Positions 1 to 64,000 of a stretch of DNA of 64,000 nucleotides are shown here, in pieces (position 1 is the first letter of the stretch; every line of letters begins with the position of its first letter). This stretch comes from Cyclobacteriaceae bacterium (GTDB taxonomy: Bacteria; Bacteroidota; Bacteroidia; Cytophagales; Cyclobacteriaceae): assembly GCA_019638395.1 (NCBI GenBank), contig JAHBTX010000001.1, forward strand, positions 620,001 to 684,000. The letters are read 5' to 3'. Under the pieces are notes generated by a model. The model ran no database searches. It was not told the origin of the DNA and saw only the letters and a list, made by a program, of their open reading frames with translations. A program made the position numbers and the translations under genes.

Positions 1-981
1 ACACAAGTAGCTGTTGGTGCAGGTTTAGGTTATGAAATTCCAACTACACTTGTAAATAAAGTCTGCGCTTCGGGTATGAAGGCCATTATGCTGGGAGCGC
101 AATCAATCATGTTGGGGCACAATGATGTGGTGGTTGCTACCGGAGCTGAAAGCATGTCCAATATTCCTTATTACCTCACCAAAGCCCGTTATGGCTATAA
201 GTATGGTAATGGCGAAGTGTTGGATGGCTTAACATTCGATGGTCTTACCGATGTGTATAATCGTTGCGCCATGGGCGTGTGTGCCGATAATACTGCCAAA
301 GAAATGAACATCAGCCGTGCTGATCAGGATGCATATGCCATTAACTCCTATAAACGTGCAGCCGCGGCATGGGCAGCCGGTAAATTTAAAGACGAAGTTA
401 TTCCGGTTGAACTTACGGGGCGCAAAGGCGAAGTAACCGTTTTCGTTGAAGATGAAGAATACAAAAATGTAAACTTCGATAAGATACCCGGATTAAAACC
501 GGTGTTTACAAAAGAGGGAACTGTCACCGCTGCTAATGCATCTACCATCAATGATGGAGCTGCAGCTGTCATCCTGATGAGCAAAGAAAAAGCAAAAGAA
601 CTGGGCCTTACTCCTATTGCAAAAATCAGAGGCTTTGCAGATGCATCACAAGATCCGATGTGGTTTACAACTACCCCATCGCTGGCAATACCCAAAGCAT
701 TAAAAGCAGCCGGTGTTGATGCCAAAGCCGTTGATTACTACGAAATCAATGAAGCCTTCTCAGCCGTGGCAATAGCCAACAATATTAAATTAGGACTTGA
801 TGCAGCCAACGTTAACGTGAATGGTGGTGCCGTAGCACTGGGGCACCCACTGGGGGCATCGGGTGCACGTATTACCATTACCCTCGCCAATGTGTTGAAA
901 CAAAACAACGCTACAATTGGAGTGGCCGGTATTTGTAATGGTGGCGGAGGTGCTTCAGCCATTGTAATTGAACGCTTGTAA
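1..981 (+). CDS. Acetyl-CoA C-acyltransferase (thiolase), 5' end cut by window edge
   Basis: The reading frame is open from base 1, so the gene starts before the window; 326 codons are present against a usual length near 392. The acyl-accepting cysteine lies in NKVCASGMKA (Cys codon 64-66). The C-terminal catalytic signatures are GGAVALGHPLGASG (His) and CNGGGGAS (Cys). All three catalytic residues of the family are therefore present. The family condenses or cleaves acetyl-CoA units, in acetoacetyl-CoA formation or the last step of beta-oxidation; the sequence alone does not settle which. It reads on the same strand as the next gene, with a 51-bp gap that contains a short GC hairpin. Confidence 0.95.
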   Translation, partial: TQVAVGAGLGYEIPTTLVNKVCASGMKAIMLGAQSIMLGHNDVVVATGAESMSNIPYYLTKARYGYKYGNGEVLDGLTFDGLTDVYNRCAMGVCADNTAKEMNISRADQDAYAINSYKRAAAAWAAGKFKDEVIPVELTGRKGEVTVFVEDEEYKNVNFDKIPGLKPVFTKEGTVTAANASTINDGAAAVILMSKEKAKELGLTPIAKIRGFADASQDPMWFTTTPSLAIPKALKAAGVDAKAVDYYEINEAFSAVAIANNIKLGLDAANVNVNGGAVALGHPLGASGARITITLANVLKQNNATIGVAGICNGGGGASAIVIERL

Positions 982-990
982 AAACAACAT

Positions 991-1003
991 CCGGGCTACC
1001 CGG
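991..1003 (+). terminator. Short GC hairpin after the thiolase gene
   Basis: CCGGG cta CCCGG forms a 5-bp stem with a 3-nt loop, ten bases after the thiolase stop codon, followed by a T-rich stretch (1007-1019). This is a plausible weak intrinsic terminator; the stem is short and the assignment is tentative. Confidence 0.35.
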
Positions 1004-1032
1004 GCGTTTGAGATTTTTATAACCTGTATTCT

Positions 1033-2343
1033 ATGTTCCGTTTTGTATTGATAATTGGTCTTTTCAGTGCAGTTCCGGTGGCTGCCCAAAAGATTATCAA
1101 AACGTATCACGATCCCATGCAACTAAAAGTTGATGAGGAGATAACTGTTTCGGCTGCTGATGGAAAAACGATGGAAGGCCGGTATCGCAGGTACTTCCCC
1201 AGTGGCAAGCTATCCATTGAAGGTAATTTTAAAAACGGAGTTCGCTGGGGTACCTTTTTTGAGTATCATCCCAACGGAACACTGATTCGCAAAATTGATT
1301 ACGAAGATGGCATGCGCCATGGCTCCGTTGAAGTGTACGATGAGCAAGGACACAACATTCAAACAGCGTTTTATCAGAATAATAAACTCATCGACAGTAT
1401 CAAGTCTTACTTTCCCACAGGAATTATCAAGCAAGAAGGTGTATTTGTAAAGGGTAAACCCGATGGTTTGGTAAAGGAATATTATCCTTCGGGTAAGGTG
1501 CAGAAAGAAATTATGTACGCCAATCAGAAACCAAATGGTGTTACCAAAACATTTTACGAAACCGGAGTGTTGGAAAGCGAAGCCAACTACCGCGATGGTT
1601 TCATCTCCGGCTTCTATAAGCTGTATTATCCAAATGCCCAACTGGAGTTGGTATATATTATTAAGGATGGTGAAAAGATTGGTGATTTTTTACATTACGA
1701 TAAGCAAGGAAGCAAATTATTAGAAGGTCACTTTATGAATGCCCGCCTGCATGGCGAAAATATTGGCTATTATCCCGATGGCACGGTTCGTCATAAATAT
1801 CAATTTAAAGAAGGGAGCAAAACAGGTACCAACACCGATTATTACCCCAACGGAAAAATCAAAGCCAAAGAGCAGTTTGCCATTAATGGCCGCGATAGTA
1901 AGTTGACTGAATACACAGTGGATGAAAAATTGATTTCAGAAAAATCTTTCCGCGAAGGCAAGCCACACGGCACCTGGCAATTTTATGCAGCCGATGGTAA
2001 GCAATTAAAGCTTAAAGAAAATTATGAAGTCGGGCAGCTTCATGGAATCCGCACTTTGTACCATGCCAATGGAGTAAAAGCCACAGAAGAGACCTGGAAA
2101 TTTAACCTGCTTACAGGGCCGGTAAAAAATTATTATGAAGATGGAAAACTGCTTTCGGAATGCATGTATCGCGGTAACCGGCAACATGGTTTATACACCC
2201 GGTATTTTCCTTCCGGTAAAATTATGGAGCAAGGCGAATATGTGGCCAACAAAAAACACAAAGAGTGGAAAGATTTTGATGAGGAAGGTAACGTGGTCAA
2301 GACATATGTTTTCAGAGCCGGGATTCTGATAGAGGAGAAATAA
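1033..2343 (+). CDS. YwqK/MORN-variant repeat protein, exported
   Basis: The 436-aa protein begins with a cleavable signal peptide (about residues 1-18, ending in VAAQ) and consists almost entirely of repeats of about 23 residues of the form G.w..yypnGkl..e..y.nG. This is the MORN-variant repeat found in proteins named YwqK-family antitoxins. In Bacteroidota such proteins are common, usually secreted or periplasmic, and rarely have a proven role. The toxin-antitoxin name comes from a Bacillus homologue and should not be taken literally here. It stands alone between the thiolase and the VapBC-like pair. Confidence 0.8.
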   Translation: MFRFVLIIGLFSAVPVAAQKIIKTYHDPMQLKVDEEITVSAADGKTMEGRYRRYFPSGKLSIEGNFKNGVRWGTFFEYHPNGTLIRKIDYEDGMRHGSVEVYDEQGHNIQTAFYQNNKLIDSIKSYFPTGIIKQEGVFVKGKPDGLVKEYYPSGKVQKEIMYANQKPNGVTKTFYETGVLESEANYRDGFISGFYKLYYPNAQLELVYIIKDGEKIGDFLHYDKQGSKLLEGHFMNARLHGENIGYYPDGTVRHKYQFKEGSKTGTNTDYYPNGKIKAKEQFAINGRDSKLTEYTVDEKLISEKSFREGKPHGTWQFYAADGKQLKLKENYEVGQLHGIRTLYHANGVKATEETWKFNLLTGPVKNYYEDGKLLSECMYRGNRQHGLYTRYFPSGKIMEQGEYVANKKHKEWKDFDEEGNVVKTYVFRAGILIEEK

Positions 2344-2365
2344 TTTTTTTGACTTGGCAATTTTG

Positions 2366-2373
2366 TACTTTTG
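2366..2373 (+). promoter_or_regulatory. Bacteroidota -7 box for the VapBC-like pair
   Basis: TACTTTTG matches TAnnTTTG exactly and ends four bases before the ATG at 2378. A TTTG (2348-2351) lies upstream, but the spacing of 14 bases is shorter than usual. If used, transcription would begin at or next to the start codon. Confidence 0.45.
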
Positions 2374-2377
2374 ACTA

Positions 2378-2581
2378 ATGAAAACTTTGACGATAGACAT
2401 CTTGGATGATAAAGCACTAAGCCTGCTTCAGGAATTAGAGCTAAAAAATCTAATTAAGATGAGGTCGGGCCGTACCAAGACGGAAGTTAACTGGTTAAAA
2501 AAATACAAAGGCGGAATGACCCGTCAGTCAATCTCAGAAATTGACACGCAACTTAAAACGCTCCGTGCGGAATGGGAATAA
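2378..2581 (+). CDS. Small VapB-like antitoxin candidate
   Basis: The 67-aa protein is charged and mostly helical in appearance (MKTLTIDILDDKAL at the N-terminus, [15 protein letters not shown] at the C-terminus). I do not recognise a named DNA-binding fold. Its role is inferred from position: it overlaps the start of a PIN-domain toxin by ten bases, the normal antitoxin-first order of VapBC loci. The N-terminal strand-like segment could act in DNA binding and the C-terminal helix in toxin wrapping, as in other VapB proteins. Confidence 0.65.
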   Translation: MKTLTIDILDDKALSLLQELELKNLIKMRSGRTKTEVNWLKKYKGGMTRQSISEIDTQLKTLRAEWE

Positions 2582-2964
2582 CGCATCTCTGGGATACCAA
2601 CACTGTAATCTATGACTTACAGCAGCAATTCCCTCCACGTGCAGAGTCTTTTATTGACCAGCTAATCACACAATCCAATCCAGCTATATCTGCAATAACA
2701 GAAATTGAACTTTTAAGTTGGAAAGCAGCTAAAGAAGCAGACCTTAAGCTCATTCAAAATTTCATTCACGATTCATGGGTATTTGAACTTGATCAATCTG
2801 TAAAAGTTGCTGCTGCTGTTTTACGAAGAACTTACTCCATTAAATTAGCAGATGCCGTAATCGGGGCTACGGCTCTTGTATTTGATCTTACACTTGTAAC
2901 CCGGAATTCAGAAGATTTTACCAGAATAGATAAGCTTAAACTTATCAATCCCTGGATTCAATAA
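2572..2964 (+). CDS. vapC: PIN-domain ribonuclease toxin, VapC-like
   Basis: The 130-aa protein has the four acidic residues of a PIN nuclease: Asp8 ([11 protein letters not shown]), Glu44 ([10 protein letters not shown]), Asp94 ([12 protein letters not shown]) and Asp115 (TRNSEDF). VapC toxins are metal-dependent RNases that cut tRNA or rRNA and are silenced by the partner antitoxin. The start codon lies inside the last codons of the upstream gene in another frame, so translation is probably coupled. The pair sits between an exported repeat protein and purC with no sign of mobile DNA around it. Confidence 0.85.
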
Positions 2965-2968
2965 ACTA

Positions 2969-2976
2969 TATCTTTG
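2969..2976 (+). promoter_or_regulatory. -7 box directly before purC
   Basis: TATCTTTG is an exact TAnnTTTG match ending four bases before the purC ATG and straddling the end of the vapC tail. No good -33 TTTG is visible at the usual distance. Use of this box would give a transcript with almost no leader. Confidence 0.45.
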
Positions 2977-2980
2977 CACG

Positions 2981-3916
2981 ATGCATTCCATCAAAGAAAC
3001 CCACTTCAACTTTAAAGGTCAAACCGGATTTTATCGCGGCAAGGTGCGCGATGTATATTATTTTGGTGATACTATGGCCATGGTAGCCTCCGATCGCATT
3101 TCTGCGTTTGATGTAATCCTTCCAGAAGCCATTCCCGATAAGGGCCGGGTATTGAACCAGATTGCAGCCAAAAACCTACAGGCAACCAAACACCTTGTTC
3201 CCAATTGGGTAATCAGCACGCCCGATCCTAATGTAACCATTGGCTTTAAGTGCGATCCGTTTCCAGTGGAAATGGTGGTGCGGGGTTATTTAGCCGGACA
3301 TGCAGCCCGCGAATACAAGGCCGGCAAACGTACCTTGTGTGGTGTAGCGCTTCCGGAAGGCTTGAAAGAGAATGATAAACTTCCCAACCCCATTATTACA
3401 CCAACAACAAAAGCAAAAGTTGGGCACGATGAAGATATCTCGCGCGAAGAAATTCTGAAACGCGGATTGGTAACAGCAAAAGACTACGAGCAATTAGAAG
3501 ATTATACCTTGAAACTTTATAGCAAGGGTAGTGAACTGGCCGCTGCCCGGGGCCTTATTTTGGTGGATACCAAATACGAGTTTGGGAAGCATCATGGAAG
3601 CATTTACCTGATTGATGAAGTACACACACCCGATTCATCGCGCTATTTTTACCAACAAGGATACACCCAACGCCAGCAACAAGGCGAGCCTCAAAAGCAA
3701 CTCTCCAAAGAGTTTGTGCGCCAATGGCTTATCGAAAACGGATTTCAGGGAAAAGACGGACAGAAAGTTCCGGAAATGACACCGGACATTGTTAAAACCA
3801 TTGCCGAACGATACCAGGAATTATACCAGCAGGTTACAGGAGAAACATTGGCTCCGATTTCGTACGATTCACTTTTGGAACGAATTGAACAGAGTATCGT
3901 TAAATCAATAAATTAA
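2981..3916 (+). CDS. purC: Phosphoribosylaminoimidazole-succinocarboxamide synthase
   Basis: The 311-aa enzyme joins aspartate to CAIR with ATP to make SAICAR, step 8 of purine synthesis. SAICAR synthetase signatures are clear: [11 protein letters not shown] near the N-terminus, [19 protein letters not shown], and VDTKYEFG in the C-terminal half. The length fits the longer form of the family rather than the ~240-aa enterobacterial form. It is not in a pur operon here; the neighbours are a toxin-antitoxin pair and a STAS gene. Confidence 0.96.
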
Positions 3917-3946
3917 TTTAATTTTAGCCTTTCAATAAAACCGCGT

Positions 3947-4321
3947 ATGAAGTATTCGATCGATAAACAAGAAAAATACACGTTGCTCCGTCTTAACGAG
4001 GAGAAACTGGATTCCAGCATTGCGCCCCAATTAAAATCAGAAATGGTAACCCTGCACGCGGAGGGCATTCGCAATATCATTCTTGATCTCTCTGAAGTAA
4101 AATATACCGATTCATCAGGCTTAAGTGCCTTGCTGGTGGGTAATCGGATTCTGCAGGAAGACAACGGTATTTTTGTTCTCACTAAATTGTCCGATCATAC
4201 CATGAAGCTGATCAAAATCTCGCAACTTGACAGCGTGCTGAATATTTTACCTACGGTAGAAGAAGGTATTGATGCCGTGTTTATGCACGAGATTGAAAAA
4301 GACATGAAGGATGACGACTAA
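3947..4321 (+). CDS. STAS-domain anti-sigma factor antagonist
   Basis: This 124-aa single-domain protein is of the SpoIIAA/RsbV type. The phosphorylation loop is LSEVKYTDSSGLSALL, with the candidate phospho-acceptor serine at residue 56 after Asp55. Such proteins bind an anti-sigma kinase or other partner when unphosphorylated. No kinase gene is next to it, so the partner is elsewhere in the genome. It lies 30 bp after purC. Confidence 0.88.
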   Translation: MKYSIDKQEKYTLLRLNEEKLDSSIAPQLKSEMVTLHAEGIRNIILDLSEVKYTDSSGLSALLVGNRILQEDNGIFVLTKLSDHTMKLIKISQLDSVLNILPTVEEGIDAVFMHEIEKDMKDDD

Positions 4322-4333
4322 TTATCAATTAGC

Positions 4334-4397
4334 CAATTTGAAAATAAACCCGAACGACTTAATTGTTATCCTATAGCGAACTAACATTTTCAAATTG
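4334..4397 (+). promoter_or_regulatory. Inverted repeat touching the RNase Z start
   Basis: CAATTTGAAAAT (4334-4345) is the exact reverse complement of ATTTTCAAATTG (4386-4397), with 40 bases between. The right arm ends one base before the GTG start of the RNase Z gene, so a folded transcript would place the start codon at the base of a stem. The function is unknown. Confidence 0.45.
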
Positions 4398-4398
4398 A

Positions 4399-5316
4399 GT
4401 GAGTTTTGCATTAACTATACTGGGATCGAGCGGTGCACTTCCCGCTTTCGGTCGCTTCCCCACATCGCAATACCTCAATATTCAAAACCGGCATTTTTTA
4501 ATTGATTGTGGCGAAGGTGCTCAAATGCAATTGATGAAATACCAATTGCCTGTTCACAAAATCAACTACATTTTCATCAGCCACCTGCATGGCGATCATT
4601 ACCTGGGCTTAATGGGGTTATTGTTTTCCATGCATCTGCAAAAGCGCGTAAACGATTTACACCTGTATGCACAAAAGGGCCTGGATGAAATAATTTTACT
4701 GCACTTAAAGTATTCCAAATCTGCATTAAGCTATAGCATCCGGTTTCATGTGTTTGATCCGGAACAACAAACCATACTTTTTGAAGATGCAGCCGTAAGC
4801 GTTACCACTATTCCGCTTACCCACAAATTGCCATGTGCCGGATTTTTGTTCAAAGAAAAGACTAAACCCTTTAAACTTGATAAACAAAAATTATTACCCG
4901 GCATGAAACTACAGCACCTGGTGCTATTAAAAACAGGTGCCAATGTTTTTGATGATAGCGGAAATCTGCGCTATAGAAATTCAGATTTTACGTTACCACC
5001 CACTCCCTCCTACTCGTATGCCTATTGCTCTGATACGGCCTGGAACGAAACGATGGTAGATCAACTGAAGCATGTGGATTTGCTCTACCACGAAGCCACC
5101 TTTATGGAAGCGGAGCGCGACAAAGCAATTGAAACTATGCATAGCACCACATTGGATGCCGCACGCATTGCCCGGCAGGCAAATGTTGGTAAATTATTGA
5201 TCGGTCATTTTTCGGCCCGCTACCGCGAGTTGGAGCCCGTATTAGCCGAAGCCCAAACCGTGTTTACCAACACCGCATTAGCGATTGAAGGAAATACTTT
5301 CGAACTTCCCGCATGA
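4399..5316 (+). CDS. rnz: Ribonuclease Z
   Basis: The 305-aa metallo-beta-lactamase-fold endonuclease removes 3' trailers from tRNA precursors. The zinc motif is SHLHGDHYLG (His62, His64, Asp66, His67). Further ligands are visible at THKLPCAGF and at GHFSARY near the C-terminus. The start is GTG; this gives the usual N-terminus with the strand FALTILGSSGALP. The stop overlaps the start of the next gene by four bases (ATGA), so the two are translationally coupled. Confidence 0.94.
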   Translation: MSFALTILGSSGALPAFGRFPTSQYLNIQNRHFLIDCGEGAQMQLMKYQLPVHKINYIFISHLHGDHYLGLMGLLFSMHLQKRVNDLHLYAQKGLDEIILLHLKYSKSALSYSIRFHVFDPEQQTILFEDAAVSVTTIPLTHKLPCAGFLFKEKTKPFKLDKQKLLPGMKLQHLVLLKTGANVFDDSGNLRYRNSDFTLPPTPSYSYAYCSDTAWNETMVDQLKHVDLLYHEATFMEAERDKAIETMHSTTLDAARIARQANVGKLLIGHFSARYRELEPVLAEAQTVFTNTALAIEGNTFELPA

Positions 5317-6098
5317 GCAAAACTGCTGAACAAAAAAAACATACGCTCTTTATGGTATTGGCCGGAATATTTCTGACCAATGCCATCGTTGCAGAGATAA
5401 TTGGTGGTAAAATATTTTCAGGTGAAGCAACACTCGCACTTCAACCGGCTAACCTGAACATACTGGGTTTTGTTATGGATTTTAACTTAACGGCTGGTGC
5501 CGTTATCTGGCCCATTGTTTTTATTACCTCCGATTTAATTAACGAATACTTTGGTAAGCCCGGTGTAAAACGCATTAGTTACCTGGCCGCCATTTTAATA
5601 GCCTATTCCTTTGTTGTTATTTTCTTCACCATTGAACTGCCACCTGCCCAATGGTGGTTGGATGCCAACAATAAAGATGCAGCGGGTAATTATTTCAACA
5701 TAGACTTTGCCTTTAGCAAAATTATGGGGCAAGGGTTGCGCATTATTATCGGCTCGCTTACAGCATTCTTAATCGGGCAGTTAGTTGATGTTTTTGTTTT
5801 TCAAAAGCTAAGAAACCTTACCGGGCCTAAAAAACTTTGGTTACGAGCCACCGGTTCAACACTCGTTTCGCAATTACTCGATAGTTTTGTGGTACTCTAT
5901 ATTGCCTTCTACGGTATTTTCCCCAACCAGCAAATTATTGCCATCGGTATTACCAACTATATCTATAAATTTTTAGTAGCTATTCTGCTTACTCCGGCTA
6001 TTTATCTTGGCCATTACCTGATTGATCGGTATTTGGGCAAAGACCAGGCGGCTAAAATCTCCAGTGAAGCAGCGCAAGGCAGTCAATCATTTTTTTGA
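5313..6098 (+). CDS. Queuosine precursor transporter (DUF165/VUT family)
   Basis: The 261-aa membrane protein has six to seven hydrophobic segments and the family sequences ITSDLINEYFGKPGVKR and SQLLDSFVVLYIAF. Members of this family (YhhQ in E. coli) import 7-deazaguanine precursors of queuosine. Its coupling to RNase Z is a shared tRNA-maturation theme. The last 12 bases overlap the convergent methyltransferase gene. Confidence 0.85.
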   Translation: MSKTAEQKKHTLFMVLAGIFLTNAIVAEIIGGKIFSGEATLALQPANLNILGFVMDFNLTAGAVIWPIVFITSDLINEYFGKPGVKRISYLAAILIAYSFVVIFFTIELPPAQWWLDANNKDAAGNYFNIDFAFSKIMGQGLRIIIGSLTAFLIGQLVDVFVFQKLRNLTGPKKLWLRATGSTLVSQLLDSFVVLYIAFYGIFPNQQIIAIGITNYIYKFLVAILLTPAIYLGHYLIDRYLGKDQAAKISSEAAQGSQSFF

Positions 6099-6833
6099 TT
6101 GTGTAATCACATCCAATAGTATTCCGGTTGCGATTGCCGCGTTTAATGATTCTGCCCCACCTATTCGGGGAATAGTTATTTTTTGAGTAATTAATTTTTC
6201 AACAGCCGATGAGATACCGTTCGCTTCATTGCCAATTACCAACAATCCACCTTTCGGAAATTTAACCTCATGCACATCTTCTCCATCCATAAAAGCACCA
6301 AATACCGGCCCTTGATAGTGTGAAATAAATTCAATCAGGTTTGTATAAAATACATTTACCCGGCTGAATGAACCCATTGTTGCTGACAGCACTTTGGCAT
6401 TATACACATCGGCTGTTTCGGCCGATGCAACAATGTGCTGAATACCGTACCAATCGGCAGTACGAATAATTGTACCCAGGTTGCCTGGATCACGAATATC
6501 ATCCAATGCCAAAATTAAATTGTGTTGATGCGCTGGTGGTGCATTGTTTTCCTTCATGCGGGCTATTGCAATGGCACCATCATTTGTTTGAAACGAACCC
6601 GCAGCAATCAGTTCGGGTTCTGTAGCAACCACCCACTCAGGACTTTTCTGTTGAAGTAACCGTTCATTCAAGGTTATAAACGAAGCCGTGCCGGCAACCC
6701 AAGCCACTTCAAACTCCGACTGAAGAAGTTCTACCACACTTTTTGCACCTTCTATAACAAAGCATTGCTGCTCTTTTCGGTATTTTTTTACTTGCAGTGC
6801 CTTGAGATGTTTAACTTTGGCTTTTGAAATCAT
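6087..6833 (-). CDS. TrmH/SpoU-family RNA 2'-O-methyltransferase
   Basis: The 248-aa protein has an N-terminal substrate-binding region and a SPOUT knot domain. Motif 1 is DDIRDPGNLGTIIRTADW, motif 2 is LLVIGNEANGIS and motif 3 is IPRIGGAESLNAAIA. It uses S-adenosylmethionine to methylate a ribose in rRNA or tRNA; the exact site cannot be read from sequence. Its first codons overlap or abut the start region of the divergent outer-membrane gene. Confidence 0.92.
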   Translation of the reverse strand: MISKAKVKHLKALQVKKYRKEQQCFVIEGAKSVVELLQSEFEVAWVAGTASFITLNERLLQQKSPEWVVATEPELIAAGSFQTNDGAIAIARMKENNAPPAHQHNLILALDDIRDPGNLGTIIRTADWYGIQHIVASAETADVYNAKVLSATMGSFSRVNVFYTNLIEFISHYQGPVFGAFMDGEDVHEVKFPKGGLLVIGNEANGISSAVEKLITQKITIPRIGGAESLNAAIATGILLDVITQSKK

Positions 6834-9307
6834 ACGTGAGCGGTTCTAAAAAAATAGTTTTCTTTATCGCACTTCTGCTGCTGGGGAGCTGCCGAGGTAC
6901 CCGGTATCTCCAGGAAAATCAAAAGTTACTCGATAAACAAAGCATAGAAGCTCCGAAAGGTATAAACAAATCTGCTCTTTCTGATTTGTACGTTCAAAAG
7001 GCTAACCGCAGGTTTCTGGGTTTGCCCATTAACAGCCTGGTTTGGATGCACCACGAAGGGGAGATCCGGTATAATCAACAAAAGTTTATTGATAAAAAGG
7101 CTCAGGTAGAAGCCCGTTTCGACAAGAAGATTGCCGGCACAAAAAACGAAAAGCGTATTACCAATTACCAATACCGTAAACAAAACCAGGTAGATGAATT
7201 GAATAAAAAAATTGAAGAAGGAAACCTGTTTATGCAATGGGGCGAGCCTGCCGCAGTGTTTGATTCGGCTAATGTTAAGGCTACTGAAGAAAAAATGAGC
7301 GACTATCTTTTTAATGATGGCTTTTTCCGGAACCAGGTAACTTCAACCATTAAAGAATACAAAAAGCGGGTAAGTGTAACCTACCACGTTAAACCAGGCC
7401 CGGCTTATTTTTTTGATACTGTTTTTTATCAGATTGCTGATTCTGGCGTGTTGAAAATTATTAAACAAACCAAAAGTAAAAGTCTGATCAAAAAAAACGA
7501 GCGTTACAAACAAAATACGTTGAATAGCGAACGCGAACGTATTGACCTGCAATTAAAGGATGTTGGCTATTTTAACTTTACCCGTCAATACATCGAATTT
7601 TCCATTGATACCGCATTTAGAGGCCCACGCCAGGTGGCCGTACGTATCGACATCAGCAATCCGGCACGCAGAAATTCCCATCAGGTATTTCGGGTTGACT
7701 CGGTTTTATTTACAACCGATGCAGCCGTTAACACGGGTGATACACTGAAACGAATCTCGCAATCTTACAATAACATTACCTTCAACTATTTTCAAAACAC
7801 GTATAACAAGAAAGTACTTTCACGAAGGGTTTTTATTCATAAAGATAGTTTGTATAGCCGCAGTGCTACCTTCAACAGCCAGCGGCAATTAGCCAACCTG
7901 GATATTTTTAAATTCATCAATGTAAACTATAACCAACTTAATGTAGAAAATGATTCAACCGAGAATTTATTTGTTGGGCATATATTCTGTAGCCCGTTAG
8001 ATCGGTTCTCGTGGTCGAATGAAGCCGGGGTAACTGTAACACAGGGATTTCCGGGTCCTTACCTAAGCACTAATTTCAAAATGCGTAATTTGTTTCGCGG
8101 CTTGGAAATTCTGGAACTTAATGGCCGTTATGGATTTGAGGGTGTAGCTTCTGTTACTGATCGGGCCAACATTTACACCAGTACCGAAGCTAACATTAAT
8201 GGAAGCATCACTTTTCCACAATTTTTGTTTCCCTTTAGCGAAAAAGCTGCAACCCGATTTGCCCGGTATAATCCGCGTACACGTTTATTGGCAGGTTATA
8301 CATTTACCGATCGTCCTGAATACACCCGATCAATCACCACAGTATCCGATACCTATACGTGGCAAAACAAACAAACCACCCAATTATCGTTTACACTCAT
8401 TAACCTTAACGTAATCCGATCGAGATTGGCACCTGCCTTTGATACGTTACTTACCGATCTGCAGAATAATCAGGGTAACAACTTAAAAAACTCATTCAAT
8501 CCTTCGTTTGTAAGCAGCATGATTTTTGGTTTAACGTGGAACCCCAATAACTACGGTAACTCAGAGAAAAGTTCTTTCTTTATGCGCGCACAAGCCGAAA
8601 CCGGAGGCACCTTATTCAACTTTGCAGAACCGGCCTACATTACCCGGCAGGGCCTGGAACTTTATCAATACGTACGATTTAATCTGGACTTGCGAAAAAG
8701 TGTAGTGATTAACAAAACCACTGCCCTCGCCTATCGGCTGAATACAGGAGTTGGTTATGCCTACAGCGAAAATAAAGTACTGCCCTATGAAAAATATTTC
8801 TTTGCCGGTGGCAGTAATAGTGTGCGGGCCTGGCTACCACGCAGGTTGGGTATTGGTACGGTGCCGCCTAACTTAAGTACCCGGCCCGACAAAGATGGCT
8901 TGTTTGACTATAGCTTCGAAAAACCTGGCGAGGTGTTGCTGGAAGGAAGCATAGAACTGCGAAAAAAATTATTTGGTTTTGTGAATGGAGCCCTCTTTGT
9001 TGATGCTGGTAATGTATGGTCTTTCCGGCAACTTCAATTAGTACGTGAAGGTTCGAATGTTGCCGAATGGGGTGGCTCTTCGCGCATTGATGGTAATTTC
9101 TACAAACAATTAGGTGTAGGTACTGGCTTTGGATTCAGATTTGATTTTACTTTTCTGGTGTTGCGCTTGGATATGGGAATAAAAGTGCTCGATCCGGGAA
9201 GGAAAGAAGGCGACCGGTTTGTATTAAACAAGATGCGTTTCTTTGGGCCTTTTGGCATTGATAAAGAACCGGTAATTTTTAATATCGGTATTGGATATCC
9301 GTTTTAA
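6824..9307 (+). CDS. tamL: TamL-like Omp85 outer-membrane lipoprotein
   Basis: The protein is about 827 aa with a lipoprotein signal (LLLLGSC, lipid-bearing Cys23 in this numbering) followed by GTRYLQENQKLL, a sequence typical of Bacteroidota TamL. POTRA-like modules occupy roughly residues 150-380, and the C-terminal half is a beta-barrel of the Omp85 superfamily, with AGGSNSVRAWLPRRLG as the conserved barrel sequence. TamL is the Bacteroidota counterpart of TamA and is thought to work with TamB in outer-membrane assembly. The longest frame starts at a TTG (6824); a GTG at 6836 avoids overlap with the divergent gene and may be the real start. Confidence 0.88.
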   Translation: MKSYVSGSKKIVFFIALLLLGSCRGTRYLQENQKLLDKQSIEAPKGINKSALSDLYVQKANRRFLGLPINSLVWMHHEGEIRYNQQKFIDKKAQVEARFDKKIAGTKNEKRITNYQYRKQNQVDELNKKIEEGNLFMQWGEPAAVFDSANVKATEEKMSDYLFNDGFFRNQVTSTIKEYKKRVSVTYHVKPGPAYFFDTVFYQIADSGVLKIIKQTKSKSLIKKNERYKQNTLNSERERIDLQLKDVGYFNFTRQYIEFSIDTAFRGPRQVAVRIDISNPARRNSHQVFRVDSVLFTTDAAVNTGDTLKRISQSYNNITFNYFQNTYNKKVLSRRVFIHKDSLYSRSATFNSQRQLANLDIFKFINVNYNQLNVENDSTENLFVGHIFCSPLDRFSWSNEAGVTVTQGFPGPYLSTNFKMRNLFRGLEILELNGRYGFEGVASVTDRANIYTSTEANINGSITFPQFLFPFSEKAATRFARYNPRTRLLAGYTFTDRPEYTRSITTVSDTYTWQNKQTTQLSFTLINLNVIRSRLAPAFDTLLTDLQNNQGNNLKNSFNPSFVSSMIFGLTWNPNNYGNSEKSSFFMRAQAETGGTLFNFAEPAYITRQGLELYQYVRFNLDLRKSVVINKTTALAYRLNTGVGYAYSENKVLPYEKYFFAGGSNSVRAWLPRRLGIGTVPPNLSTRPDKDGLFDYSFEKPGEVLLEGSIELRKKLFGFVNGALFVDAGNVWSFRQLQLVREGSNVAEWGGSSRIDGNFYKQLGVGTGFGFRFDFTFLVLRLDMGIKVLDPGRKEGDRFVLNKMRFFGPFGIDKEPVIFNIGIGYPF

Positions 9308-9311
9308 TTTT

Positions 9312-11402
9312 TCACCACGCTAAAAGTTTTTTCAACTCAACTGCTACTTTACCTGCATTCGGTAACATTCGCTTTTCAAGTTCCATATTCAGCGGCACTG
9401 CGGGTAGGTTTGCCGATCCAACAACAGAAACGGGGGCATCCAAACTGGTAAAACAATGCTGCGAAATTCTTCCAGCCAACGATTCTGCAAATGAGTTAAG
9501 GACGGGTTCTTCGGTAAGTACAAGCACACGACCATGTTGCTTTACGCGATCGGTAACCAATTCCCAATCAATCGGATTAAGGGTACGTAAATCCACAATC
9601 TCTAGTTGACCCGGAAACTCAGCAGCAGCTTCACGCGCCCAATACACCCCCATGCCATATGTAATCACTACGGCTGTTCGCGCCTGTCGTATCATTGCTT
9701 CACTTGCCAACAACACACTGTTTGCTTTACCCAAGGGCAAACAATAATCTTCATCTGGCTCAATCGACTTTGCTTCAGCCGTGCCGGCCACTTTACTCCA
9801 ATACAAACCCTTATGTTCTAACATAATTACCGGATTGGGATCATAAAAGGCAGCTTTCATTAAGCCTTTCATGTCAGCAGCATTCGATGGATAAACAACT
9901 TTAATTCCGCGTATGGTTAACAAGGTAGATTCGATACTACCCGAATGATACGGCCCACCCCCACCATACGCACCAATCGGCACGCGTATCAAAGCCTGAA
10001 TCGGAAACTTACCTTTGGATAAGTAACAACTCTTGGAAAGTTCTTCCACCAATTGATTAAGACCGGGCCAGATATAATCCGCAAACTGAATTTCTACAAT
10101 AGGCTTAACACCCACGGCCGACATGCCTGCTGTGGACCCGATGATATACGCTTCTTGTATTGGAGTATTAAACACACGCTCATCGCCATACTTTTGTGCC
10201 AGCGTTGCAGCTTCCCGAAACACACCCCCTAATCTGCCGCCCACATCCTGACCATAAAAGATAGCAGCAGGTTCGTGTTTTAAAATTTCATCAATAGCAT
10301 GTAATGCAGCATCTACCATTATAACCTTTTCGGCTTTGGCGGGTGTGCGTGCCCCTGCTTCTTCTGTAATGGGTGTTGGTGCAAACTCATGCGAATCAAA
10401 ATCATCAGGATCAGCATCGGCAGCAGCAAGTGCTTTTTCAAAATCAGACAATACGATTGCTTCCGCTTCAGCAGTAAGCGTGTGCATTTCTTTTTTGCTA
10501 ACGCCCGCTTTTAACAACTGTGCTTCCAACATTGAAAGCGGATCGCGTTGTGCGTGAAGGTTCAAATCATCGCCCCGATACCATTCTTTGCGCACACCTG
10601 AAGTATGATGACCAAGTAAAGGGCATGTGGCATGCAACAATACCGGTGCACGATGTTTGCGTACATATTCAATGGCTGTTTCAACTGCTTTATAACTGGC
10701 AATAAAATCAGAGCCATCCACTTGCATGCGATGCATACCTTTAAAACCTGCGGCATATTCATAGGCATTCATAGCCCGCATCTCTGCACCGGTGGCTGAT
10801 ATTCCCCATTCGTTATCTTGTACCAGGTAAAAGACAGGTAATGATTTCAACACGGCCATTTGAAATGCTTCGGCTACTTCGCCTTCTGTAACAGAACCAT
10901 CGCCTAACGAACATAACACAATTGGCTTTTGATCTCCCTTCAACAAACCAGCAGCCTCCTGGTAGGCAATACCATGAGCCATACCGGTAGCCGGAATTGC
11001 CTGCATACCGGTAGCCGAACTTTGATGTGGAATAATTGGAAACCCATCGCGCTTCAAAGCCGGGTGGCCATAATAACTGCGGCCTCCGGTAAACGGATCG
11101 TGAGCTTTTGCCATTAACTGCAACATTAACTCGTAAGGCTGCAACCCCAGGCCTAATAGTATAGATTCATCGCGATAATAAAGTGAAGCATAATCGTGCG
11201 GCTTAAGTTGTAAACCCACAGCTAATTGAATGGCTTCATGCCCACGCGAAGTGCTGTGCACGTATTTAGCACAAACCTCGCGTTCCTCATCATACAACTT
11301 CGCCATCCGCGCAGCTGTTTGCATTAGCCGATAGGCCTTTTTGAGAATACCCACATCAATAGAATCAGTTTGCACTTTCTTTGCCACAGTTGAAGCCATC
11401 AT
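9312..11402 (-). CDS. 2-oxoacid dehydrogenase E1, fused alpha and beta subunits
   Basis: The 696-aa protein carries the E1 alpha domain (about residues 15-330; thiamine diphosphate motif LGDGSVTEGEVAEAFQMA followed by NEWGIS) joined to the E1 beta domain (about 355-696; QEAYIIGSTAGMSAVG, IEIQFADYIWPG-like strand, RVPIGAYGGGGPYHSGS). It decarboxylates branched-chain 2-oxoacids or a related substrate and passes the acyl group to lipoyl E2. Single-chain fusions of this kind are common in Bacteroidota. A TTG at 11405 lengthens the frame by one residue; ATG at 11402 is preferred. No E2 or E3 gene is adjacent. Confidence 0.9.
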   Translation of the reverse strand: MMASTVAKKVQTDSIDVGILKKAYRLMQTAARMAKLYDEEREVCAKYVHSTSRGHEAIQLAVGLQLKPHDYASLYYRDESILLGLGLQPYELMLQLMAKAHDPFTGGRSYYGHPALKRDGFPIIPHQSSATGMQAIPATGMAHGIAYQEAAGLLKGDQKPIVLCSLGDGSVTEGEVAEAFQMAVLKSLPVFYLVQDNEWGISATGAEMRAMNAYEYAAGFKGMHRMQVDGSDFIASYKAVETAIEYVRKHRAPVLLHATCPLLGHHTSGVRKEWYRGDDLNLHAQRDPLSMLEAQLLKAGVSKKEMHTLTAEAEAIVLSDFEKALAAADADPDDFDSHEFAPTPITEEAGARTPAKAEKVIMVDAALHAIDEILKHEPAAIFYGQDVGGRLGGVFREAATLAQKYGDERVFNTPIQEAYIIGSTAGMSAVGVKPIVEIQFADYIWPGLNQLVEELSKSCYLSKGKFPIQALIRVPIGAYGGGGPYHSGSIESTLLTIRGIKVVYPSNAADMKGLMKAAFYDPNPVIMLEHKGLYWSKVAGTAEAKSIEPDEDYCLPLGKANSVLLASEAMIRQARTAVVITYGMGVYWAREAAAEFPGQLEIVDLRTLNPIDWELVTDRVKQHGRVLVLTEEPVLNSFAESLAGRISQHCFTSLDAPVSVVGSANLPAVPLNMELEKRMLPNAGKVAVELKKLLAW

Positions 11403-11460
11403 CAATCGTTTGAAGCGCCTCCAATATAAATAATTTAATGGCCATCCACTTTAAAAAAGA

Positions 11461-11492
11461 TTTGTACGGAATCACAAAGGAAAGTACTTTTC
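11461..11492 (+). promoter_or_regulatory. Promoter for the histidine kinase gene
   Basis: TTTG (11461-11464), a 20-base spacer and TACTTTTC (11485-11492) match the Bacteroidota pattern with one mismatch in the -7 box. The ATG follows within ten bases. Confidence 0.45.
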
Positions 11493-11501
11493 ATACTTGA
11501 T

Positions 11502-13415
11502 ATGATGCGAATTATAAAAGGAATCTGGACACAGCTTAGCCACTGGGGAACGCACCCCAATCAACCCCTGCAACAGCGCAGAACAATAACCCTTACCAAT
11601 CGCATCAGCATGCTGATTTCGGCTTTTACATTTTTATTGTGTGTGCTCTCAACTTCTGCCTTTGGCTGGATTTATACTTCGCAATTGGCAATTGGTTTTA
11701 CCCTGTTGTTTCTACTGCCTTTGGTGCTGAATTGGTTAGGTTTTATTTCGGTAGCCCGCGTATTTCTATCTGTTGTTGTAAGCCTGGCATCTATTGTGGT
11801 TTCAATTATCGATAAAACCGATTACTACCAGCTAGAAGAATTCCAATATTTTGAGTTTCGTTTAACCTTATTAACAGCCACCCTTTTTCCATTTATACTA
11901 TTCAGACTGAAAGAATTCCGGTATTGGATGATAGCACTACTTGTAAACCTGTTATGCATTGCTTTATACGATCCTATCCATAACTGGTTTGGCGTGGGAT
12001 ATTACCAGCAAGGCTTCAGCGCACCCAACTACTTCTTTTTAAATTATATGACATTGGCAGCATTTTTTGTAATTGCCATTACCACTTTCTTTTTGAAAAG
12101 AAGCTATGAAAAATCTGAAGCTGCTAACCAAATTCTAATTGAAGAACTCCAATTTAAAACCAATGAACTGCAACAGGCCAATACCGTTATTCAGCAACAG
12201 CGCCACCAACTGAGCGAAGAAAATCTGAACCTGAACCGCGAGTTGGTAATTAAAAATCAACAACTGGTGGAAACCAATACCGAGTTAATCAGTCATAACA
12301 ACGACTTACAGCAATTCAGCTATACCATTTCGCACAACCTGCGTGGGCCGTTGGCCAGCATTACCGGCTTGTTAGCGCTGGTGAATGAAAATGAATTAGG
12401 ACCTTCCAATCAACCATTGTTAACACACTTCCGGTCGTCTGTAAATGCACTTGATTCTACCATTCGCGACCTCAGTAATGTTATTGACACGCGCAACAGA
12501 ATTACCCGGTTGCGGCAACCCATCCTGTGGGCCGATTTAATGGACACCATTAAAACACAATTAGCCAAAGATATTGAAGACAACCAGGTTGAGATTCTTA
12601 CCGATTTTGATGAAGCTCCGGAGATTTTTTCTGTTCGCCCAATGGCACACAGTATTTTATACAACTTAGTGAGCAATGCTATCAAATACCGGAATCCTGA
12701 AAGACGTTGTGTAGTACGGATAACAACATCCAAAGGAGCTGATCACATTCTGCTTGCTATTACCGATAACGGAATGGGTATTGACCTGAAACGTTTTGGC
12801 GATAAATTATTTAGTATGTACTACCGGTTTCATACCCACATTGAAGGAAAGGGGTTGGGATTATTTTTAGTTAAACTGCAAACCGAAGCATTGGGTGGCA
12901 AGATTGAAGTGAAAAGTGAAATCGATAAGGGAACTTCCTTTTTGGTAAGGCTTAAAGTAACGGAGGGCATTAATGAACAACTCCTGCTTAATAATGAAGT
13001 GGTTAAAATTTATTACGATGCTACTATTGATGCCCTGTGCACCATCTGGCAAAAAGATCATACCGTAACACAATTTGAACAAGCGCTTATTCATTCGCTC
13101 GATTTTCTTAAGACTTACCGCACACCCAATTGGATATCGGATGTTCGTAAAGTGCCATACCGCAATGAAACTGAATTGAATAAAACACGTGCCCGGTATC
13201 GCGATGAATATATGAAAGTAGGTATGAAACGGATTGCTGTTGTAGTTAATCCAGAAGATTATTCGTTACAGGATTATAGTAACAAAAAGCAGGATATAAC
13301 CGAAGCTTACCCGGCCGAGTTTAATTTTTTTAACTCATTTGAGAATGCCTATAATTGGATTAAATCCGAGCATGCCAAAAGCAAACTGAAACCACCCGAC
13401 TTGCCCTTTCAATAA
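11502..13415 (+). CDS. Membrane sensor histidine kinase with extra C-terminal domain
   Basis: The 637-aa protein has about six hydrophobic segments in residues 30-205, then a glutamine-rich coiled coil (about 205-270). The HisKA phospho-acceptor is His278 in YTISHNLRGPLAS. The ATPase domain shows the N box (LYNLVSNAIKYRNP, about 388), G1 (DNGMGID) and G2 (GKGLGLFLV). Beyond the kinase core (from about residue 487) comes a further ~150-residue domain containing FENAYNWIK, which resembles SpoIIAA-like/STAS folds. No response regulator is adjacent, so it is an orphan. ATG codons at 11502 and 11505 are both possible starts. The gene ends one base short of the convergent DAHP synthase gene. Confidence 0.88.
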   Translation: MMRIIKGIWTQLSHWGTHPNQPLQQRRTITLTNRISMLISAFTFLLCVLSTSAFGWIYTSQLAIGFTLLFLLPLVLNWLGFISVARVFLSVVVSLASIVVSIIDKTDYYQLEEFQYFEFRLTLLTATLFPFILFRLKEFRYWMIALLVNLLCIALYDPIHNWFGVGYYQQGFSAPNYFFLNYMTLAAFFVIAITTFFLKRSYEKSEAANQILIEELQFKTNELQQANTVIQQQRHQLSEENLNLNRELVIKNQQLVETNTELISHNNDLQQFSYTISHNLRGPLASITGLLALVNENELGPSNQPLLTHFRSSVNALDSTIRDLSNVIDTRNRITRLRQPILWADLMDTIKTQLAKDIEDNQVEILTDFDEAPEIFSVRPMAHSILYNLVSNAIKYRNPERRCVVRITTSKGADHILLAITDNGMGIDLKRFGDKLFSMYYRFHTHIEGKGLGLFLVKLQTEALGGKIEVKSEIDKGTSFLVRLKVTEGINEQLLLNNEVVKIYYDATIDALCTIWQKDHTVTQFEQALIHSLDFLKTYRTPNWISDVRKVPYRNETELNKTRARYRDEYMKVGMKRIAVVVNPEDYSLQDYSNKKQDITEAYPAEFNFFNSFENAYNWIKSEHAKSKLKPPDLPFQ

Positions 13416-13416
13416 A

Positions 13417-14424
13417 TCAATCCTGAATTAAATTATAGGCTGCACGCAGGCGTTTAATTAACCGGCTCGACTCATCAAAGTCGAGAGTCTGTTGTCCATC
13501 ACTAAAAGCTTCTTCCGGCTTCTGGTGGGTCTCGTAAATTATTCCATCGGCTCCAGCCACAGTTGCGGCTAACGCAACCTGAGGAACATATTCGCGAATG
13601 CCTATTCCATGCGAAGGATCGGCTACTACCGGCAAATGCGACTTCGCTTTTAATATCGGAATTGCATTTATATCCATCGTATTACGGCTTGCTTTTTCAT
13701 AGGTACGAATACCGCGTTCGCACAAAATCAGTTTTTCATTCCCTGCGGAGAATACATATTCCGCTGATGAAAGTAACTCATCAATCGTACCGGAGATACC
13801 TCGCTTAATCATAACGGGCTTATCCACTTTGCCTAACTCGTCCAGTAGATTAAAGTTCTGCGTATTGCGCGCACCTACCTGAAAAACATCTACATACGGC
13901 AGCATGGATTCGATCTGGCTTACCTGCATCACCTCACTGATTATCTTGATACCATTCTTCCGTGCTAGTTCATACCACAATTTCAATCCATCAATTCCAA
14001 GTCCACGAAACGCATAGGGCGAACTGCGCGGCTTGAACACACCACCGCGCATAATGGGTACTTGGTTAGCTACCAGGTGTTGAATGGTTTGTTCGATCTG
14101 TTTTTCATTTTCAATCGAACACGGACCAGCCATAATCGCCAAACCATTACCTCCAATGGTAACACCATCGCCCAAATCAATAACGGTTGGTGCAACCTTC
14201 CATTTCTTTGAAACCAACTTGTATTCGTCTGGCACGCGATGGATATCGGCAATGCCAGACAAGTGGCCAATGGTGCGAATATCAAATTCCTTTTTTCCAA
14301 TCGCCACCAGGTATTTACTGCGCTGTGTTGCAACCGGCATCGACTTATAACCCAAAGCCGTTATTTTTTCGATAATCGATTGCTGTTGATTTGAATCAAC
14401 ATTCGGTTTTAATTCAATAATCAT
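13417..14424 (-). CDS. aroF: 3-deoxy-7-phosphoheptulonate synthase, type I-beta
   Basis: The 335-aa enzyme makes DAHP from phosphoenolpyruvate and erythrose 4-phosphate, the first step of the shikimate pathway. An N-terminal regulatory ACT/ferredoxin-like domain (about residues 1-70) precedes the TIM barrel with AGPCSIEN, RGGVFKPRSSPYAFRGLG and VADPSHGIG. It is the last gene of the trp operon and overlaps trpA by four bases, so supply of chorismate is controlled together with tryptophan synthesis. Confidence 0.94.
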   Translation of the reverse strand: MIIELKPNVDSNQQQSIIEKITALGYKSMPVATQRSKYLVAIGKKEFDIRTIGHLSGIADIHRVPDEYKLVSKKWKVAPTVIDLGDGVTIGGNGLAIMAGPCSIENEKQIEQTIQHLVANQVPIMRGGVFKPRSSPYAFRGLGIDGLKLWYELARKNGIKIISEVMQVSQIESMLPYVDVFQVGARNTQNFNLLDELGKVDKPVMIKRGISGTIDELLSSAEYVFSAGNEKLILCERGIRTYEKASRNTMDINAIPILKAKSHLPVVADPSHGIGIREYVPQVALAATVAGADGIIYETHQKPEEAFSDGQQTLDFDESSRLIKRLRAAYNLIQD

Positions 14425-15200
14425 TTGGATGTGGTTAAAGAAACTACAAACTGCTTCACATCAGCTTCCAGGTTTTTACTTTCGCTGATTTGCTGAATAA
14501 ATGAACTCCCTACAATGGCACCTGCTCCGTATGTACAAGCTTGCGAGTATGTGGTGTAATTTGAAATCCCAAAACCAATCAGGAATGGATTTTTCAAATT
14601 ATACGATTTAAGCCTGCTAAAATAAGCGAGCTGTTCCGGTGAAAATTCATTTTTGGCACCGGTGGTGCTGGATGCTGATACCGCATAAACAAAACCCGAA
14701 CTGATGGCATCTATCTTCCGGATGCGCGCTTCACTTGTGGTAGGCGAGATCAGAAAAGAAACACTTAAGTTTAGCGAAGTGGTTAACGATTCGTATTGTT
14801 CAAATTCATCCAATGGTAAATCCGGTAAAATCAAACCATCTACTCCGGCCTTCGCAGCATCTTTAAAAAAATTCTCAAAGCCATACTGCATCACAGGATT
14901 CAGATAACCCATCAGAATAATGGGCATTTTTACTTTGGTGCGCAGAGCGGCTACCTGCTTTAACAAAAGTGCAACCGACATTCCATTATCAAGTGCCTTT
15001 TTATTGCTTGCCTGAATGGTTGGGCCATCGGCTACCGGATCCGAAAACGGAATGCCAATTTCAATTATATCGGCACCGGCTGCTTCAAGCGCTATGGCAA
15101 TCTTTTCTGTGTCGTCAAGATTGGGGAAGCCGGCTGTATAAAAAACTGAGAGCACCGGCTTCTTTGCCTTCGACAACAGTTCTGTAATTTTATTTTTCAT
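14421..15200 (-). CDS. trpA: Tryptophan synthase alpha chain
   Basis: The 259-aa TIM barrel cleaves indole-3-glycerol phosphate to indole. The catalytic Glu lies in DIIEIGIPFSDPVADGPT and the catalytic Asp in DGLILPDLPLDE. The C-terminal phosphate-binding loop GFGIS and AIVGSSF are present. It is separated from trpB by 85 bp that contain a large hairpin, the only sizeable gap inside the operon after trpE. Confidence 0.97.
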   Translation of the reverse strand: MKNKITELLSKAKKPVLSVFYTAGFPNLDDTEKIAIALEAAGADIIEIGIPFSDPVADGPTIQASNKKALDNGMSVALLLKQVAALRTKVKMPIILMGYLNPVMQYGFENFFKDAAKAGVDGLILPDLPLDEFEQYESLTTSLNLSVSFLISPTTSEARIRKIDAISSGFVYAVSASSTTGAKNEFSPEQLAYFSRLKSYNLKNPFLIGFGISNYTTYSQACTYGAGAIVGSSFIQQISESKNLEADVKQFVVSLTTSK

Positions 15201-15230
15201 TTGAACTCTTTTACTTCAATATTTTTATGA

Positions 15231-15276
15231 AGGCGTCAGACCGGTTCTAACCTGGAATGAAACCGGTCAGACGCCT
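15231..15276 (-). repeat. REP-like hairpin between trpB and trpA
   Basis: The arms AGGCGTCAGACCGGTT (15231-15246) and AACCGGTCAGACGCCT (15261-15276) are complementary at 15 of 16 positions, with a 14-base loop. This is the strongest hairpin in the window. No T-run follows on the trp strand, so it is not a standard intrinsic terminator. Candidates are a dispersed palindromic (REP-type) element or an RNA-stability stem that lowers trpA and aroF expression. Confidence 0.7.
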
Positions 15277-15285
15277 GTTATAACC

Positions 15286-16476
15286 TCAATATTTTCCCCA
15301 ACGGATATACGTTTCCAAATCCTTATCGCCTCTACCCGATAGATTCACCACTACCACATCTTCAGTTGTTAATTCAAGTTTTGAAAGCGCTGCAATGGCG
15401 TGTGCCGATTCGATGGCTGGAATGATTCCTTCGGTACGAGCTAACTCAATACCAGCATTCATGGCCTCATCATCTGTTACGCTCACAAACTGCACACGAC
15501 CCGTTTCAAATAAGTGCGCATGCAATGGCCCAATGCCTGGATAATCTAACCCGGCCGAAATGGAATAAGGTTCAATCACCTGACCATCGGTGGTTTGCAT
15601 CAACAATGTTTTACTGCCATGCAATACTCCCGGTTTACCCAATGCAGTTGTAGCAGCCGACTCACCACTATCAACACCCAGACCTGCAGCCTCTACTCCC
15701 ACCAGGTTAACATGTTCTTCATTGAGATAATGATAGAAGGCACCAGCTGCATTGCTACCACCACCCACACACGCCACCACATAATCAGGGTTGGGTTGAC
15801 CAATTTCAGTCTGCAATTGCTTTTTTATTTCTTCGCTTATTACAGATTGAAACAATGTAACCATGTGTGGATAAGGATGCGGCCCTACAACCGAACCGAT
15901 GATGTAATGGGTATCGGTTGGATGGTTAATCCAATGGCGCATCGCTTCGTTAGTAGCATCCTTCAACGTCATGTTACCCGATAGCGCAGGTATAACCTGC
16001 GTACCCAGAATACGCATACGCTCTACGTTAGGCCGCTGCCGTTCCATATCTAACTTGCCCATGTACACCATACACTCCATACCCATTAACGCACATACGG
16101 TTGCTGTAGCAACACCGTGTTGACCGGCACCAGTCTCGGCAATAATTTTTTGCTTGCCCAATCGCTTCGCCAATAAAATCTGACCGATAGTATTGTTGAT
16201 CTTATGAGCACCTGTATGGCAAAGGTCTTCCCGTTTGAGATAAACATTTGCCTTATATTTTTCGGAAAGGCGGGCAGCGTGATATAGCGGTGTAGGCCGG
16301 CCCACGTATTGGCGCAACAAGTTAAGAAACTCTTTTTGAAATTCCGGTTGTTGAATTATCTCCAGGTATTGCAAGCGTAATTCCTCCACATTCGGATACA
16401 ACATTTCCGGAATATAAGCTCCACCAAAGTTACCATAGTAACCGCGCGCATCTACTTCGTATTGCATGACTTTCAT
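15286..16476 (-). CDS. trpB: Tryptophan synthase beta chain
   Basis: The 396-aa PLP enzyme joins indole and serine. The PLP lysine is in [15 protein letters not shown], with the phosphate loop in [12 protein letters not shown] and the substrate loop in [10 protein letters not shown]. Length and motifs are of the TrpB1 type, which partners TrpA. It begins two bases after the trpF stop. Confidence 0.98.
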
Positions 16477-16478
16477 GT

Positions 16479-17117
16479 TTAAGTCCCGATTTTATTTAAT
16501 GATTCAAATAAGCTCTTTATTTTATCAACACTTTTTATTGCCGGTTGTTCTTCCACACCGCTATTAATGTCGATACCAAAAAACATTTCGTGATGAAAAT
16601 TTTTCAAGTCCTGAATGTTAGCCTCCGAAATTCCGCCACTTAAAAAGAACGGAGTGTTACCAACATACTTTTTCAGCAAGTTCCAATCGAACCGAATGGC
16701 ATTGCCACCATAATGTTTGCCTTTGGTATCGAACAGAAAAAAATCTACGATGTTTTCATATTCAGAAGTAAAGCTGAAATCAAAAGTTTCATCCACCCGA
16801 AATACCTTAATCACACCTACCCTACTTTGTAACTCCTGAGCATAAGCCACCGATTCATCACCGTGCAATTGCACGAAATCCAACTGGTGCTGTTCAATCA
16901 ATTGATAAACCCGATCCAGAGCCTGGTTTACAAAAACCCCTACCCGTTTTATATTGGTTGGCAGATCATTTGGAATACGGAATGAATCGCCCACAAACCG
17001 GGGTGAAGCTTTATAAAAAATAAACCCCATGTAATCTGGTTGTAATTGCCCCACAGCTCGCACATTATGTGCATCCCGCATGCCGCAAACCTTCCACACA
17101 TTGGGGGTTATCTTCAT
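16479..17117 (-). CDS. trpF: Phosphoribosylanthranilate isomerase
   Basis: The 212-aa TIM barrel converts phosphoribosylanthranilate to CdRP. The N-terminal catalytic cysteine is in [11 protein letters not shown], and the general-acid Asp region is [24 protein letters not shown] forms the phosphate loop. It overlaps trpC by four bases. Confidence 0.95.
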
Positions 17118-17920
17118 AAAGTCTTACGCTCTAACTTCTTTAGGTTATCAATAAACTCATGGCAGGCTTGCTCCGGCCGACTGTGTTGCATAAAATTTTG
17201 TCCCATTAAAAATCCACGATAACCATTCTTCTTTAACTCGATTATCGTTTGTGGATTTTCAATACCACTTTCTGAAACCTTCACAAACTCGTTTGGTATA
17301 AACGATGCCAGTTGTGTTGATAAAGTAATGTCCGTTACAAAGGTTTTGAGATTCCGATTATTAACTCCTATCAGATCAGCTGGCGCGTTCAGATTTGCTT
17401 CCAATTCTTCGCGATTATGAATTTCCAACAACACTTCCAGGTTTAAGGTGTGTGCAAAAGTTGCCAACTCTTTTAAACGGGCAGGCTCAAGTGCTGCGGC
17501 AATCAACAAGATTGCATCGGCACCGATTGACTTAGCTTCAATGATCTGATATTCATCAACCGTAAAGTCCTTTCTTAAAATCGGGCAGAAATTAAACTTG
17601 CGTGCTGTAATCAAATCTTCACTGCTGCCTCCAAAATACTTTGAATCGGTAAGCACCGAAAGTGCCGAAGCTCCGGCCTGCATGTAGCCGATTGAAGTAC
17701 GTTCTACTGATACGTATGGATTAATCACACCTTTGGAAGGCGACTTGCGTTTTACTTCAGCAATTATACCCGACTTATCTGCGCGTGTTACATACTTCTT
17801 CAACGAAACCGTTGGCCCTTCAAAGTAAATGCTCTTCTCCAATAACTTTACAGGATACAAAGCCTTTCGATCTTCAACCTCCTTATACTTGCTTGCAATA
17901 ATTTCTGTCAGAATATCCAT
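17114..17920 (-). CDS. trpC: Indole-3-glycerol phosphate synthase
   Basis: The 268-aa TIM barrel closes the indole ring from CdRP. Signatures are IAEVKRKSPSKGVI (catalytic Lys and Glu), LRKDFTVDEYQI, LIGVNNRNLKTF and SESGIENP. It is a stand-alone enzyme, not fused to TrpF as in enterobacteria. It starts just past the end of trpD. Confidence 0.97.
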   Translation of the reverse strand: MDILTEIIASKYKEVEDRKALYPVKLLEKSIYFEGPTVSLKKYVTRADKSGIIAEVKRKSPSKGVINPYVSVERTSIGYMQAGASALSVLTDSKYFGGSSEDLITARKFNFCPILRKDFTVDEYQIIEAKSIGADAILLIAAALEPARLKELATFAHTLNLEVLLEIHNREELEANLNAPADLIGVNNRNLKTFVTDITLSTQLASFIPNEFVKVSESGIENPQTIIELKKNGYRGFLMGQNFMQHSRPEQACHEFIDNLKKLERKTL

Positions 17921-17921
17921 G

Positions 17922-18908
17922 TTACTTCTCCATTAAATTTTTAAAAGCCTGTAATGCCTTGCCCGATTGTAATGCTTCTGTAGCCCTATTCACTGCCTGT
18001 GGAAGTCCGCCAGATATATCGGCACAATACAAAGCCATTGCTGCATTGGCAATTACTGCCGATTGTTGTGGAACCGTACCTTTATTCTCTAACACATTCA
18101 TAAAAATCCGGGCAGATTCTTCCACCGTTGCACCACCTCTTATTTCTTCATACTTAACTTTTGGTAACCCTAAATCGGTTGGTTGTGCCAACCGTTCGCC
18201 ACCATTATAAAAATACTTGAATGCTCCGGTTAGCGAAACCTCATCGTATCCGTCCAGCGAATGCAAGATCACAAAGTCTTTATCGCTTTGCTGATACAAG
18301 TAACCATACTGGCGGGCCAACTCCAGACTAAACACGCCTACCAATTGCCGTGTAGGAAACGCAGGATTAACCATAGGCCCCAGCATGTTGAAAAAAGTTT
18401 TTACACCTAGTTCTTTGCGGATGGGGGCAACGTTTTTCATAGCGGGATGAAACAACGGGGCGTGCATGAAACATATATTGCTTCGATCTAAACTGCGTCT
18501 TAATTCATCGAGATCGTTCGTGAATTTATATCCAAAATATTCGAGCAGGTTGGAAGAACCACAAGCAGAAGATACACCGTAGTTACCATGCTTGGCAACC
18601 GGTTGGCCTGCAGCCGCTACCACAAACGATGAAAGTGTAGAAAGATTGATTGTATTTTTTCCATCGCCACCGGTACCACACACATCCATTACGGGTTGCT
18701 CGAAACGGGCCGGTACACATAGTTCCAACATCGCATCGCGAAAGCCCTGCAATTCCTCAACGGTGATGCTGCGCATCATATAAACCGTCATAAAGGCTGC
18801 GGTTTGGCTTAAGTTAAACTTACCCTGAGCGAGTTCTACTAAAACCCGATGTGCGGTTTCCTTCGTTAAGCTTCTATGTTCAATCAGTTCAGTTAAAATC
18901 TGTTTCAT
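17922..18908 (-). CDS. trpD: Anthranilate phosphoribosyltransferase
   Basis: The 328-aa enzyme transfers phosphoribose from PRPP to anthranilate. The PRPP site is CGTGGDGKNTINLST. The anthranilate region is KHGNYGVSSACGS, and RKELGVKTFFNMLGPMVNP is typical of the family. It is stand-alone, not fused to TrpG. Confidence 0.97.
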   Translation of the reverse strand: MKQILTELIEHRSLTKETAHRVLVELAQGKFNLSQTAAFMTVYMMRSITVEELQGFRDAMLELCVPARFEQPVMDVCGTGGDGKNTINLSTLSSFVVAAAGQPVAKHGNYGVSSACGSSNLLEYFGYKFTNDLDELRRSLDRSNICFMHAPLFHPAMKNVAPIRKELGVKTFFNMLGPMVNPAFPTRQLVGVFSLELARQYGYLYQQSDKDFVILHSLDGYDEVSLTGAFKYFYNGGERLAQPTDLGLPKVKYEEIRGGATVEESARIFMNVLENKGTVPQQSAVIANAAMALYCADISGGLPQAVNRATEALQSGKALQAFKNLMEK

Positions 18909-18919
18909 TGTTAATCAGA

Positions 18920-19492
18920 TTAGCGGGTGTAACTCAACCAGTTCTCAATTATGCGGGGTCCTTCCGGAGTCATTATCGATTCCGGGTGAAACTGTAAACC
19001 TTTCACATCAAATTCGACATGGCGCAAACCCATGATCAAACCCGCTTCATTGCGGGCGGTTACTTTTATAGCTCCATTCATCGATTCCGGAACCACTGCC
19101 CACGAGTGATAATGTGTAGCTTGAAATTTTGTATTCACACCTTTGAACAAATATTCTGCCTGATCTTCGATTGTTGCCGTTGATGTAACACCATGCAACA
19201 CCTGCGGAATATTAAACAGCGATGCGCCATATACTTCCGCTATACCTTGATGCCCGAGGCAAATTCCTAAAATACTTTTGGTGGAGCCATAGGTTTTGAT
19301 AACCGCTTTCATAATGCCGGCTTCATCAGGAATGCCCGGCCCTGGTGAAAGTAAAATCTTGTCATAAGCTGCTACCGACTCAACTGGTATTTTATCGTTC
19401 CGATAAACATCGGGTGAATAGCCTAACACCCGAATGATGTGCACCAGGTTGTAGGTAAAAGAATCGTAATTATCGAGTACTAAAATCTTCAT
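18920..19492 (-). CDS. trpG: Anthranilate synthase component II (glutamine amidotransferase)
   Basis: The 190-aa class I amidotransferase supplies ammonia to TrpE. The nucleophile is in ILGICLGHQGIAE and the His/Glu pair in GLQFHPESI. ATG at 19492 (MKILVLDNYDSFTYN) is the standard N-terminus; a TTG at 19504 would add four residues and overlap trpE. In some bacteria one such subunit also serves PabB; no pab gene is here. Confidence 0.96.
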   Translation of the reverse strand: MKILVLDNYDSFTYNLVHIIRVLGYSPDVYRNDKIPVESVAAYDKILLSPGPGIPDEAGIMKAVIKTYGSTKSILGICLGHQGIAEVYGASLFNIPQVLHGVTSTATIEDQAEYLFKGVNTKFQATHYHSWAVVPESMNGAIKVTARNEAGLIMGLRHVEFDVKGLQFHPESIMTPEGPRIIENWLSYTR

Positions 19493-19500
19493 AACTATTT

Positions 19501-20889
19501 TCAAATTTTTTCAGCTAACAACACCGCCTTGCGCAAGGCTTCCAGCTTATTATTTACTTCCTGTAATTCACTCTCCGCTTTTGATTTTGATACTACACCC
19601 GCACCCGCCTGGTAAATCAATTGATTGTCTTTACTTAAAAATGTTCGAATCATAATCGCGTGGTTGAAAGAATTATCGAATCCTAAGAAACCAATAGCAC
19701 CACCGTAAAAACTCCGGCTCACATTTTCATATTGATCGATTAACTTCATGGCCATGTGTTTGGGTGCTCCTGAAAGTGTACCTGCTGGAAATGTATCCGC
19801 AGCCATTTGAACAACTGATGAATCGGTGCGCAGCGTACCCGTAACTTTTGATACCAGATGTATTACGTGCGAGTAATATTGAATTTCTTTGAATACTTCC
19901 ACATGTACCGACTCTGCATTGCGACTCATATCATTACGGGCCAAATCAACCAACATGATATGCTCGGCATTTTCTTTTTCATCGGAAGACAGGCGCTCCG
20001 CTAACTGGGCATCTTCCTGGTCGTTACCCGATCTTCGAAACGTACCGGCTATCGGATAAATGTGAGCCTTTCCATTTTTAATTTGGATTTGCGCTTCTGG
20101 CGAGGAACCAAAAAGTTTAAAATTTCCGTAATCGAAATAGAATAAATAAGGTGATGGATTGATGGAACGTAATGCCCGATAGACATTAAACTCATCGCCC
20201 TTAAAGCCGGTAACAAACCTGCGCGAAAGTACAATCTGAAATACATCGCCCCGAAAACAATGTTGTTTTCCCTGGTTTATTATTTCAAGAAATTGATCGT
20301 CTGTATAGTTCGATTGCTCTTCGTGCGTGCGGGTGAACCGAAATGTAGTTACCCGGTTATTGTTGATTAATTGTTCCAGCCGTGGAAGGGTGCTTTCATT
20401 TTGATTTGATTCCGGTTGATGTTCAAATAAAGTCATTTCATTATGAAAATGATCAACCACAATAACGTATCGGTAAAGTGAATACATCATATCCGGAATC
20501 TGTGGCCCGGCTGATTGCAGCTTTACATCTTCAAAGTATTGCACCGCATTATAAGCTATATAGCCAAACAACCCGGCATGTGGATAACGCGTTACTTTTT
20601 CTACCTGAAAAGAATTCTTAAACGCTTCAAATACTGAGATCAACTGCTTACCCTCAAGCCCCACTTGGCGGGTTGTTGCATCCAGCATGGTAATCTCTGC
20701 CGTTCCGTTGGCTGCTTTAAACGTGGCAATGGGTTCGCAACAGATAAAAGACAAACTGTTTTCGTTACCGTGATAGTCAGAGCTTTCCAACAATACACTG
20801 GCTGCAAAAACATCGCGCAGTTTCAGGTAAATGTTTACCGGTGTGATGGTATCGGCCAGTAGCTGCCGGGTAAAAGTTTTAAATCTCAT
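19501..20889 (-). CDS. trpE: Anthranilate synthase component I
   Basis: The enzyme is 462 aa from the ATG at 20889 (MRFKTFTRQLLAD). It converts chorismate to anthranilate with TrpG. The feedback motif VLLESSD (LLES) near residue 37 implies inhibition by tryptophan. The chorismate-binding core shows FQIVLSRRF, AGTLSGAPKHMAM and AGAGVVSKS. The longer open frame up to 20943 runs through the attenuator hairpin and does not look coding. First structural gene of the trp operon, 78 bp past the leader peptide stop. Confidence 0.96.
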   Translation of the reverse strand: MRFKTFTRQLLADTITPVNIYLKLRDVFAASVLLESSDYHGNENSLSFICCEPIATFKAANGTAEITMLDATTRQVGLEGKQLISVFEAFKNSFQVEKVTRYPHAGLFGYIAYNAVQYFEDVKLQSAGPQIPDMMYSLYRYVIVVDHFHNEMTLFEHQPESNQNESTLPRLEQLINNNRVTTFRFTRTHEEQSNYTDDQFLEIINQGKQHCFRGDVFQIVLSRRFVTGFKGDEFNVYRALRSINPSPYLFYFDYGNFKLFGSSPEAQIQIKNGKAHIYPIAGTFRRSGNDQEDAQLAERLSSDEKENAEHIMLVDLARNDMSRNAESVHVEVFKEIQYYSHVIHLVSKVTGTLRTDSSVVQMAADTFPAGTLSGAPKHMAMKLIDQYENVSRSFYGGAIGFLGFDNSFNHAIMIRTFLSKDNQLIYQAGAGVVSKSKAESELQEVNNKLEALRKAVLLAEKI

Positions 20890-20910
20890 TATTAAGCATT
20901 TAGTAAATAA

Positions 20911-20938
20911 GAAGGCCCACTGTGAACAGCGGGCCTTC
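20911..20938 (-). terminator. trp attenuator: terminator stem with competing antiterminator
   Basis: On the trp strand, GAAGGCCC (20938-20931) pairs with GGGCCTTC (20918-20911), with a further three pairs inside and a tetraloop. A loose U-rich run (TTATTT) follows. The inner segment GCTGTTC (20930-20924) can instead pair over 7 bp (one G-U) with GAGCAGC (20969-20963), which begins in the leader stop codon. GAGCAGC can in turn pair through GCAGC with GCTGC (21006-21002) in the Ala-Ala codons just before the Trp run. This is the 1:2, 2:3, 3:4 logic of an attenuator; pairing was judged by eye. Confidence 0.8.
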
Positions 20939-20967
20939 GGCATATTTTTATTACATAGCAGGGCTGC

Positions 20968-21024
20968 TCACCAATCGAATTTCGACTTGTGCCACCACCA
21001 TGCAGCATGTATCAATTTAATCAT
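20968..21024 (-). CDS. trpL: trp operon leader peptide
   Basis: This is an 18-codon frame, M-I-K-L-I-H-A-A-W-W-W-H-K-S-K-F-D-W, with three consecutive Trp codons and a fourth Trp as the last residue. Trp is the rarest codon class, so four in eighteen next to trpE is far beyond chance. Ribosome stalling at the TGG run when charged tRNA-Trp is scarce would favour the antiterminator. Its ATG lies only three bases after the stop codon of the THX gene, so it is probably translated from a transcript that also carries THX. Confidence 0.87.
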   Translation of the reverse strand: MIKLIHAAWWWHKSKFDW

Positions 21025-21027
21025 TTC

Positions 21028-21201
21028 TTATTCTGCTTTTTTACGACTTGGTTTCTTAGGCTTTGCTTCGGCAGTAGCGACTGTTGTTTTTTTAGAAGCA
21101 ACTCGTTTTAAACGAGCTTTAATTTTTTTACGGTTACGCGTAACACCAAACGAGCCAATGGTACGTTTACCTTTTCGTGATTTTTTATCTCCTCTTCCCA
21201 T
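21028..21201 (-). CDS. 30S ribosomal protein THX
   Basis: This 57-aa, strongly basic protein starts MGRGDKKSRKGKRTIGSFGV, the THX signature (a short N-terminal part that folds into the 30S head), followed by a Lys/Arg/Ala-rich tail. Bacteroidota THX proteins share the G(K/R)GDKK(S/T) start. A GGAGA-like stretch is inside the coding start rather than upstream. It is the first gene of the transcript that runs into the trp leader. Confidence 0.9.
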   Translation of the reverse strand: MGRGDKKSRKGKRTIGSFGVTRNRKKIKARLKRVASKKTTVATAEAKPKKPSRKKAE

Positions 21202-21223
21202 TAAGATTAGTTATTTAGAGCGG

Positions 21224-21254
21224 CAATTATAGTAAACTCTTCACTAAATACAAA
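21224..21254 (-). promoter_or_regulatory. Promoter for THX and the trp operon
   Basis: On the minus strand TTTG (21254-21251), a 19-base spacer and TATAATTG (21231-21224) match the Bacteroidota promoter with one mismatch in the -7 box. The expected transcription start near 21218 leaves about 17 bases before the THX ATG. I see no better box between THX and trpE, which supports one transcript. Confidence 0.55.
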
Positions 21255-21264
21255 TTTTTTAGTG
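21242..21264 (-). terminator. Weak hairpin after the phosphoesterase gene
   Basis: CACTAAA (21242-21248) pairs with TTTAGTG (21258-21264) directly after the stop of the upstream minus-strand gene. The stem is AT-rich and overlaps the -33 box of the THX promoter, so its role as a terminator is uncertain. Confidence 0.3.
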
Positions 21265-21266
21265 TA

Positions 21267-24200
21267 TCAAAACAGAAAGCCCAATCGGACATACGCCATA
21301 ACTGTCTCGCGGGAGCGACCTACTTCTACTGAAAGAGCCGTAAGGTTAAAGGGCGTGAACCAAACTCCACCGCCTACACCCTGATGCCAACGGACTGACT
21401 GCCCATTAAGTGCCGATGGATCCTTGCCGGAAGCATCTTTATACCATACACGACCCAGGTCGTAAAACCCAAGCACTCCATACGATGCCGGAAACAGGTA
21501 AGACTTAAAGCTTCCCAATCGAAATCGCACTTCATTGTTCACGAATAATTCTTTATCGCCATAAAAGCGAGTTTTGCGGTAGCCTCTTAATTCTGTTTTG
21601 CCATCCAGAATCTGCGCCTGATAAAACTGATAGTTGCCGGTATTAATTCCACCACCCACCCGCACAGCATAGGTTACTACTGCCGGAATGCGAAAGGATT
21701 GGTATAATGCCATGGAGGCATTAACTGCGCTAAATGTTCCGTTTGAATTGCCCAGTCCGGTCATCACCTTATTGTTTTGCTGAAAAAATACACCTCGCGT
21801 TGTTAACCGGGGATTATCTCTTCGGTCAAAACCCCAGCTAAAAGTTGCTCCAGCATAATCTTGTTTTACATCAATTATGCGCTCACTGGTTTGTTGTTCA
21901 TATTCCTGAATAAATCTAGGGCCATCTTCGGGATCAGTAGGCTCTTCAACCTGCACATGCTGGTAAACAGCACCTCCTTTTACAAAACCCCAGGCTCCAA
22001 GTTTATGTGCTATCCTAACCTCGGCCAGGTATTCGCGAAAACGCAATCGATAATACTCTATAGCATGATCTAACTCTGAGCCGGGCAAGTCATCAATTGT
22101 TTTGTCGAAAACAGTTTCATTTCCCAAACCAAAAAAATTATTAACAAAGTTGGGTGCCTTTATGTCCACATCCAACTCCAGGTTCCATTTACCCACTACT
22201 TCGGTAAAGCGGCCATCGTATTTAAAATTATACGAGCCGGTGTTGATGGCATAGCTGCCCAAAAACAAATGCTGTGTTTTGTAGGGATTTTTCCTGAATC
22301 CATAATGTGTTGCCAGAAACCCACCGCCAAAAAATAAACCATCATCAATATTAAAATTTCCATACAACAAAGGAGCAACGCGATTGTATTGAAAAGCTCT
22401 CCGGTTATATTCATTTACTTCCGGCATAACAGATGTTTTATTCTTCCATTTGCCTGAGGCCATAATACCAGTAGGTGTATCGTACAACAAATTGCCGGCA
22501 CGGGTATTCGTTTGATTATCTACTGTATCATTTCCATCCCCTCCAATCACGCGCACTTTCATGCCTTTGCTTGCACTACCAGCAATTATAACCTCATCAT
22601 TTCCTCCTAAACCATAAATGCGTATCTCGCTGGTTTCTTCAGCTATAAATAACCGCGAATAGAGCAACGCAGACTTTTCTTTCAGCTTGTTAAGCTTATA
22701 CATATCCACTTGTACATTGTCATTGGGAAAACGATTTATCTCAATTCGCTCGTTTTTATCGGTGCCAACCACATCTACTTCTTTTGCCAGAAATAAATAA
22801 TGTTGTAATGCATATTGTACTAACCGGGCTCTGCGCGATTTCAATTTTCTGATAATCTCCTGGCCATGTAAGGCTGCAATTTCTGCAGGCCATTCGTTTA
22901 TGGAGGCTTCAATCACTTCATCCGTTAACCGGCTGGTCAGGTCTTCGGCTGTTTGTACCCACACTTCTTTTGGTAATGCAGTAAGAAAACTTCTGTCGAA
23001 ATAGCGGGCATTGTACATAAAACCGGGCGGCCAGTTCAGTTCATCATCAAAACCCTGAAACTTAGGCATCGCCCACTTTCGGCTCCAAATCTTAGGAATA
23101 AGCCCTTCATTTACAAAGAACGCTTGATCACGATCGCGTGGTATCGGACGATAAATTCTTGTTTTCTTCTCTTCAAACTCTGCCCACCGCCATTGATCAT
23201 CGTGCCTGTCCCAATCGCCTATCCATAAATCAAAGATGCGGTTGCGCAGCACAAAAGCCTGATCAACAATATTATCATTGTCTTCCAGCAGTTTAGCAAG
23301 CACCTTATCGGTACTTATAATTTTTTTTGCGTTACCGAATGAATTAATAGTATTTGCACTGCCAGCAGGGCGTTCTTCGTACAGCATTAAATGGTTAGCA
23401 AACTTGCTTCTGTAATCGCCCAGGTATGCAGCATCGGGCAGGTAAACTAATTTTGGATTTGTGTGATAGATACCGGCAGCTTTGGCCAATGGCGGAACGA
23501 TTAGTGCCCCATACGGATGTGCAGCCGAAATCTGATCTTGCACTAAATCCAGGGCGAATGTTTTCCTTAAAATTTCGGGTACTGCCTTCTCAGGATATTT
23601 TTCAATTGAACGTAAGGTGTATTCGCGCCCTGCGGAGTCGGCTAACCGTAGCGACAAAGTTTGCATGCCACCTCCTAACTGCAGTATCCGCAGGCCACCG
23701 TGTTCTTTCGTTAAGTCAAGCACGGGCACATCTATTTCGGTAGCCCATTCTGCCCGGTAGTTTTTACCCAGTAACCGCTCGTGGTTTTTCCCAACGGTAT
23801 ATTGCATGCTACCCAAACTCCTTACACTGGCGGCTTGGTTTTGTGTTACCGGAGGTTCTTCTACAACCGCTACTTTACCTCCACGTGTCTTAAATTGTTC
23901 ACCAGCATCGGTATAATAAATAACATCGCTCGAACCATCCGCATAAAACGTAACCTTCACAAAGCCATTTTCTGCTGCTACATACCGGGCATAGCCTTTC
24001 TTTTTTACGGGTGTAGTTTTGCTCCCTGATCCGCTAACGATGAAATGAATACTATCTTTCTGAATATATTGAAGTGCATGATCGTGGCCACTGGCGTAAA
24101 GCGTGCCCGGATATTTCTCCAGCACTTGGCGCATCAGCCGTGCAAACTGTTTATACTGTGGATGTGCCACATCTTGAATATTACCAAATACCTTTCGATA

Positions 24201-24953
24201 TAGGGGATAAACAGACCCTACCCCAGGAAGCGGCAGGTATAAGTTTTTATTTACATTTGTTAACGGGAACAGGTGATTTTTAACTGTGCTTACGCCACCA
24301 TGCTCGCTATAGGTAAATACCGGATGATGGGCAGCTATGATTACGCGTTTATTTCTGTTTCGATGAAGCACATCCTCCAATTGTATAAAAAAAGCTTCGG
24401 CAGTTTTGGCTTCGCACGCACTATTCTCCCCTTGGGGTTTTTGCCAGGGATGCAAAAACCATTGCGAGTCTATGAGTACCAAGGTGAGTTGATCGGTAAG
24501 CGAAATTTCTTCTGGCCCGGGGCAACCACCTTGTGGCAGAAACTTTATGCGTGGGTTATGTAAAGAATCTACCCAGGCTGCTTGTTGTAAAATGTATTTC
24601 CAACCATCCGGTTTACCTTGCTTCCAATCGTGGTTGCCGGGTATAAAATAAACCGATCCGGTATGTTGCTTAATTAATTGAAGTTGTGCAAGCATTACAG
24701 CCTCATCGGCTGGGCGTAAGGGTTCGTCCGGTAAATGCATACCTTTCGGATAAATATTATCGCCCAAAAAAATAATGGTAGCAGGAACTGTGCCCGAAGC
24801 CAACTGCTCGTTCAGCACCTGTTTATAAGAAGCATTTGCCGATGATGTCAGCCCCGCATCGCCAATTAAAAATATTTCGAACGATTTTTGAGGCTGGCCA
24901 ATTAGCCAGAAGCCAGGCATTGTAAACAACAACAGCAGGTAAAAACGCTTCAT
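21267..24953 (-). CDS. Metallophosphoesterase / kinase-like / outer-membrane barrel fusion
   Basis: The protein is about 1,228 aa with a signal peptide (KRFYLLLLFTMPGFWLIG). Residues ~25-370 form a calcineurin-like phosphoesterase: LIGDAGL, FLGDNIYP, PGNHDWK, AAHHPVF and SGHDHAL are the five metal motifs. The middle (~380-800) holds DLWIGDWDRHDDQWRW (~580) followed by YRPIPRDRDQAFF, resembling the catalytic and metal sites of CotH/HipA-type kinases, and a later GGDGNDTVDN. The last ~350 residues are a beta-barrel ending in aromatic F. The ATG at 24953 is chosen over an ATG at 24974 because a perfect -7 box lies between them. The substrate is unknown. Confidence 0.82.
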   Translation of the reverse strand: MKRFYLLLLFTMPGFWLIGQPQKSFEIFLIGDAGLTSSANASYKQVLNEQLASGTVPATIIFLGDNIYPKGMHLPDEPLRPADEAVMLAQLQLIKQHTGSVYFIPGNHDWKQGKPDGWKYILQQAAWVDSLHNPRIKFLPQGGCPGPEEISLTDQLTLVLIDSQWFLHPWQKPQGENSACEAKTAEAFFIQLEDVLHRNRNKRVIIAAHHPVFTYSEHGGVSTVKNHLFPLTNVNKNLYLPLPGVGSVYPLYRKVFGNIQDVAHPQYKQFARLMRQVLEKYPGTLYASGHDHALQYIQKDSIHFIVSGSGSKTTPVKKKGYARYVAAENGFVKVTFYADGSSDVIYYTDAGEQFKTRGGKVAVVEEPPVTQNQAASVRSLGSMQYTVGKNHERLLGKNYRAEWATEIDVPVLDLTKEHGGLRILQLGGGMQTLSLRLADSAGREYTLRSIEKYPEKAVPEILRKTFALDLVQDQISAAHPYGALIVPPLAKAAGIYHTNPKLVYLPDAAYLGDYRSKFANHLMLYEERPAGSANTINSFGNAKKIISTDKVLAKLLEDNDNIVDQAFVLRNRIFDLWIGDWDRHDDQWRWAEFEEKKTRIYRPIPRDRDQAFFVNEGLIPKIWSRKWAMPKFQGFDDELNWPPGFMYNARYFDRSFLTALPKEVWVQTAEDLTSRLTDEVIEASINEWPAEIAALHGQEIIRKLKSRRARLVQYALQHYLFLAKEVDVVGTDKNERIEINRFPNDNVQVDMYKLNKLKEKSALLYSRLFIAEETSEIRIYGLGGNDEVIIAGSASKGMKVRVIGGDGNDTVDNQTNTRAGNLLYDTPTGIMASGKWKNKTSVMPEVNEYNRRAFQYNRVAPLLYGNFNIDDGLFFGGGFLATHYGFRKNPYKTQHLFLGSYAINTGSYNFKYDGRFTEVVGKWNLELDVDIKAPNFVNNFFGLGNETVFDKTIDDLPGSELDHAIEYYRLRFREYLAEVRIAHKLGAWGFVKGGAVYQHVQVEEPTDPEDGPRFIQEYEQQTSERIIDVKQDYAGATFSWGFDRRDNPRLTTRGVFFQQNNKVMTGLGNSNGTFSAVNASMALYQSFRIPAVVTYAVRVGGGINTGNYQFYQAQILDGKTELRGYRKTRFYGDKELFVNNEVRFRLGSFKSYLFPASYGVLGFYDLGRVWYKDASGKDPSALNGQSVRWHQGVGGGVWFTPFNLTALSVEVGRSRETVMAYVRLGFLF

Positions 24954-24956
24954 AAA

Positions 24957-24964
24957 CAAATATA
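24957..24964 (-). promoter_or_regulatory. -7 box just before the phosphoesterase gene
   Basis: Minus-strand TATATTTG is an exact TAnnTTTG match; the ATG (24953) follows after three bases. It supports the shorter start and implies a transcript with almost no leader. No clear -33 TTTG is seen. Confidence 0.45.
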
Positions 24965-25050
24965 GAATAGACACTTCATAAACTACTTTTCTTTTTTAGA
25001 CGTTTCAGTGGTAGATTAAATTTTAATAGATTTAAATTTTCCTACTTGTT

Positions 25051-26265
25051 ATGGGAACAGCTCTAATCCGAAAATCCAGAGAATACGCAGAGGGTATTTT
25101 TAAAAACCTGCCTGAAGGGTTTTGTTACCACTCAGCTAATCATACAGCCGAGGTTGTGAAAGCTGCAGAAGAGATTGGTCGCCATAGTAGTTTAACAGAG
25201 GATGAAATGGAAACAGTACAAATTGCAGCCTGGTTTCACGATACCGGGTATAGTACCGACTTTCTTCAGCATGAAAAAGTCTCTGCCGAAAAGGCGGGAG
25301 AACTGCTAACCGTTTGGGGTGCCACAGAAGAAAAGATTAAGGCCGTGCGCGATGCTATTGCCGCTACCAAGATGCCGCAGCGGCCGGTAAATCTGGTTGA
25401 CAAAGTACTTTGCGATGCAGACTTGTATCACCTCTCTACCGATCAATGCGAAAAGTTTAGCAATCTGTTGCGACAGGAAATGGAGACCGTAAAAGACATA
25501 AAGTTTACGGAAGAAGAATGGCTTCGGTTTAATATACAATTTTTAAAAACACACACCTACTTTACACCCTATGGCCGAACTGTATTAGAAGACCGCAAGA
25601 AAAAGAATATTAAAAAACTTAAAAAGAAACTGAAGCCTGAACAAGATACCGATTATGTAAAGGAACTGGAGAATGATCTCAATAAACTTCACACTAAACT
25701 CAATAAAAAATCAAACCCCGACCGCGGTATTGAAACAATGTTTCGTATTGCATCTGAAAACCATACTACTCTTAGTGGTATGGCCGATACGAAATCTAAC
25801 ATCATGATCTCCATCAACTCTATTATTCTATCGGTAATTGTAACCGTTCTTTTCAGAAAGCTGGAAGAGTTTCCGGCTCTTTTAATACCAACACTACTCT
25901 TAGTAGTTACTTGCCTTACCACCATTGTGTTTGCCATTCTGGCTACCCGACCAAACGTATCATCGGGCAAATTCACGCAGGAAGACATTAAAGAGAAAAG
26001 AACCAACTTGCTGTTTTTTGGCAACTTTCACGGTATGGAGCTTTCCAACTACGAGTGGGGTATGCGCGAGATGATGAAAGATTCAGATTACCTGTACAGT
26101 AGTTTGATGAAAGATTTGTACTTCAACGGAAAAGTGTTGGCTCGTAAATACAAACTACTGCGAATTGCCTATAGTGTTTTTATGTTTGGGTTTGTTACTT
26201 CCATACTGGCGTTTATAGTAGCTATGCTTATGTTTTACTACCCCCTGCACCAATTGTTTTCTTAA
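25051..26265 (+). CDS. HD-domain protein with Pycsar-effector-like membrane domain
   Basis: The 404-aa protein has an HD phosphohydrolase domain (residues ~10-190; His31, His63-Asp64 in WFHDTGY, Asp124 in LCDADLYHL). A lysine-rich charged linker (~190-225) follows, then a C-terminal membrane domain. That domain has GMADTKSNIMISINSII leading into TM1 (~250-270), TM2 (~275-297) and TM3 (~375-400). It matches the family named for the Pycsar effector PycTM (formerly DUF5706). HD domains often hydrolyse nucleotides or cyclic nucleotides. The stop overlaps by four bases the stop of a convergent nucleotidyl cyclase gene. Whether this is defence or housekeeping signalling is open. Confidence 0.8.
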   Translation: MGTALIRKSREYAEGIFKNLPEGFCYHSANHTAEVVKAAEEIGRHSSLTEDEMETVQIAAWFHDTGYSTDFLQHEKVSAEKAGELLTVWGATEEKIKAVRDAIAATKMPQRPVNLVDKVLCDADLYHLSTDQCEKFSNLLRQEMETVKDIKFTEEEWLRFNIQFLKTHTYFTPYGRTVLEDRKKKNIKKLKKKLKPEQDTDYVKELENDLNKLHTKLNKKSNPDRGIETMFRIASENHTTLSGMADTKSNIMISINSIILSVIVTVLFRKLEEFPALLIPTLLLVVTCLTTIVFAILATRPNVSSGKFTQEDIKEKRTNLLFFGNFHGMELSNYEWGMREMMKDSDYLYSSLMKDLYFNGKVLARKYKLLRIAYSVFMFGFVTSILAFIVAMLMFYYPLHQLFS

Positions 26266-27518
26266 ACGTCAACACGATAGATACTCATGCTGGTACCAAA
26301 ACCTTTTAATGGTTTAGCGCCCAGCGAGGTAAGTGTTGCTTTACCAACTAAAATCCTATTTTTCACCTCCTCCGTAATTAGCAACTCACTGTCCAGTTCC
26401 TTCGTTAGCTGCTCAACCCGAAAGGCGATAATAACTGCACTGCCACTTATGGAATACTGTTTACGGGCTTTACTACCAATGTTGCCGGTAATCACTAACC
26501 CCGAATGTAATCCAATACCCACGCGGGTTTCGGGTATAATACCGCTGGCGCATAGTTCTTTTACTTTATGCAGAATAGAAAGTGCAGCCTGAAAGGCCAT
26601 GTCGGCATGCAGTGGATTTGAGTTAGGTGTTCCGAATGTTGCCATCAAACCATCGCCCATAATCTGATTTACAATTCCCTGGTGCATGTGAATAACATCG
26701 AGTATGGGGCCAAAAATTTTATTTTGAAATTCATGAATCTCATCGGGAGTCCGATACTCAGCAAAACGCGTAAAATCCCGCAGATCAAGAGCCAGCACGG
26801 TAGCCTCCTGCTTCCGTGAAGATGTTCTATCGGCCACCAATGCCTCTGCTACCTCGTGCGAGACCTGCTGCCCCAATAACTCCTGCATGTCTTGCTTTTG
26901 TTGCTGCCAATCAAATGCTTTTTTTATCCTTCGTTTTACCTCCTCCGATACAAAACCTGCCGCAGCCGCGCAGATTAACATAACCATCGAACGCAGGTAC
27001 AAACTGTTTTCAGGTACTGTCACCCGATAACTATCTTTTACATCGGCAAAATGAAACCCGTAATACACAATACCGGCATACTGCAATGCCGCCAATAACC
27101 CTACCAGTACATTTATTTTAAAATCGAGATGCAATACAGAGAGAATGATGAAAAGGGCATATAAAAACACCACGGCTGAATCCACAAAACTTAACATTCC
27201 CTGTACATCAACCATGTAGAAGAGCACCGCTCCCGGAAATGTAACTTCAATAAAAGAATGAACAACTTTAAATGTGTAACTCAACCGCATGCGCTTACGC
27301 ACCATCCGGGCAATCAGAAAGAGAATAACAAGTTCATAAGCAATCATTACAATTACCCAGGCAACCGTTGTAAAGTAATTGGAGGCACCACCATAGTATG
27401 CTACAATGGTTCGGTCTAAAATAAAGTAGTTAGCAATTACAAAGATTAACCCGACTACAAACGCTCCCAGCATGATGAGGGTACGTTGAAATTCACTTTT
27501 GGCAATCTCTAATTCCAT
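26262..27518 (-). CDS. Membrane class III nucleotidyl cyclase, non-canonical active site
   Basis: The 418-aa protein has about six membrane segments in residues 10-195, a short linker and a C-terminal class III cyclase domain (~225-400). Both metal aspartates are present (VLALDLRDFT ~242; QIMGDGLMATFG ~291). The usual purine-recognising Lys is Gln (NQIMGD), the usual Asp is Ser, and the transition-state Asn is Ile (SGSAVIIAFRVE ~360); the Arg is kept. The product (cAMP, cGMP or a pyrimidine cNMP) cannot be assigned. It is tail to tail with the HD-PycTM-like gene. Confidence 0.85.
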   Translation of the reverse strand: MELEIAKSEFQRTLIMLGAFVVGLIFVIANYFILDRTIVAYYGGASNYFTTVAWVIVMIAYELVILFLIARMVRKRMRLSYTFKVVHSFIEVTFPGAVLFYMVDVQGMLSFVDSAVVFLYALFIILSVLHLDFKINVLVGLLAALQYAGIVYYGFHFADVKDSYRVTVPENSLYLRSMVMLICAAAAGFVSEEVKRRIKKAFDWQQQKQDMQELLGQQVSHEVAEALVADRTSSRKQEATVLALDLRDFTRFAEYRTPDEIHEFQNKIFGPILDVIHMHQGIVNQIMGDGLMATFGTPNSNPLHADMAFQAALSILHKVKELCASGIIPETRVGIGLHSGLVITGNIGSKARKQYSISGSAVIIAFRVEQLTKELDSELLITEEVKNRILVGKATLTSLGAKPLKGFGTSMSIYRVDV

Positions 27519-27735
27519 GTAAGCAACGCGGGGCGAAATATAGCCTCTTTAAAGAAAATCATTTTTGTATGGTAGGCAGTTCGTAAAAGATATGTACTTT
27601 CATAAAGTCCACCTGGGTTGTGAACGTCCAGTTTGTGTAAGAATAAATTTTTTTAAACAGTTTCATTCCCAATCTAAAACGTAAACAATTAGCCAAAGTT
27701 CCTGTTAAATTTACGATAGATTAACTTATTGGTTT

Positions 27736-28197
27736 ATGATTACAAACCCGGTTATGATAGAAACCCTGCGCAGGGCGGCCGCACGGTTAGAAAAAAGTAA
27801 CGATTACCAATGGGGCCATATGGGTCTATGTAATTGTGGGTTTCTGGCTCAGGAAATTACCATGTTTACAAAAGCAGAAATTCATGCACGGGCTATGCTC
27901 AAGCCTGGCGATTGGTCGGAACAACTGAATGACTACTGCCCTACCAGTGGTTTGCCTATGGATGAACTGATAACTGAACTTTTACAGACCGGATTTACGC
28001 GCGAAAATCTTCAAAACCTGGAGCGTTTGTCCGACCCGGAAATTTTGAAACGGATGCCTGCCAATCGGCAAAAGCCGAAACACAACGTGAAGCAAGATGT
28101 AATTTTGTACCTGCAAACCTGGGCGAACCTACTGGAAGGAGAACTTTTGAAACAGATTAACTTACCAGAAATCAATCAGGTGTTGGTTTTGGACTAA
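27736..28197 (+). CDS. Conserved hypothetical protein
   Basis: This soluble 153-aa protein has no signal peptide or membrane segment. I do not recognise a domain. A Cys-x-Cys (LCNCGFLAQEI, residues ~32-34) with a nearby His (WGHMG) and a later Cys (DYCPTSGLP) might bind metal, which is speculative. A second ATG at 27754 is possible. Its 3' end overlaps the convergent GNAT gene by 26 bases. The 217 bases upstream hold no other gene that I can see. Confidence 0.7.
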   Translation: MITNPVMIETLRRAAARLEKSNDYQWGHMGLCNCGFLAQEITMFTKAEIHARAMLKPGDWSEQLNDYCPTSGLPMDELITELLQTGFTRENLQNLERLSDPEILKRMPANRQKPKHNVKQDVILYLQTWANLLEGELLKQINLPEINQVLVLD

Positions 28198-28723
28198 CCG
28201 GAAAGTCAAAGAGCACGCAATCTTTCAACCGATTGTTCTGATTAGGAAAACGCCACCAGTCTTTAACAACTGCTTCCACCCGAAAGCCACATTTCTCTAA
28301 CACCCGGATAGAGGCTTTGTTGTCAACATCTACAAACGAACCAATTTTATGTACCGGTAAGGTTAGCAACAATTGAACAACAGCATTCGCAGCCTCCGTT
28401 GCATAGCCCTTACCCCAATGCAGTGGGCCATACACATAACCCACTTGCACTTTACCGGCATCGTTTAGAAAACCGCACGCACCAACCAATCTGTTAGAAC
28501 CTTTTAGTCGAACTGCAAATGAATAATCAAGACCTTGCGACCATGCCTTTCGGGCATATAGTAAAAACATACGGGTATCTTTCAGTGTGGTATGGGTTGG
28601 CCAGCTAACATAGCGGGTACTTTCAGGCTTACTGGCGTAGGTATAGAAAATTTCTTCCGCATCGGTAAGCTGAAGCCGTGTTAAAATAAGGCGTGGCGTT
28701 TCAACACGTTCGGGAATTAACAT
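28172..28723 (-). CDS. GNAT-family N-acetyltransferase, RimJ/RimL type
   Basis: The protein is 183 aa from the ATG at 28723 (MLIPERVETPRLILTRL), the standard start of RimJ/RimL-like enzymes. The acetyl-CoA loop is seen in GYVYGPLHWGKGYATEA, and the C-terminal NKASIRVLEKCGFR is characteristic. It acetylates an unknown amine, possibly a protein N-terminus or small molecule. A longer frame to 28765 would overlap the divergent gene. Confidence 0.87.
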   Translation of the reverse strand: MLIPERVETPRLILTRLQLTDAEEIFYTYASKPESTRYVSWPTHTTLKDTRMFLLYARKAWSQGLDYSFAVRLKGSNRLVGACGFLNDAGKVQVGYVYGPLHWGKGYATEAANAVVQLLLTLPVHKIGSFVDVDNKASIRVLEKCGFRVEAVVKDWWRFPNQNNRLKDCVLFDFPVSPKPTPD

Positions 28724-28735
28724 ATTTTTACTTCG

Positions 28736-28975
28736 ATGGCTAAAGAGAACAATATTGTACATCAATACTTTAAAAAAGAAATGCCGGATGGTAAAATTCT
28801 TTTAAGGGTTAATCCTATTCAGTTTAAGGGAACCGAAATATGGGTAGGTAAACAAGGTACTGAAATGCGTACTCTTGAATTTGATGCTGAGATTTTTGAA
28901 GACCTGAAGTTAGATGGTTTTGTAGAAGTAAATCCAATGGAATTCAATCTTTACCTTTCGGGATTGATTGAGTAG
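28736..28975 (+). CDS. Small conserved hypothetical protein
   Basis: This 79-aa acidic protein has alternating strand-like segments (ILLRVNPIQF, EIWVGKQGTEMRTLEFD) and no Cys. No family is recognised. It is followed by a perfect 11-bp hairpin and has its own short upstream gap, so it is probably transcribed alone. Codon use resembles its neighbours. Confidence 0.65.
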   Translation: MAKENNIVHQYFKKEMPDGKILLRVNPIQFKGTEIWVGKQGTEMRTLEFDAEIFEDLKLDGFVEVNPMEFNLYLSGLIE

Positions 28976-28979
28976 TCAA

Positions 28980-29007
28980 TTGCCAATTGACATTAATCAA
29001 TTGGCAA
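28980..29007 (+). terminator. Perfect 11-bp hairpin
   Basis: TTGCCAATTGA (28980-28990) and TCAATTGGCAA (28997-29007) are exact complements around a 6-base loop, five bases past the stop codon. There is no T-run after it, so it may act as an mRNA 3' stabiliser or a non-canonical terminator. Confidence 0.5.
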
Positions 29008-29114
29008 AGCCGGTGCTATATCTTGGCTTTTATACACTTGTTGCCATTTTAGATTAAAAGTCGGTTAATAAACCTCCGCACGTAAATTATACGATGGCAA
29101 TTCAGGTATTTTAT

Positions 29115-29122
29115 TAGTTTTG
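29115..29122 (+). promoter_or_regulatory. -7 box of the SRP RNA gene
   Basis: TAGTTTTG is an exact TAnnTTTG match, ending four bases before the first base of the SRP RNA stem, the right distance for a transcription start at about 29127. The -33 region has only a partial match. Confidence 0.6.
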
Positions 29123-29126
29123 CAGC

Positions 29127-29218
29127 GGCAAATCGGCACGACCAGCTCCTGCTGAACTCCCCCAGGGCCGGAAGGCAGCAAGGGTAGGCGGTTGTAGCGG
29201 TGCGATGTTCGGTTTGCC
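29127..29218 (+). ncRNA. ffs: Signal recognition particle RNA, small bacterial type
   Basis: The ends pair (GGCAAATCGG with the reverse arm TTCGGTTTGCC). The domain IV core is recognised at 29151-29186 by its CAGGGCCGGAAGGCAGCAAG stretch, with the GGAA tetraloop and the asymmetric internal loop that binds Ffh. The length of about 92 nt fits the short 4.5S form without an Alu domain. It guides Ffh-FtsY targeting of membrane proteins. End positions are good to a few bases. Confidence 0.93.
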
Positions 29219-29267
29219 ACTTTTACCTTGACATTTTTGCACCATTTAGATTCCTTTATCTTTTACA

Positions 29268-30989
29268 ATGCTAATTACCAGACTTGTAGTAAAGAATTTC
29301 AAGAAGCTGGAAAAAATAGAGTTCGATCTACGATCTCCCTTGGTTTTGATTGGGCCTAACAATTCGGGCAAAACATCACTCCTCCAAGCAATTACTCTTT
29401 TAGATGCCGGATTAAAAAAAATAGCATCAGAAAAGAAAACGGGAACAATAAGGACGGGAGTCTCTATAAACAGGAAAGATCTGATTTCCATTCCTATTCC
29501 TAGTGCAAAATTATTATGGTTAAATAAAAACGTACGATCCATTGAGCGTAATAATGGGACTCAAAAGACAAATAACATCCGGATAGAAATTCAGGCGGAT
29601 GGTTATGTAAACAATGAAAAGTGGTCAGCAAATTTAGAATTCGACTATGCTAATGAAGAATCCTTCTATTGCAGAGCACTTCGCATTGATAACGAAGGAA
29701 ATGAACGCTACTCCATTGATAAAGGTGCGTTTAGTTTAAAAGTATCGTATTTACAACCCATGTCGGGCTTATCCTCAAATGAGGACAGGCTTACACCCGG
29801 TTCAATTGATAGAAAAATCGGTGAAGGAAAAACAGCAGATGTAATCAGAAATATATGCTACCAACTTTTACATCCTGAACGATCGCTTGATCAGAAAAAA
29901 CAAGAAGTTATTGAGAAAAGCTGGCTCGAAATTCAGACTATCCTCAAATCCAGATTTGGAATTCTAATTAATGAACCTGAATACAATTCAGAGAATGGTT
30001 TGCTTCAAATGACTTACCAAGAAGGAGAAAACGAGTACGATTTATCAAGCGCTGGGAGAGGATTTCAACAAACCCTATTGTTGTTATGTTTTCTATATTC
30101 GAATCCTGGCAAAGTAATATTAATGGATGAGCCAGATGCTCATTTGGAGGTTCTGAGGCAGAAGGAGATTTATAATCTTATTACTTCCATTACCCGTAAG
30201 CTGGGGAGTCAGTTAATTATTGCATCGCACTCAGAGGTTGTTTTAGATGAGGCAGCAGGATCAGATCAGTTAATAGCCGTAATAGATCAAAAAATCATTG
30301 AACTTAATGGGCCTCAAATAAAAAAAGAAGCTAAAAAGGCATTGACTGATGTCGGTTGGCATAAATACTATCTAGCAAAGCTTAAAAAGCACTGTTTATA
30401 TTTGGAAGGAAGCACAGATGAGAGAAATTTAATTGCATTCGCTGAAAAACTTAATCATCCTGCTAAGATTGCTTTGGAAGAAGCTTTTATTGATCCAATA
30501 GAAGGTAATGTCCCATCAGAGGCGTATAGCAGATTTAAATCTTTGAAACTTGTTGAACCCAACCTGGTAGGAATAGCATTATTTGATAAGATTGACAAAC
30601 TCATTGATCCTAACGCACCTTTAAAGATTTTACAATGGGAGTTTCGCGAAATTGAAAATTACTTTTGTAAACCCCCAGTGTTTATTAAGTGGGCAGAAAA
30701 ACAGCAGGTAGATCTTTTTACCCAGAGTTACAAAAACGTTATGGAGCAGGTTATTAAAGATATTTATCCACCGCTTTATCTCTCTAATCTTAATGATAAT
30801 TTCTGGAGAGTAGAAAAAATGAGTGATTGGGCTGAAAGAGTTTTTGAAGAGTTTTTTAGAAGAATCAATCAGCCTGTACAAATGAGAAAAGGGAATTTTC
30901 ACGAACTCATCAAATTATTGGATCCAACCGAAATTGAAACCGAAATTAGTATTAAACTTGACGAAATCTATAAAGTTATAAAGTTATGA
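29268..30989 (+). CDS. AAA ATPase with OLD/TOPRIM-like C-terminal region
   Basis: The 573-aa protein has Walker [10 protein letters not shown] (residues 29-37), an ABC-like signature region [11 protein letters not shown] (~265), Walker [12 protein letters not shown] (~285) and a switch His in [11 protein letters not shown]. After ~residue 370 comes [14 protein letters not shown], the acidic start of a TOPRIM fold as in OLD nucleases; the second motif is a degenerate ALFDKID. OLD-family proteins act in phage defence or DNA repair. No helicase partner gene is adjacent. It appears richer in A/T than its neighbours by eye. A TATCTTTT box (29257-29264) lies just before the ATG. Its stop overlaps the next start (ATGA). 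Confidence 0.8.
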
Positions 30990-31642
30990 AATTCTTCATC
31001 GACACTGCAAACCTGAATGAAATTAAAGAAGCCTACGATTTGGGTGTGTTAGATGGTGTAACCACCAACCCTTCGTTAATGGCTAAAGAAGGTATAGCTG
31101 GTAAAGAAAAAGTAATGGCTCACTACAAAGCCATCTGCAACATTGTTGATAACAATGTGAGCGCTGAAGTAATTGCCACCGATTTTGATGGCATCATTAA
31201 AGAAGGTAAAGAACTGGCGAAAATTGACGATAAGATTGTTGTAAAAGTACCGATGATAAAAGATGGCATTAAAGCCATTAAGAAATTTTCGAGCGAAGGC
31301 ATTCGCACCAACTGTACGCTTGTTTTTTCACCAGGCCAGGCCATACTGGCTGCTAAAGCTGGCGCAAGCTACCTCTCACCTTTCATTGGCCGGTTGGATG
31401 ACATCGCGCAAGATGGATTGGAGTTTATTGCGCAGGTGCGCTTGATTTATGATAACTACGGTTTCGACACCGAAATACTGGCTGCCAGCGTACGCCACTC
31501 CATGCACTTGATAAAGTGCGCTGAAATTGGTGCTGATGTAGTTACGTGTCCGTTAAATGTAATTTCGGGCCTGCTCAATCACCCCTTAACAGATTCTGGA
31601 TTGGCTAAGTTTTTAGCTGATCATAAAAAAGCCAACGCTTAA
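30986..31642 (+). CDS. fsa: Fructose-6-phosphate aldolase / small transaldolase
   Basis: The 218-aa TIM barrel matches the short transaldolase subfamily: [28 protein letters not shown] and the Schiff-base lysine Lys87 in VVKVPM. It transfers or cleaves dihydroxyacetone units in the pentose phosphate pathway or in fructose 6-phosphate metabolism; the two activities are not separable here. It is translationally coupled to the ATPase gene upstream, which is an odd partner for central metabolism. Confidence 0.93.
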
Positions 31643-31716
31643 GGATTTAAGATTCCGGATTTAAAATTGGACACAGTTCCGTTCTAAATCTTGAACTCGA
31701 AATTTTAAAATGAGCT

Positions 31717-32430
31717 ATGTTTTCAACTGACCCAGTTGTACGTGTTAAAGAAGCCAGTATTTTTCAGGAGCACAATACTGTGCTCAACGAAATCAGCTTT
31801 GAAATCGACAAGAGTGAGTTTGTATTTTTGATTGGTCGAACCGGTTCAGGCAAAAGTTCACTGTTAAAAACCTTGTATGCCGATTTACCCCTTCGCCTGG
31901 GCGATATTAGTGTGGCCGGTTTTAACATTCGCGATATTAAAGCCAGTCAAGTGCCCATGCTGAGACGTAAAGTGGGTATCATCTTTCAGGATTTTCAATT
32001 ATTTCCCGATCGTACCGTAGGCGAAAACCTGAACTTTGTTATGAAAGCTACCGGCTGGAAAGATAATGCGCGCATGAAAAACCGGTTAGCCGAAGTGCTA
32101 ATGCAAGTAGGTTTAGGCTCAGTAGAAAAAAAAATGCCACATCAACTTTCGGGTGGTGAACAGCAACGCGTAGTAATTGCGCGCGCGCTGATTAACGAAC
32201 CCTTAATTTTAATTGCCGATGAACCCACAGGAAACTTAGACCCGGAAGTATCGTTGGGAATCCTGAAAATTTTTCAGCAGATAAATAAAAGCGGAACTGC
32301 TATCCTGATGGCCACGCACAGTTATGGTTTAATAAAACGCTTTCCGGCACGGGTATTAAAGTGCGAAGACAACAACCTGCTGGATAGCAATAAGGACAAG
32401 TTTGAGTTGAAGAGCGAAGAAGATTTTTAG
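31717..32430 (+). CDS. ftsE: ABC ATPase, FtsE-like
   Basis: The 237-aa ATP-binding subunit has Walker [18 protein letters not shown] (~44), the Q-loop [17 protein letters not shown], signature [15 protein letters not shown] and Walker [14 protein letters not shown]. The sequence fits the FtsE/LolD class. FtsE with FtsX controls cell-wall hydrolases during division; no ftsX is in the window, which is common when the two genes are unlinked. LolD-type lipoprotein export is the alternative. Confidence 0.8.
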
Positions 32431-32472
32431 CTCACCGAATACTTCTAACCTTTTCCTTCTCTGCAACAGCCA

Positions 32473-32494
32473 TGTTTCGAACCCCCACGAAACA
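32473..32494. terminator. Hairpin between convergent genes
   Basis: TGTTTCG (32473-32479) pairs with CGAAACA (32488-32494) across an 8-base loop, in the 147-bp gap between two convergent genes. It could stop transcription from either side; no T-run is present. Confidence 0.4.
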
Positions 32495-32524
32495 CCTACT
32501 AGTTTCATGAATCGCTTTGGTTAA

Positions 32525-32546
32525 TGGCTCGCGAGGACACGAGCTA
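32525..32546. terminator. Second hairpin between convergent genes
   Basis: TGGCTCG (32525-32531) pairs with CGAGCTA (32540-32546), with one G-T wobble and an 8-base loop. It lies 30 bp from the other hairpin of the same gap and is likewise a candidate two-way terminator. Confidence 0.35.
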
Positions 32547-32577
32547 AGGCGAAGAGAGTTGAAGCGTGAGGAAGATT

Positions 32578-33099
32578 TTAGATATCCGTTTCTTTATTGG
32601 CCCGGTCGGCACGCTTGGATTCTTCAAGTTTCTGAATCTGCTGGTTAAGCAGATCAATCCGCACCAGCATGTTTAAAACCAACGCATCCTTAACCTGCTC
32701 CGTGGGGTTTATTTTCATTTGCTCGCGCAGCACCTGGTACATAGCATCCAGTTTTTTAAAATCCTGCGCAAACTGATCATCCGCAAATGTATCGCGGGTA
32801 TCGCTTATCCATTCTACTTTTTCTGCTATCTGATCGGTATAGAATTTTTCAAGGTTGGAAAATTCGCCCTGCAACTGAGCCTGCTGCTGGTTTTGTTTTA
32901 AAACTGGTTTGTTGGTAAAGAATAGTAAACCGGAAATTCCGAACAAAACAATTGCCGCAACACGCCAAATTCTAATATCGTTCCACACGGAAGTTTGCGG
33001 CAATTTCGATTCAATCTGGTTCCAAACCTTATCAGTTGGAACACGGTAATCAAAAGCTTCACGATTGTTATCAATAAAATCCTTTAAAGAGTTATTCAT
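32578..33099 (-). CDS. Putative anti-sigma factor
   Basis: The 173-aa protein has one membrane segment (VAAIVLFGISGLLFF, ~residues 48-64), a short cytoplasmic N-terminus and a periplasmic C-terminal region with a coiled-coil look. It overlaps the ECF sigma gene by four bases and lies immediately downstream, the usual anti-sigma position. No zinc motif (HxxxCxxC) is visible, so it is not a ZAS-type anti-sigma. The role is inferred from context. Confidence 0.65.
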   Translation of the reverse strand: MNNSLKDFIDNNREAFDYRVPTDKVWNQIESKLPQTSVWNDIRIWRVAAIVLFGISGLLFFTNKPVLKQNQQQAQLQGEFSNLEKFYTDQIAEKVEWISDTRDTFADDQFAQDFKKLDAMYQVLREQMKINPTEQVKDALVLNMLVRIDLLNQQIQKLEESKRADRANKETDI

Positions 33100-33647
33100 G
33101 TTTTTCCCTCCTCCAAAAGGTCTCTTAATTTCTTTTTTGCCCTGTTAAACTGAGATTTGGAGGTAGATTCGGTTATACCCATTATCTCACCAATCTCAGC
33201 ATGATCATAGCCTTCCAAAAGATACAATGAAAGTACCGCCCGATAACCATCGGGCAGTTTTTCGATTGCACTTCGCACCTGCTCAACCGAAAACGGAAAA
33301 CTTTCAATAATATTTTCTGGCTCCGGTTCAGCAACATCCCACCGGTCGTCATCGGGCATTCGTTCTGCCTTTCGTTTATGCAGGTAATTGATTGCCTTGT
33401 TTATAACAATCCGCTTTAACCAGGCCCCGAACGTAGAATCGCCCCGGTAGTGTTGCAGGTTGCGAAACGCACTTATAAATGCTTCCTGCAGCACATCTTC
33501 AGCCTCATCCGGGTTATTAACTATCCGATAGCCCACATTATACATACTGCGACTATAGAGTTTATACAGCCGGTAGAATGCCTCCCGGTCGCCCTGTCGG
33601 CACCGGTCTATCAATTCATGATGTATATGTATGGCCTGAGCCTCCAA
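33096..33647 (-). CDS. ECF RNA polymerase sigma factor
   Basis: The 183-aa protein has region 2 (YNVGYRIVNNPDEAEDVLQ, then FGAWLKRIVINKAINYL) and region 4 with a helix-turn-helix (LPDGYRAVLSLYLLEGYDH, IGEIMGITESTSKSQFNRA). ECF sigmas direct polymerase to stress or envelope genes and are held by an anti-sigma factor, probably the downstream gene. Start chosen at the first ATG. Confidence 0.93.
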   Translation of the reverse strand: MEAQAIHIHHELIDRCRQGDREAFYRLYKLYSRSMYNVGYRIVNNPDEAEDVLQEAFISAFRNLQHYRGDSTFGAWLKRIVINKAINYLHKRKAERMPDDDRWDVAEPEPENIIESFPFSVEQVRSAIEKLPDGYRAVLSLYLLEGYDHAEIGEIMGITESTSKSQFNRAKKKLRDLLEEGKT

Positions 33648-33699
33648 TTAAACAGTACTGGTGCTAATGACCCAACCACAACCAGGAAGGTTGCATCCC

Positions 33700-34464
33700 C
33701 TACTTTACTTTATTTAAATTCTGCTTAGCCAGTACAAAGTCGGGGGATGCAGCCAGGGCCTGATCAAACAATTTTTTGGCTGCTGCTTTATCACCTAACT
33801 GATCCAGAACCGCAAGGCCTTTCAGATTAAGCAAGGCAACCGTCATGGGATATTCCTTGGGTTTATTTTCCACATCATTATATACCACTTTGGCGGCCTG
33901 GGCCTCCTTATTGGCAAGTAGAATATCAATAGAGGTAATTGCCTCGTTGTAGCGCTTTAGTTCATATTGTAAAAAAGCCATTTTATACAATATGTTCATA
34001 TTGTTACTTAACAGGTAAAGGCTTTCGTAGCTTTGTAAGGCTCTGTCATTTACGCCCATAGCCTCATAACCAATAGCAGCAATCTCTAATGCTGCAGCAT
34101 TCTTGGGGTTGCGTGTTAGCAATTGTTGCGATACCAGAACAGCCGGAACATGTTGCTGGTTTTCGTAGTAATGATAAGCCAAGCTAAGAATTAAAGAATC
34201 GTTTTGTGGGTTTTCGATAATCAAATCATACAAGGCACTTTTCGCCACTTCAAAGTCATTCCACTTCACAGCAGTTACATATTTCTTATAGAAATGTTCG
34301 GTTAGTGCACTCATCCCGGTTTGCTGGGTTTGAGGCTGCGCTTGAGTTTGTGCTTGAGTTTGTGTTTGTGGTTGGGTTTTGGGCTGCTCCGTTTTTGCAG
34401 GCTGCTTTTGCCCGAGGGTGTTGATAGAAACGGTTAACAGGAGCAGGAATACGAACTTTTTCAT
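33700..34464 (-). CDS. Exported TPR protein with Gln/Thr-rich linker
   Basis: The 254-aa protein begins with a signal peptide (KKFVFLLLLTVSINTLG) and a low-complexity KTQPQTQTQAQ-type linker (residues ~22-48). Three or more tetratricopeptide repeats follow (ALEIAAIGYEAMGVNDRALQ, AAKKLFDQALAASPDF). TPRs mediate protein contacts; the partner is unknown. It lies just upstream of the sigma gene on the same strand. Confidence 0.82.
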   Translation of the reverse strand: MKKFVFLLLLTVSINTLGQKQPAKTEQPKTQPQTQTQAQTQAQPQTQQTGMSALTEHFYKKYVTAVKWNDFEVAKSALYDLIIENPQNDSLILSLAYHYYENQQHVPAVLVSQQLLTRNPKNAAALEIAAIGYEAMGVNDRALQSYESLYLLSNNMNILYKMAFLQYELKRYNEAITSIDILLANKEAQAAKVVYNDVENKPKEYPMTVALLNLKGLAVLDQLGDKAAAKKLFDQALAASPDFVLAKQNLNKVK

Positions 34465-34492
34465 CTGGTTATTAAATTAATCGGGTGGTAAT

Positions 34493-35917
34493 TTAATTCT
34501 TTGATTCTTCTTTTATATACAAACCGCGTTCAGCGGCCAGTTTCAACATCAATCCGTAGGCCTCATCGCGCGAGTTTCGGATAGTACCCTCCAGAATGGC
34601 CTCTTTGATAGCCTCCTTTATTTCACCAATTATCGGGCCAGGCGGAATATTAAATAGTTTGATAATCTCATCACCTGAAACTGGCGGTTGAAACTGGCGG
34701 ATGTGATCGCGTGCCTCCAGGTCCGTCATCTTCTGCTGCACTGCTTCAAAATTCTTCAGATACCGCGCAACCTTATCACTATTCTTGGAGGTAATGTCGG
34801 CCCGGCAAAGTGTCATTAACGCATCCGCATCTTCACCTGCTTCAAATAACAACCTGCGTATAGCCGAGTCGCTCACTTCTTTTACCAATGCAATGGGCCG
34901 CAGGTGTAACCGTACCAGTTTTTGCACAAATACCATCTTTTCATTCATGGGCAACTTTAACCTGCGAAAGATGCCTGGCACCATGCGTGCTCCTTTATCT
35001 TCATGGCCGTGAAAAGTCCAGCCAACTACCTTATCGAAGCGTTTGGTTGCCGGCTTTGCTATATCATGTAAGATTGCGGCCCAGCGTAACCACAAATCGT
35101 CCGAACCTTTAGCTACATTATCCAAAACCTGCAGGGTGTGGAAGAAATTATCTTTATGCGCTTTATTATCCTGATACTCTACTCCGTGTAAGGCAACCAT
35201 TTCAGGAAAAATTTTCTTCAGCAGGCCGCTGTGAAAAAGTAATTTAAAGCCATATGATGGCAGCTTCGATTCTATAATTTTATTCAGTTCGGTGGTAATG
35301 CGTTCCATTGAAACAATACCCAACCTATCTACATTTTTTACAATCGCATCGTATGTATCTGCTTCAATATCAAACGAAAGTTGCGATGCAAACCGCACGG
35401 CCCGCATCATGCGCAGTGGATCATCTGAAAATGTAATGTCGGCATTCAATGGCGTTTTGATAATCTTTTCTTCCAGATGTTTCAACCCGCCAAATGGATC
35501 AATCAAGTCACCAAAATTTTCCGCACTTAAACTAATGGCCATCGCGTTGATTGTAAAATCTCTGCGCTGTTGGTCTTCTTCCAACGATCCATTCTCAACT
35601 ATTGGCTTGCGCGATTCCTTACGGTACGATTCTTTTCGCGCACCCACAAATTCCAATTCCCGATCGTGCCATTTGATCATGGCGGTTCCAAAGTTCTTGA
35701 AGATCGTAACTGGTAAATTACCAAGCCGAACACCAACTGCCTGGGCTAATTCAATTCCATTACCCAAACAAACAAAGTCAATATCTTTATTGGGGCGATT
35801 TAAAATCAAATCGCGCACGTACCCACCTACCACAAAAGCGGGCATATTCAATTCCTGAGCAGCATGAGCTACCTCGTTGAATATGGAATCACCCAGAAGA
35901 TGTTCTTTAAAATTCAT
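34493..35917 (-). CDS. cca: CCA tRNA nucleotidyltransferase
   Basis: The 474-aa enzyme adds or repairs the 3' CCA of tRNA. Head-domain motifs are GGYVRDLILNRPNKDIDFV (two catalytic Asp), RRDFTINAMAI and DDPLRMMRAVRFA. An HD domain follows (WAAILHDIAKPATK, HGHEDKGA), giving phosphohydrolase potential. The length fits the HD-containing bacterial class. Confidence 0.94.
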   Translation of the reverse strand: MNFKEHLLGDSIFNEVAHAAQELNMPAFVVGGYVRDLILNRPNKDIDFVCLGNGIELAQAVGVRLGNLPVTIFKNFGTAMIKWHDRELEFVGARKESYRKESRKPIVENGSLEEDQQRRDFTINAMAISLSAENFGDLIDPFGGLKHLEEKIIKTPLNADITFSDDPLRMMRAVRFASQLSFDIEADTYDAIVKNVDRLGIVSMERITTELNKIIESKLPSYGFKLLFHSGLLKKIFPEMVALHGVEYQDNKAHKDNFFHTLQVLDNVAKGSDDLWLRWAAILHDIAKPATKRFDKVVGWTFHGHEDKGARMVPGIFRRLKLPMNEKMVFVQKLVRLHLRPIALVKEVSDSAIRRLLFEAGEDADALMTLCRADITSKNSDKVARYLKNFEAVQQKMTDLEARDHIRQFQPPVSGDEIIKLFNIPPGPIIGEIKEAIKEAILEGTIRNSRDEAYGLMLKLAAERGLYIKEESKN

Positions 35918-35936
35918 GAACCTCGCTAAAGGAGGT

Positions 35937-35944
35937 CAAAGGTA
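35937..35944 (-). promoter_or_regulatory. -7 box upstream of cca
   Basis: Minus-strand TACCTTTG is an exact TAnnTTTG match, 20 bases before the cca ATG. No -33 TTTG stands at the standard distance. Confidence 0.45.
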
Positions 35945-35970
35945 ATAGAATACGAGCAATTTTAGCCGCG

Positions 35971-36984
35971 CTACTTTTTGATAAAAGTAGGGCACGGAAT
36001 AAACTTATCCTTGCGTTTTGTTTTTACCTGTGCAGCCATAGCCAATTTATACTTGATTGCAATCTCATGAGCTCCGCCTGATATAGGCCCCAGCTCCGAG
36101 ACTGTGAGATCATAACTGTAGCCCACTTCAATCTTTTCAAATTGAAAGCCCAGTATAATCACCATCGCATCCTGACTAATATTATCCTTTACATTTTGCT
36201 GCAATGGAATACCGCGATACCATACGCCCATCATAATGGGATCGTATAAAAAGTGAATTCCCAAGTCAAGCTGATCAAAGTAACCCTGCCGCTTATACAC
36301 AAATGAAGGTGCCAGTACAGAAATGTGTTCTTTCTTAAAAGGGCCCCCGTACAACGGAATACGTACACCTCCATGAAAACTTGTTTTTACAGGTACGGCT
36401 GCTTCCTGATCTAATAAAGATCGATTGGGCTTATTCAAATGACTGGCCGCAAAACCAAACCAGAAGTTTTTGTTGTACGCAAGCACGCCTGAATTAAAAT
36501 CGAAGTAGTGAGTGTTACCCAGATTAAACAAAGCCGGATCATCGGTAGGTACATTACCATCCGAATCAAACTGAAGTTGATCGCCAAAAATTAACCTGTT
36601 CAAATCGATTGATCGCGATGCATAACCAAAATTTAACCCGGCAGCGATTACCCACTTGCTGGAAACATTCCATTTATACGAATACAAAAAATTTAATTGC
36701 GATGAGCGCATCCCTGCAGTGCCTGCCTGATCTACTGTAGCGAGGAACCCGATACCGCTGTTATAATGATTTAAATTTACATCGTATGAAAATGCATAGG
36801 TTACAAACCCACGTGCTGCGTTGGGCCATTGGTTCCGGTAATTAGCGATAAACCGGTGATCTTCGGATGTTCCTGTAAACGCTGGATTCAGATAAAGAGG
36901 TGCTGCATAATATTGCGAGAACTGCGGATCTTGTGCTACCAGTTTTAGTGAACAAAATATCAGTATAAAATAAATCTTTCTCAT
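35971..36984 (-). CDS. PorP/SprF-family outer-membrane protein (copy 1)
   Basis: The 337-aa protein has a signal peptide and the family start QDPQFSQYYAAPLYLNPAF, then a beta-barrel (alternating strands, GVWYRGIPL, VGYSYDLTVSELG). PorP/SprF proteins are needed with the T9SS for secretion and surface attachment of type-B-CTD cargo such as SprB. It overlaps the upstream cargo gene by four bases, marking the two as a functional pair. Confidence 0.93.
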   Translation of the reverse strand: MRKIYFILIFCSLKLVAQDPQFSQYYAAPLYLNPAFTGTSEDHRFIANYRNQWPNAARGFVTYAFSYDVNLNHYNSGIGFLATVDQAGTAGMRSSQLNFLYSYKWNVSSKWVIAAGLNFGYASRSIDLNRLIFGDQLQFDSDGNVPTDDPALFNLGNTHYFDFNSGVLAYNKNFWFGFAASHLNKPNRSLLDQEAAVPVKTSFHGGVRIPLYGGPFKKEHISVLAPSFVYKRQGYFDQLDLGIHFLYDPIMMGVWYRGIPLQQNVKDNISQDAMVIILGFQFEKIEVGYSYDLTVSELGPISGGAHEIAIKYKLAMAAQVKTKRKDKFIPCPTFIKK

Positions 36985-39900
36985 CGTATCAGGTTAACAT
37001 CGCCCACGCGCACCACTCGTTCGCCCGTATCAAAAGAAGCCGCTACTTTATAGATATAAACATCTTGCTGGCATAGTTTGCCTTGATAGGTTCCATCCCA
37101 CCCGCGTTCGGGGTTGCGGCTTTCAAATAACAGTTCGCCCCAGCGATTAAAAATCAGCATTTCAAATTCAACTACTCCGCGCATTACCGGCAAGAAAATA
37201 TCGTTAATACCATCACTTAATCCGCCTCCACCATCGGTGGCAGAAAGGTTAGGTGAAAACGCATTTGGAATAAGTACCTGGCCACCCTTTAATACCCGCA
37301 CCGCATTTTTACGCACGGTCGCATCGGAACAATTGAATTGGTTATAGGCCGTTAACGTAATATCATAAACTCCTTCATCCTGATACTTGTGCTCAGGTTC
37401 AAAAGCTGTTGATGTGGTGCCATCACCAAAATCCCACAGGTAAGTATTTGCATCAAAACTACGATTGTCGGTGTACATAACTCCGCCCGGTATATAAACC
37501 AATAGAGGCTTTATCTCAAAGTCTGCACGAGGTAATGGAAATACTTCAATAATACCGGCTTTGCTTGCGGTAACGGTTTGCCCGGTTATGTTGGTTGCTG
37601 ATAATGTTACTGAATAAACCCCTGGTTGAAAATAAGTGTGTGTTGGATTGGCAACAGTGGAAGTTGCACCATCACCAAAATCCCAACGATAAGAATTAGG
37701 ATCGGCAAATTGTGAAAGATTTGTAAATGTTACAGTTAGTGGTCTGCAGCCTTCCGGTGGATTGTATGAAAAATCAACCAACGGTGGTATTGCCAGAATC
37801 TCAACCTGCTGCGCCTGTGTTTCCACGCATACATTATTGGTAACGATTAACCGAATAGTATAAACACCATAAGTAGCATACGTATGGGCGGCCACATTTG
37901 CATTGGTAGATGTAGTACCATCACCAAAATCCCACAAGTAAGTCCACGGTCCGGCATTCGTTGTGTTGGTGATTGTAACCGTTGAGTTAGGTAATGATTG
38001 ACTGATAGGCGCTGCACTAAATCCCGCATTGATATTATCACGACCTGGTACCGTTAAGGATTGAGTGGTAGCGGTACTTGAACAGTTTGCAAAGTTTTGG
38101 GTATCGAGTGTAAAATCAACAGCAAGGGCAGCCGATGAAGCCGGTGGGCGATTAAATGTATGAACGATAAAATCGGTTGTTGAAGTTTGATCTGTTACGG
38201 GAATCCCGTTTTCACGAATTACCCAATGGTAACTGGTAAGTCCTTTCTGTGCGGCTTCCAATCGCACTGTCATTACGTTACAATCAAAAGCTACCGTGTC
38301 AATTGCAAATAGTGATAATGGCACGGGACTGATGCGAATTATTCGGATTGAATCGCCAAAGCAACCGGTACTTAATGTTGTTAACAACCGAACTGAAAAA
38401 TTCCTGATCGCTTGCGTATTATTTACAAACATGTAACTAAAGGCCGGAGTTATTCCAGTGCTCAGATCATCTATCAACCCAGTATTATCACTTATTTGCC
38501 ACCTGTATTCTGAAGGGTTTAAGGATTGTGTTTCCAAATCAACTGAAAAGTTGATGGTTTGTGGCGAACAGTTATCGTTGAATGGTGAGTAGTTGGTGGA
38601 AATGAAACCCGAACGCGTGCCAGGAAAAACAGTTATAGTTTGAGATGGTGAAGTGGTTGTACAACCGCCTAGCGTAACAACCCTCAGTCGCACTTCAAAA
38701 ATTTTATTTACCAACCCAATATTCTCGAAATCATGAACAAAAAATGGCGAGAAGGCAGGATCAGCTGGTAGCTGTGTTCCAATTGATTGAAATCCGAGCC
38801 CGGTTAGTTCATCTGCTTCCCACACATAGCTACTAATAGCAGTGGGTTGAATAGCAGCACCGGTATTATTAAATGTAACCGTTAGCACACTACACCCCGA
38901 TGTTACATCGGGTGTAAATGCGGCAATGGGTAATGGATCAACTATTACGGGGATGACTACTATATCAGAGCACGCTGCCTGATTGGTGGTAACGCGAAGA
39001 GCAACCTGATACGTACCTGCTGCGCCCAAAACCCTATTAAACGAAGTTTGATTATCAAATGCGGGATCTTTGGTAAATGTTCCAGTGAAATTAAAATCCC
39101 ACTCGCGCAGCACAATTGACTCGCCATTAATTGATTGAAGCGTAGAGGCTTCCGTAAAGGAAGTTGCCTGTCCGGCACATACTTGCGCTGCAGCAAATAC
39201 AGGAACTGGTTTTTCAAACACACGCACCTGCACTTCATCTACCGTTTCGCACGAGGTTATATTATCGCGCACAACCAGGCGTACGCGGTAAATTCCTTTG
39301 TTCAGATAAGACTCATCGAAAGGTCCGAGTGCTACATTGGAAAATCCGGAAGCAGGCTCTTGCCTTATTAATGCATTAGTTTGATCATAAAATTCCCAAC
39401 GCCATTGTGTGGTTGGCGTAACACTTCCTGCTGAAACATCCGTAAACCGAACCTGAAACGTTGTAAAAGGTGCTAATGCATTCTGGCAAAAGTCTGGTGT
39501 AATAATATTATTGCTAAGATCAGTAACCTGAATCCGGGCAATTAAAGAAGGTGAGATTGTAATTACTTTTTCAATTATAGCTACACAATTACCGGCTGCA
39601 TTCTGATCGCGCACCGAAAGCCGGATTAATTTCTGCCCGGAGGTAGGATAGGCAAATGTTGGATTGCGATTAGTTGCTGTTGCAAGTGGTGTACCGGCTC
39701 CGGTGTTGTTGTCATAAAAATCCCACGTGTAAGCAAAGGAAGCTCCTGCAATGTTGGGGGTTTCATTATCAAAATAAATATTATCGCCCACGCAAAAAAT
39801 GGTTTGAATGGGACCACTACTTCCACCCAACCGGGTTAAGTAATCCGGCTGAGGTGCTGGAACAATTACAACTCTGGCAGTAGTTATTTGTGGCGCATTA

Positions 39901-40700
39901 TCTCCGTTCACTAAGTTGCCGTTAACCGGATTGAAAGGATTTAAATCTGAAAGTATATTATCGTAAGGATTACATTGATTCCAATTCTTGAGTGTAATTA
40001 CAAACTCTCGTCCTAAATCGGCAGGTGTTGTAACCGGTATCTGAATGGGTAAACTTACCTGGCCGGGTGCTAAAACCGGGTATATTGGATTAGTAACCGG
40101 TGCCGGATTGAGGTATGGAAAACTACCCGGAGTAATTGCATTTACCTGAACACCTGGAATCTGGTTGGCAAGTGGCCCTGTTCCATACAGCCATTGAATC
40201 CATCGCGGTTCATTGTTCTCGCGTGTGGCTCGCGGAAAACAATTCCAATCACTATCATCCGTAAATTGAACGCTTGCAGCATAACCCTGGCATACGCGGT
40301 AAATAGCGGGGTTAATCGATATCACATCGTTAGTCCATACAATAACTTGCGTATTAATGGGTACCACACTGCCGCGTGGGTTACACGCGTTGGCAGCATC
40401 AATCACAACATCATATCCGCAATTAACAGAGGTATTGGGGTACGTGTGTGCAATTGTAACACCGGTTGGGTTAACTTGCGTGATTACTTGCTCAGGGGAG
40501 CCATCGCCCCAGTTTATAAAATATTGAGTACCCGGTACCGAACTTAGGTATAACGTTTGAATATTAACCGTAAACGGGGCACACCCCCTGCTACTGGTTA
40601 AAAATGCAAAGCCCGGCTCCATAATTCCACCACACTGGGCCAGCGCAACTTTCGAAAAAACCAGGATAAACAATCCTAAAAGAGTACCCTTTCGCATCAT
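36981..40700 (-). CDS. T9SS type-B cargo with PKD domains, 1,239 aa
   Basis: The N-terminal signal peptide ends in ALAQ. Several PKD domains follow, best seen at YLWDFGDGTTSTNANV, YRWDFGDGATSTVANP and YLWDFGDGTTSTAFEP (residues ~920-1120). The end is a gliding-motility/CHU_C-type C-terminal domain: IPNAFSPN, FNRWGELLFES, GWDGTYQGK, DVYIYKVAA. The N-terminal ~250 residues contain INWGDGSPEQV and NWNQCNPYDN, which have counterparts in the giant gene at 41.9-58.4 kb. It is a likely surface adhesin or matrix protein. ATGs at 40700 and 40697 are equivalent starts. Confidence 0.92.
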   Translation of the reverse strand: MMRKGTLLGLFILVFSKVALAQCGGIMEPGFAFLTSSRGCAPFTVNIQTLYLSSVPGTQYFINWGDGSPEQVITQVNPTGVTIAHTYPNTSVNCGYDVVIDAANACNPRGSVVPINTQVIVWTNDVISINPAIYRVCQGYAASVQFTDDSDWNCFPRATRENNEPRWIQWLYGTGPLANQIPGVQVNAITPGSFPYLNPAPVTNPIYPVLAPGQVSLPIQIPVTTPADLGREFVITLKNWNQCNPYDNILSDLNPFNPVNGNLVNGDNAPQITTARVVIVPAPQPDYLTRLGGSSGPIQTIFCVGDNIYFDNETPNIAGASFAYTWDFYDNNTGAGTPLATATNRNPTFAYPTSGQKLIRLSVRDQNAAGNCVAIIEKVITISPSLIARIQVTDLSNNIITPDFCQNALAPFTTFQVRFTDVSAGSVTPTTQWRWEFYDQTNALIRQEPASGFSNVALGPFDESYLNKGIYRVRLVVRDNITSCETVDEVQVRVFEKPVPVFAAAQVCAGQATSFTEASTLQSINGESIVLREWDFNFTGTFTKDPAFDNQTSFNRVLGAAGTYQVALRVTTNQAACSDIVVIPVIVDPLPIAAFTPDVTSGCSVLTVTFNNTGAAIQPTAISSYVWEADELTGLGFQSIGTQLPADPAFSPFFVHDFENIGLVNKIFEVRLRVVTLGGCTTTSPSQTITVFPGTRSGFISTNYSPFNDNCSPQTINFSVDLETQSLNPSEYRWQISDNTGLIDDLSTGITPAFSYMFVNNTQAIRNFSVRLLTTLSTGCFGDSIRIIRISPVPLSLFAIDTVAFDCNVMTVRLEAAQKGLTSYHWVIRENGIPVTDQTSTTDFIVHTFNRPPASSAALAVDFTLDTQNFANCSSTATTQSLTVPGRDNINAGFSAAPISQSLPNSTVTITNTTNAGPWTYLWDFGDGTTSTNANVAAHTYATYGVYTIRLIVTNNVCVETQAQQVEILAIPPLVDFSYNPPEGCRPLTVTFTNLSQFADPNSYRWDFGDGATSTVANPTHTYFQPGVYSVTLSATNITGQTVTASKAGIIEVFPLPRADFEIKPLLVYIPGGVMYTDNRSFDANTYLWDFGDGTTSTAFEPEHKYQDEGVYDITLTAYNQFNCSDATVRKNAVRVLKGGQVLIPNAFSPNLSATDGGGGLSDGINDIFLPVMRGVVEFEMLIFNRWGELLFESRNPERGWDGTYQGKLCQQDVYIYKVAASFDTGERVVRVGDVNLIR

Positions 40701-40776
40701 GCTTTAAAATCAATAAATCTTGATCTAAAGCCACTAACAGACTTTGTTAATACAATTTGAATTGATTACCCGATAG

Positions 40777-40784
40777 CAAATGTA
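40777..40784 (-). promoter_or_regulatory. -7 box for the first cargo/PorP operon
   Basis: Minus-strand TACATTTG is an exact match to TAnnTTTG, giving a leader of about 72 bases before the cargo ATG, close to the leader length inferred for the second cargo operon. Confidence 0.5.
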
Positions 40785-40849
40785 TAAACCGCCTTTGTCC
40801 GGTCATTTAAACCGACTAATTACTATTCGCTCAAGGTAAATGGAGGTTA

Positions 40850-40879
40850 CAGGGTAAGTATTCAAGTAAGCCTACCCTG
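40850..40879 (-). terminator. Hairpin after PorP copy 2
   Basis: CAGGGTA (40850-40856) and TACCCTG (40873-40879) are exact complements around a 16-base loop, just past the end of the PorP/SprF gene. It probably ends the giant-cargo transcript; there is no clear T-run. Confidence 0.45.
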
Positions 40880-40883
40880 CACT

Positions 40884-41909
40884 TTAATTACTCCAGAACG
40901 ACTTTTTAGTGTTGAAGGTAGGACAAGGAATTAGTCGGTTTCGTTTTTTAACACCACGATGTAATGGTTTGGCTACAAACTCATATACAATGGATATTTC
41001 GTGCGCACCGCCCGAACTGGTGGACAATTCAGAAACTGAAAAATCATAGCTATAACCAACCACAATATCTTTCAGATAAATTCCAAGGGTAAGTATTAAC
41101 GCATCCTGATTAACGGTGCCGATTACATTTTTTTCAAACGGCTTACCACGATACCAGGCTCCAATCGAGACAGGATCAATGTGGTAGTTTAAACCAAAAT
41201 CTAATTGACTGATGGGGCCTTGCCTTCTATAAATAAAGGAGGGTGTTAAATACGAAGCCCGATCCATTTCGCGAGGGCCATCCATCAACGTTATGCGTGC
41301 GCCACCGTGTATAGTTGTTTTCATGGGCACGCGGCTCACATCATTTAGTAACGATACGTTTGGTGTATTCATGTGAGTAAAAGCAGCCCCCAGCCATAAG
41401 CTTCTGCTATAAAACAAGAACCCTGAGCCGAAATCAAAATACTGTTGATTCCCCAGTTTATTCAAGTCTGGGTCCAGCGAAATTCCATCATATTCCAAAC
41501 CATCGCCCAGGCGGAGTTTGCTTCTATCTAACCCATTAATGCCATACCCAAAATATAACCCTGGAGAAAACACAACTTTATTAGTTAATCGTACTTTGTA
41601 GCTATAGTTTAATCCAACCGTTGTGGTGCGCCATCCGGCAGATCCCATTTTATCGGTAGTGGCTAATATTCCAAACCCACTTCGCAATTCATCTACAAAA
41701 ATATCGTAGCTGGCCGAGTAGGTTGAAAATGCTTGTGGAAGGTTAGGCCATTGAATGCGATGATTGATCGCCACCCGTTGTTGCGGAGTAATTCCGGTAA
41801 ACCCGGGGTTGAGATACAGGGGTGCCTGATAGTACTGAGAGAATTGTGGGTCTTGTGCCAACGCCACTCCTGTTATTAAACCAAACACAATCAATAAAAT
41901 CTTCTTCAT
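40884..41909 (-). CDS. PorP/SprF-family outer-membrane protein (copy 2)
   Basis: The 341-aa paralogue of the gene at 36 kb has signal peptide VFGLITGVALAQ, then DPQFSQYYQAPLYLNPGFTG, and the same C-terminal pattern IVVGYSYDFSVSELSTSSGG. It lies 25 bases after the giant cargo gene and presumably serves it. The two PorP copies differ throughout, which argues for cargo-specific pairing rather than recent duplication. Confidence 0.93.
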   Translation of the reverse strand: MKKILLIVFGLITGVALAQDPQFSQYYQAPLYLNPGFTGITPQQRVAINHRIQWPNLPQAFSTYSASYDIFVDELRSGFGILATTDKMGSAGWRTTTVGLNYSYKVRLTNKVVFSPGLYFGYGINGLDRSKLRLGDGLEYDGISLDPDLNKLGNQQYFDFGSGFLFYSRSLWLGAAFTHMNTPNVSLLNDVSRVPMKTTIHGGARITLMDGPREMDRASYLTPSFIYRRQGPISQLDFGLNYHIDPVSIGAWYRGKPFEKNVIGTVNQDALILTLGIYLKDIVVGYSYDFSVSELSTSSGGAHEISIVYEFVAKPLHRGVKKRNRLIPCPTFNTKKSFWSN

Positions 41910-41934
41910 GCTTTATCCGTTATAGCATTTCTAT

Positions 41935-44900
41935 TTATCTGATCATTGTAACATCGCCAATCTGTGTTGATCGCTGACCGTCCGATAAACGGATGGTTAG
42001 CTTATACACATACACACCGGCCGGCAGTATTCTTCCATTCTTATCGTAACCATCCCAACCAATGTTAGCACTGTTGCTTTCAAAGATCAGGTTACCCCAG
42101 CGGTCGAAAATCTGCATATTAAATTCTTCAGCTCCTTTTACAATCGGTAAGAACACATCGTTAAATGTTCCATTACCACCGGTTCCACCGCCACCATTGC
42201 CAGAACCCGGGCCGCCTGGATTAGGCGTAAAGGCATTGGGAACTTTGGTAACACCGCCCTGCTTTGCTGTTACCGGACGAGTTAGTGTATCGGTACACAG
42301 CAAGCCACCGCCATGATCGTTAATTGCCACTAACCTTACGTTATACACACCCTCCACCCTGTAAACATATTTTGGTTCCACCTGATCCGAAGTACCACCA
42401 TCACCAAAATCCCAGGCATAATCAGTAGCACCGGTACTAAAGTTAAAGGTAGTTAATTCTGTATCCGGTACGAACACCACGTTCGGTCTCAAATCGAACG
42501 ATGCAACCGGATTATCAAAAATCTCAAATCCATCTTTCTGTAGGTTAGCAACCTGACCTGTTATTGAGCTTCGGGTTGTAAGGAATATGGAATACACACC
42601 TGGAGTTGTTATTCTGAAGATTGGAAGTGGAGCACTGGAGGTTGCCGACACCCGGCCATTGCTATCCACTACACGCCACTCCATCACATCACCCGTAGAG
42701 GTATTTTCTGTTACTGTTATTTCAGCCGGGAAACAGGCGCGCAGCGGGTTAGCCTCAAACGCTGCCACCAGTGGCAACAACTGAACATTAATTGTTTTGC
42801 TAAACGTGCTTTCGCAACCCAAACCTGCGGTTTCGGCAGCAATATTTACCACACGCAAATTAATATCGCGCGGACCAGGCGTACTGTAATTAACCGAGAA
42901 CGGACCTGCACCATTTGCTGTGACTGGTGTGGCATTCAGTCCAAAATTCCATTCGTATCGGAATTGAGTAGGATCAACCGGGGTGGATGTATTGGTAAAT
43001 GTAACCGTTGAATTGCCACCGATAAACGGAGGTACTGTACCCTCGTCAAAGCCGGCTACAATATTGCGGTAAACGGTTATTGGCATTACTACATCTGCCG
43101 CAGGGCACAATCCGTTATTGGCCTGATATACCACTTCGTAAATAATAGGATTAGTGGTTGACGTATTTACAAGGTTGTAATTAACAGTTGGTGTTGTCCT
43201 GATGTCAATCTCGGTTGTAGTACCCTGCACCCGGTAGAACCATCGGTGCGAAGTTGCTCCAAAACTTTGATTAAAGAACTGCACGTTCGTACCACTACAA
43301 ATTTCCGTTCTGTCTGCAAATGCATTTGTTATAATTGAAGGGAATATCGTAATGTTCTGCTGCTGCGTTTTAAAGCATCCGGGGAATGGAGCAGGCAGTT
43401 GAGTGCGCAACGTTACTTTGTAGGTAATCGATGCATTTGGATTCGGATTGCTGAATGTATGCGTAATGGTGTGGTTTGGAATAGTTGTACCAGCCAGAAA
43501 CACATCATCAGGCGAACCATCAAACCATTGCCAGGTGTATTCTGTACCTGCCACCTGATTAAATCGGAATGTGGCTGTGTATGGTCCGCACGAAGATGCC
43601 GGACCAACAACACTAAAGTTAGCATCGGTTTCGCCCACGGTAACCGTTACACTTTGACCAACCGGTGTAAATGTACAACCAAGGGCATCGGTAATTGTAC
43701 CAATCGTATAGGTTGTAGTTGCATTTGGTGTAACCGGTATAACCCTGAAGTTACCAGCATTTACTATCGGAATATTAGAAGTGCCGTCATTATAAGTAAA
43801 ACTGAATGGTGCTTGCCCGTCTAATTGCACAATCAGGAATTCGGTACTGCCCCGGCAAATGCTTGAGTTGGCATTCACAAACTGGGCCCCCATTTGAGGA
43901 GAAACCGTTACAATCAGAATTTTCTGATCGCCCACGCAGCTACCCGGGCCGGTTGGTATGATGGTATATGTAAGCGATGCCTGCGAACCGGTTGTATTGG
44001 TAAGCACTTGATTAATTGTACTGCCCGATCCAGTTAATGGAACACCCAATCCACTTGGATCATCCACTGTCCAGGTAAACGTAGTACCCGCCACGTTGCT
44101 AACCAATGGTACATTCAACGTATTGCCATGACAAACTTTTACAGGAGGCGGCAAGGTTAATACCGGTTTAGGATTAACCACTACTGGTATAACAATTGGC
44201 GGACCATCGCAACCATTAACCCGAGGTGTTACAGTATAAGTTACAGTAGATGCCGCATTGTTATTGTTGAACAAGGTTTGGAAAATCAGGTTACCGGCAC
44301 CGTTGCTGGCACCTGTTACGCCTGTAGGAGCGGAAACCGTCCAAACAGCAACTGTATTGGCAACATCAGGTGTAAGCGTGATGTTAATAAATTCACCGCT
44401 ACAAATATCGGGCTGCGCACTGGCCGTTATAGTTGGTAAAGGATTTACGGTTACAGTAACAACTACATTATCGCCTACACAACCCAAGCCACCTGCAATT
44501 TGAGGCCGGAAGGTGTAGGTTACTGTTTGCGCTGTTATGGTTGGATTATCCAGTACATCGGCCAACGTAGCACCCGGTATGAAAATAGTGCCCATTGCAG
44601 ACATACCGGTAACACCTCCGGTTGCATTTGCACTCAATAACTCGAATTGTACTGTACCTGCCGATGGTGCCGTTGTGCTAGTAAGGTTGATGGCCGTGGC
44701 CACGCCTTCGCATCGGGTTTGAACAAGCGGAGAGGCTGCCATCCTCGGCTTAGGCTCTACTGTTACCACAATCTGAACAGCAGGCGGCAGGCTTGAACAT
44801 CCACCACCGTTTTTAGCACCGTTTGCTACTGCTGTTATAGAATATGTAACAGTAGCAGGTGCATCTGAGTTGTTTACGAGCGCATCCGCTATTTTATAAT

Positions 44901-47900
44901 TCTCAGGCAAGTTGCTAAGTGCCGGAACAAACCCGCTTATTAAACCACCTACAGAAGAAACTGCTGTATAATTAAATGTAACTACACCGGCTGTGGGATT
45001 AGTTGGTGATATTAAATCGATATCCGTTGTTCCATTGCTACAAATTAGCGGAGCATTGTTAACCGGAGCTGCTATCACCTGAGGCTCAACGGTAAGGACA
45101 ACATTTCGTACCGGCCCGAGGCAACTCGCACCCGAAACCGCTTGTATTCCATAGGTAACGGTTAATGGATCATTGGTTGGATTCCGGAACTGATCAGCTT
45201 GAATATCATTCGCTGTTACTCCATTACGAGGAAACACGGCACTTCCCGCAGTGCGAATCAATCCAGCCTGAACGGTTATTGTTACCACGTTGTATGAAGC
45301 AGCCGCTACACTCAGGGGTGAGATTTCTGTTGCGAAAACAATTCCGCTTGCTTCATCGGAGCATACCGTTCTATTTAAGTTGTCCTCAACAGCCGGAGCT
45401 GGATTAACAGTAAATACCACCGAGAAGTCAGCACCACGGCACCCATTTGCAATGGGCACTACTGTATAAGTTACCAATAACGGGCCGTTGGTAGTATTGG
45501 TGAAGGTGTCATTCGCTAAGAAATCGGATTGCCCACCAGGTAAGTTAGCCGGGTAGGTTCCTAATCCCGCGTTGCTTCCCCCCGCCACTAAGGCAGGAGC
45601 TTTTACAATATTCTTCAACTCGAAGCTTGTTGTAGTTGCCGAACCAGCAGTAGGTCCAACGATTATTCCGGAAGGCACATCACTACACAAGTTGGCGGTT
45701 CCCGGAGTTAATATGGGTTGAGGATTAATCGTAAGGTTGATTTGCTGAGGCAAACCTTCGCAGTTGGAAGGGCTGATACCCAACACCTGGTAGATAACTA
45801 CTACCGGTGCGTTTGTAGTATTAGTATAGCGGTCTGCTCTGATCAGATTAATATTTCCTACCGTTCCTGCCACCACGTTCAATGGATCCGGAGTTATGGT
45901 ACCGGGTACAGTAACGCTTACCAACCGATAAGAATTAGCCGCTACCGAAACACCATTTGTACTTAAAATAATACCTGCATCTTCTCTACTGCACACGGTA
46001 TTATCCAGGCCAGGGTTTACAACCGGCTCCGGATTAACGGTTAGTTCAACTACCTTCGGATCACCCACACAGCCATTGGTTCCATGCGGGATAATGGTGT
46101 AAGTAACTTTTAACGGAATGGAAGTAACGTTCACAAATGCATCGTTAATCAATGCATTGGCTGCAAGGCCGGCACCGGTAGTAGGTACACCGGTAAGGCC
46201 AGCATCCACTACAGCTGTAACATCGTACGTAGCGGCTCCTATTGAAACCCCGTTGGTGTTCATTAAGGTATTGTATGGTGCGCGACTACATACTATCGCA
46301 TTTAATGAATTGGATACAACTGGTTCAGGATTAATCGGAACTGTTATGGTAAATGGATCGCCCACACAAGTACCCGCAGTGGGTGTAACTACGTAGGTTG
46401 CATTTAATACTACGTTTGATGTATTGGTTAATGTACCACTGATATTTCCCGTTCCGGATACCGGAGGTGCAGCCCCATTAACAGTAAGTCCGGGTTGATA
46501 GGTTGCAGTCCAGGTAAAGGTTGCTATTACGCCATTTGTAATGTCTGCTTGTGGATTGAAATTAAATGGCACATCGGAGCAGGTTGCAACTTTGGTTGCA
46601 TCAGCACCAACTGGTTTAGAACTAATGGTTACGGCATAGGTAAACGGGGTTCCGGGGCAGTTATGTGCGGAGCTAAATGGAGTAATTGTATAAGTAACTG
46701 TTACGTTTACTCCTGTTGAGTTGGTGTATGAATCGGTTATCGGAGCTGCGCTTGCTACCACACGATCGGGGGCCGGAGGAACACCAACAGGGTCGGATGA
46801 AGCAACAGCATAGGTAAACACGCTTGGCACCGCATTCCCTAATGTGTTTATATTCTGGGTTTGAATGTTGTAGTTTAGTGCCGTACTACAAACCGGATCC
46901 ACTACGTTGGCACCAACAGGCTCAGGGTGTACGGTAACCCGTAATGTAAAGGGCGTACCATCGCAATCATCAGCCAGACTTATTGGTGTTACTGTATAAG
47001 TAATTTCTACATCGGCATTAGTAGTGTTGGTATAAACATCGGCAATGGGCGCAGGTGTAGGTGTATTGCGATTGGGGCCCGGTGCTACAGCCAGCGCATT
47101 ATTAGATGATACCGTGTAGCGGAATTTACTTGGCACGCCATTGCCCGTCCCAACTGTATTAATCACATCTTGTAAATCAAAATTAACGGGATCATCGCTG
47201 CAACGCTGAATAGTTGTGTTGGGGCCAATAGGTTCCGGGTGAATGGTAAATACCACATCGAACGGATTTCCCTGGCAGTTTCCAATAACACTAAGTGGCG
47301 TTATTGTGTAGGTAATCTGAACATCGGCACTGGTTGTATTGGTATAAGTATCGGTAATAGGTGCAGCACTGGCTATAGCCCGATCTTTACCAGCTGCAGA
47401 TACATTACCCGGATCAGATGATACAACGGTATAAGTAAACTGGCTGTTAACTGAATTACCCAACAGATTAATATTTCGGGTTTGAATATTGTAGCTAATG
47501 GCTTCATCGCTACATACAGCATCGGCATCAGCCGCACCAATTGGTTGTGGCCGCACCGTAACTGATACCGTAAACGGATTACCCTGACAACCCACCGCAC
47601 TGGTTGGTATTATCGTATAAATCACCACTTGGTTGGCGGAAGTAACATTGATAAGCACATCCGTAATGGTACCTGTATTGGTTGCCACCAGGGTCTCGCC
47701 CGTTACATTTATATTATCAACTGCCTGCCATTGGTAAGTAGTTCCTGCAATTAAGTTATTACCACCCGAACCTGTATTGGCAATGTTAGCCGATAGCGTG
47801 TAGTTCACATTGGAATTGCTACAGATAATAGGCGAAACATCGTTAAACCCGCGGGGTTCCGGCCTAACCGTTACCGTTACCGTAAATGGGTCGCCAACAC

Positions 47901-50900
47901 AACCCAACCCACTGGTTGGAGTTACTGTATAAATAACAGTTTGATTAACATTGGTTACGTTGTTTAATACATCTGTTATAATACTACCGGTTTGTGCCGA
48001 GGTACTTTCTCCACCTACCGATGCGTTGGAGGCTGCTACCCAGCTATAGGTGGTACCAGCCACTAAATTATTACCGCCTGCCCCTACATTCGCGATATTT
48101 AAACTTAAATCGTATGCAACCGCATCATCGCTACAAATTACAGGTGTATTGTCAGCAAAGCCTCGTGGCTCTGGCCTTACTGTAACAGAAACTGTAAACG
48201 GATCGCCTACACAACCATTGTTGCTGGTTGGTGTTACAGTATATACCACCACCTGATCTGTATTGGTAATATTATTTAGAACATCGTTTATGATAATTGA
48301 AGTACCAGGTGTTACATCCGATTCACCCGTAACGTTTGGATTCGAAGCAGCTATCCAACTGTAGGTATTGCCAATCAAGAGATTATTACCACCTAATGCT
48401 GTGTTGGCAATGTTGGTTGTGATATCATAATTTACATTAGCATCGCTGCAAATTGTTTTTGCATCATCAAAACCTTTTGGCTCAGGCCGCACGGTTACCG
48501 AAACAAGGAACGGATTGCCCACACAACCATCGGCACTGGTTGGCGTTATTGTATAAACTACTATCTGATTCGTATTGGTTACGTTGTTAAGCACATCCAC
48601 TATTGTTCCGCCTGCCTGGGCGGTTAGACTTTCGCCAGTTACATTCGGATTATCGGTTGCCACCCAGGAATAGGTAGTCCCAGTTACTAAGTTATTGCCA
48701 CCTGATCCTGTATTCGCCACGTTTGAATTCAATACATACCCTACTCCACCGGGTGCATCGCTGCATACAACCGGAGTTGCATCGTTAAAACCACGCGGTT
48801 CCGGGCGCACTGTTACTGATACGGTGAAAGTATTACCCACACAGCCATTGGCACTTGTTGGCGTAACCGTATAAACCACCACCTGATTACTGTTCGTAAC
48901 GTTATTGATAATATCGGTGATAATCGCTCCGGTTCCGCTACCTTCTCCGGTTACAAATGCATTTGAAGCAGCTACCCAGCTATAGGTAGTTCCGGCTATA
49001 AGAGCATTGCCTCCGGCACCTGTATTGGCTATGTTAGTGGAAAGGTCGTAGTTAAAGGCCACATCGCTACAAGCTATTGGCGAAGCATCGTTAAAGCCGC
49101 GTGGCTCCGGTCTAACTGTTACTGAAACCGTAAACGGATCGCCTGTACACCCATCGGCACTTGTTGGAGTAATGGTATAAACTACCAACTGATCTACGTT
49201 TGTTACATTGTTAACAACATCGGTTATGGAAGCAGTAGTACCGGCTATAATTGTTGTTTCGCCTGTTACATTCGGGTTGTCTGCTGCTATCCAGCTAAAG
49301 ATGGTTCCTGCAACCAGGTTATTTCCTCCGGCACCGGTGTTGGCAATGTTGTTGGTTAAATTGTAGTTGATGGCTACATCGCTACAAACTACTGGTGTAA
49401 TATCATTAAATCCACGAGGCTCTGGCCGAACTGTTACGGATAGGGTGAATGGATCGCCCACGCAAGCATCGGCACTGGTTGGTGTTATGGTGTAAACAAC
49501 CACCTGATTTGCGTTGGTGATATTGTTCAATACATCGGTTATCACGGAGCCACTTTGAGCACTTGTGCTCTCGCCTGTTACATTCGCATTGCTGGCAGCA
49601 ATCCAGCTAAAGGTTGTACCGGTTATCAGATTATTTCCACCTAAGCCTGTGTTGCCAATATTGAGCAGCAGGTCGTAATTTACGGATGCATCGCTGCAAA
49701 TTGTTTTGGTATCGTTATAACCACGAGGTTCCGGACGAACAGTAACTGAAATTACAAATGGGTTACCCACACAACCAATTGCGCTGGTTGGAGTTACCGT
49801 GTAGGTTACAACCTGATTGATATTTGTTATGTTGTTTAATACATCGGTTATTATGGAACCACTTTGAGGTAATAAACTTTCGCCACCTACATTAGCATTA
49901 GCCGTTGCCACCCAACTATAGGTAGTTCCTGTTACCAGATTATTACCACCATTGCCTGTATTAGCAACATTCGCACTCAAATCATAATTGACGGACTGAT
50001 CGCTGCAAATTATTGGAGTATTATCATTAAATCCTTGTGGTTCGGGGCGTACCGTTACCGTAACGATAAAAGGATCGCCAACGCAATTATTCGCACTAGT
50101 AGGTGTAACCGTATAAACCACCAACTGATTGGTATTGGTGACGTTGGTTATGGTGTTATTAATGAAATTTCCAGTTTGTGCAGCGGTGCTTTCACCTGTT
50201 ACAAACGGATTATCAACCGCTACCCAACTAAAGGTTGTTCCAACCACCAGACTATTTCCTCCCAATCCAACATTTGAAACATTGGCGACAAGATCATAAT
50301 TAAGCGCAACATCGCTACATACTACGGGGCTGTTATCATCAAACCCACGTGGCTCAGGTCTTACGTTAATTGAAACAGTAAAAGGATTACCCACACAACC
50401 GGCTGCACTGGTTGGTGTAATGGTATAGATAACAATTTGTGTGGCATTAGTGATATTGGTGAGCACATCATTAATCACACTTCCTGTTTGGGCACTAGTA
50501 CTTTCGCCTGAAACATTCGTATTGCTGGTAGCCACCCAACTGTAGGTGGTGCCACCAATCAGGTTATTGCCACCTGCACCCGTATTCGCCACATTGGCAC
50601 TAAGATCATAATTTACGTTTGCATCGCTGCAAATAACCGGTGTGGTATCATTAAACCCTCGTGGTTCGGGTTGAACCGTTACCGACACAGTAAAGGTATT
50701 GCCTACGCAACCATTACTACTTGTTGGTGTTACCGTATAAACTACCGTTTGATTTGCGTTCGTAACATTATTTAGCACATCGGTAATGGTAGCACCTGTT
50801 TGAGGAAGTAAGCTTTCGCCACTTACATTTGCATTGCTTGCGGCAATCCAACTGTAGGTAGTTCCTGCTGTTAAGTTATTACCACCAGCGCCAACATTGG

Positions 50901-53900
50901 CAATGTTTGCGGCAAGACTATAAGCAACTGCATCATCGCTACAAATGGTGGCTACATCATTGAATCCACGCGGTTCGGGCCTTACTGTTACAGAAACGGT
51001 AAATGGATCGCCCACGCAGCCATCTCCGCTGGTTGGAATTACCGTATAAACAACTACCTGATTAACAGTTGTAACATTGTTTATTACATCTGAAATCGTA
51101 CCCCCTGCCTGGGCGGCAAGGCTTTCGCCCGTAACGTTTACATTATCGGCCGCAACCCAGCTATAGGTTGTTCCGATAGCGAGGTTATTGCCTCCTAATC
51201 CTGTATTGGCAATATTGGAAGACAGCACATAGTTTATAGCAACATCGCTGCAAACTACCGGACTTGAGTCGTTGTACCCACGCGGTTCTGGACGAACCGT
51301 AACAGACACTGTAAATGGATCGCCCACACAACCATTGGAACTGGTAGGAGTTACAGTATATACCACCACCTGATTGGCATTGGTAATATTAGTAAGTACA
51401 TCATTAATGATAGTACCTGTTTGTGCACTGGTGCTCTCACCTGAAACTGTTGCGTTAGCTGCAGCTACCCAACTGTAGGTAGTACCGGCAACAAGGTTGT
51501 TACCACCCAAACCTACATTTGCAATGTTGGTGCTTAAATCGTATGTCAACGCAACATCACTACAGGTAACCGGGGTAGCATCATTATAACCTTTGGGTTC
51601 TGGTTGTACCGTTACTGATACAACAAACGGATTGCCAACGCAGCCATTTGAACTGGTGGGTGTAACGGTATATACAACCACCTGATTGGCATTGGTGATA
51701 TTATTAAGTACATCGGTTATGGTAGCCCCGACTTGTGTTGTAGTACTTTCGCCTGTAACACTTGCATTGGGAGCCGCTAACCAACTGTAGGTGGTTCCGG
51801 CTGTTAAATTATTACCTCCGGCAATTGTATTAGCAATGTTCGCACTTAATGAATAATTAACGGCAGCATCACTGCAAATGACTGGAGTGGTGTCGTCAAA
51901 ACCTCGTGGTTCCGGACGAACAGTTACGGATACCGTAAACGGATCTCCTGCACAACCGTTGGAGCTTGTTGGTGTAACAGTATAAACAACCACTTGATTT
52001 GTGTTGGTTACATTGTTTAATACATCGGTTATGGTAGTTGTGTTGCCAATTCCCTCACCGGTAACATCAGGGTTAGGTGCTGCAGTCCAGGTGTAGGTTG
52101 TACCACTGATTAAACCATTTCCGCCAAGGCCTGTATTCAGAATGTTAGCTTCCAGGTTATAGTTTACAGCAGCATCGCTACAAATGAGCGGTGTTGCATC
52201 GTTATGACCACGAGGCTCTGGCCTTACCGTTACAGAAATCGTAAACGCAAGGCCCACGCAACCATTTTGACTGGTAGGAGTAACCGTATAAACAACAACT
52301 TGATTTGAATTGGTAATGTTGTTTAGCACATCTGTGATTGTGGCACCTGCTTGTGGTGTTGTGCTTTCTCCGCCCACATTGGTATTGGAGGCTGCCACCC
52401 AACTATAAGTTGTTCCTGTAACCAGATTATTACCACCTGCACCGGTATTTCCAACGTTGGCTGCCAGGTTGTAATTGACAGCCGCATCGCTGCATATTAA
52501 CGGTGTATTGTCATTGAATCCGCGCGGTTCAGGCCTTACCGTTACATTGATTGTAAACGGTGCACCGGCACAACCTGCACCGCTGATGGGTGTAGCTGTA
52601 TATTGAACAACCTGATCGGCATTGGTGATATTGGTAATAACATCGGTAATTATCTTTCCGGATTGTGGCGTAGTGCTCTCCCCGGTTACGAAAGCATTTG
52701 CCGCAGCAACCCAACTGTAGGTATTTCCGGCTATCAGATTATTTCCACCGGCTCCGGTATCAGCAATATTGGCCTCCAAATCGTAACCGACAGCAATACC
52801 ACTGCACACAACGGGGGTATTATCAGCATGGCCTACGGGTTGAGGATTAACGGTTATAACAATGGTTTCGGCTGCGCCAATGCAACCCGCTCCACTGGTT
52901 GGTGTAATTACGTAGTTAACTAAAATGGGTGTATTGGTAAGGTTGGTGAGCACATCATTAATATGAATTGTACCAGCAACACCCATTGGAATATTAATCC
53001 CCGCGGTAGCTGGGCCTGCGCCATCCGGATCGGGCCAGTTAAATAAAGTTCCGGCAGGTAGATTAGCAGGAGTTAGTAAGATTTCTTTTGCAACCGAAGC
53101 ACCACTGCAAATTACTTTAGACTGGTTAGCCTGAATTACCGGTTGTGGATTTACCGTTACCGTAAAATTCTGAGGTGTGCCCGGGCAGTTGTTTGGAGCT
53201 GGTCCAATGGGTGTAATCCTATAAGTAACAGTTGCATTTACTCCCGAAGTATTAAACAAGGTTTGGGCAATAGTGGTAACCCCGTTAGCCTGGTCGCCTA
53301 AAATTGCGCCTGTTACAGAGCCGGCAACATTAATAACCTCCCAGTTATAAGTTGTACTTGCTATGTTGGCAGTTAATGTATGTGCAACGGCAAGGTTGGC
53401 TCCACTGCATACGGTTCGGGATGCTGTTGAAGTAATAGTAGGCCGGTTAATCACCGTTACCGGGAAAGGCGCAGCAGCCGGTGAAGTACAACCTGTACCA
53501 CTGGCATGAGTTACCGTTACATTGCCGCTGAATGTACTCATCTGTACTGTAATAGAGCTTGCTGTAACCGGAAGCGATGTAATGGTAGCACCAGCCGGAA
53601 GCGACCAGCTATACGTACCAGCCACCGGATTACTCACACTAAACACAACACCATTTTCATTGGAACATACTGAACTTGGACCTGTGATGATTGGCTGTGG
53701 TGGCGAACCCTCTACAATAATGCGCGTGTTGATTGTGTTACCATCGCAAAGAGCCGTACCTAATGTTTCCTTTACAGAAATGGGAACACCCGTTGGATAA
53801 ATTGTTCCACCTCCGGGAATTGGATTTGGAAAGCGAAGAATAATAAAGAAGCCCGTAGTGCCCGATAATAATTCAAATTCACCAGCATAGGATGGTGGAG

Positions 53901-56900
53901 GCACTGTCCATGTATAGGTTGAACCTGGATTTAACCCAGGATCGATTTGCAAGAGCACCAGGTTGCTGCTGGCACAGACTGTATAAGTAGCACCTAAAAC
54001 CTGACCAATACCATCCGAAATCTGGTTGTTGTTTGGACGAGCCTGATAATCCAAGGCAAGAGTTGCAGCTCTAAAGCATCCAGGTGTTGCCGGTGTGGTA
54101 TCAATAACTTTTGCGTGAAGTGTTACATCGGCATTAACCGTATAATTTTGTTCAGCACCTATTGCGGCCCCTGGTGGAATTAAGAAGGCCGCCCCCAGGC
54201 TGGCATCGGTGTACCATTCCACATCGCGGTTAGCAGCACCTCCGGTAATTGCATTTTCAAAAGTTTGAAGGTTAAGACCCGTGCGCTGATTGGATCCGGG
54301 TGGAAAATCCTCGCATATCTGAACAGATTGATTGTTCACAACAGGTAACGTTCTTACCGTAAAAGTAACTGTGCCATCGTTAATACAGCCGGTAACAGTG
54401 TTACGCACACGCGTAAACCGAACCATACCATTTGTAACGGTAATAGGTGCAACAATCTGGTTTGTATTTGCAATTCGATCAGCAGCGGTTGGATAGTACG
54501 CCACTACTGTATTGGGAGGTGTTCCTCCCATTACAGCAGCATCATAAGTGGTTAAGTTAACATTAGCTGTTGAGGCACCACCAAATACATCTTCGCACAG
54601 GATGGGGGTTAGATTAGTTACGATGGGGCGAGGATTAACTGTTATCAGAACGTCATCAGTTGAAGGCGCACAAACTCCTAAGGCGCTGTTTGCCCGCCAT
54701 CTCAATGTTGTTACAATAGGAGCTCCGCCATCCACATCGCGGGGTAATCCGGTAACAGTAGAGGTTGGGCTGGTAGGGCTTGTAATTACAATTGTACCCA
54801 CCGGGCCAACAACTGACCATACTCCATTACCACCATTATTAACTGCCGTGGCAGCCAAGGTGGTGCTGGTGCCGCAAAGTTGTTGATCGGGCCCGGCAGC
54901 AGCTGGTGCAGGAATTAAATCGCGGGTATGGGTTACGGCCAACGAACCAGCGCTTAAACAATTGGTTGGGGCCACATCTGACCGCGTAAAAGCATGGTAA
55001 GTAGCAGTTGCATTGCTGGTTGGCGTAAAGGTATTTCCTCTTGTTCCACTGGTAGTACCAACTGCCGCAGTAAATGTTGGTGCCGCAGTGGAAGACCAAA
55101 CAATGGTGAACCCAACTGCGGGGGCAGTTACACTAATCGGAGCACCGGTAGCATCGGTGCTACAGGCAATATTGGTAACAGGCCCGGTTGGCGCAGCGGG
55201 TCTGGGATTAATGATTAAAATTGGGCCATTAATAGGTACTGCCCCTGCGCATAGCGTAGTGGTGTTCTGAATGGCCGTAATTACAACCTGATAACCTAGC
55301 GGATCGGCAGGCACCGCTCCAAACTGGGCATAGGTTGGAGCAAGATTAATTATCCCTGCCGCTGTAGAACTTCCGGTAAAGTTAATTGATCCTGCAAGGA
55401 AGGTATTAGTACTTACTCTTCGCAAACGATATGTAATTGCGTAATTCGCAATCACGTTTGGAGATAAATCTAATATTGCATCTGGCGGATTGGTTGCTCC
55501 TCCATCATCACAAACAGGCGCTTGAGCGGTAAATGAATCTACTGTTGGTGGCGGTGTAGCCTGAACTGTAACAACAGCACTACCGGTTATATTGGGGCTT
55601 GGAGCTGTTACGATACAATTAGGAGTATTACTATCTGTAACAGAAACAATGGCATATGTTCCTGCTGCTGGATTAACGATTGAAAAGGGTGATGTTGTGT
55701 TGTTAACGATGGGTTGATTGACACCGTTAATTGAGTAAACCAAATCCCATGGTCCATTTCCTGTGAATGTAAAATCAACATCCGGTGCAGGAGTTCCGCT
55801 ACAAATAGACCCACCCCCTGAAACCGAAGCCGTTGGGAGGGCGTTCACGGTAATTTCAATTTCATTTGAAAACGTGGGCGGACAAACACCGGAGGTTACT
55901 TGCCTCCTGTAATATCGAGTTGCAGTTAACACAGGAGGATCATACGTTGCATCTGTATTTGCGCCTGGGGCAGCCGCGAAACCTACTCCGCCACCAGTTG
56001 ACGAAATCTGCCACAAAAAGGTGTAGGTTGAACCATTACCTCCACTAGGAGCAGCAACTTGAGTAAGTACCCCAGGATCCTGACCACTACAAATTGTTTG
56101 AGGGTTCCCGATGGAACCAGGATTTACAATTTGATCGACCGTAACAGTTATTACATTGGAGTAGGCAATAGCAGATGCTCCACAAACTCCTGAGTTAACC
56201 CTTCTTCGGTAGTAGGTGGTTGTTGTTACACCTGCTGGAGGATTATAGGTAATTGATGTGGCCCCACCTATTGTGTTAAATGGCCCGGCAGCACTAACAG
56301 AAGATTCTTCCCATTGGTAATTATAAACCCCTGTATTGCTTCCACCTGTTGGTGTGGTCACGTTTGTCAAGTTGGCCGGATCGCCCGGGCTCTCACAAAT
56401 GGTTTGGTCCGATCCGATTGTACCACCCGTTACAGGAGTATCTATCCGGAATTCAATAACGTTAGAAAAAACATCTGCACATTGGCCAGATCTTACTCTC
56501 CTTCTAAAAAATCTGCCTGCACCAATTTGAGCAGGTGTAGGATCAAACGTAGCTGCATTCGCTCCTCCTATATCAGCGTAAGGGCCACCAACAGCATTGG
56601 CATTTTGCCATTGATAAGTGAAAGTACCACCAGGCCCTCCACCCGTTCCGGAAACTGAATTGGTAAACGCAACAGGATCAGTGGAATTACAAATTGTTAT
56701 GGGTGATGCGCCAAGCGGATGAGCAATTGTACCTGGAGTATTCGTATCATCAATTTGTATTGTTATTGTTCGGGGCTGACTGGTGCAGTTATTACTTCCT
56801 TGCGTTACTGTAACATATCGGGTAAAAGTTTGGCTTCCTGTAACTGTCTTTGTTATTCTGGGCATTGGGCCCTCAGTTACAGGGTTAAACGTATTATCCG

Positions 56901-58431
56901 TGCTTGGACCTTGCAGCACCTGAGTAAGAGCTGCATCTCGGTACCAGGTATAAGTAAGCGTACCTGCACCTACACCTGTAGCAGTAAAATTAAATGCGCC
57001 ATCTGCATCATTTTCACAAAAGGGCCCTGGTGGGGCAATGGTTGGAGGGTTAGGGCTTGAGATAATTTGCACAAAGTTCTCAATCGAAACGGGAGCAGGA
57101 TTTGCAGGATTACCTGGATTATATGGGTTACAGATATCCCAATAATCCAAACGAACATAAAATCTTTGACCAACTGCTTGATTATTTGTTTGTGTTGTAG
57201 TGATTAGCCCCATGTATGTCAAAGCGGTTGAGGCAGTAACAGGAATTGGCAAAGTAATAACACCATTAAAATCAGCCGCCCCAACATTTGTTGGAATAAA
57301 TGCACCTGAAATTAAAGTTCCGGTTGCATTGTTATTAGTTACTTGAGTTGTTCCCCCACCTAAAGTAGCTGGTAACGTTACCCGGATGTCTGGAATATTT
57401 CCAGGTGCACCAAAATTAGTACTGCCATAAACAATACGAATATGTCGAGCTTGATCATTGGGAACAGTTGGTTCTACAGCAGCCCTGCAATTAAGTTGAG
57501 TGGCATCTGTAAACCTCATGTTAACATTGTTACCTAAGCAGACCAAATCGGAGTTAACTACTGATGGCGGCATAGCCAAAACACCAGTGTTAATATTATC
57601 CGTATCATAGGTTGCAAAAATTGTTGTCTGGGCAACCCCCGGACATGAGGAAACTCCAACATAAAACGGAGTTAAACTAACATTCCAACTGCAATCTGGT
57701 CCTGGGGCATTTGTAGCAGGATAGTTTTTGGTTGGACGACTTGTAAAAATACCTTGAGGATTTCCACCAGTAAATCCAGTGTTATCAATAAAAGTCGCAT
57801 TGGCTGCGCCAGTTAAATCAGATCTAAAAGGAGTTACTTGTTGCCCAGGCGTTCCATCTCCCCAAACAATATTGTATTGAAAATTAGCCGGGCTAAATGC
57901 CGAGCTATTTATAAGACGTAGGCTTACTCTGTACTGCCATTGATAAAAGTTCATAATTACAGGTGCGCAAACATCTGCTGAATTACCAGGAATAAGACCT
58001 TGTTGCAAAAAGGCTACATCTGAGCAACTAAAAATGAAATTATTCTGTGAATTTTGAAATGCAAAGGCATTAATGCCACCGCCTCCAGAATATGATATGC
58101 GAAGCACCTCTCCAGGCTTAACAAATGGCTGAACTCCCCCATGACCTGTAACGGCACTTGCATCAAACCTAAACAAGATTGCATTAGGACCAAAGTTGCC
58201 TTGATTTGTAAAGGGTACGTTTGTTCCAGCCACCTGAATTGTCCATCCAACCGTAGAAGGAGCCCCAGAAGCCACAGCTCTATCAAAGGTTACTAAAATT
58301 TCACGCTGATTAATGGTTTCGTGTCTTGCAGAAACAAAAACTGCCTGAGCTTGTAATTGTGTTATTAATGATGAAAATAAAAAAACCAGTAACAGAAATA
58401 CGTATGGGGTTAGCTTATCGCGCAAGGTCAT
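41935..58431 (-). CDS. Giant repetitive T9SS type-B surface protein, about 5,500 aa
   Basis: From the ATG at 58431 the protein is 5,498 aa (a GTG at 58449 would add six residues). The signal peptide ends in TQLQAQ. Residues ~1-450 are a unique N-terminal region with WGDGTPGQQV and DYWDICNPYNPG. Ig/PKD-like modules follow to ~1860. Residues ~1866-3630 are 17 near-identical units of about 104 aa, each with CSD near the start and GCVG near the end, so two Cys per unit. More divergent PKD-like units run to ~5,000, then true PKD (YAWDFGDGGTSDQVEP) and a CHU_C-type domain (VPNAFTPN, FDRWGNLIFES, GWDGYDKNG, IGDVTMI). It is a likely adhesin or gliding-related filament. Confidence 0.93.
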   Translation of the reverse strand: MTLRDKLTPYVFLLLVFLFSSLITQLQAQAVFVSARHETINQREILVTFDRAVASGAPSTVGWTIQVAGTNVPFTNQGNFGPNAILFRFDASAVTGHGGVQPFVKPGEVLRISYSGGGGINAFAFQNSQNNFIFSCSDVAFLQQGLIPGNSADVCAPVIMNFYQWQYRVSLRLINSSAFSPANFQYNIVWGDGTPGQQVTPFRSDLTGAANATFIDNTGFTGGNPQGIFTSRPTKNYPATNAPGPDCSWNVSLTPFYVGVSSCPGVAQTTIFATYDTDNINTGVLAMPPSVVNSDLVCLGNNVNMRFTDATQLNCRAAVEPTVPNDQARHIRIVYGSTNFGAPGNIPDIRVTLPATLGGGTTQVTNNNATGTLISGAFIPTNVGAADFNGVITLPIPVTASTALTYMGLITTTQTNNQAVGQRFYVRLDYWDICNPYNPGNPANPAPVSIENFVQIISSPNPPTIAPPGPFCENDADGAFNFTATGVGAGTLTYTWYRDAALTQVLQGPSTDNTFNPVTEGPMPRITKTVTGSQTFTRYVTVTQGSNNCTSQPRTITIQIDDTNTPGTIAHPLGASPITICNSTDPVAFTNSVSGTGGGPGGTFTYQWQNANAVGGPYADIGGANAATFDPTPAQIGAGRFFRRRVRSGQCADVFSNVIEFRIDTPVTGGTIGSDQTICESPGDPANLTNVTTPTGGSNTGVYNYQWEESSVSAAGPFNTIGGATSITYNPPAGVTTTTYYRRRVNSGVCGASAIAYSNVITVTVDQIVNPGSIGNPQTICSGQDPGVLTQVAAPSGGNGSTYTFLWQISSTGGGVGFAAAPGANTDATYDPPVLTATRYYRRQVTSGVCPPTFSNEIEITVNALPTASVSGGGSICSGTPAPDVDFTFTGNGPWDLVYSINGVNQPIVNNTTSPFSIVNPAAGTYAIVSVTDSNTPNCIVTAPSPNITGSAVVTVQATPPPTVDSFTAQAPVCDDGGATNPPDAILDLSPNVIANYAITYRLRRVSTNTFLAGSINFTGSSTAAGIINLAPTYAQFGAVPADPLGYQVVITAIQNTTTLCAGAVPINGPILIINPRPAAPTGPVTNIACSTDATGAPISVTAPAVGFTIVWSSTAAPTFTAAVGTTSGTRGNTFTPTSNATATYHAFTRSDVAPTNCLSAGSLAVTHTRDLIPAPAAAGPDQQLCGTSTTLAATAVNNGGNGVWSVVGPVGTIVITSPTSPTSTVTGLPRDVDGGAPIVTTLRWRANSALGVCAPSTDDVLITVNPRPIVTNLTPILCEDVFGGASTANVNLTTYDAAVMGGTPPNTVVAYYPTAADRIANTNQIVAPITVTNGMVRFTRVRNTVTGCINDGTVTFTVRTLPVVNNQSVQICEDFPPGSNQRTGLNLQTFENAITGGAANRDVEWYTDASLGAAFLIPPGAAIGAEQNYTVNADVTLHAKVIDTTPATPGCFRAATLALDYQARPNNNQISDGIGQVLGATYTVCASSNLVLLQIDPGLNPGSTYTWTVPPPSYAGEFELLSGTTGFFIILRFPNPIPGGGTIYPTGVPISVKETLGTALCDGNTINTRIIVEGSPPQPIITGPSSVCSNENGVVFSVSNPVAGTYSWSLPAGATITSLPVTASSITVQMSTFSGNVTVTHASGTGCTSPAAAPFPVTVINRPTITSTASRTVCSGANLAVAHTLTANIASTTYNWEVINVAGSVTGAILGDQANGVTTIAQTLFNTSGVNATVTYRITPIGPAPNNCPGTPQNFTVTVNPQPVIQANQSKVICSGASVAKEILLTPANLPAGTLFNWPDPDGAGPATAGINIPMGVAGTIHINDVLTNLTNTPILVNYVITPTSGAGCIGAAETIVITVNPQPVGHADNTPVVCSGIAVGYDLEANIADTGAGGNNLIAGNTYSWVAAANAFVTGESTTPQSGKIITDVITNITNADQVVQYTATPISGAGCAGAPFTINVTVRPEPRGFNDNTPLICSDAAVNYNLAANVGNTGAGGNNLVTGTTYSWVAASNTNVGGESTTPQAGATITDVLNNITNSNQVVVYTVTPTSQNGCVGLAFTISVTVRPEPRGHNDATPLICSDAAVNYNLEANILNTGLGGNGLISGTTYTWTAAPNPDVTGEGIGNTTTITDVLNNVTNTNQVVVYTVTPTSSNGCAGDPFTVSVTVRPEPRGFDDTTPVICSDAAVNYSLSANIANTIAGGNNLTAGTTYSWLAAPNASVTGESTTTQVGATITDVLNNITNANQVVVYTVTPTSSNGCVGNPFVVSVTVQPEPKGYNDATPVTCSDVALTYDLSTNIANVGLGGNNLVAGTTYSWVAAANATVSGESTSAQTGTIINDVLTNITNANQVVVYTVTPTSSNGCVGDPFTVSVTVRPEPRGYNDSSPVVCSDVAINYVLSSNIANTGLGGNNLAIGTTYSWVAADNVNVTGESLAAQAGGTISDVINNVTTVNQVVVYTVIPTSGDGCVGDPFTVSVTVRPEPRGFNDVATICSDDAVAYSLAANIANVGAGGNNLTAGTTYSWIAASNANVSGESLLPQTGATITDVLNNVTNANQTVVYTVTPTSSNGCVGNTFTVSVTVQPEPRGFNDTTPVICSDANVNYDLSANVANTGAGGNNLIGGTTYSWVATSNTNVSGESTSAQTGSVINDVLTNITNATQIVIYTITPTSAAGCVGNPFTVSINVRPEPRGFDDNSPVVCSDVALNYDLVANVSNVGLGGNSLVVGTTFSWVAVDNPFVTGESTAAQTGNFINNTITNVTNTNQLVVYTVTPTSANNCVGDPFIVTVTVRPEPQGFNDNTPIICSDQSVNYDLSANVANTGNGGNNLVTGTTYSWVATANANVGGESLLPQSGSIITDVLNNITNINQVVTYTVTPTSAIGCVGNPFVISVTVRPEPRGYNDTKTICSDASVNYDLLLNIGNTGLGGNNLITGTTFSWIAASNANVTGESTSAQSGSVITDVLNNITNANQVVVYTITPTSADACVGDPFTLSVTVRPEPRGFNDITPVVCSDVAINYNLTNNIANTGAGGNNLVAGTIFSWIAADNPNVTGETTIIAGTTASITDVVNNVTNVDQLVVYTITPTSADGCTGDPFTVSVTVRPEPRGFNDASPIACSDVAFNYDLSTNIANTGAGGNALIAGTTYSWVAASNAFVTGEGSGTGAIITDIINNVTNSNQVVVYTVTPTSANGCVGNTFTVSVTVRPEPRGFNDATPVVCSDAPGGVGYVLNSNVANTGSGGNNLVTGTTYSWVATDNPNVTGESLTAQAGGTIVDVLNNVTNTNQIVVYTITPTSADGCVGNPFLVSVTVRPEPKGFDDAKTICSDANVNYDITTNIANTALGGNNLLIGNTYSWIAASNPNVTGESDVTPGTSIIINDVLNNITNTDQVVVYTVTPTSNNGCVGDPFTVSVTVRPEPRGFADNTPVICSDDAVAYDLSLNIANVGAGGNNLVAGTTYSWVAASNASVGGESTSAQTGSIITDVLNNVTNVNQTVIYTVTPTSGLGCVGDPFTVTVTVRPEPRGFNDVSPIICSNSNVNYTLSANIANTGSGGNNLIAGTTYQWQAVDNINVTGETLVATNTGTITDVLINVTSANQVVIYTIIPTSAVGCQGNPFTVSVTVRPQPIGAADADAVCSDEAISYNIQTRNINLLGNSVNSQFTYTVVSSDPGNVSAAGKDRAIASAAPITDTYTNTTSADVQITYTITPLSVIGNCQGNPFDVVFTIHPEPIGPNTTIQRCSDDPVNFDLQDVINTVGTGNGVPSKFRYTVSSNNALAVAPGPNRNTPTPAPIADVYTNTTNADVEITYTVTPISLADDCDGTPFTLRVTVHPEPVGANVVDPVCSTALNYNIQTQNINTLGNAVPSVFTYAVASSDPVGVPPAPDRVVASAAPITDSYTNSTGVNVTVTYTITPFSSAHNCPGTPFTYAVTISSKPVGADATKVATCSDVPFNFNPQADITNGVIATFTWTATYQPGLTVNGAAPPVSGTGNISGTLTNTSNVVLNATYVVTPTAGTCVGDPFTITVPINPEPVVSNSLNAIVCSRAPYNTLMNTNGVSIGAATYDVTAVVDAGLTGVPTTGAGLAANALINDAFVNVTSIPLKVTYTIIPHGTNGCVGDPKVVELTVNPEPVVNPGLDNTVCSREDAGIILSTNGVSVAANSYRLVSVTVPGTITPDPLNVVAGTVGNINLIRADRYTNTTNAPVVVIYQVLGISPSNCEGLPQQINLTINPQPILTPGTANLCSDVPSGIIVGPTAGSATTTSFELKNIVKAPALVAGGSNAGLGTYPANLPGGQSDFLANDTFTNTTNGPLLVTYTVVPIANGCRGADFSVVFTVNPAPAVEDNLNRTVCSDEASGIVFATEISPLSVAAASYNVVTITVQAGLIRTAGSAVFPRNGVTANDIQADQFRNPTNDPLTVTYGIQAVSGASCLGPVRNVVLTVEPQVIAAPVNNAPLICSNGTTDIDLISPTNPTAGVVTFNYTAVSSVGGLISGFVPALSNLPENYKIADALVNNSDAPATVTYSITAVANGAKNGGGCSSLPPAVQIVVTVEPKPRMAASPLVQTRCEGVATAINLTSTTAPSAGTVQFELLSANATGGVTGMSAMGTIFIPGATLADVLDNPTITAQTVTYTFRPQIAGGLGCVGDNVVVTVTVNPLPTITASAQPDICSGEFINITLTPDVANTVAVWTVSAPTGVTGASNGAGNLIFQTLFNNNNAASTVTYTVTPRVNGCDGPPIVIPVVVNPKPVLTLPPPVKVCHGNTLNVPLVSNVAGTTFTWTVDDPSGLGVPLTGSGSTINQVLTNTTGSQASLTYTIIPTGPGSCVGDQKILIVTVSPQMGAQFVNANSSICRGSTEFLIVQLDGQAPFSFTYNDGTSNIPIVNAGNFRVIPVTPNATTTYTIGTITDALGCTFTPVGQSVTVTVGETDANFSVVGPASSCGPYTATFRFNQVAGTEYTWQWFDGSPDDVFLAGTTIPNHTITHTFSNPNPNASITYKVTLRTQLPAPFPGCFKTQQQNITIFPSIITNAFADRTEICSGTNVQFFNQSFGATSHRWFYRVQGTTTEIDIRTTPTVNYNLVNTSTTNPIIYEVVYQANNGLCPAADVVMPITVYRNIVAGFDEGTVPPFIGGNSTVTFTNTSTPVDPTQFRYEWNFGLNATPVTANGAGPFSVNYSTPGPRDINLRVVNIAAETAGLGCESTFSKTINVQLLPLVAAFEANPLRACFPAEITVTENTSTGDVMEWRVVDSNGRVSATSSAPLPIFRITTPGVYSIFLTTRSSITGQVANLQKDGFEIFDNPVASFDLRPNVVFVPDTELTTFNFSTGATDYAWDFGDGGTSDQVEPKYVYRVEGVYNVRLVAINDHGGGLLCTDTLTRPVTAKQGGVTKVPNAFTPNPGGPGSGNGGGGTGGNGTFNDVFLPIVKGAEEFNMQIFDRWGNLIFESNSANIGWDGYDKNGRILPAGVYVYKLTIRLSDGQRSTQIGDVTMIR
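47542..52836 (-). repeat. Array of 17 tandem ~311-bp coding repeats
   Basis: Seventeen in-frame copies of a unit encoding R/KGFND..PV.CSD...YDLS.NIANTGAGGNN, then YSWVAASN, TGES, ITDVLNNITN, QVVVYTVTPTS.GC and VSVTVRPEP. The mean unit is about 311 bp (103.8 codons). Units differ at many synonymous sites, so the copies are not freshly duplicated, yet the protein sequence is held nearly constant. Short indels occur near the GES segment. Confidence 0.92.
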
Positions 58432-58507
58432 AGGTATAGTTTGAATCACATTTTAAATACTTAAAGGCACCAATAAAGTAACCTCAATTTAAAATGACAC
58501 TTTCTTT

Positions 58508-58540
58508 CAAACCTACCCATAATTTCCTCAAAAACGAAAT
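58508..58540 (-). promoter_or_regulatory. Promoter for the giant cargo operon
   Basis: Minus-strand TAGGTTTG (58515-58508) is an exact -7 match, preceded after 19 bases by a TTTCG (-33-like). The predicted leader is about 70 bases. Confidence 0.5.
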
Positions 58541-58558
58541 AAAATTGATTTTGGCGGG

Positions 58559-58588
58559 TTTGTTAGCGATTAGAATACCCTACCTTTG
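58559..58588 (+). promoter_or_regulatory. pyrG promoter
   Basis: TTTG (58559-58562), an 18-base spacer and TACCTTTG (58581-58588) form a full Bacteroidota consensus promoter, the best in the window. It is divergent from the giant-operon promoter about 45 bp away. Confidence 0.65.
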
Positions 58589-58618
58589 CGACCAAATTTT
58601 TAAGGGGGTCTTCGCTTT

Positions 58619-60229
58619 ATGTCTGCTGCCAAATACATCTTCGTTACCGGTGGGGTAACTTCTTCGCTTGGAAAGGGTATCATCTCTGCTTCGCTGGGTA
58701 AACTTCTCCAGGCACGGGGGTTTTCGGTAACCATTCAGAAATTTGACCCTTACATTAATATAGACCCCGGAACGTTGAATCCCTATGAACATGGAGAATG
58801 TTATGTAACTGATGATGGTGCTGAAACCGATCTGGACCTAGGCCATTACGAGCGCTTTCTGAATGTGTCAACCAGTCGCGCCAATAACATTACTACCGGC
58901 CGCATTTATAATAATGTTATCACGAAAGAACGCAAAGGCGAATACCTGGGTAAAACGGTGCAAGTGGTTCCGCATATTACCGATGAAATCAAGCGCAACA
59001 TTTTTCAATTGGGCGATAGCGGTAAGTACGATTTTATAATTACTGAAATCGGAGGGTCGGTGGGCGATATTGAATCGTTGCCTTTTGTGGAAGCAGTAAG
59101 GCAGGTACGGTGGGATTTGGGTTCGAACAATGCACTGGTTATTCACCTTACGCTTATCCCCTACCTGAGTGCTGCCAAAGAATTGAAAACAAAGCCTACA
59201 CAACACTCTGTTAAAGAGCTGCTTTCGTATGGTATTCAACCCGATATTCTGGTTTGCCGTACCGAGCATCCGCTTTCGATGGAGATTCGGAAAAAGCTGG
59301 CCTTGTTCTGCAACGTAAATCTCAATTCGGTAATTGAGGCAATCGATGCAGAGACAATCTATGATGTTCCGCTTTTAATGCGGAAAGAAAAATTAGATGA
59401 GCGTGTGCTTGCCAAGTTGAAAGTTACCCCCAAGCAGGAACCCGATCTGGAACAATGGAAAGTATTTCTGGGTAAACTCAAAAATCCGATCAACGAAGTA
59501 ACCATCGGGCTTGTTGGTAAATATGTTTCGTTACCGGATGCCTATAAATCCATAGCCGAAGCATTTATTCATGCCGGGGCTCAAAATGATTGCAAGGTTA
59601 AATTGAAGTGGATTTCATCGGAAGAAATTAATAAAGAGACAGTTGCTACTATTTTAGGAAACCTGAACGGTGTACTGGTTGCTCCCGGGTTTGGTGAGCG
59701 CGGCTTAGAGGGAAAAATTGAAGCCATCCGGTATGTACGCGAAAACAAAATCCCATTCCTGGGAATTTGCTTAGGCATGCAGTGCGCAGTAGTAGAGTTT
59801 GCGCGCCATGTATTACACTTAGAAGCGAGTTCAACGGAGTTAAATCCTAAAACCAAGCATCCGGTTATTGACATGATGGAGGAGCAAAAGAAAATCACCA
59901 ACAAGGGGGGTACCATGCGCTTAGGGGCCTATACCTGTAAAATCAAAAAGGGAACCCGTGCTTTCCATATCTATGGCGATACCTCAATTCAGGAAAGGCA
60001 CCGCCATCGGTACGAGTTTAACAACAAATACTTGGAGCAAATGGAAGAGGCTGGCCTAAAAGCCGCAGGTACAAATCCCGATACCGGGCTGGTTGAAATT
60101 GTGGAATTAAAAGATCATCCCTGGTTTGTAGGGGTGCAATACCATCCTGAATTAAAAAGCACCGTACTCAACCCACACCCGCTGTTTGTAAAATTTATTG
60201 AGGCTTCCCTCAGTAATCGAAACAGCTAA
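58619..60229 (+). CDS. pyrG: CTP synthase
   Basis: The 536-aa enzyme aminates UTP to CTP using glutamine. The N-terminal amidoligase domain begins [17 protein letters not shown] and contains [16 protein letters not shown]. The C-terminal amidotransferase has the nucleophile in [12 protein letters not shown] (Cys ~383) and the His/Glu pair in QYHPEL. A purine-rich AAGGGGG sits about ten bases before the ATG. Confidence 0.98.
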
Positions 60230-60265
60230 ATGGATACTTATTAATTAGTTAAAGTTTGAAATAGA

Positions 60266-62062
60266 ATGGATAGGAACTCAGCTATTGGATTAACACTTAT
60301 TGCCGTATTGTTACTGGTGTATTTTAATTTTCTTGCACCCCAACCTCAAAAACCGGAAACAACCGCACCTGCACAAATAACAAATGCGCAGCCAACTGAA
60401 AACGAGCAACCTGCAAGTAAACCCATGTTGGACAGCGCCACGCTGAAACAGTATGGTTCGCTTGCTTCTTTCATGAATGGAACAGAATCGGAAACAACTC
60501 TTGAGAATGCTGACTTACGGTTAAAAATTTCTAACAAAGGCCGGTTAAACGAAGTTGAACTGAAAAATTTTAAAACCTATTATCAGAAACCCTTATACCT
60601 GGCGCAGAAAAACAACAATACCTTCTCGTTGATGGCAACTTATCAGGGCCGCGAGATTGACTTGTATAACCTCTACTACACACCTGGCACGCAAACCAAA
60701 GCCGATACCACACTGGTAACATTAACAGCATCGCTGGGGCCAGGTGCCTACATTCAACACGTGTATGCAATTCCGCCAACAGGTTTTGTAATTGGTTATG
60801 AGTTAATAACAAAAGGAGTTGAGCTTACCGGCAAAGAGTTCACGTACAAATGGAACGACCAGATTCCCGTACAGGAAAAAGCGATTGCCGACAGCCGCGC
60901 CAAAACCAACATGAACTGGTATTTGGCCAATGGCGATTTCGATTATACATCACAAGCATCTACTGATCTGGAAAGTGAAAGTTTAACCAGCCCTGTTAAA
61001 TGGATTTCCATTCGGCAGAAGTTTTTTGTTTCGGCCATTATTGCAGATCAAACTTTCTCCTCTGCTGAACTGAAGATTTCAGCCAACCCGCTTGATACCG
61101 AAGTGGTAAAAGATGCTTTTATACAGGCAAACTTTCCGCTTGAGAATGCTTCAGCAGGCAAAGCAAAATTCAGCTATTACTTTGGCCCGAATGATTATGA
61201 AGTGTTGCCATCGGTAACAGCAGGCTTTCGCGAAAACCTCGACTTAGGCTGGCCGCCCATGGTATGGATAAACCGCTTTGTAATTATCCCCATTTTTAAA
61301 TTTCTCGAAAGCTTTATAGGCAACTACGGCATCATCATCGTGTTGCTGGTGTTGTTTGTAAAACTCCTCCTGTTGCCTCTTTCCTACAAATCGTATTTGG
61401 GAATGGCCAAAATGCGATTATTGAAACCCGAGTTGGACATCATTAAAGAAAAGAATGGCGACAACATGACCCAGGCCCAACAAGACCAGATGAAGTTGTA
61501 CCAACAAGCTGGTGTTAATCCATTTAGTGGCTGTATTCCTCTATTATTACAGATGCCAATTCTGTTTTCAATGTTTTATTTCTTCCCAGTATCCATCGAA
61601 CTTCGCCAAAAGCCCTTTTTATGGGCCGAAGATCTTTCTACTTACGATTCCATCATCAACCTGCCCTTCACCATTCCATTCTATGGAAGCCATGTGAGTT
61701 TATTTGTTTTGTTGATGACAGCCTCCACCATCATTTATACCTGGCAAAACAATCAGCTTACCAGTGTGCAGGGCCCCATGAAAACAATGGGGTATATTAT
61801 GCCGGTAGTTTTCATGTTTGTACTCAATTCTTTCTCTGCCGGCTTAAGTTTTTATTACTTCGTCTCTAACCTGGTAACGTTTGCCCAGCAGGCCATTATA
61901 AAACGATTCGTTGATGAAGACAAGATTAAGGCTGTGATGGACGAGCATAAGAAAAAATATTTGTCGGGTGAGAGCACTGGCAAAAAATCGAGTTTTATGA
62001 ATAAACTGGAACAAGCTATGAAGGCCAGTGAAGAAGCCCGAAGGAAATCTGCTAAGAAGTAA
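60266..62062 (+). CDS. yidC: Membrane protein insertase YidC
   Basis: The 598-aa protein has an N-terminal anchor (AIGLTLIAVLLLVYFNFLA), a large periplasmic beta domain (~55-350) and the conserved insertase core with five membrane segments from about 345 (IIIVLLVLFVKLLLLPLSYKS, VNPFSGCIPLLLQMPILFSM). The C-terminus is lysine-rich. It inserts proteins with or without SecYEG. It lies 36 bp after pyrG and is likely cotranscribed. Confidence 0.97.
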   Translation: MDRNSAIGLTLIAVLLLVYFNFLAPQPQKPETTAPAQITNAQPTENEQPASKPMLDSATLKQYGSLASFMNGTESETTLENADLRLKISNKGRLNEVELKNFKTYYQKPLYLAQKNNNTFSLMATYQGREIDLYNLYYTPGTQTKADTTLVTLTASLGPGAYIQHVYAIPPTGFVIGYELITKGVELTGKEFTYKWNDQIPVQEKAIADSRAKTNMNWYLANGDFDYTSQASTDLESESLTSPVKWISIRQKFFVSAIIADQTFSSAELKISANPLDTEVVKDAFIQANFPLENASAGKAKFSYYFGPNDYEVLPSVTAGFRENLDLGWPPMVWINRFVIIPIFKFLESFIGNYGIIIVLLVLFVKLLLLPLSYKSYLGMAKMRLLKPELDIIKEKNGDNMTQAQQDQMKLYQQAGVNPFSGCIPLLLQMPILFSMFYFFPVSIELRQKPFLWAEDLSTYDSIINLPFTIPFYGSHVSLFVLLMTASTIIYTWQNNQLTSVQGPMKTMGYIMPVVFMFVLNSFSAGLSFYYFVSNLVTFAQQAIIKRFVDEDKIKAVMDEHKKKYLSGESTGKKSSFMNKLEQAMKASEEARRKSAKK

Positions 62063-62191
62063 GTACCAACTTGCTAATCAGCTATTTTCAGTATGATTTG
62101 ATAGAATCGTATCAGGCTTACGCTGCATAACACAATTTGAATCTTGTTCAATTCTTGTTGACAGTACGTGGATAAGAAATGTTTCACGGAC

Positions 62192-62222
62192 GTTCCACGA
62201 GTGTTCGATTAGCCTATATTTG
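62192..62222 (+). promoter_or_regulatory. parAB promoter with parS-like half-sites upstream
   Basis: TATATTTG (62215-62222) is an exact -7 box, with GTTC at the -33 place after 19 bases. TGTTTCACG (62180-62188) equals the left half of the parS consensus, and GTTCCACG (62192-62199) is a near copy in the same orientation, overlapping the -33 region. CGTGGATAA (62167-62175) matches eight of nine bases of a DnaA box. The ParB-binding reading is inference. Confidence 0.45.
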
Positions 62223-62306
62223 CTGACTTTGAAATTTGTAAGTTTATTTTTTCACCTCGAAGATGACTTTCAAATTTTCAAATCTGCTAATCTTCAAATC
62301 AATAAA

Positions 62307-63080
62307 ATGGGTAAAATAATCGCAATTGCGAACCAAAAAGGTGGTGTAGGTAAAACCACTTCGGCTATTAACTTAGCCGCAAGCCTGGCTGTGCTGGAGT
62401 GTAAAACCCTGTTGGTAGATGCCGATCCGCAAGCCAACTCTACTTCCGGCTTAGGCATTAATCCAAAAGATGTAACGAAGAGTATTTACGAGTGCATGGT
62501 GGATGACGTGCCTCCACAGGAAGCCATTGTTAAAAATGAATTGGCTTATCTGCACATTTTACCTTCGCATATTGATTTAGTAGGTGCGGAAGTTGAGATG
62601 GTAAACATCGACCATCGGGAAGAAAAAATGAAAGCCGCCCTGGCTAAAGTAAAAGATCAGTACGACTTCATTATTATTGATTGCTCGCCTTCGTTAGGCT
62701 TAATTACCATCAACTCGTTAACCGCAGCCGATTCAGTAATTATACCCGTGCAATGCGAATACTTTGCATTGGAGGGTTTAGGAAAGTTATTAAATACTAT
62801 CAAGATTATTCAAACCCGGCTTAACCCAAAGTTAGAGATTGAAGGTATTTTACTTACACTTTATGATTCCCGCACATCGCTGGGCAACCAGGTAGTAGAA
62901 GAAGTACGAACACACTTCAAAAACATTGCCTTTCAAACCATAATCCCCCGAAACGTAAAACTGAGCGAGTCGCCCAGTTTTGGTTTACCAGCCATTGTAC
63001 ACGATGCAGAAAGTAAGGGTGCCATCAGTTACCTGAACCTGGCCCATGAAATTTTAGATAAAAACGGAATTGCGAAATGA
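62307..63080 (+). CDS. parA: Chromosome-partition ATPase ParA (Soj)
   Basis: The 257-aa protein starts MGKIIAIANQKGGVGKTTSA, the deviant Walker A box, with LLVDADPQANST and FIIIDCSPSLGL as the other nucleotide motifs. The open frame extends upstream to 62220, but those 29 residues come from AT-rich intergenic repeats and lie over the promoter start region, so ATG 62307 is preferred. It works with ParB to segregate the origin region. It overlaps parB by four bases. Confidence 0.96.
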   Translation: MGKIIAIANQKGGVGKTTSAINLAASLAVLECKTLLVDADPQANSTSGLGINPKDVTKSIYECMVDDVPPQEAIVKNELAYLHILPSHIDLVGAEVEMVNIDHREEKMKAALAKVKDQYDFIIIDCSPSLGLITINSLTAADSVIIPVQCEYFALEGLGKLLNTIKIIQTRLNPKLEIEGILLTLYDSRTSLGNQVVEEVRTHFKNIAFQTIIPRNVKLSESPSFGLPAIVHDAESKGAISYLNLAHEILDKNGIAK

Positions 63081-63985
63081 GTAAGAAGAAAGCCCTGGGG
63101 CGGGGATTAAGTGCGCTGCTGAGCGATACCCCCGAAGATGAAAAATTAGAAGTTGATGTTCCGCATTCCATTACCACAACCAAACAGAATACGGATTCGA
63201 TCAATGAAATTCCGATTGAGTTTATTGAAACCAACCCGTTTCAACCGCGCGAATACTTTGACCAAACCGCTCTGAATGAATTGGCCGAGTCAATAAAAGT
63301 GCACGGTATTATTCAACCGATAACTGTGCGCAGGTTAGCACACAATCAATACCAATTGATTTCAGGTGAACGCAGGTTTCAGGCATCGAAACTGGCGGGA
63401 CTAAAACAAATACCGGCCTACGTGCGCACAGCCAACGACCAGCAAATGCTGGAAATGGCTTTGATCGAAAACATTCAGCGCGAAAACCTTAACCCAATTG
63501 AGATTTCGTTGAGCTACCAACGGTTATTGAGTGAGTGCAATTTAAAGCAGGAAGAACTGGGTGAGCGTGTAGGTAAAAACAGAACAACAGTAACCAACTA
63601 CTTGCGGCTTCTAAAACTTCCACCCGATATTCAGATTGCATTGCGCGATAACAAGATCTCGATGGGACATGCGCGGGCGATCATCAATATCGAAGATCCC
63701 GGTACGCAACTATTCATCTTCAATAAAATTGTTTCTGAAGACCTTTCGGTAAGAAAAGTTGAGGAATTGGCGCGACAGGTTATGAATGGAATTAAACCTA
63801 ATACAACCGCACCAACCTTAAATCCAACTTCGCAACCCAAAGAAATTGTGCAGGTACAGGGTCGATTGTCATCGCACTTTGGCACGAAAGTTAGTGTGAA
63901 GAGCGATGGAAAGAAGGGCGAAATCCGCATTCCGTTCCTTTCCGTAGAAGATCTCAACCGAATTTTAGACATTCTTAAAATCTGA
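63077..63985 (+). CDS. parB: Chromosome-partition protein ParB (Spo0J)
   Basis: The 302-aa protein has a basic N-terminus (KKKALGRGLSALLSD), the CTP-binding box ISGERRFQASKLAG (~100), the NPFQPREYFD segment and a helix-turn-helix (QEELGERVGKNRTTVTNYLR, ~160-180), ending in a dimerisation region. It binds parS and spreads as a CTP-dependent clamp. Confidence 0.96.
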   Translation: MSKKKALGRGLSALLSDTPEDEKLEVDVPHSITTTKQNTDSINEIPIEFIETNPFQPREYFDQTALNELAESIKVHGIIQPITVRRLAHNQYQLISGERRFQASKLAGLKQIPAYVRTANDQQMLEMALIENIQRENLNPIEISLSYQRLLSECNLKQEELGERVGKNRTTVTNYLRLLKLPPDIQIALRDNKISMGHARAIINIEDPGTQLFIFNKIVSEDLSVRKVEELARQVMNGIKPNTTAPTLNPTSQPKEIVQVQGRLSSHFGTKVSVKSDGKKGEIRIPFLSVEDLNRILDILKI

Positions 63986-64000
63986 TGCGTGCATTTGCAC
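63985..64000 (+). CDS. Start of next gene, cut by window edge
   Basis: An ATG overlaps the parB stop (TGATG) and reads M-R-A-F-A to the edge. In many Bacteroidota the gene after parB encodes a DUF5683 membrane protein; only five codons are visible, so identity is not supported beyond position. Confidence 0.35.

Follow-up and report, generated by a model that had tools for sequence, protein, structure and literature searches.

The trp operon of this Cyclobacteriaceae genome appears to be controlled by a ribosome-mediated attenuator of the enteric kind that lies behind the gene for the 30S ribosomal protein THX and uses the THX promoter, a reading to which we assign a probability of about 0.82. 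We base it on the anatomy of the locus, its conservation among relatives, compensatory changes in the RNA helices, and the placement of promoter-like sites.

The window, a contig stretch of 64,000 nucleotides, carries all elements of the locus on its minus strand. The THX gene (21028-21201; 57 amino acids), which we predict to head the trp transcript, was identified by profile search (NCBIfam TIGR04560, 38.8 bits, above the curated cut-off of 26). Its TAA stop codon (21028-21030) is separated by 3 nt, GAA, from the ATG (at 21024) of an 18-codon leader peptide, MIKLIHAAWWWHKSKFDW (20968-21024), which contains tandem Trp codons (20992-21000), a His codon (20989-20991), and a final Trp codon directly before the TGA stop (20968-20970). 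A first-pass annotation, made from the DNA alone, had described this leader, with its Trp-Trp-Trp run, its final Trp, and a start three bases past THX, and this description holds. Three alternative helices are predicted. The protector hairpin (1:2; 20962-20999), drawn from relatives with RNAalifold, pairs the Trp and His codons with GUGAgCAGCC and has an apical stem in the intervening codons; strand 2, GTGAGCAGC (20963-20971), contains the leader stop codon and is the 5' side of the antiterminator; strand 3, GCTGTTCAC (20922-20930), is its 3' side and lies inside the intrinsic terminator (3:4; 20911-20938), GAAGGCCCGCTG-TTCA-CAGTGGGCCTTC, whose 12-bp stem is followed by the tail TTATTTACT. Next come trpE (19501-20889, ATG at 20889) and trpG, trpD, trpC, trpF, trpB, and trpA in this order (14421-19504), all assigned from open reading frames and family matches. 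On the other side of THX, a promoter-like site of the Bacteroidota type, TTTG-N19-TATAATTG (21224-21254; halves at 21251-21254 and 21224-21231), lies 22 nt before the THX ATG.

In the mechanism that we propose, scarcity of Trp-tRNA would stall the leader ribosome at the UGG codons and open the protector hairpin; strand 2 would then pair with strand 3 once the latter is made, and RNA polymerase would continue into trpEGDCFBA. When Trp is ample, the ribosome would arrive at the UGA within strand 2 and cover that strand, and the terminator would form. The transcript predicted to end there is a THX-leader mRNA, and the attenuator would then double as the terminator of THX. The first-pass annotation had spoken of a link between Trp sensing and ribosomal protein synthesis; this can run in one direction at most, with THX translation affecting trp, because THX precedes the attenuator and Trp attenuation thus cannot control it.

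We scanned 80 trpE loci for THX and Trp-rich leaders and searched the window's family for THX, which matched in 93 of 295 genomes; 90 of these regions were read (three weak matches were left out), and the THX motif was absent from 8 of them. The trpE loci and the loci from the family THX matches gave 121 distinct trpE upstream regions. In this set, whose family part was drawn by THX similarity, THX lies within 900 nt of trpE in 77 regions. In 65 of these the distance from the THX stop to the leader start is -1 to 20 nt (3 nt in 19 and 6 nt in 12), in 11 it is 37-86 nt, and in the remaining one, L032, no leader was found. Thirty clade members are among the 80 loci found through trpE alone, and THX precedes the leader in all of them, with a broken frame in L002. 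The latter is a metagenome-assembled genome in which short homopolymer losses, probably assembly errors, apparently break the frame, and we labelled it tight by hand. In a trpE tree (FastTree, 121 rows, built with long-branch warnings and omitting L147 as too short), a branch with support 99 separates 66 tightly linked rows, with no unlinked row among them, from the rest; L132 is placed elsewhere. An order and class sample, for which 30 of 63 order matches were read, comprised 55 trpE loci, 3 of them at contig edges. Of the 52 usable loci, 4 have THX, all four from the window's own family, and a Trp-rich short open reading frame, by a loose criterion, precedes trpE in 37.

Subsequent comparisons used 64 tightly linked loci, a set that leaves out L132 (gap of 20 nt, long branch). 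Across these loci the Trp codons, the stems, and the THX-leader spacing are conserved: 62 leaders carry WWW and the other two GWW, 58 carry WWWH, and a His codon directly follows the Trp run in 60, perhaps because the Trp/His codons pair with strand 2. The congener G294 (L123) had no close trpE match in a genome search and, by eye, keeps THX without a leader and with a plain hairpin behind it. THX proteins from regions whose retrieved sequence lacks trpE (L123, L135-L170) are mostly short (36-45 amino acids in 16 of 21); those of the tightly linked clade have 55-66 amino acids. In L132, L138, L146, and L031, trpE is preceded by a pair of successive Trp-rich leaders with a terminator-like hairpin behind each, probable tandem trp attenuators.

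Throughout the tightly linked clade, the leader start, taken as the ATG with the smallest gap (the single possible ATG in 49 of the 64 loci), falls between -4 (L171) and +18 nt relative to the THX stop, so that ribosomes leaving THX may well feed the leader. In the congener G289, which the THX search had not picked up, THX and leader overlap by 4 nt (ATGA). THX-leader gaps are also tighter than the trpE-trpG gaps of the same loci (medians of 3 versus 10.5 nt, 29 and 28 values, Levene P = 0.003), the trpG starts being those of candidate genes picked by length or motif. A downstream start conserved within a few nucleotides of the upstream stop is the layout of a translationally coupled pair, and we infer, with somewhat better than even confidence, that ribosomes leaving THX supply most of the leader translation. 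The suggestion of the first-pass annotation that leader translation depends on these ribosomes is plausible. Ribosomes cannot in general enter the leader by reading through the THX stop, since the leader shares the THX frame in 43 of the 64 loci and is out of frame in 21. An idea that THX has to lack Trp if starved ribosomes are to reach the leader was rejected: a single Trp occurs in 28 of the 64 linked THX proteins, in every case at residue 14.

The closest competitor keeps the same attenuator and THX promoter but lets the leader initiate on its own, with the tight spacing a product of operon compaction; we regard it as a substantial possibility, short of even odds. Bacteroidota do without Shine-Dalgarno sites, according to an extract of PMC6847099, and the 3' end of THX is A-rich, so the leader could start independently. 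A comparison of the contexts of the leader, THX, and trpE starts was uninformative as to a need of the leader for coupling; the leaders 37-86 nt from THX probably start in some other way, and 15 of the 64 linked leaders have more than one possible ATG. The spacing in the clade, mostly 3 or 6 nt, is also off the 11-14 bp that a reinitiation study gives, in the part available, as the favoured leader-gene distance in Bacteroidetes (Korolev 2016, PMC4833913). Against independent initiation, the gap is held at -4 to +18 nt across the clade, more tightly than the trpE-trpG gap. Supply of the leader by ribosomes from THX might even go further, although we consider this less likely than not: THX would be a runway on which the leader, having lost independent initiation, takes over a ribosome that is finishing THX and is already close behind RNA polymerase. 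Sensing of charged tRNA-Trp would then be confined to transcripts on which translation of the ribosomal protein gene is under way, and trp expression would be conditional on translation of a ribosomal protein. The enteric attenuator is synchronised by a polymerase pause, which such an arrangement could replace.

We searched for the source of the trp transcript with the pattern TTTG-N17..21-TAnnTTTG, counting sites with at least 9 of 10 matches. Of the 64 linked loci, 62 have a site in the 150 nt that precede THX, 60 of them at 16-31 nt before the ATG, and the mean best score there is 8.98, compared with 6.88 for shuffled sequence. No such site was found inside THX or in the THX-to-leader stretches (0 of 64), and one locus of the 64 has a site between terminator and trpE. 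A sigma-70 scan of 20600-21600 returned 0 sites, and the minus strand of the window has no terminator-like site between THX and the attenuator. Among trp leaders unlinked to THX (L002 excluded), 27 of 37, counted without a shuffle control, have a promoter-like site before the leader, 5-20 nt before its ATG in 22 of the 27. Because a promoter-like site precedes THX and the unlinked leaders have sites of their own, THX probably heads the trp transcript in the linked clade. The placement of the nearest upstream open reading frame (at least 90 amino acids; a candidate gene picked by length or motif) on the opposite strand in 31 of the 64 loci points the same way. Both earlier proposals on this point, a sole good promoter upstream of THX and a 30S protein gene at the head of the trp transcript, are thus supported, the first by promoter-like sites and the second as a probability. 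The window's own upstream gene, however, runs in the THX direction and stops 65 nt short of THX, and transcripts begun further up could also extend into THX-trp.

An attenuator that lost its own promoter and rides on that of THX would be the simplest history. A separate promoter within THX or the leader, serving trp while THX is transcribed alone, is improbable: the consensus scans are crude, the composition of THX would by itself predict that it holds no sites (mean score 1.84 versus 2.12 for shuffled sequence), and unlinked leaders do have their own sites, but the counts of 0 and 1 in 64 downstream of the THX start and the lack of a same-strand terminator-like site between THX and the attenuator argue against it. 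In the unlinked leaders (e.g., L034-L039, L048, L049, L066, L179, and L226), the TAnnTTTG box, where found, is mostly a few to 20 nt before the ATG, and their mRNAs may have almost no 5' UTR. A small SRP RNA (RF04183) lies at 29120-29222 of the window, and one lies upstream of THX and trp in L003, L041, L082, and L084.

The terminator stem had been placed at 20911-20938 by the first-pass annotation and is exactly there, with 12 pairs, 8 of them G-C. Its T tail is moderate in the window, and a terminator pattern scan is weak evidence, as it returned 3 terminator-like sites in the kilobase scanned, counting both strands, where shuffled sequence averaged 1.2; the case for an attenuator therefore rests on the relatives. 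Folding of 20890-21030 (minus strand) gave -44.4 kcal/mol (z = -3.5), more stable than all 200 shuffles. The antiterminator had been annotated as a 7-bp pairing of GAGCAGC with GCTGTTC, which is present and extends to 9 bp including one G-U. The third annotated option, GCTGC in the Ala-Ala codons with GCAGC, also exists in the window, but relatives do not preserve its 5' side (they have, e.g., ACTGC or ATAGC), and we ruled it out as the protector; the conserved alternative pairs the Trp/His codons with the same strand 2.

All 64 linked loci have a hairpin with a folding energy of -16.7 kcal/mol or lower, followed by a T-rich tail (counted without a shuffle control), and they split into two classes by their antiterminator strands. 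Class A (34 loci, including the window) pairs strands like UGUGAACAGC with GCUGUUCAC; class B (30 loci) mostly pairs GAUCGG or GAAUCGG with CCGAUC or CCGAUUC. Strands 2 and 3 match within each class: a locus's own duplex averages -17.9 kcal/mol in class A (34) and -18.7 in class B (30), and exchanges within a class stay good (-18.2 in class A, against its own -17.9, and -17.3 in class B), whereas exchanges between classes give -10.7 and -13.8 kcal/mol and shuffling of strand 3 gives -12.5. That the hairpin is merely the terminator of THX, with a Trp-rich reading frame there by chance, can be dismissed, since a strong hairpin behind THX would fit but the conservation of the Trp run and of strands 2 and 3 in 64 loci, in two matching strand classes, would not.

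Compensatory changes were found in both classes. The class A alignment (33 of 34 rows, one identical row dropped) has them in 10 of the 26 pairs predicted by RNAalifold, 4 in the terminator and 6 in the apical stem of the protector, where up to 8 of the 33 sequences break a pair; the pairs between the Trp/His codons and strand 2 hardly vary. Class B (29 of 30 rows; L016, a near copy of L015, dropped) has them in 6 of 19 predicted pairs, in a fold that caught the terminator stem only partly, as the rows are poorly aligned there. For alignment, 3-6 nt had been cut from the 5' end of L054, L059, and L090, and from L090 a further 3 nt at its 3' end. Strand 2 begins 20 nt past the tandem Trp codons in 33 of the 34 class A loci, a distance at which the footprint of a stalled ribosome would leave it clear. 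Class A leaders have 17-20 codons and a stop codon within strand 2; class B leaders have 23-24 codons and run past strand 2. The locus thus combines a short leader with tandem Trp codons before trp genes, an intrinsic terminator with a T tract, and, in the modelled folds, mutually exclusive 1:2, 2:3, and 3:4 helices.

We then modelled the ribosome states by masking. With a ribosome at the Trp codons and strand 4 unmade, all 64 linked loci fold 2:3, and with a ribosome at the stop all 64 form the terminator; both results are expected, because masking removes the competing strand, and are in part circular. In RNA that stops short of strand 3, the Trp/His codons find a downstream partner in all 64, forming the protector hairpin in the window. 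Once all four strands are present, the window's stalled-state RNA folds to the terminator; the switch must therefore depend on the order in which the strands are made, 2:3 forming first. RNA ending at strand 3 forms the antiterminator without a ribosome in 8 of the 64 loci; the window is one of these, and a strict need for leader translation is therefore not predicted for its copy.

Together, these results suggest that each of the 66 compared clade members carries an attenuator downstream of a ribosomal protein gene that is translated. Amino acid attenuators usually open their own transcript; this one seems to have stayed functional with no promoter, and perhaps no ribosome loading, of its own. 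The clade therefore offers a natural test of the synchrony of leader ribosome and RNA polymerase in Bacteroidota, with the prediction that THX translation matters for Trp regulation. Trp attenuation in Bacteroidota is already known; the THX-first arrangement is new, and a literature search of limited reach found no paper joining THX and the trp operon.

In the enteric trp attenuator, Trp codons lie in strand 1, and strands 1:2, 2:3, and 3:4 form the protector, antiterminator, and terminator, respectively. The window follows this scheme but has the stop codon inside strand 2 and a ribosomal protein gene before the leader, and it scores 23.7 bits with the model of the enteric element (RF00513 Trp_leader), below the gathering threshold of 41. 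Within Bacteroidota, the Bacteroid-trp RNA (RF01692), listed in Weinberg 2010 (PMC2864571, in the part available) and placed before the Flavobacterium psychrophilum trp operon by an extract of PMC6414381, is likewise a cis-regulatory trp leader; the window copy differs in scoring below its threshold (28.9 bits against 49, on par with chance families in the same scan). In a scan of 20 loci with RF01692, none of 18 THX-linked loci passed and one of two unlinked loci did (L066, whose leader has its own promoter-like site). The elastinase leader of F. psychrophilum, discussed in the PMC6414381 extract as resembling Trp attenuation, also encodes a Trp-rich short peptide but does not belong to a trp operon, and the extract does not mention THX. 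Finally, leader peptide reinitiation as described in the available part of Korolev 2016 shares the short stop-to-start distance across which ribosomes are passed on; there a leader feeds a gene, whereas here a gene would feed a leader.
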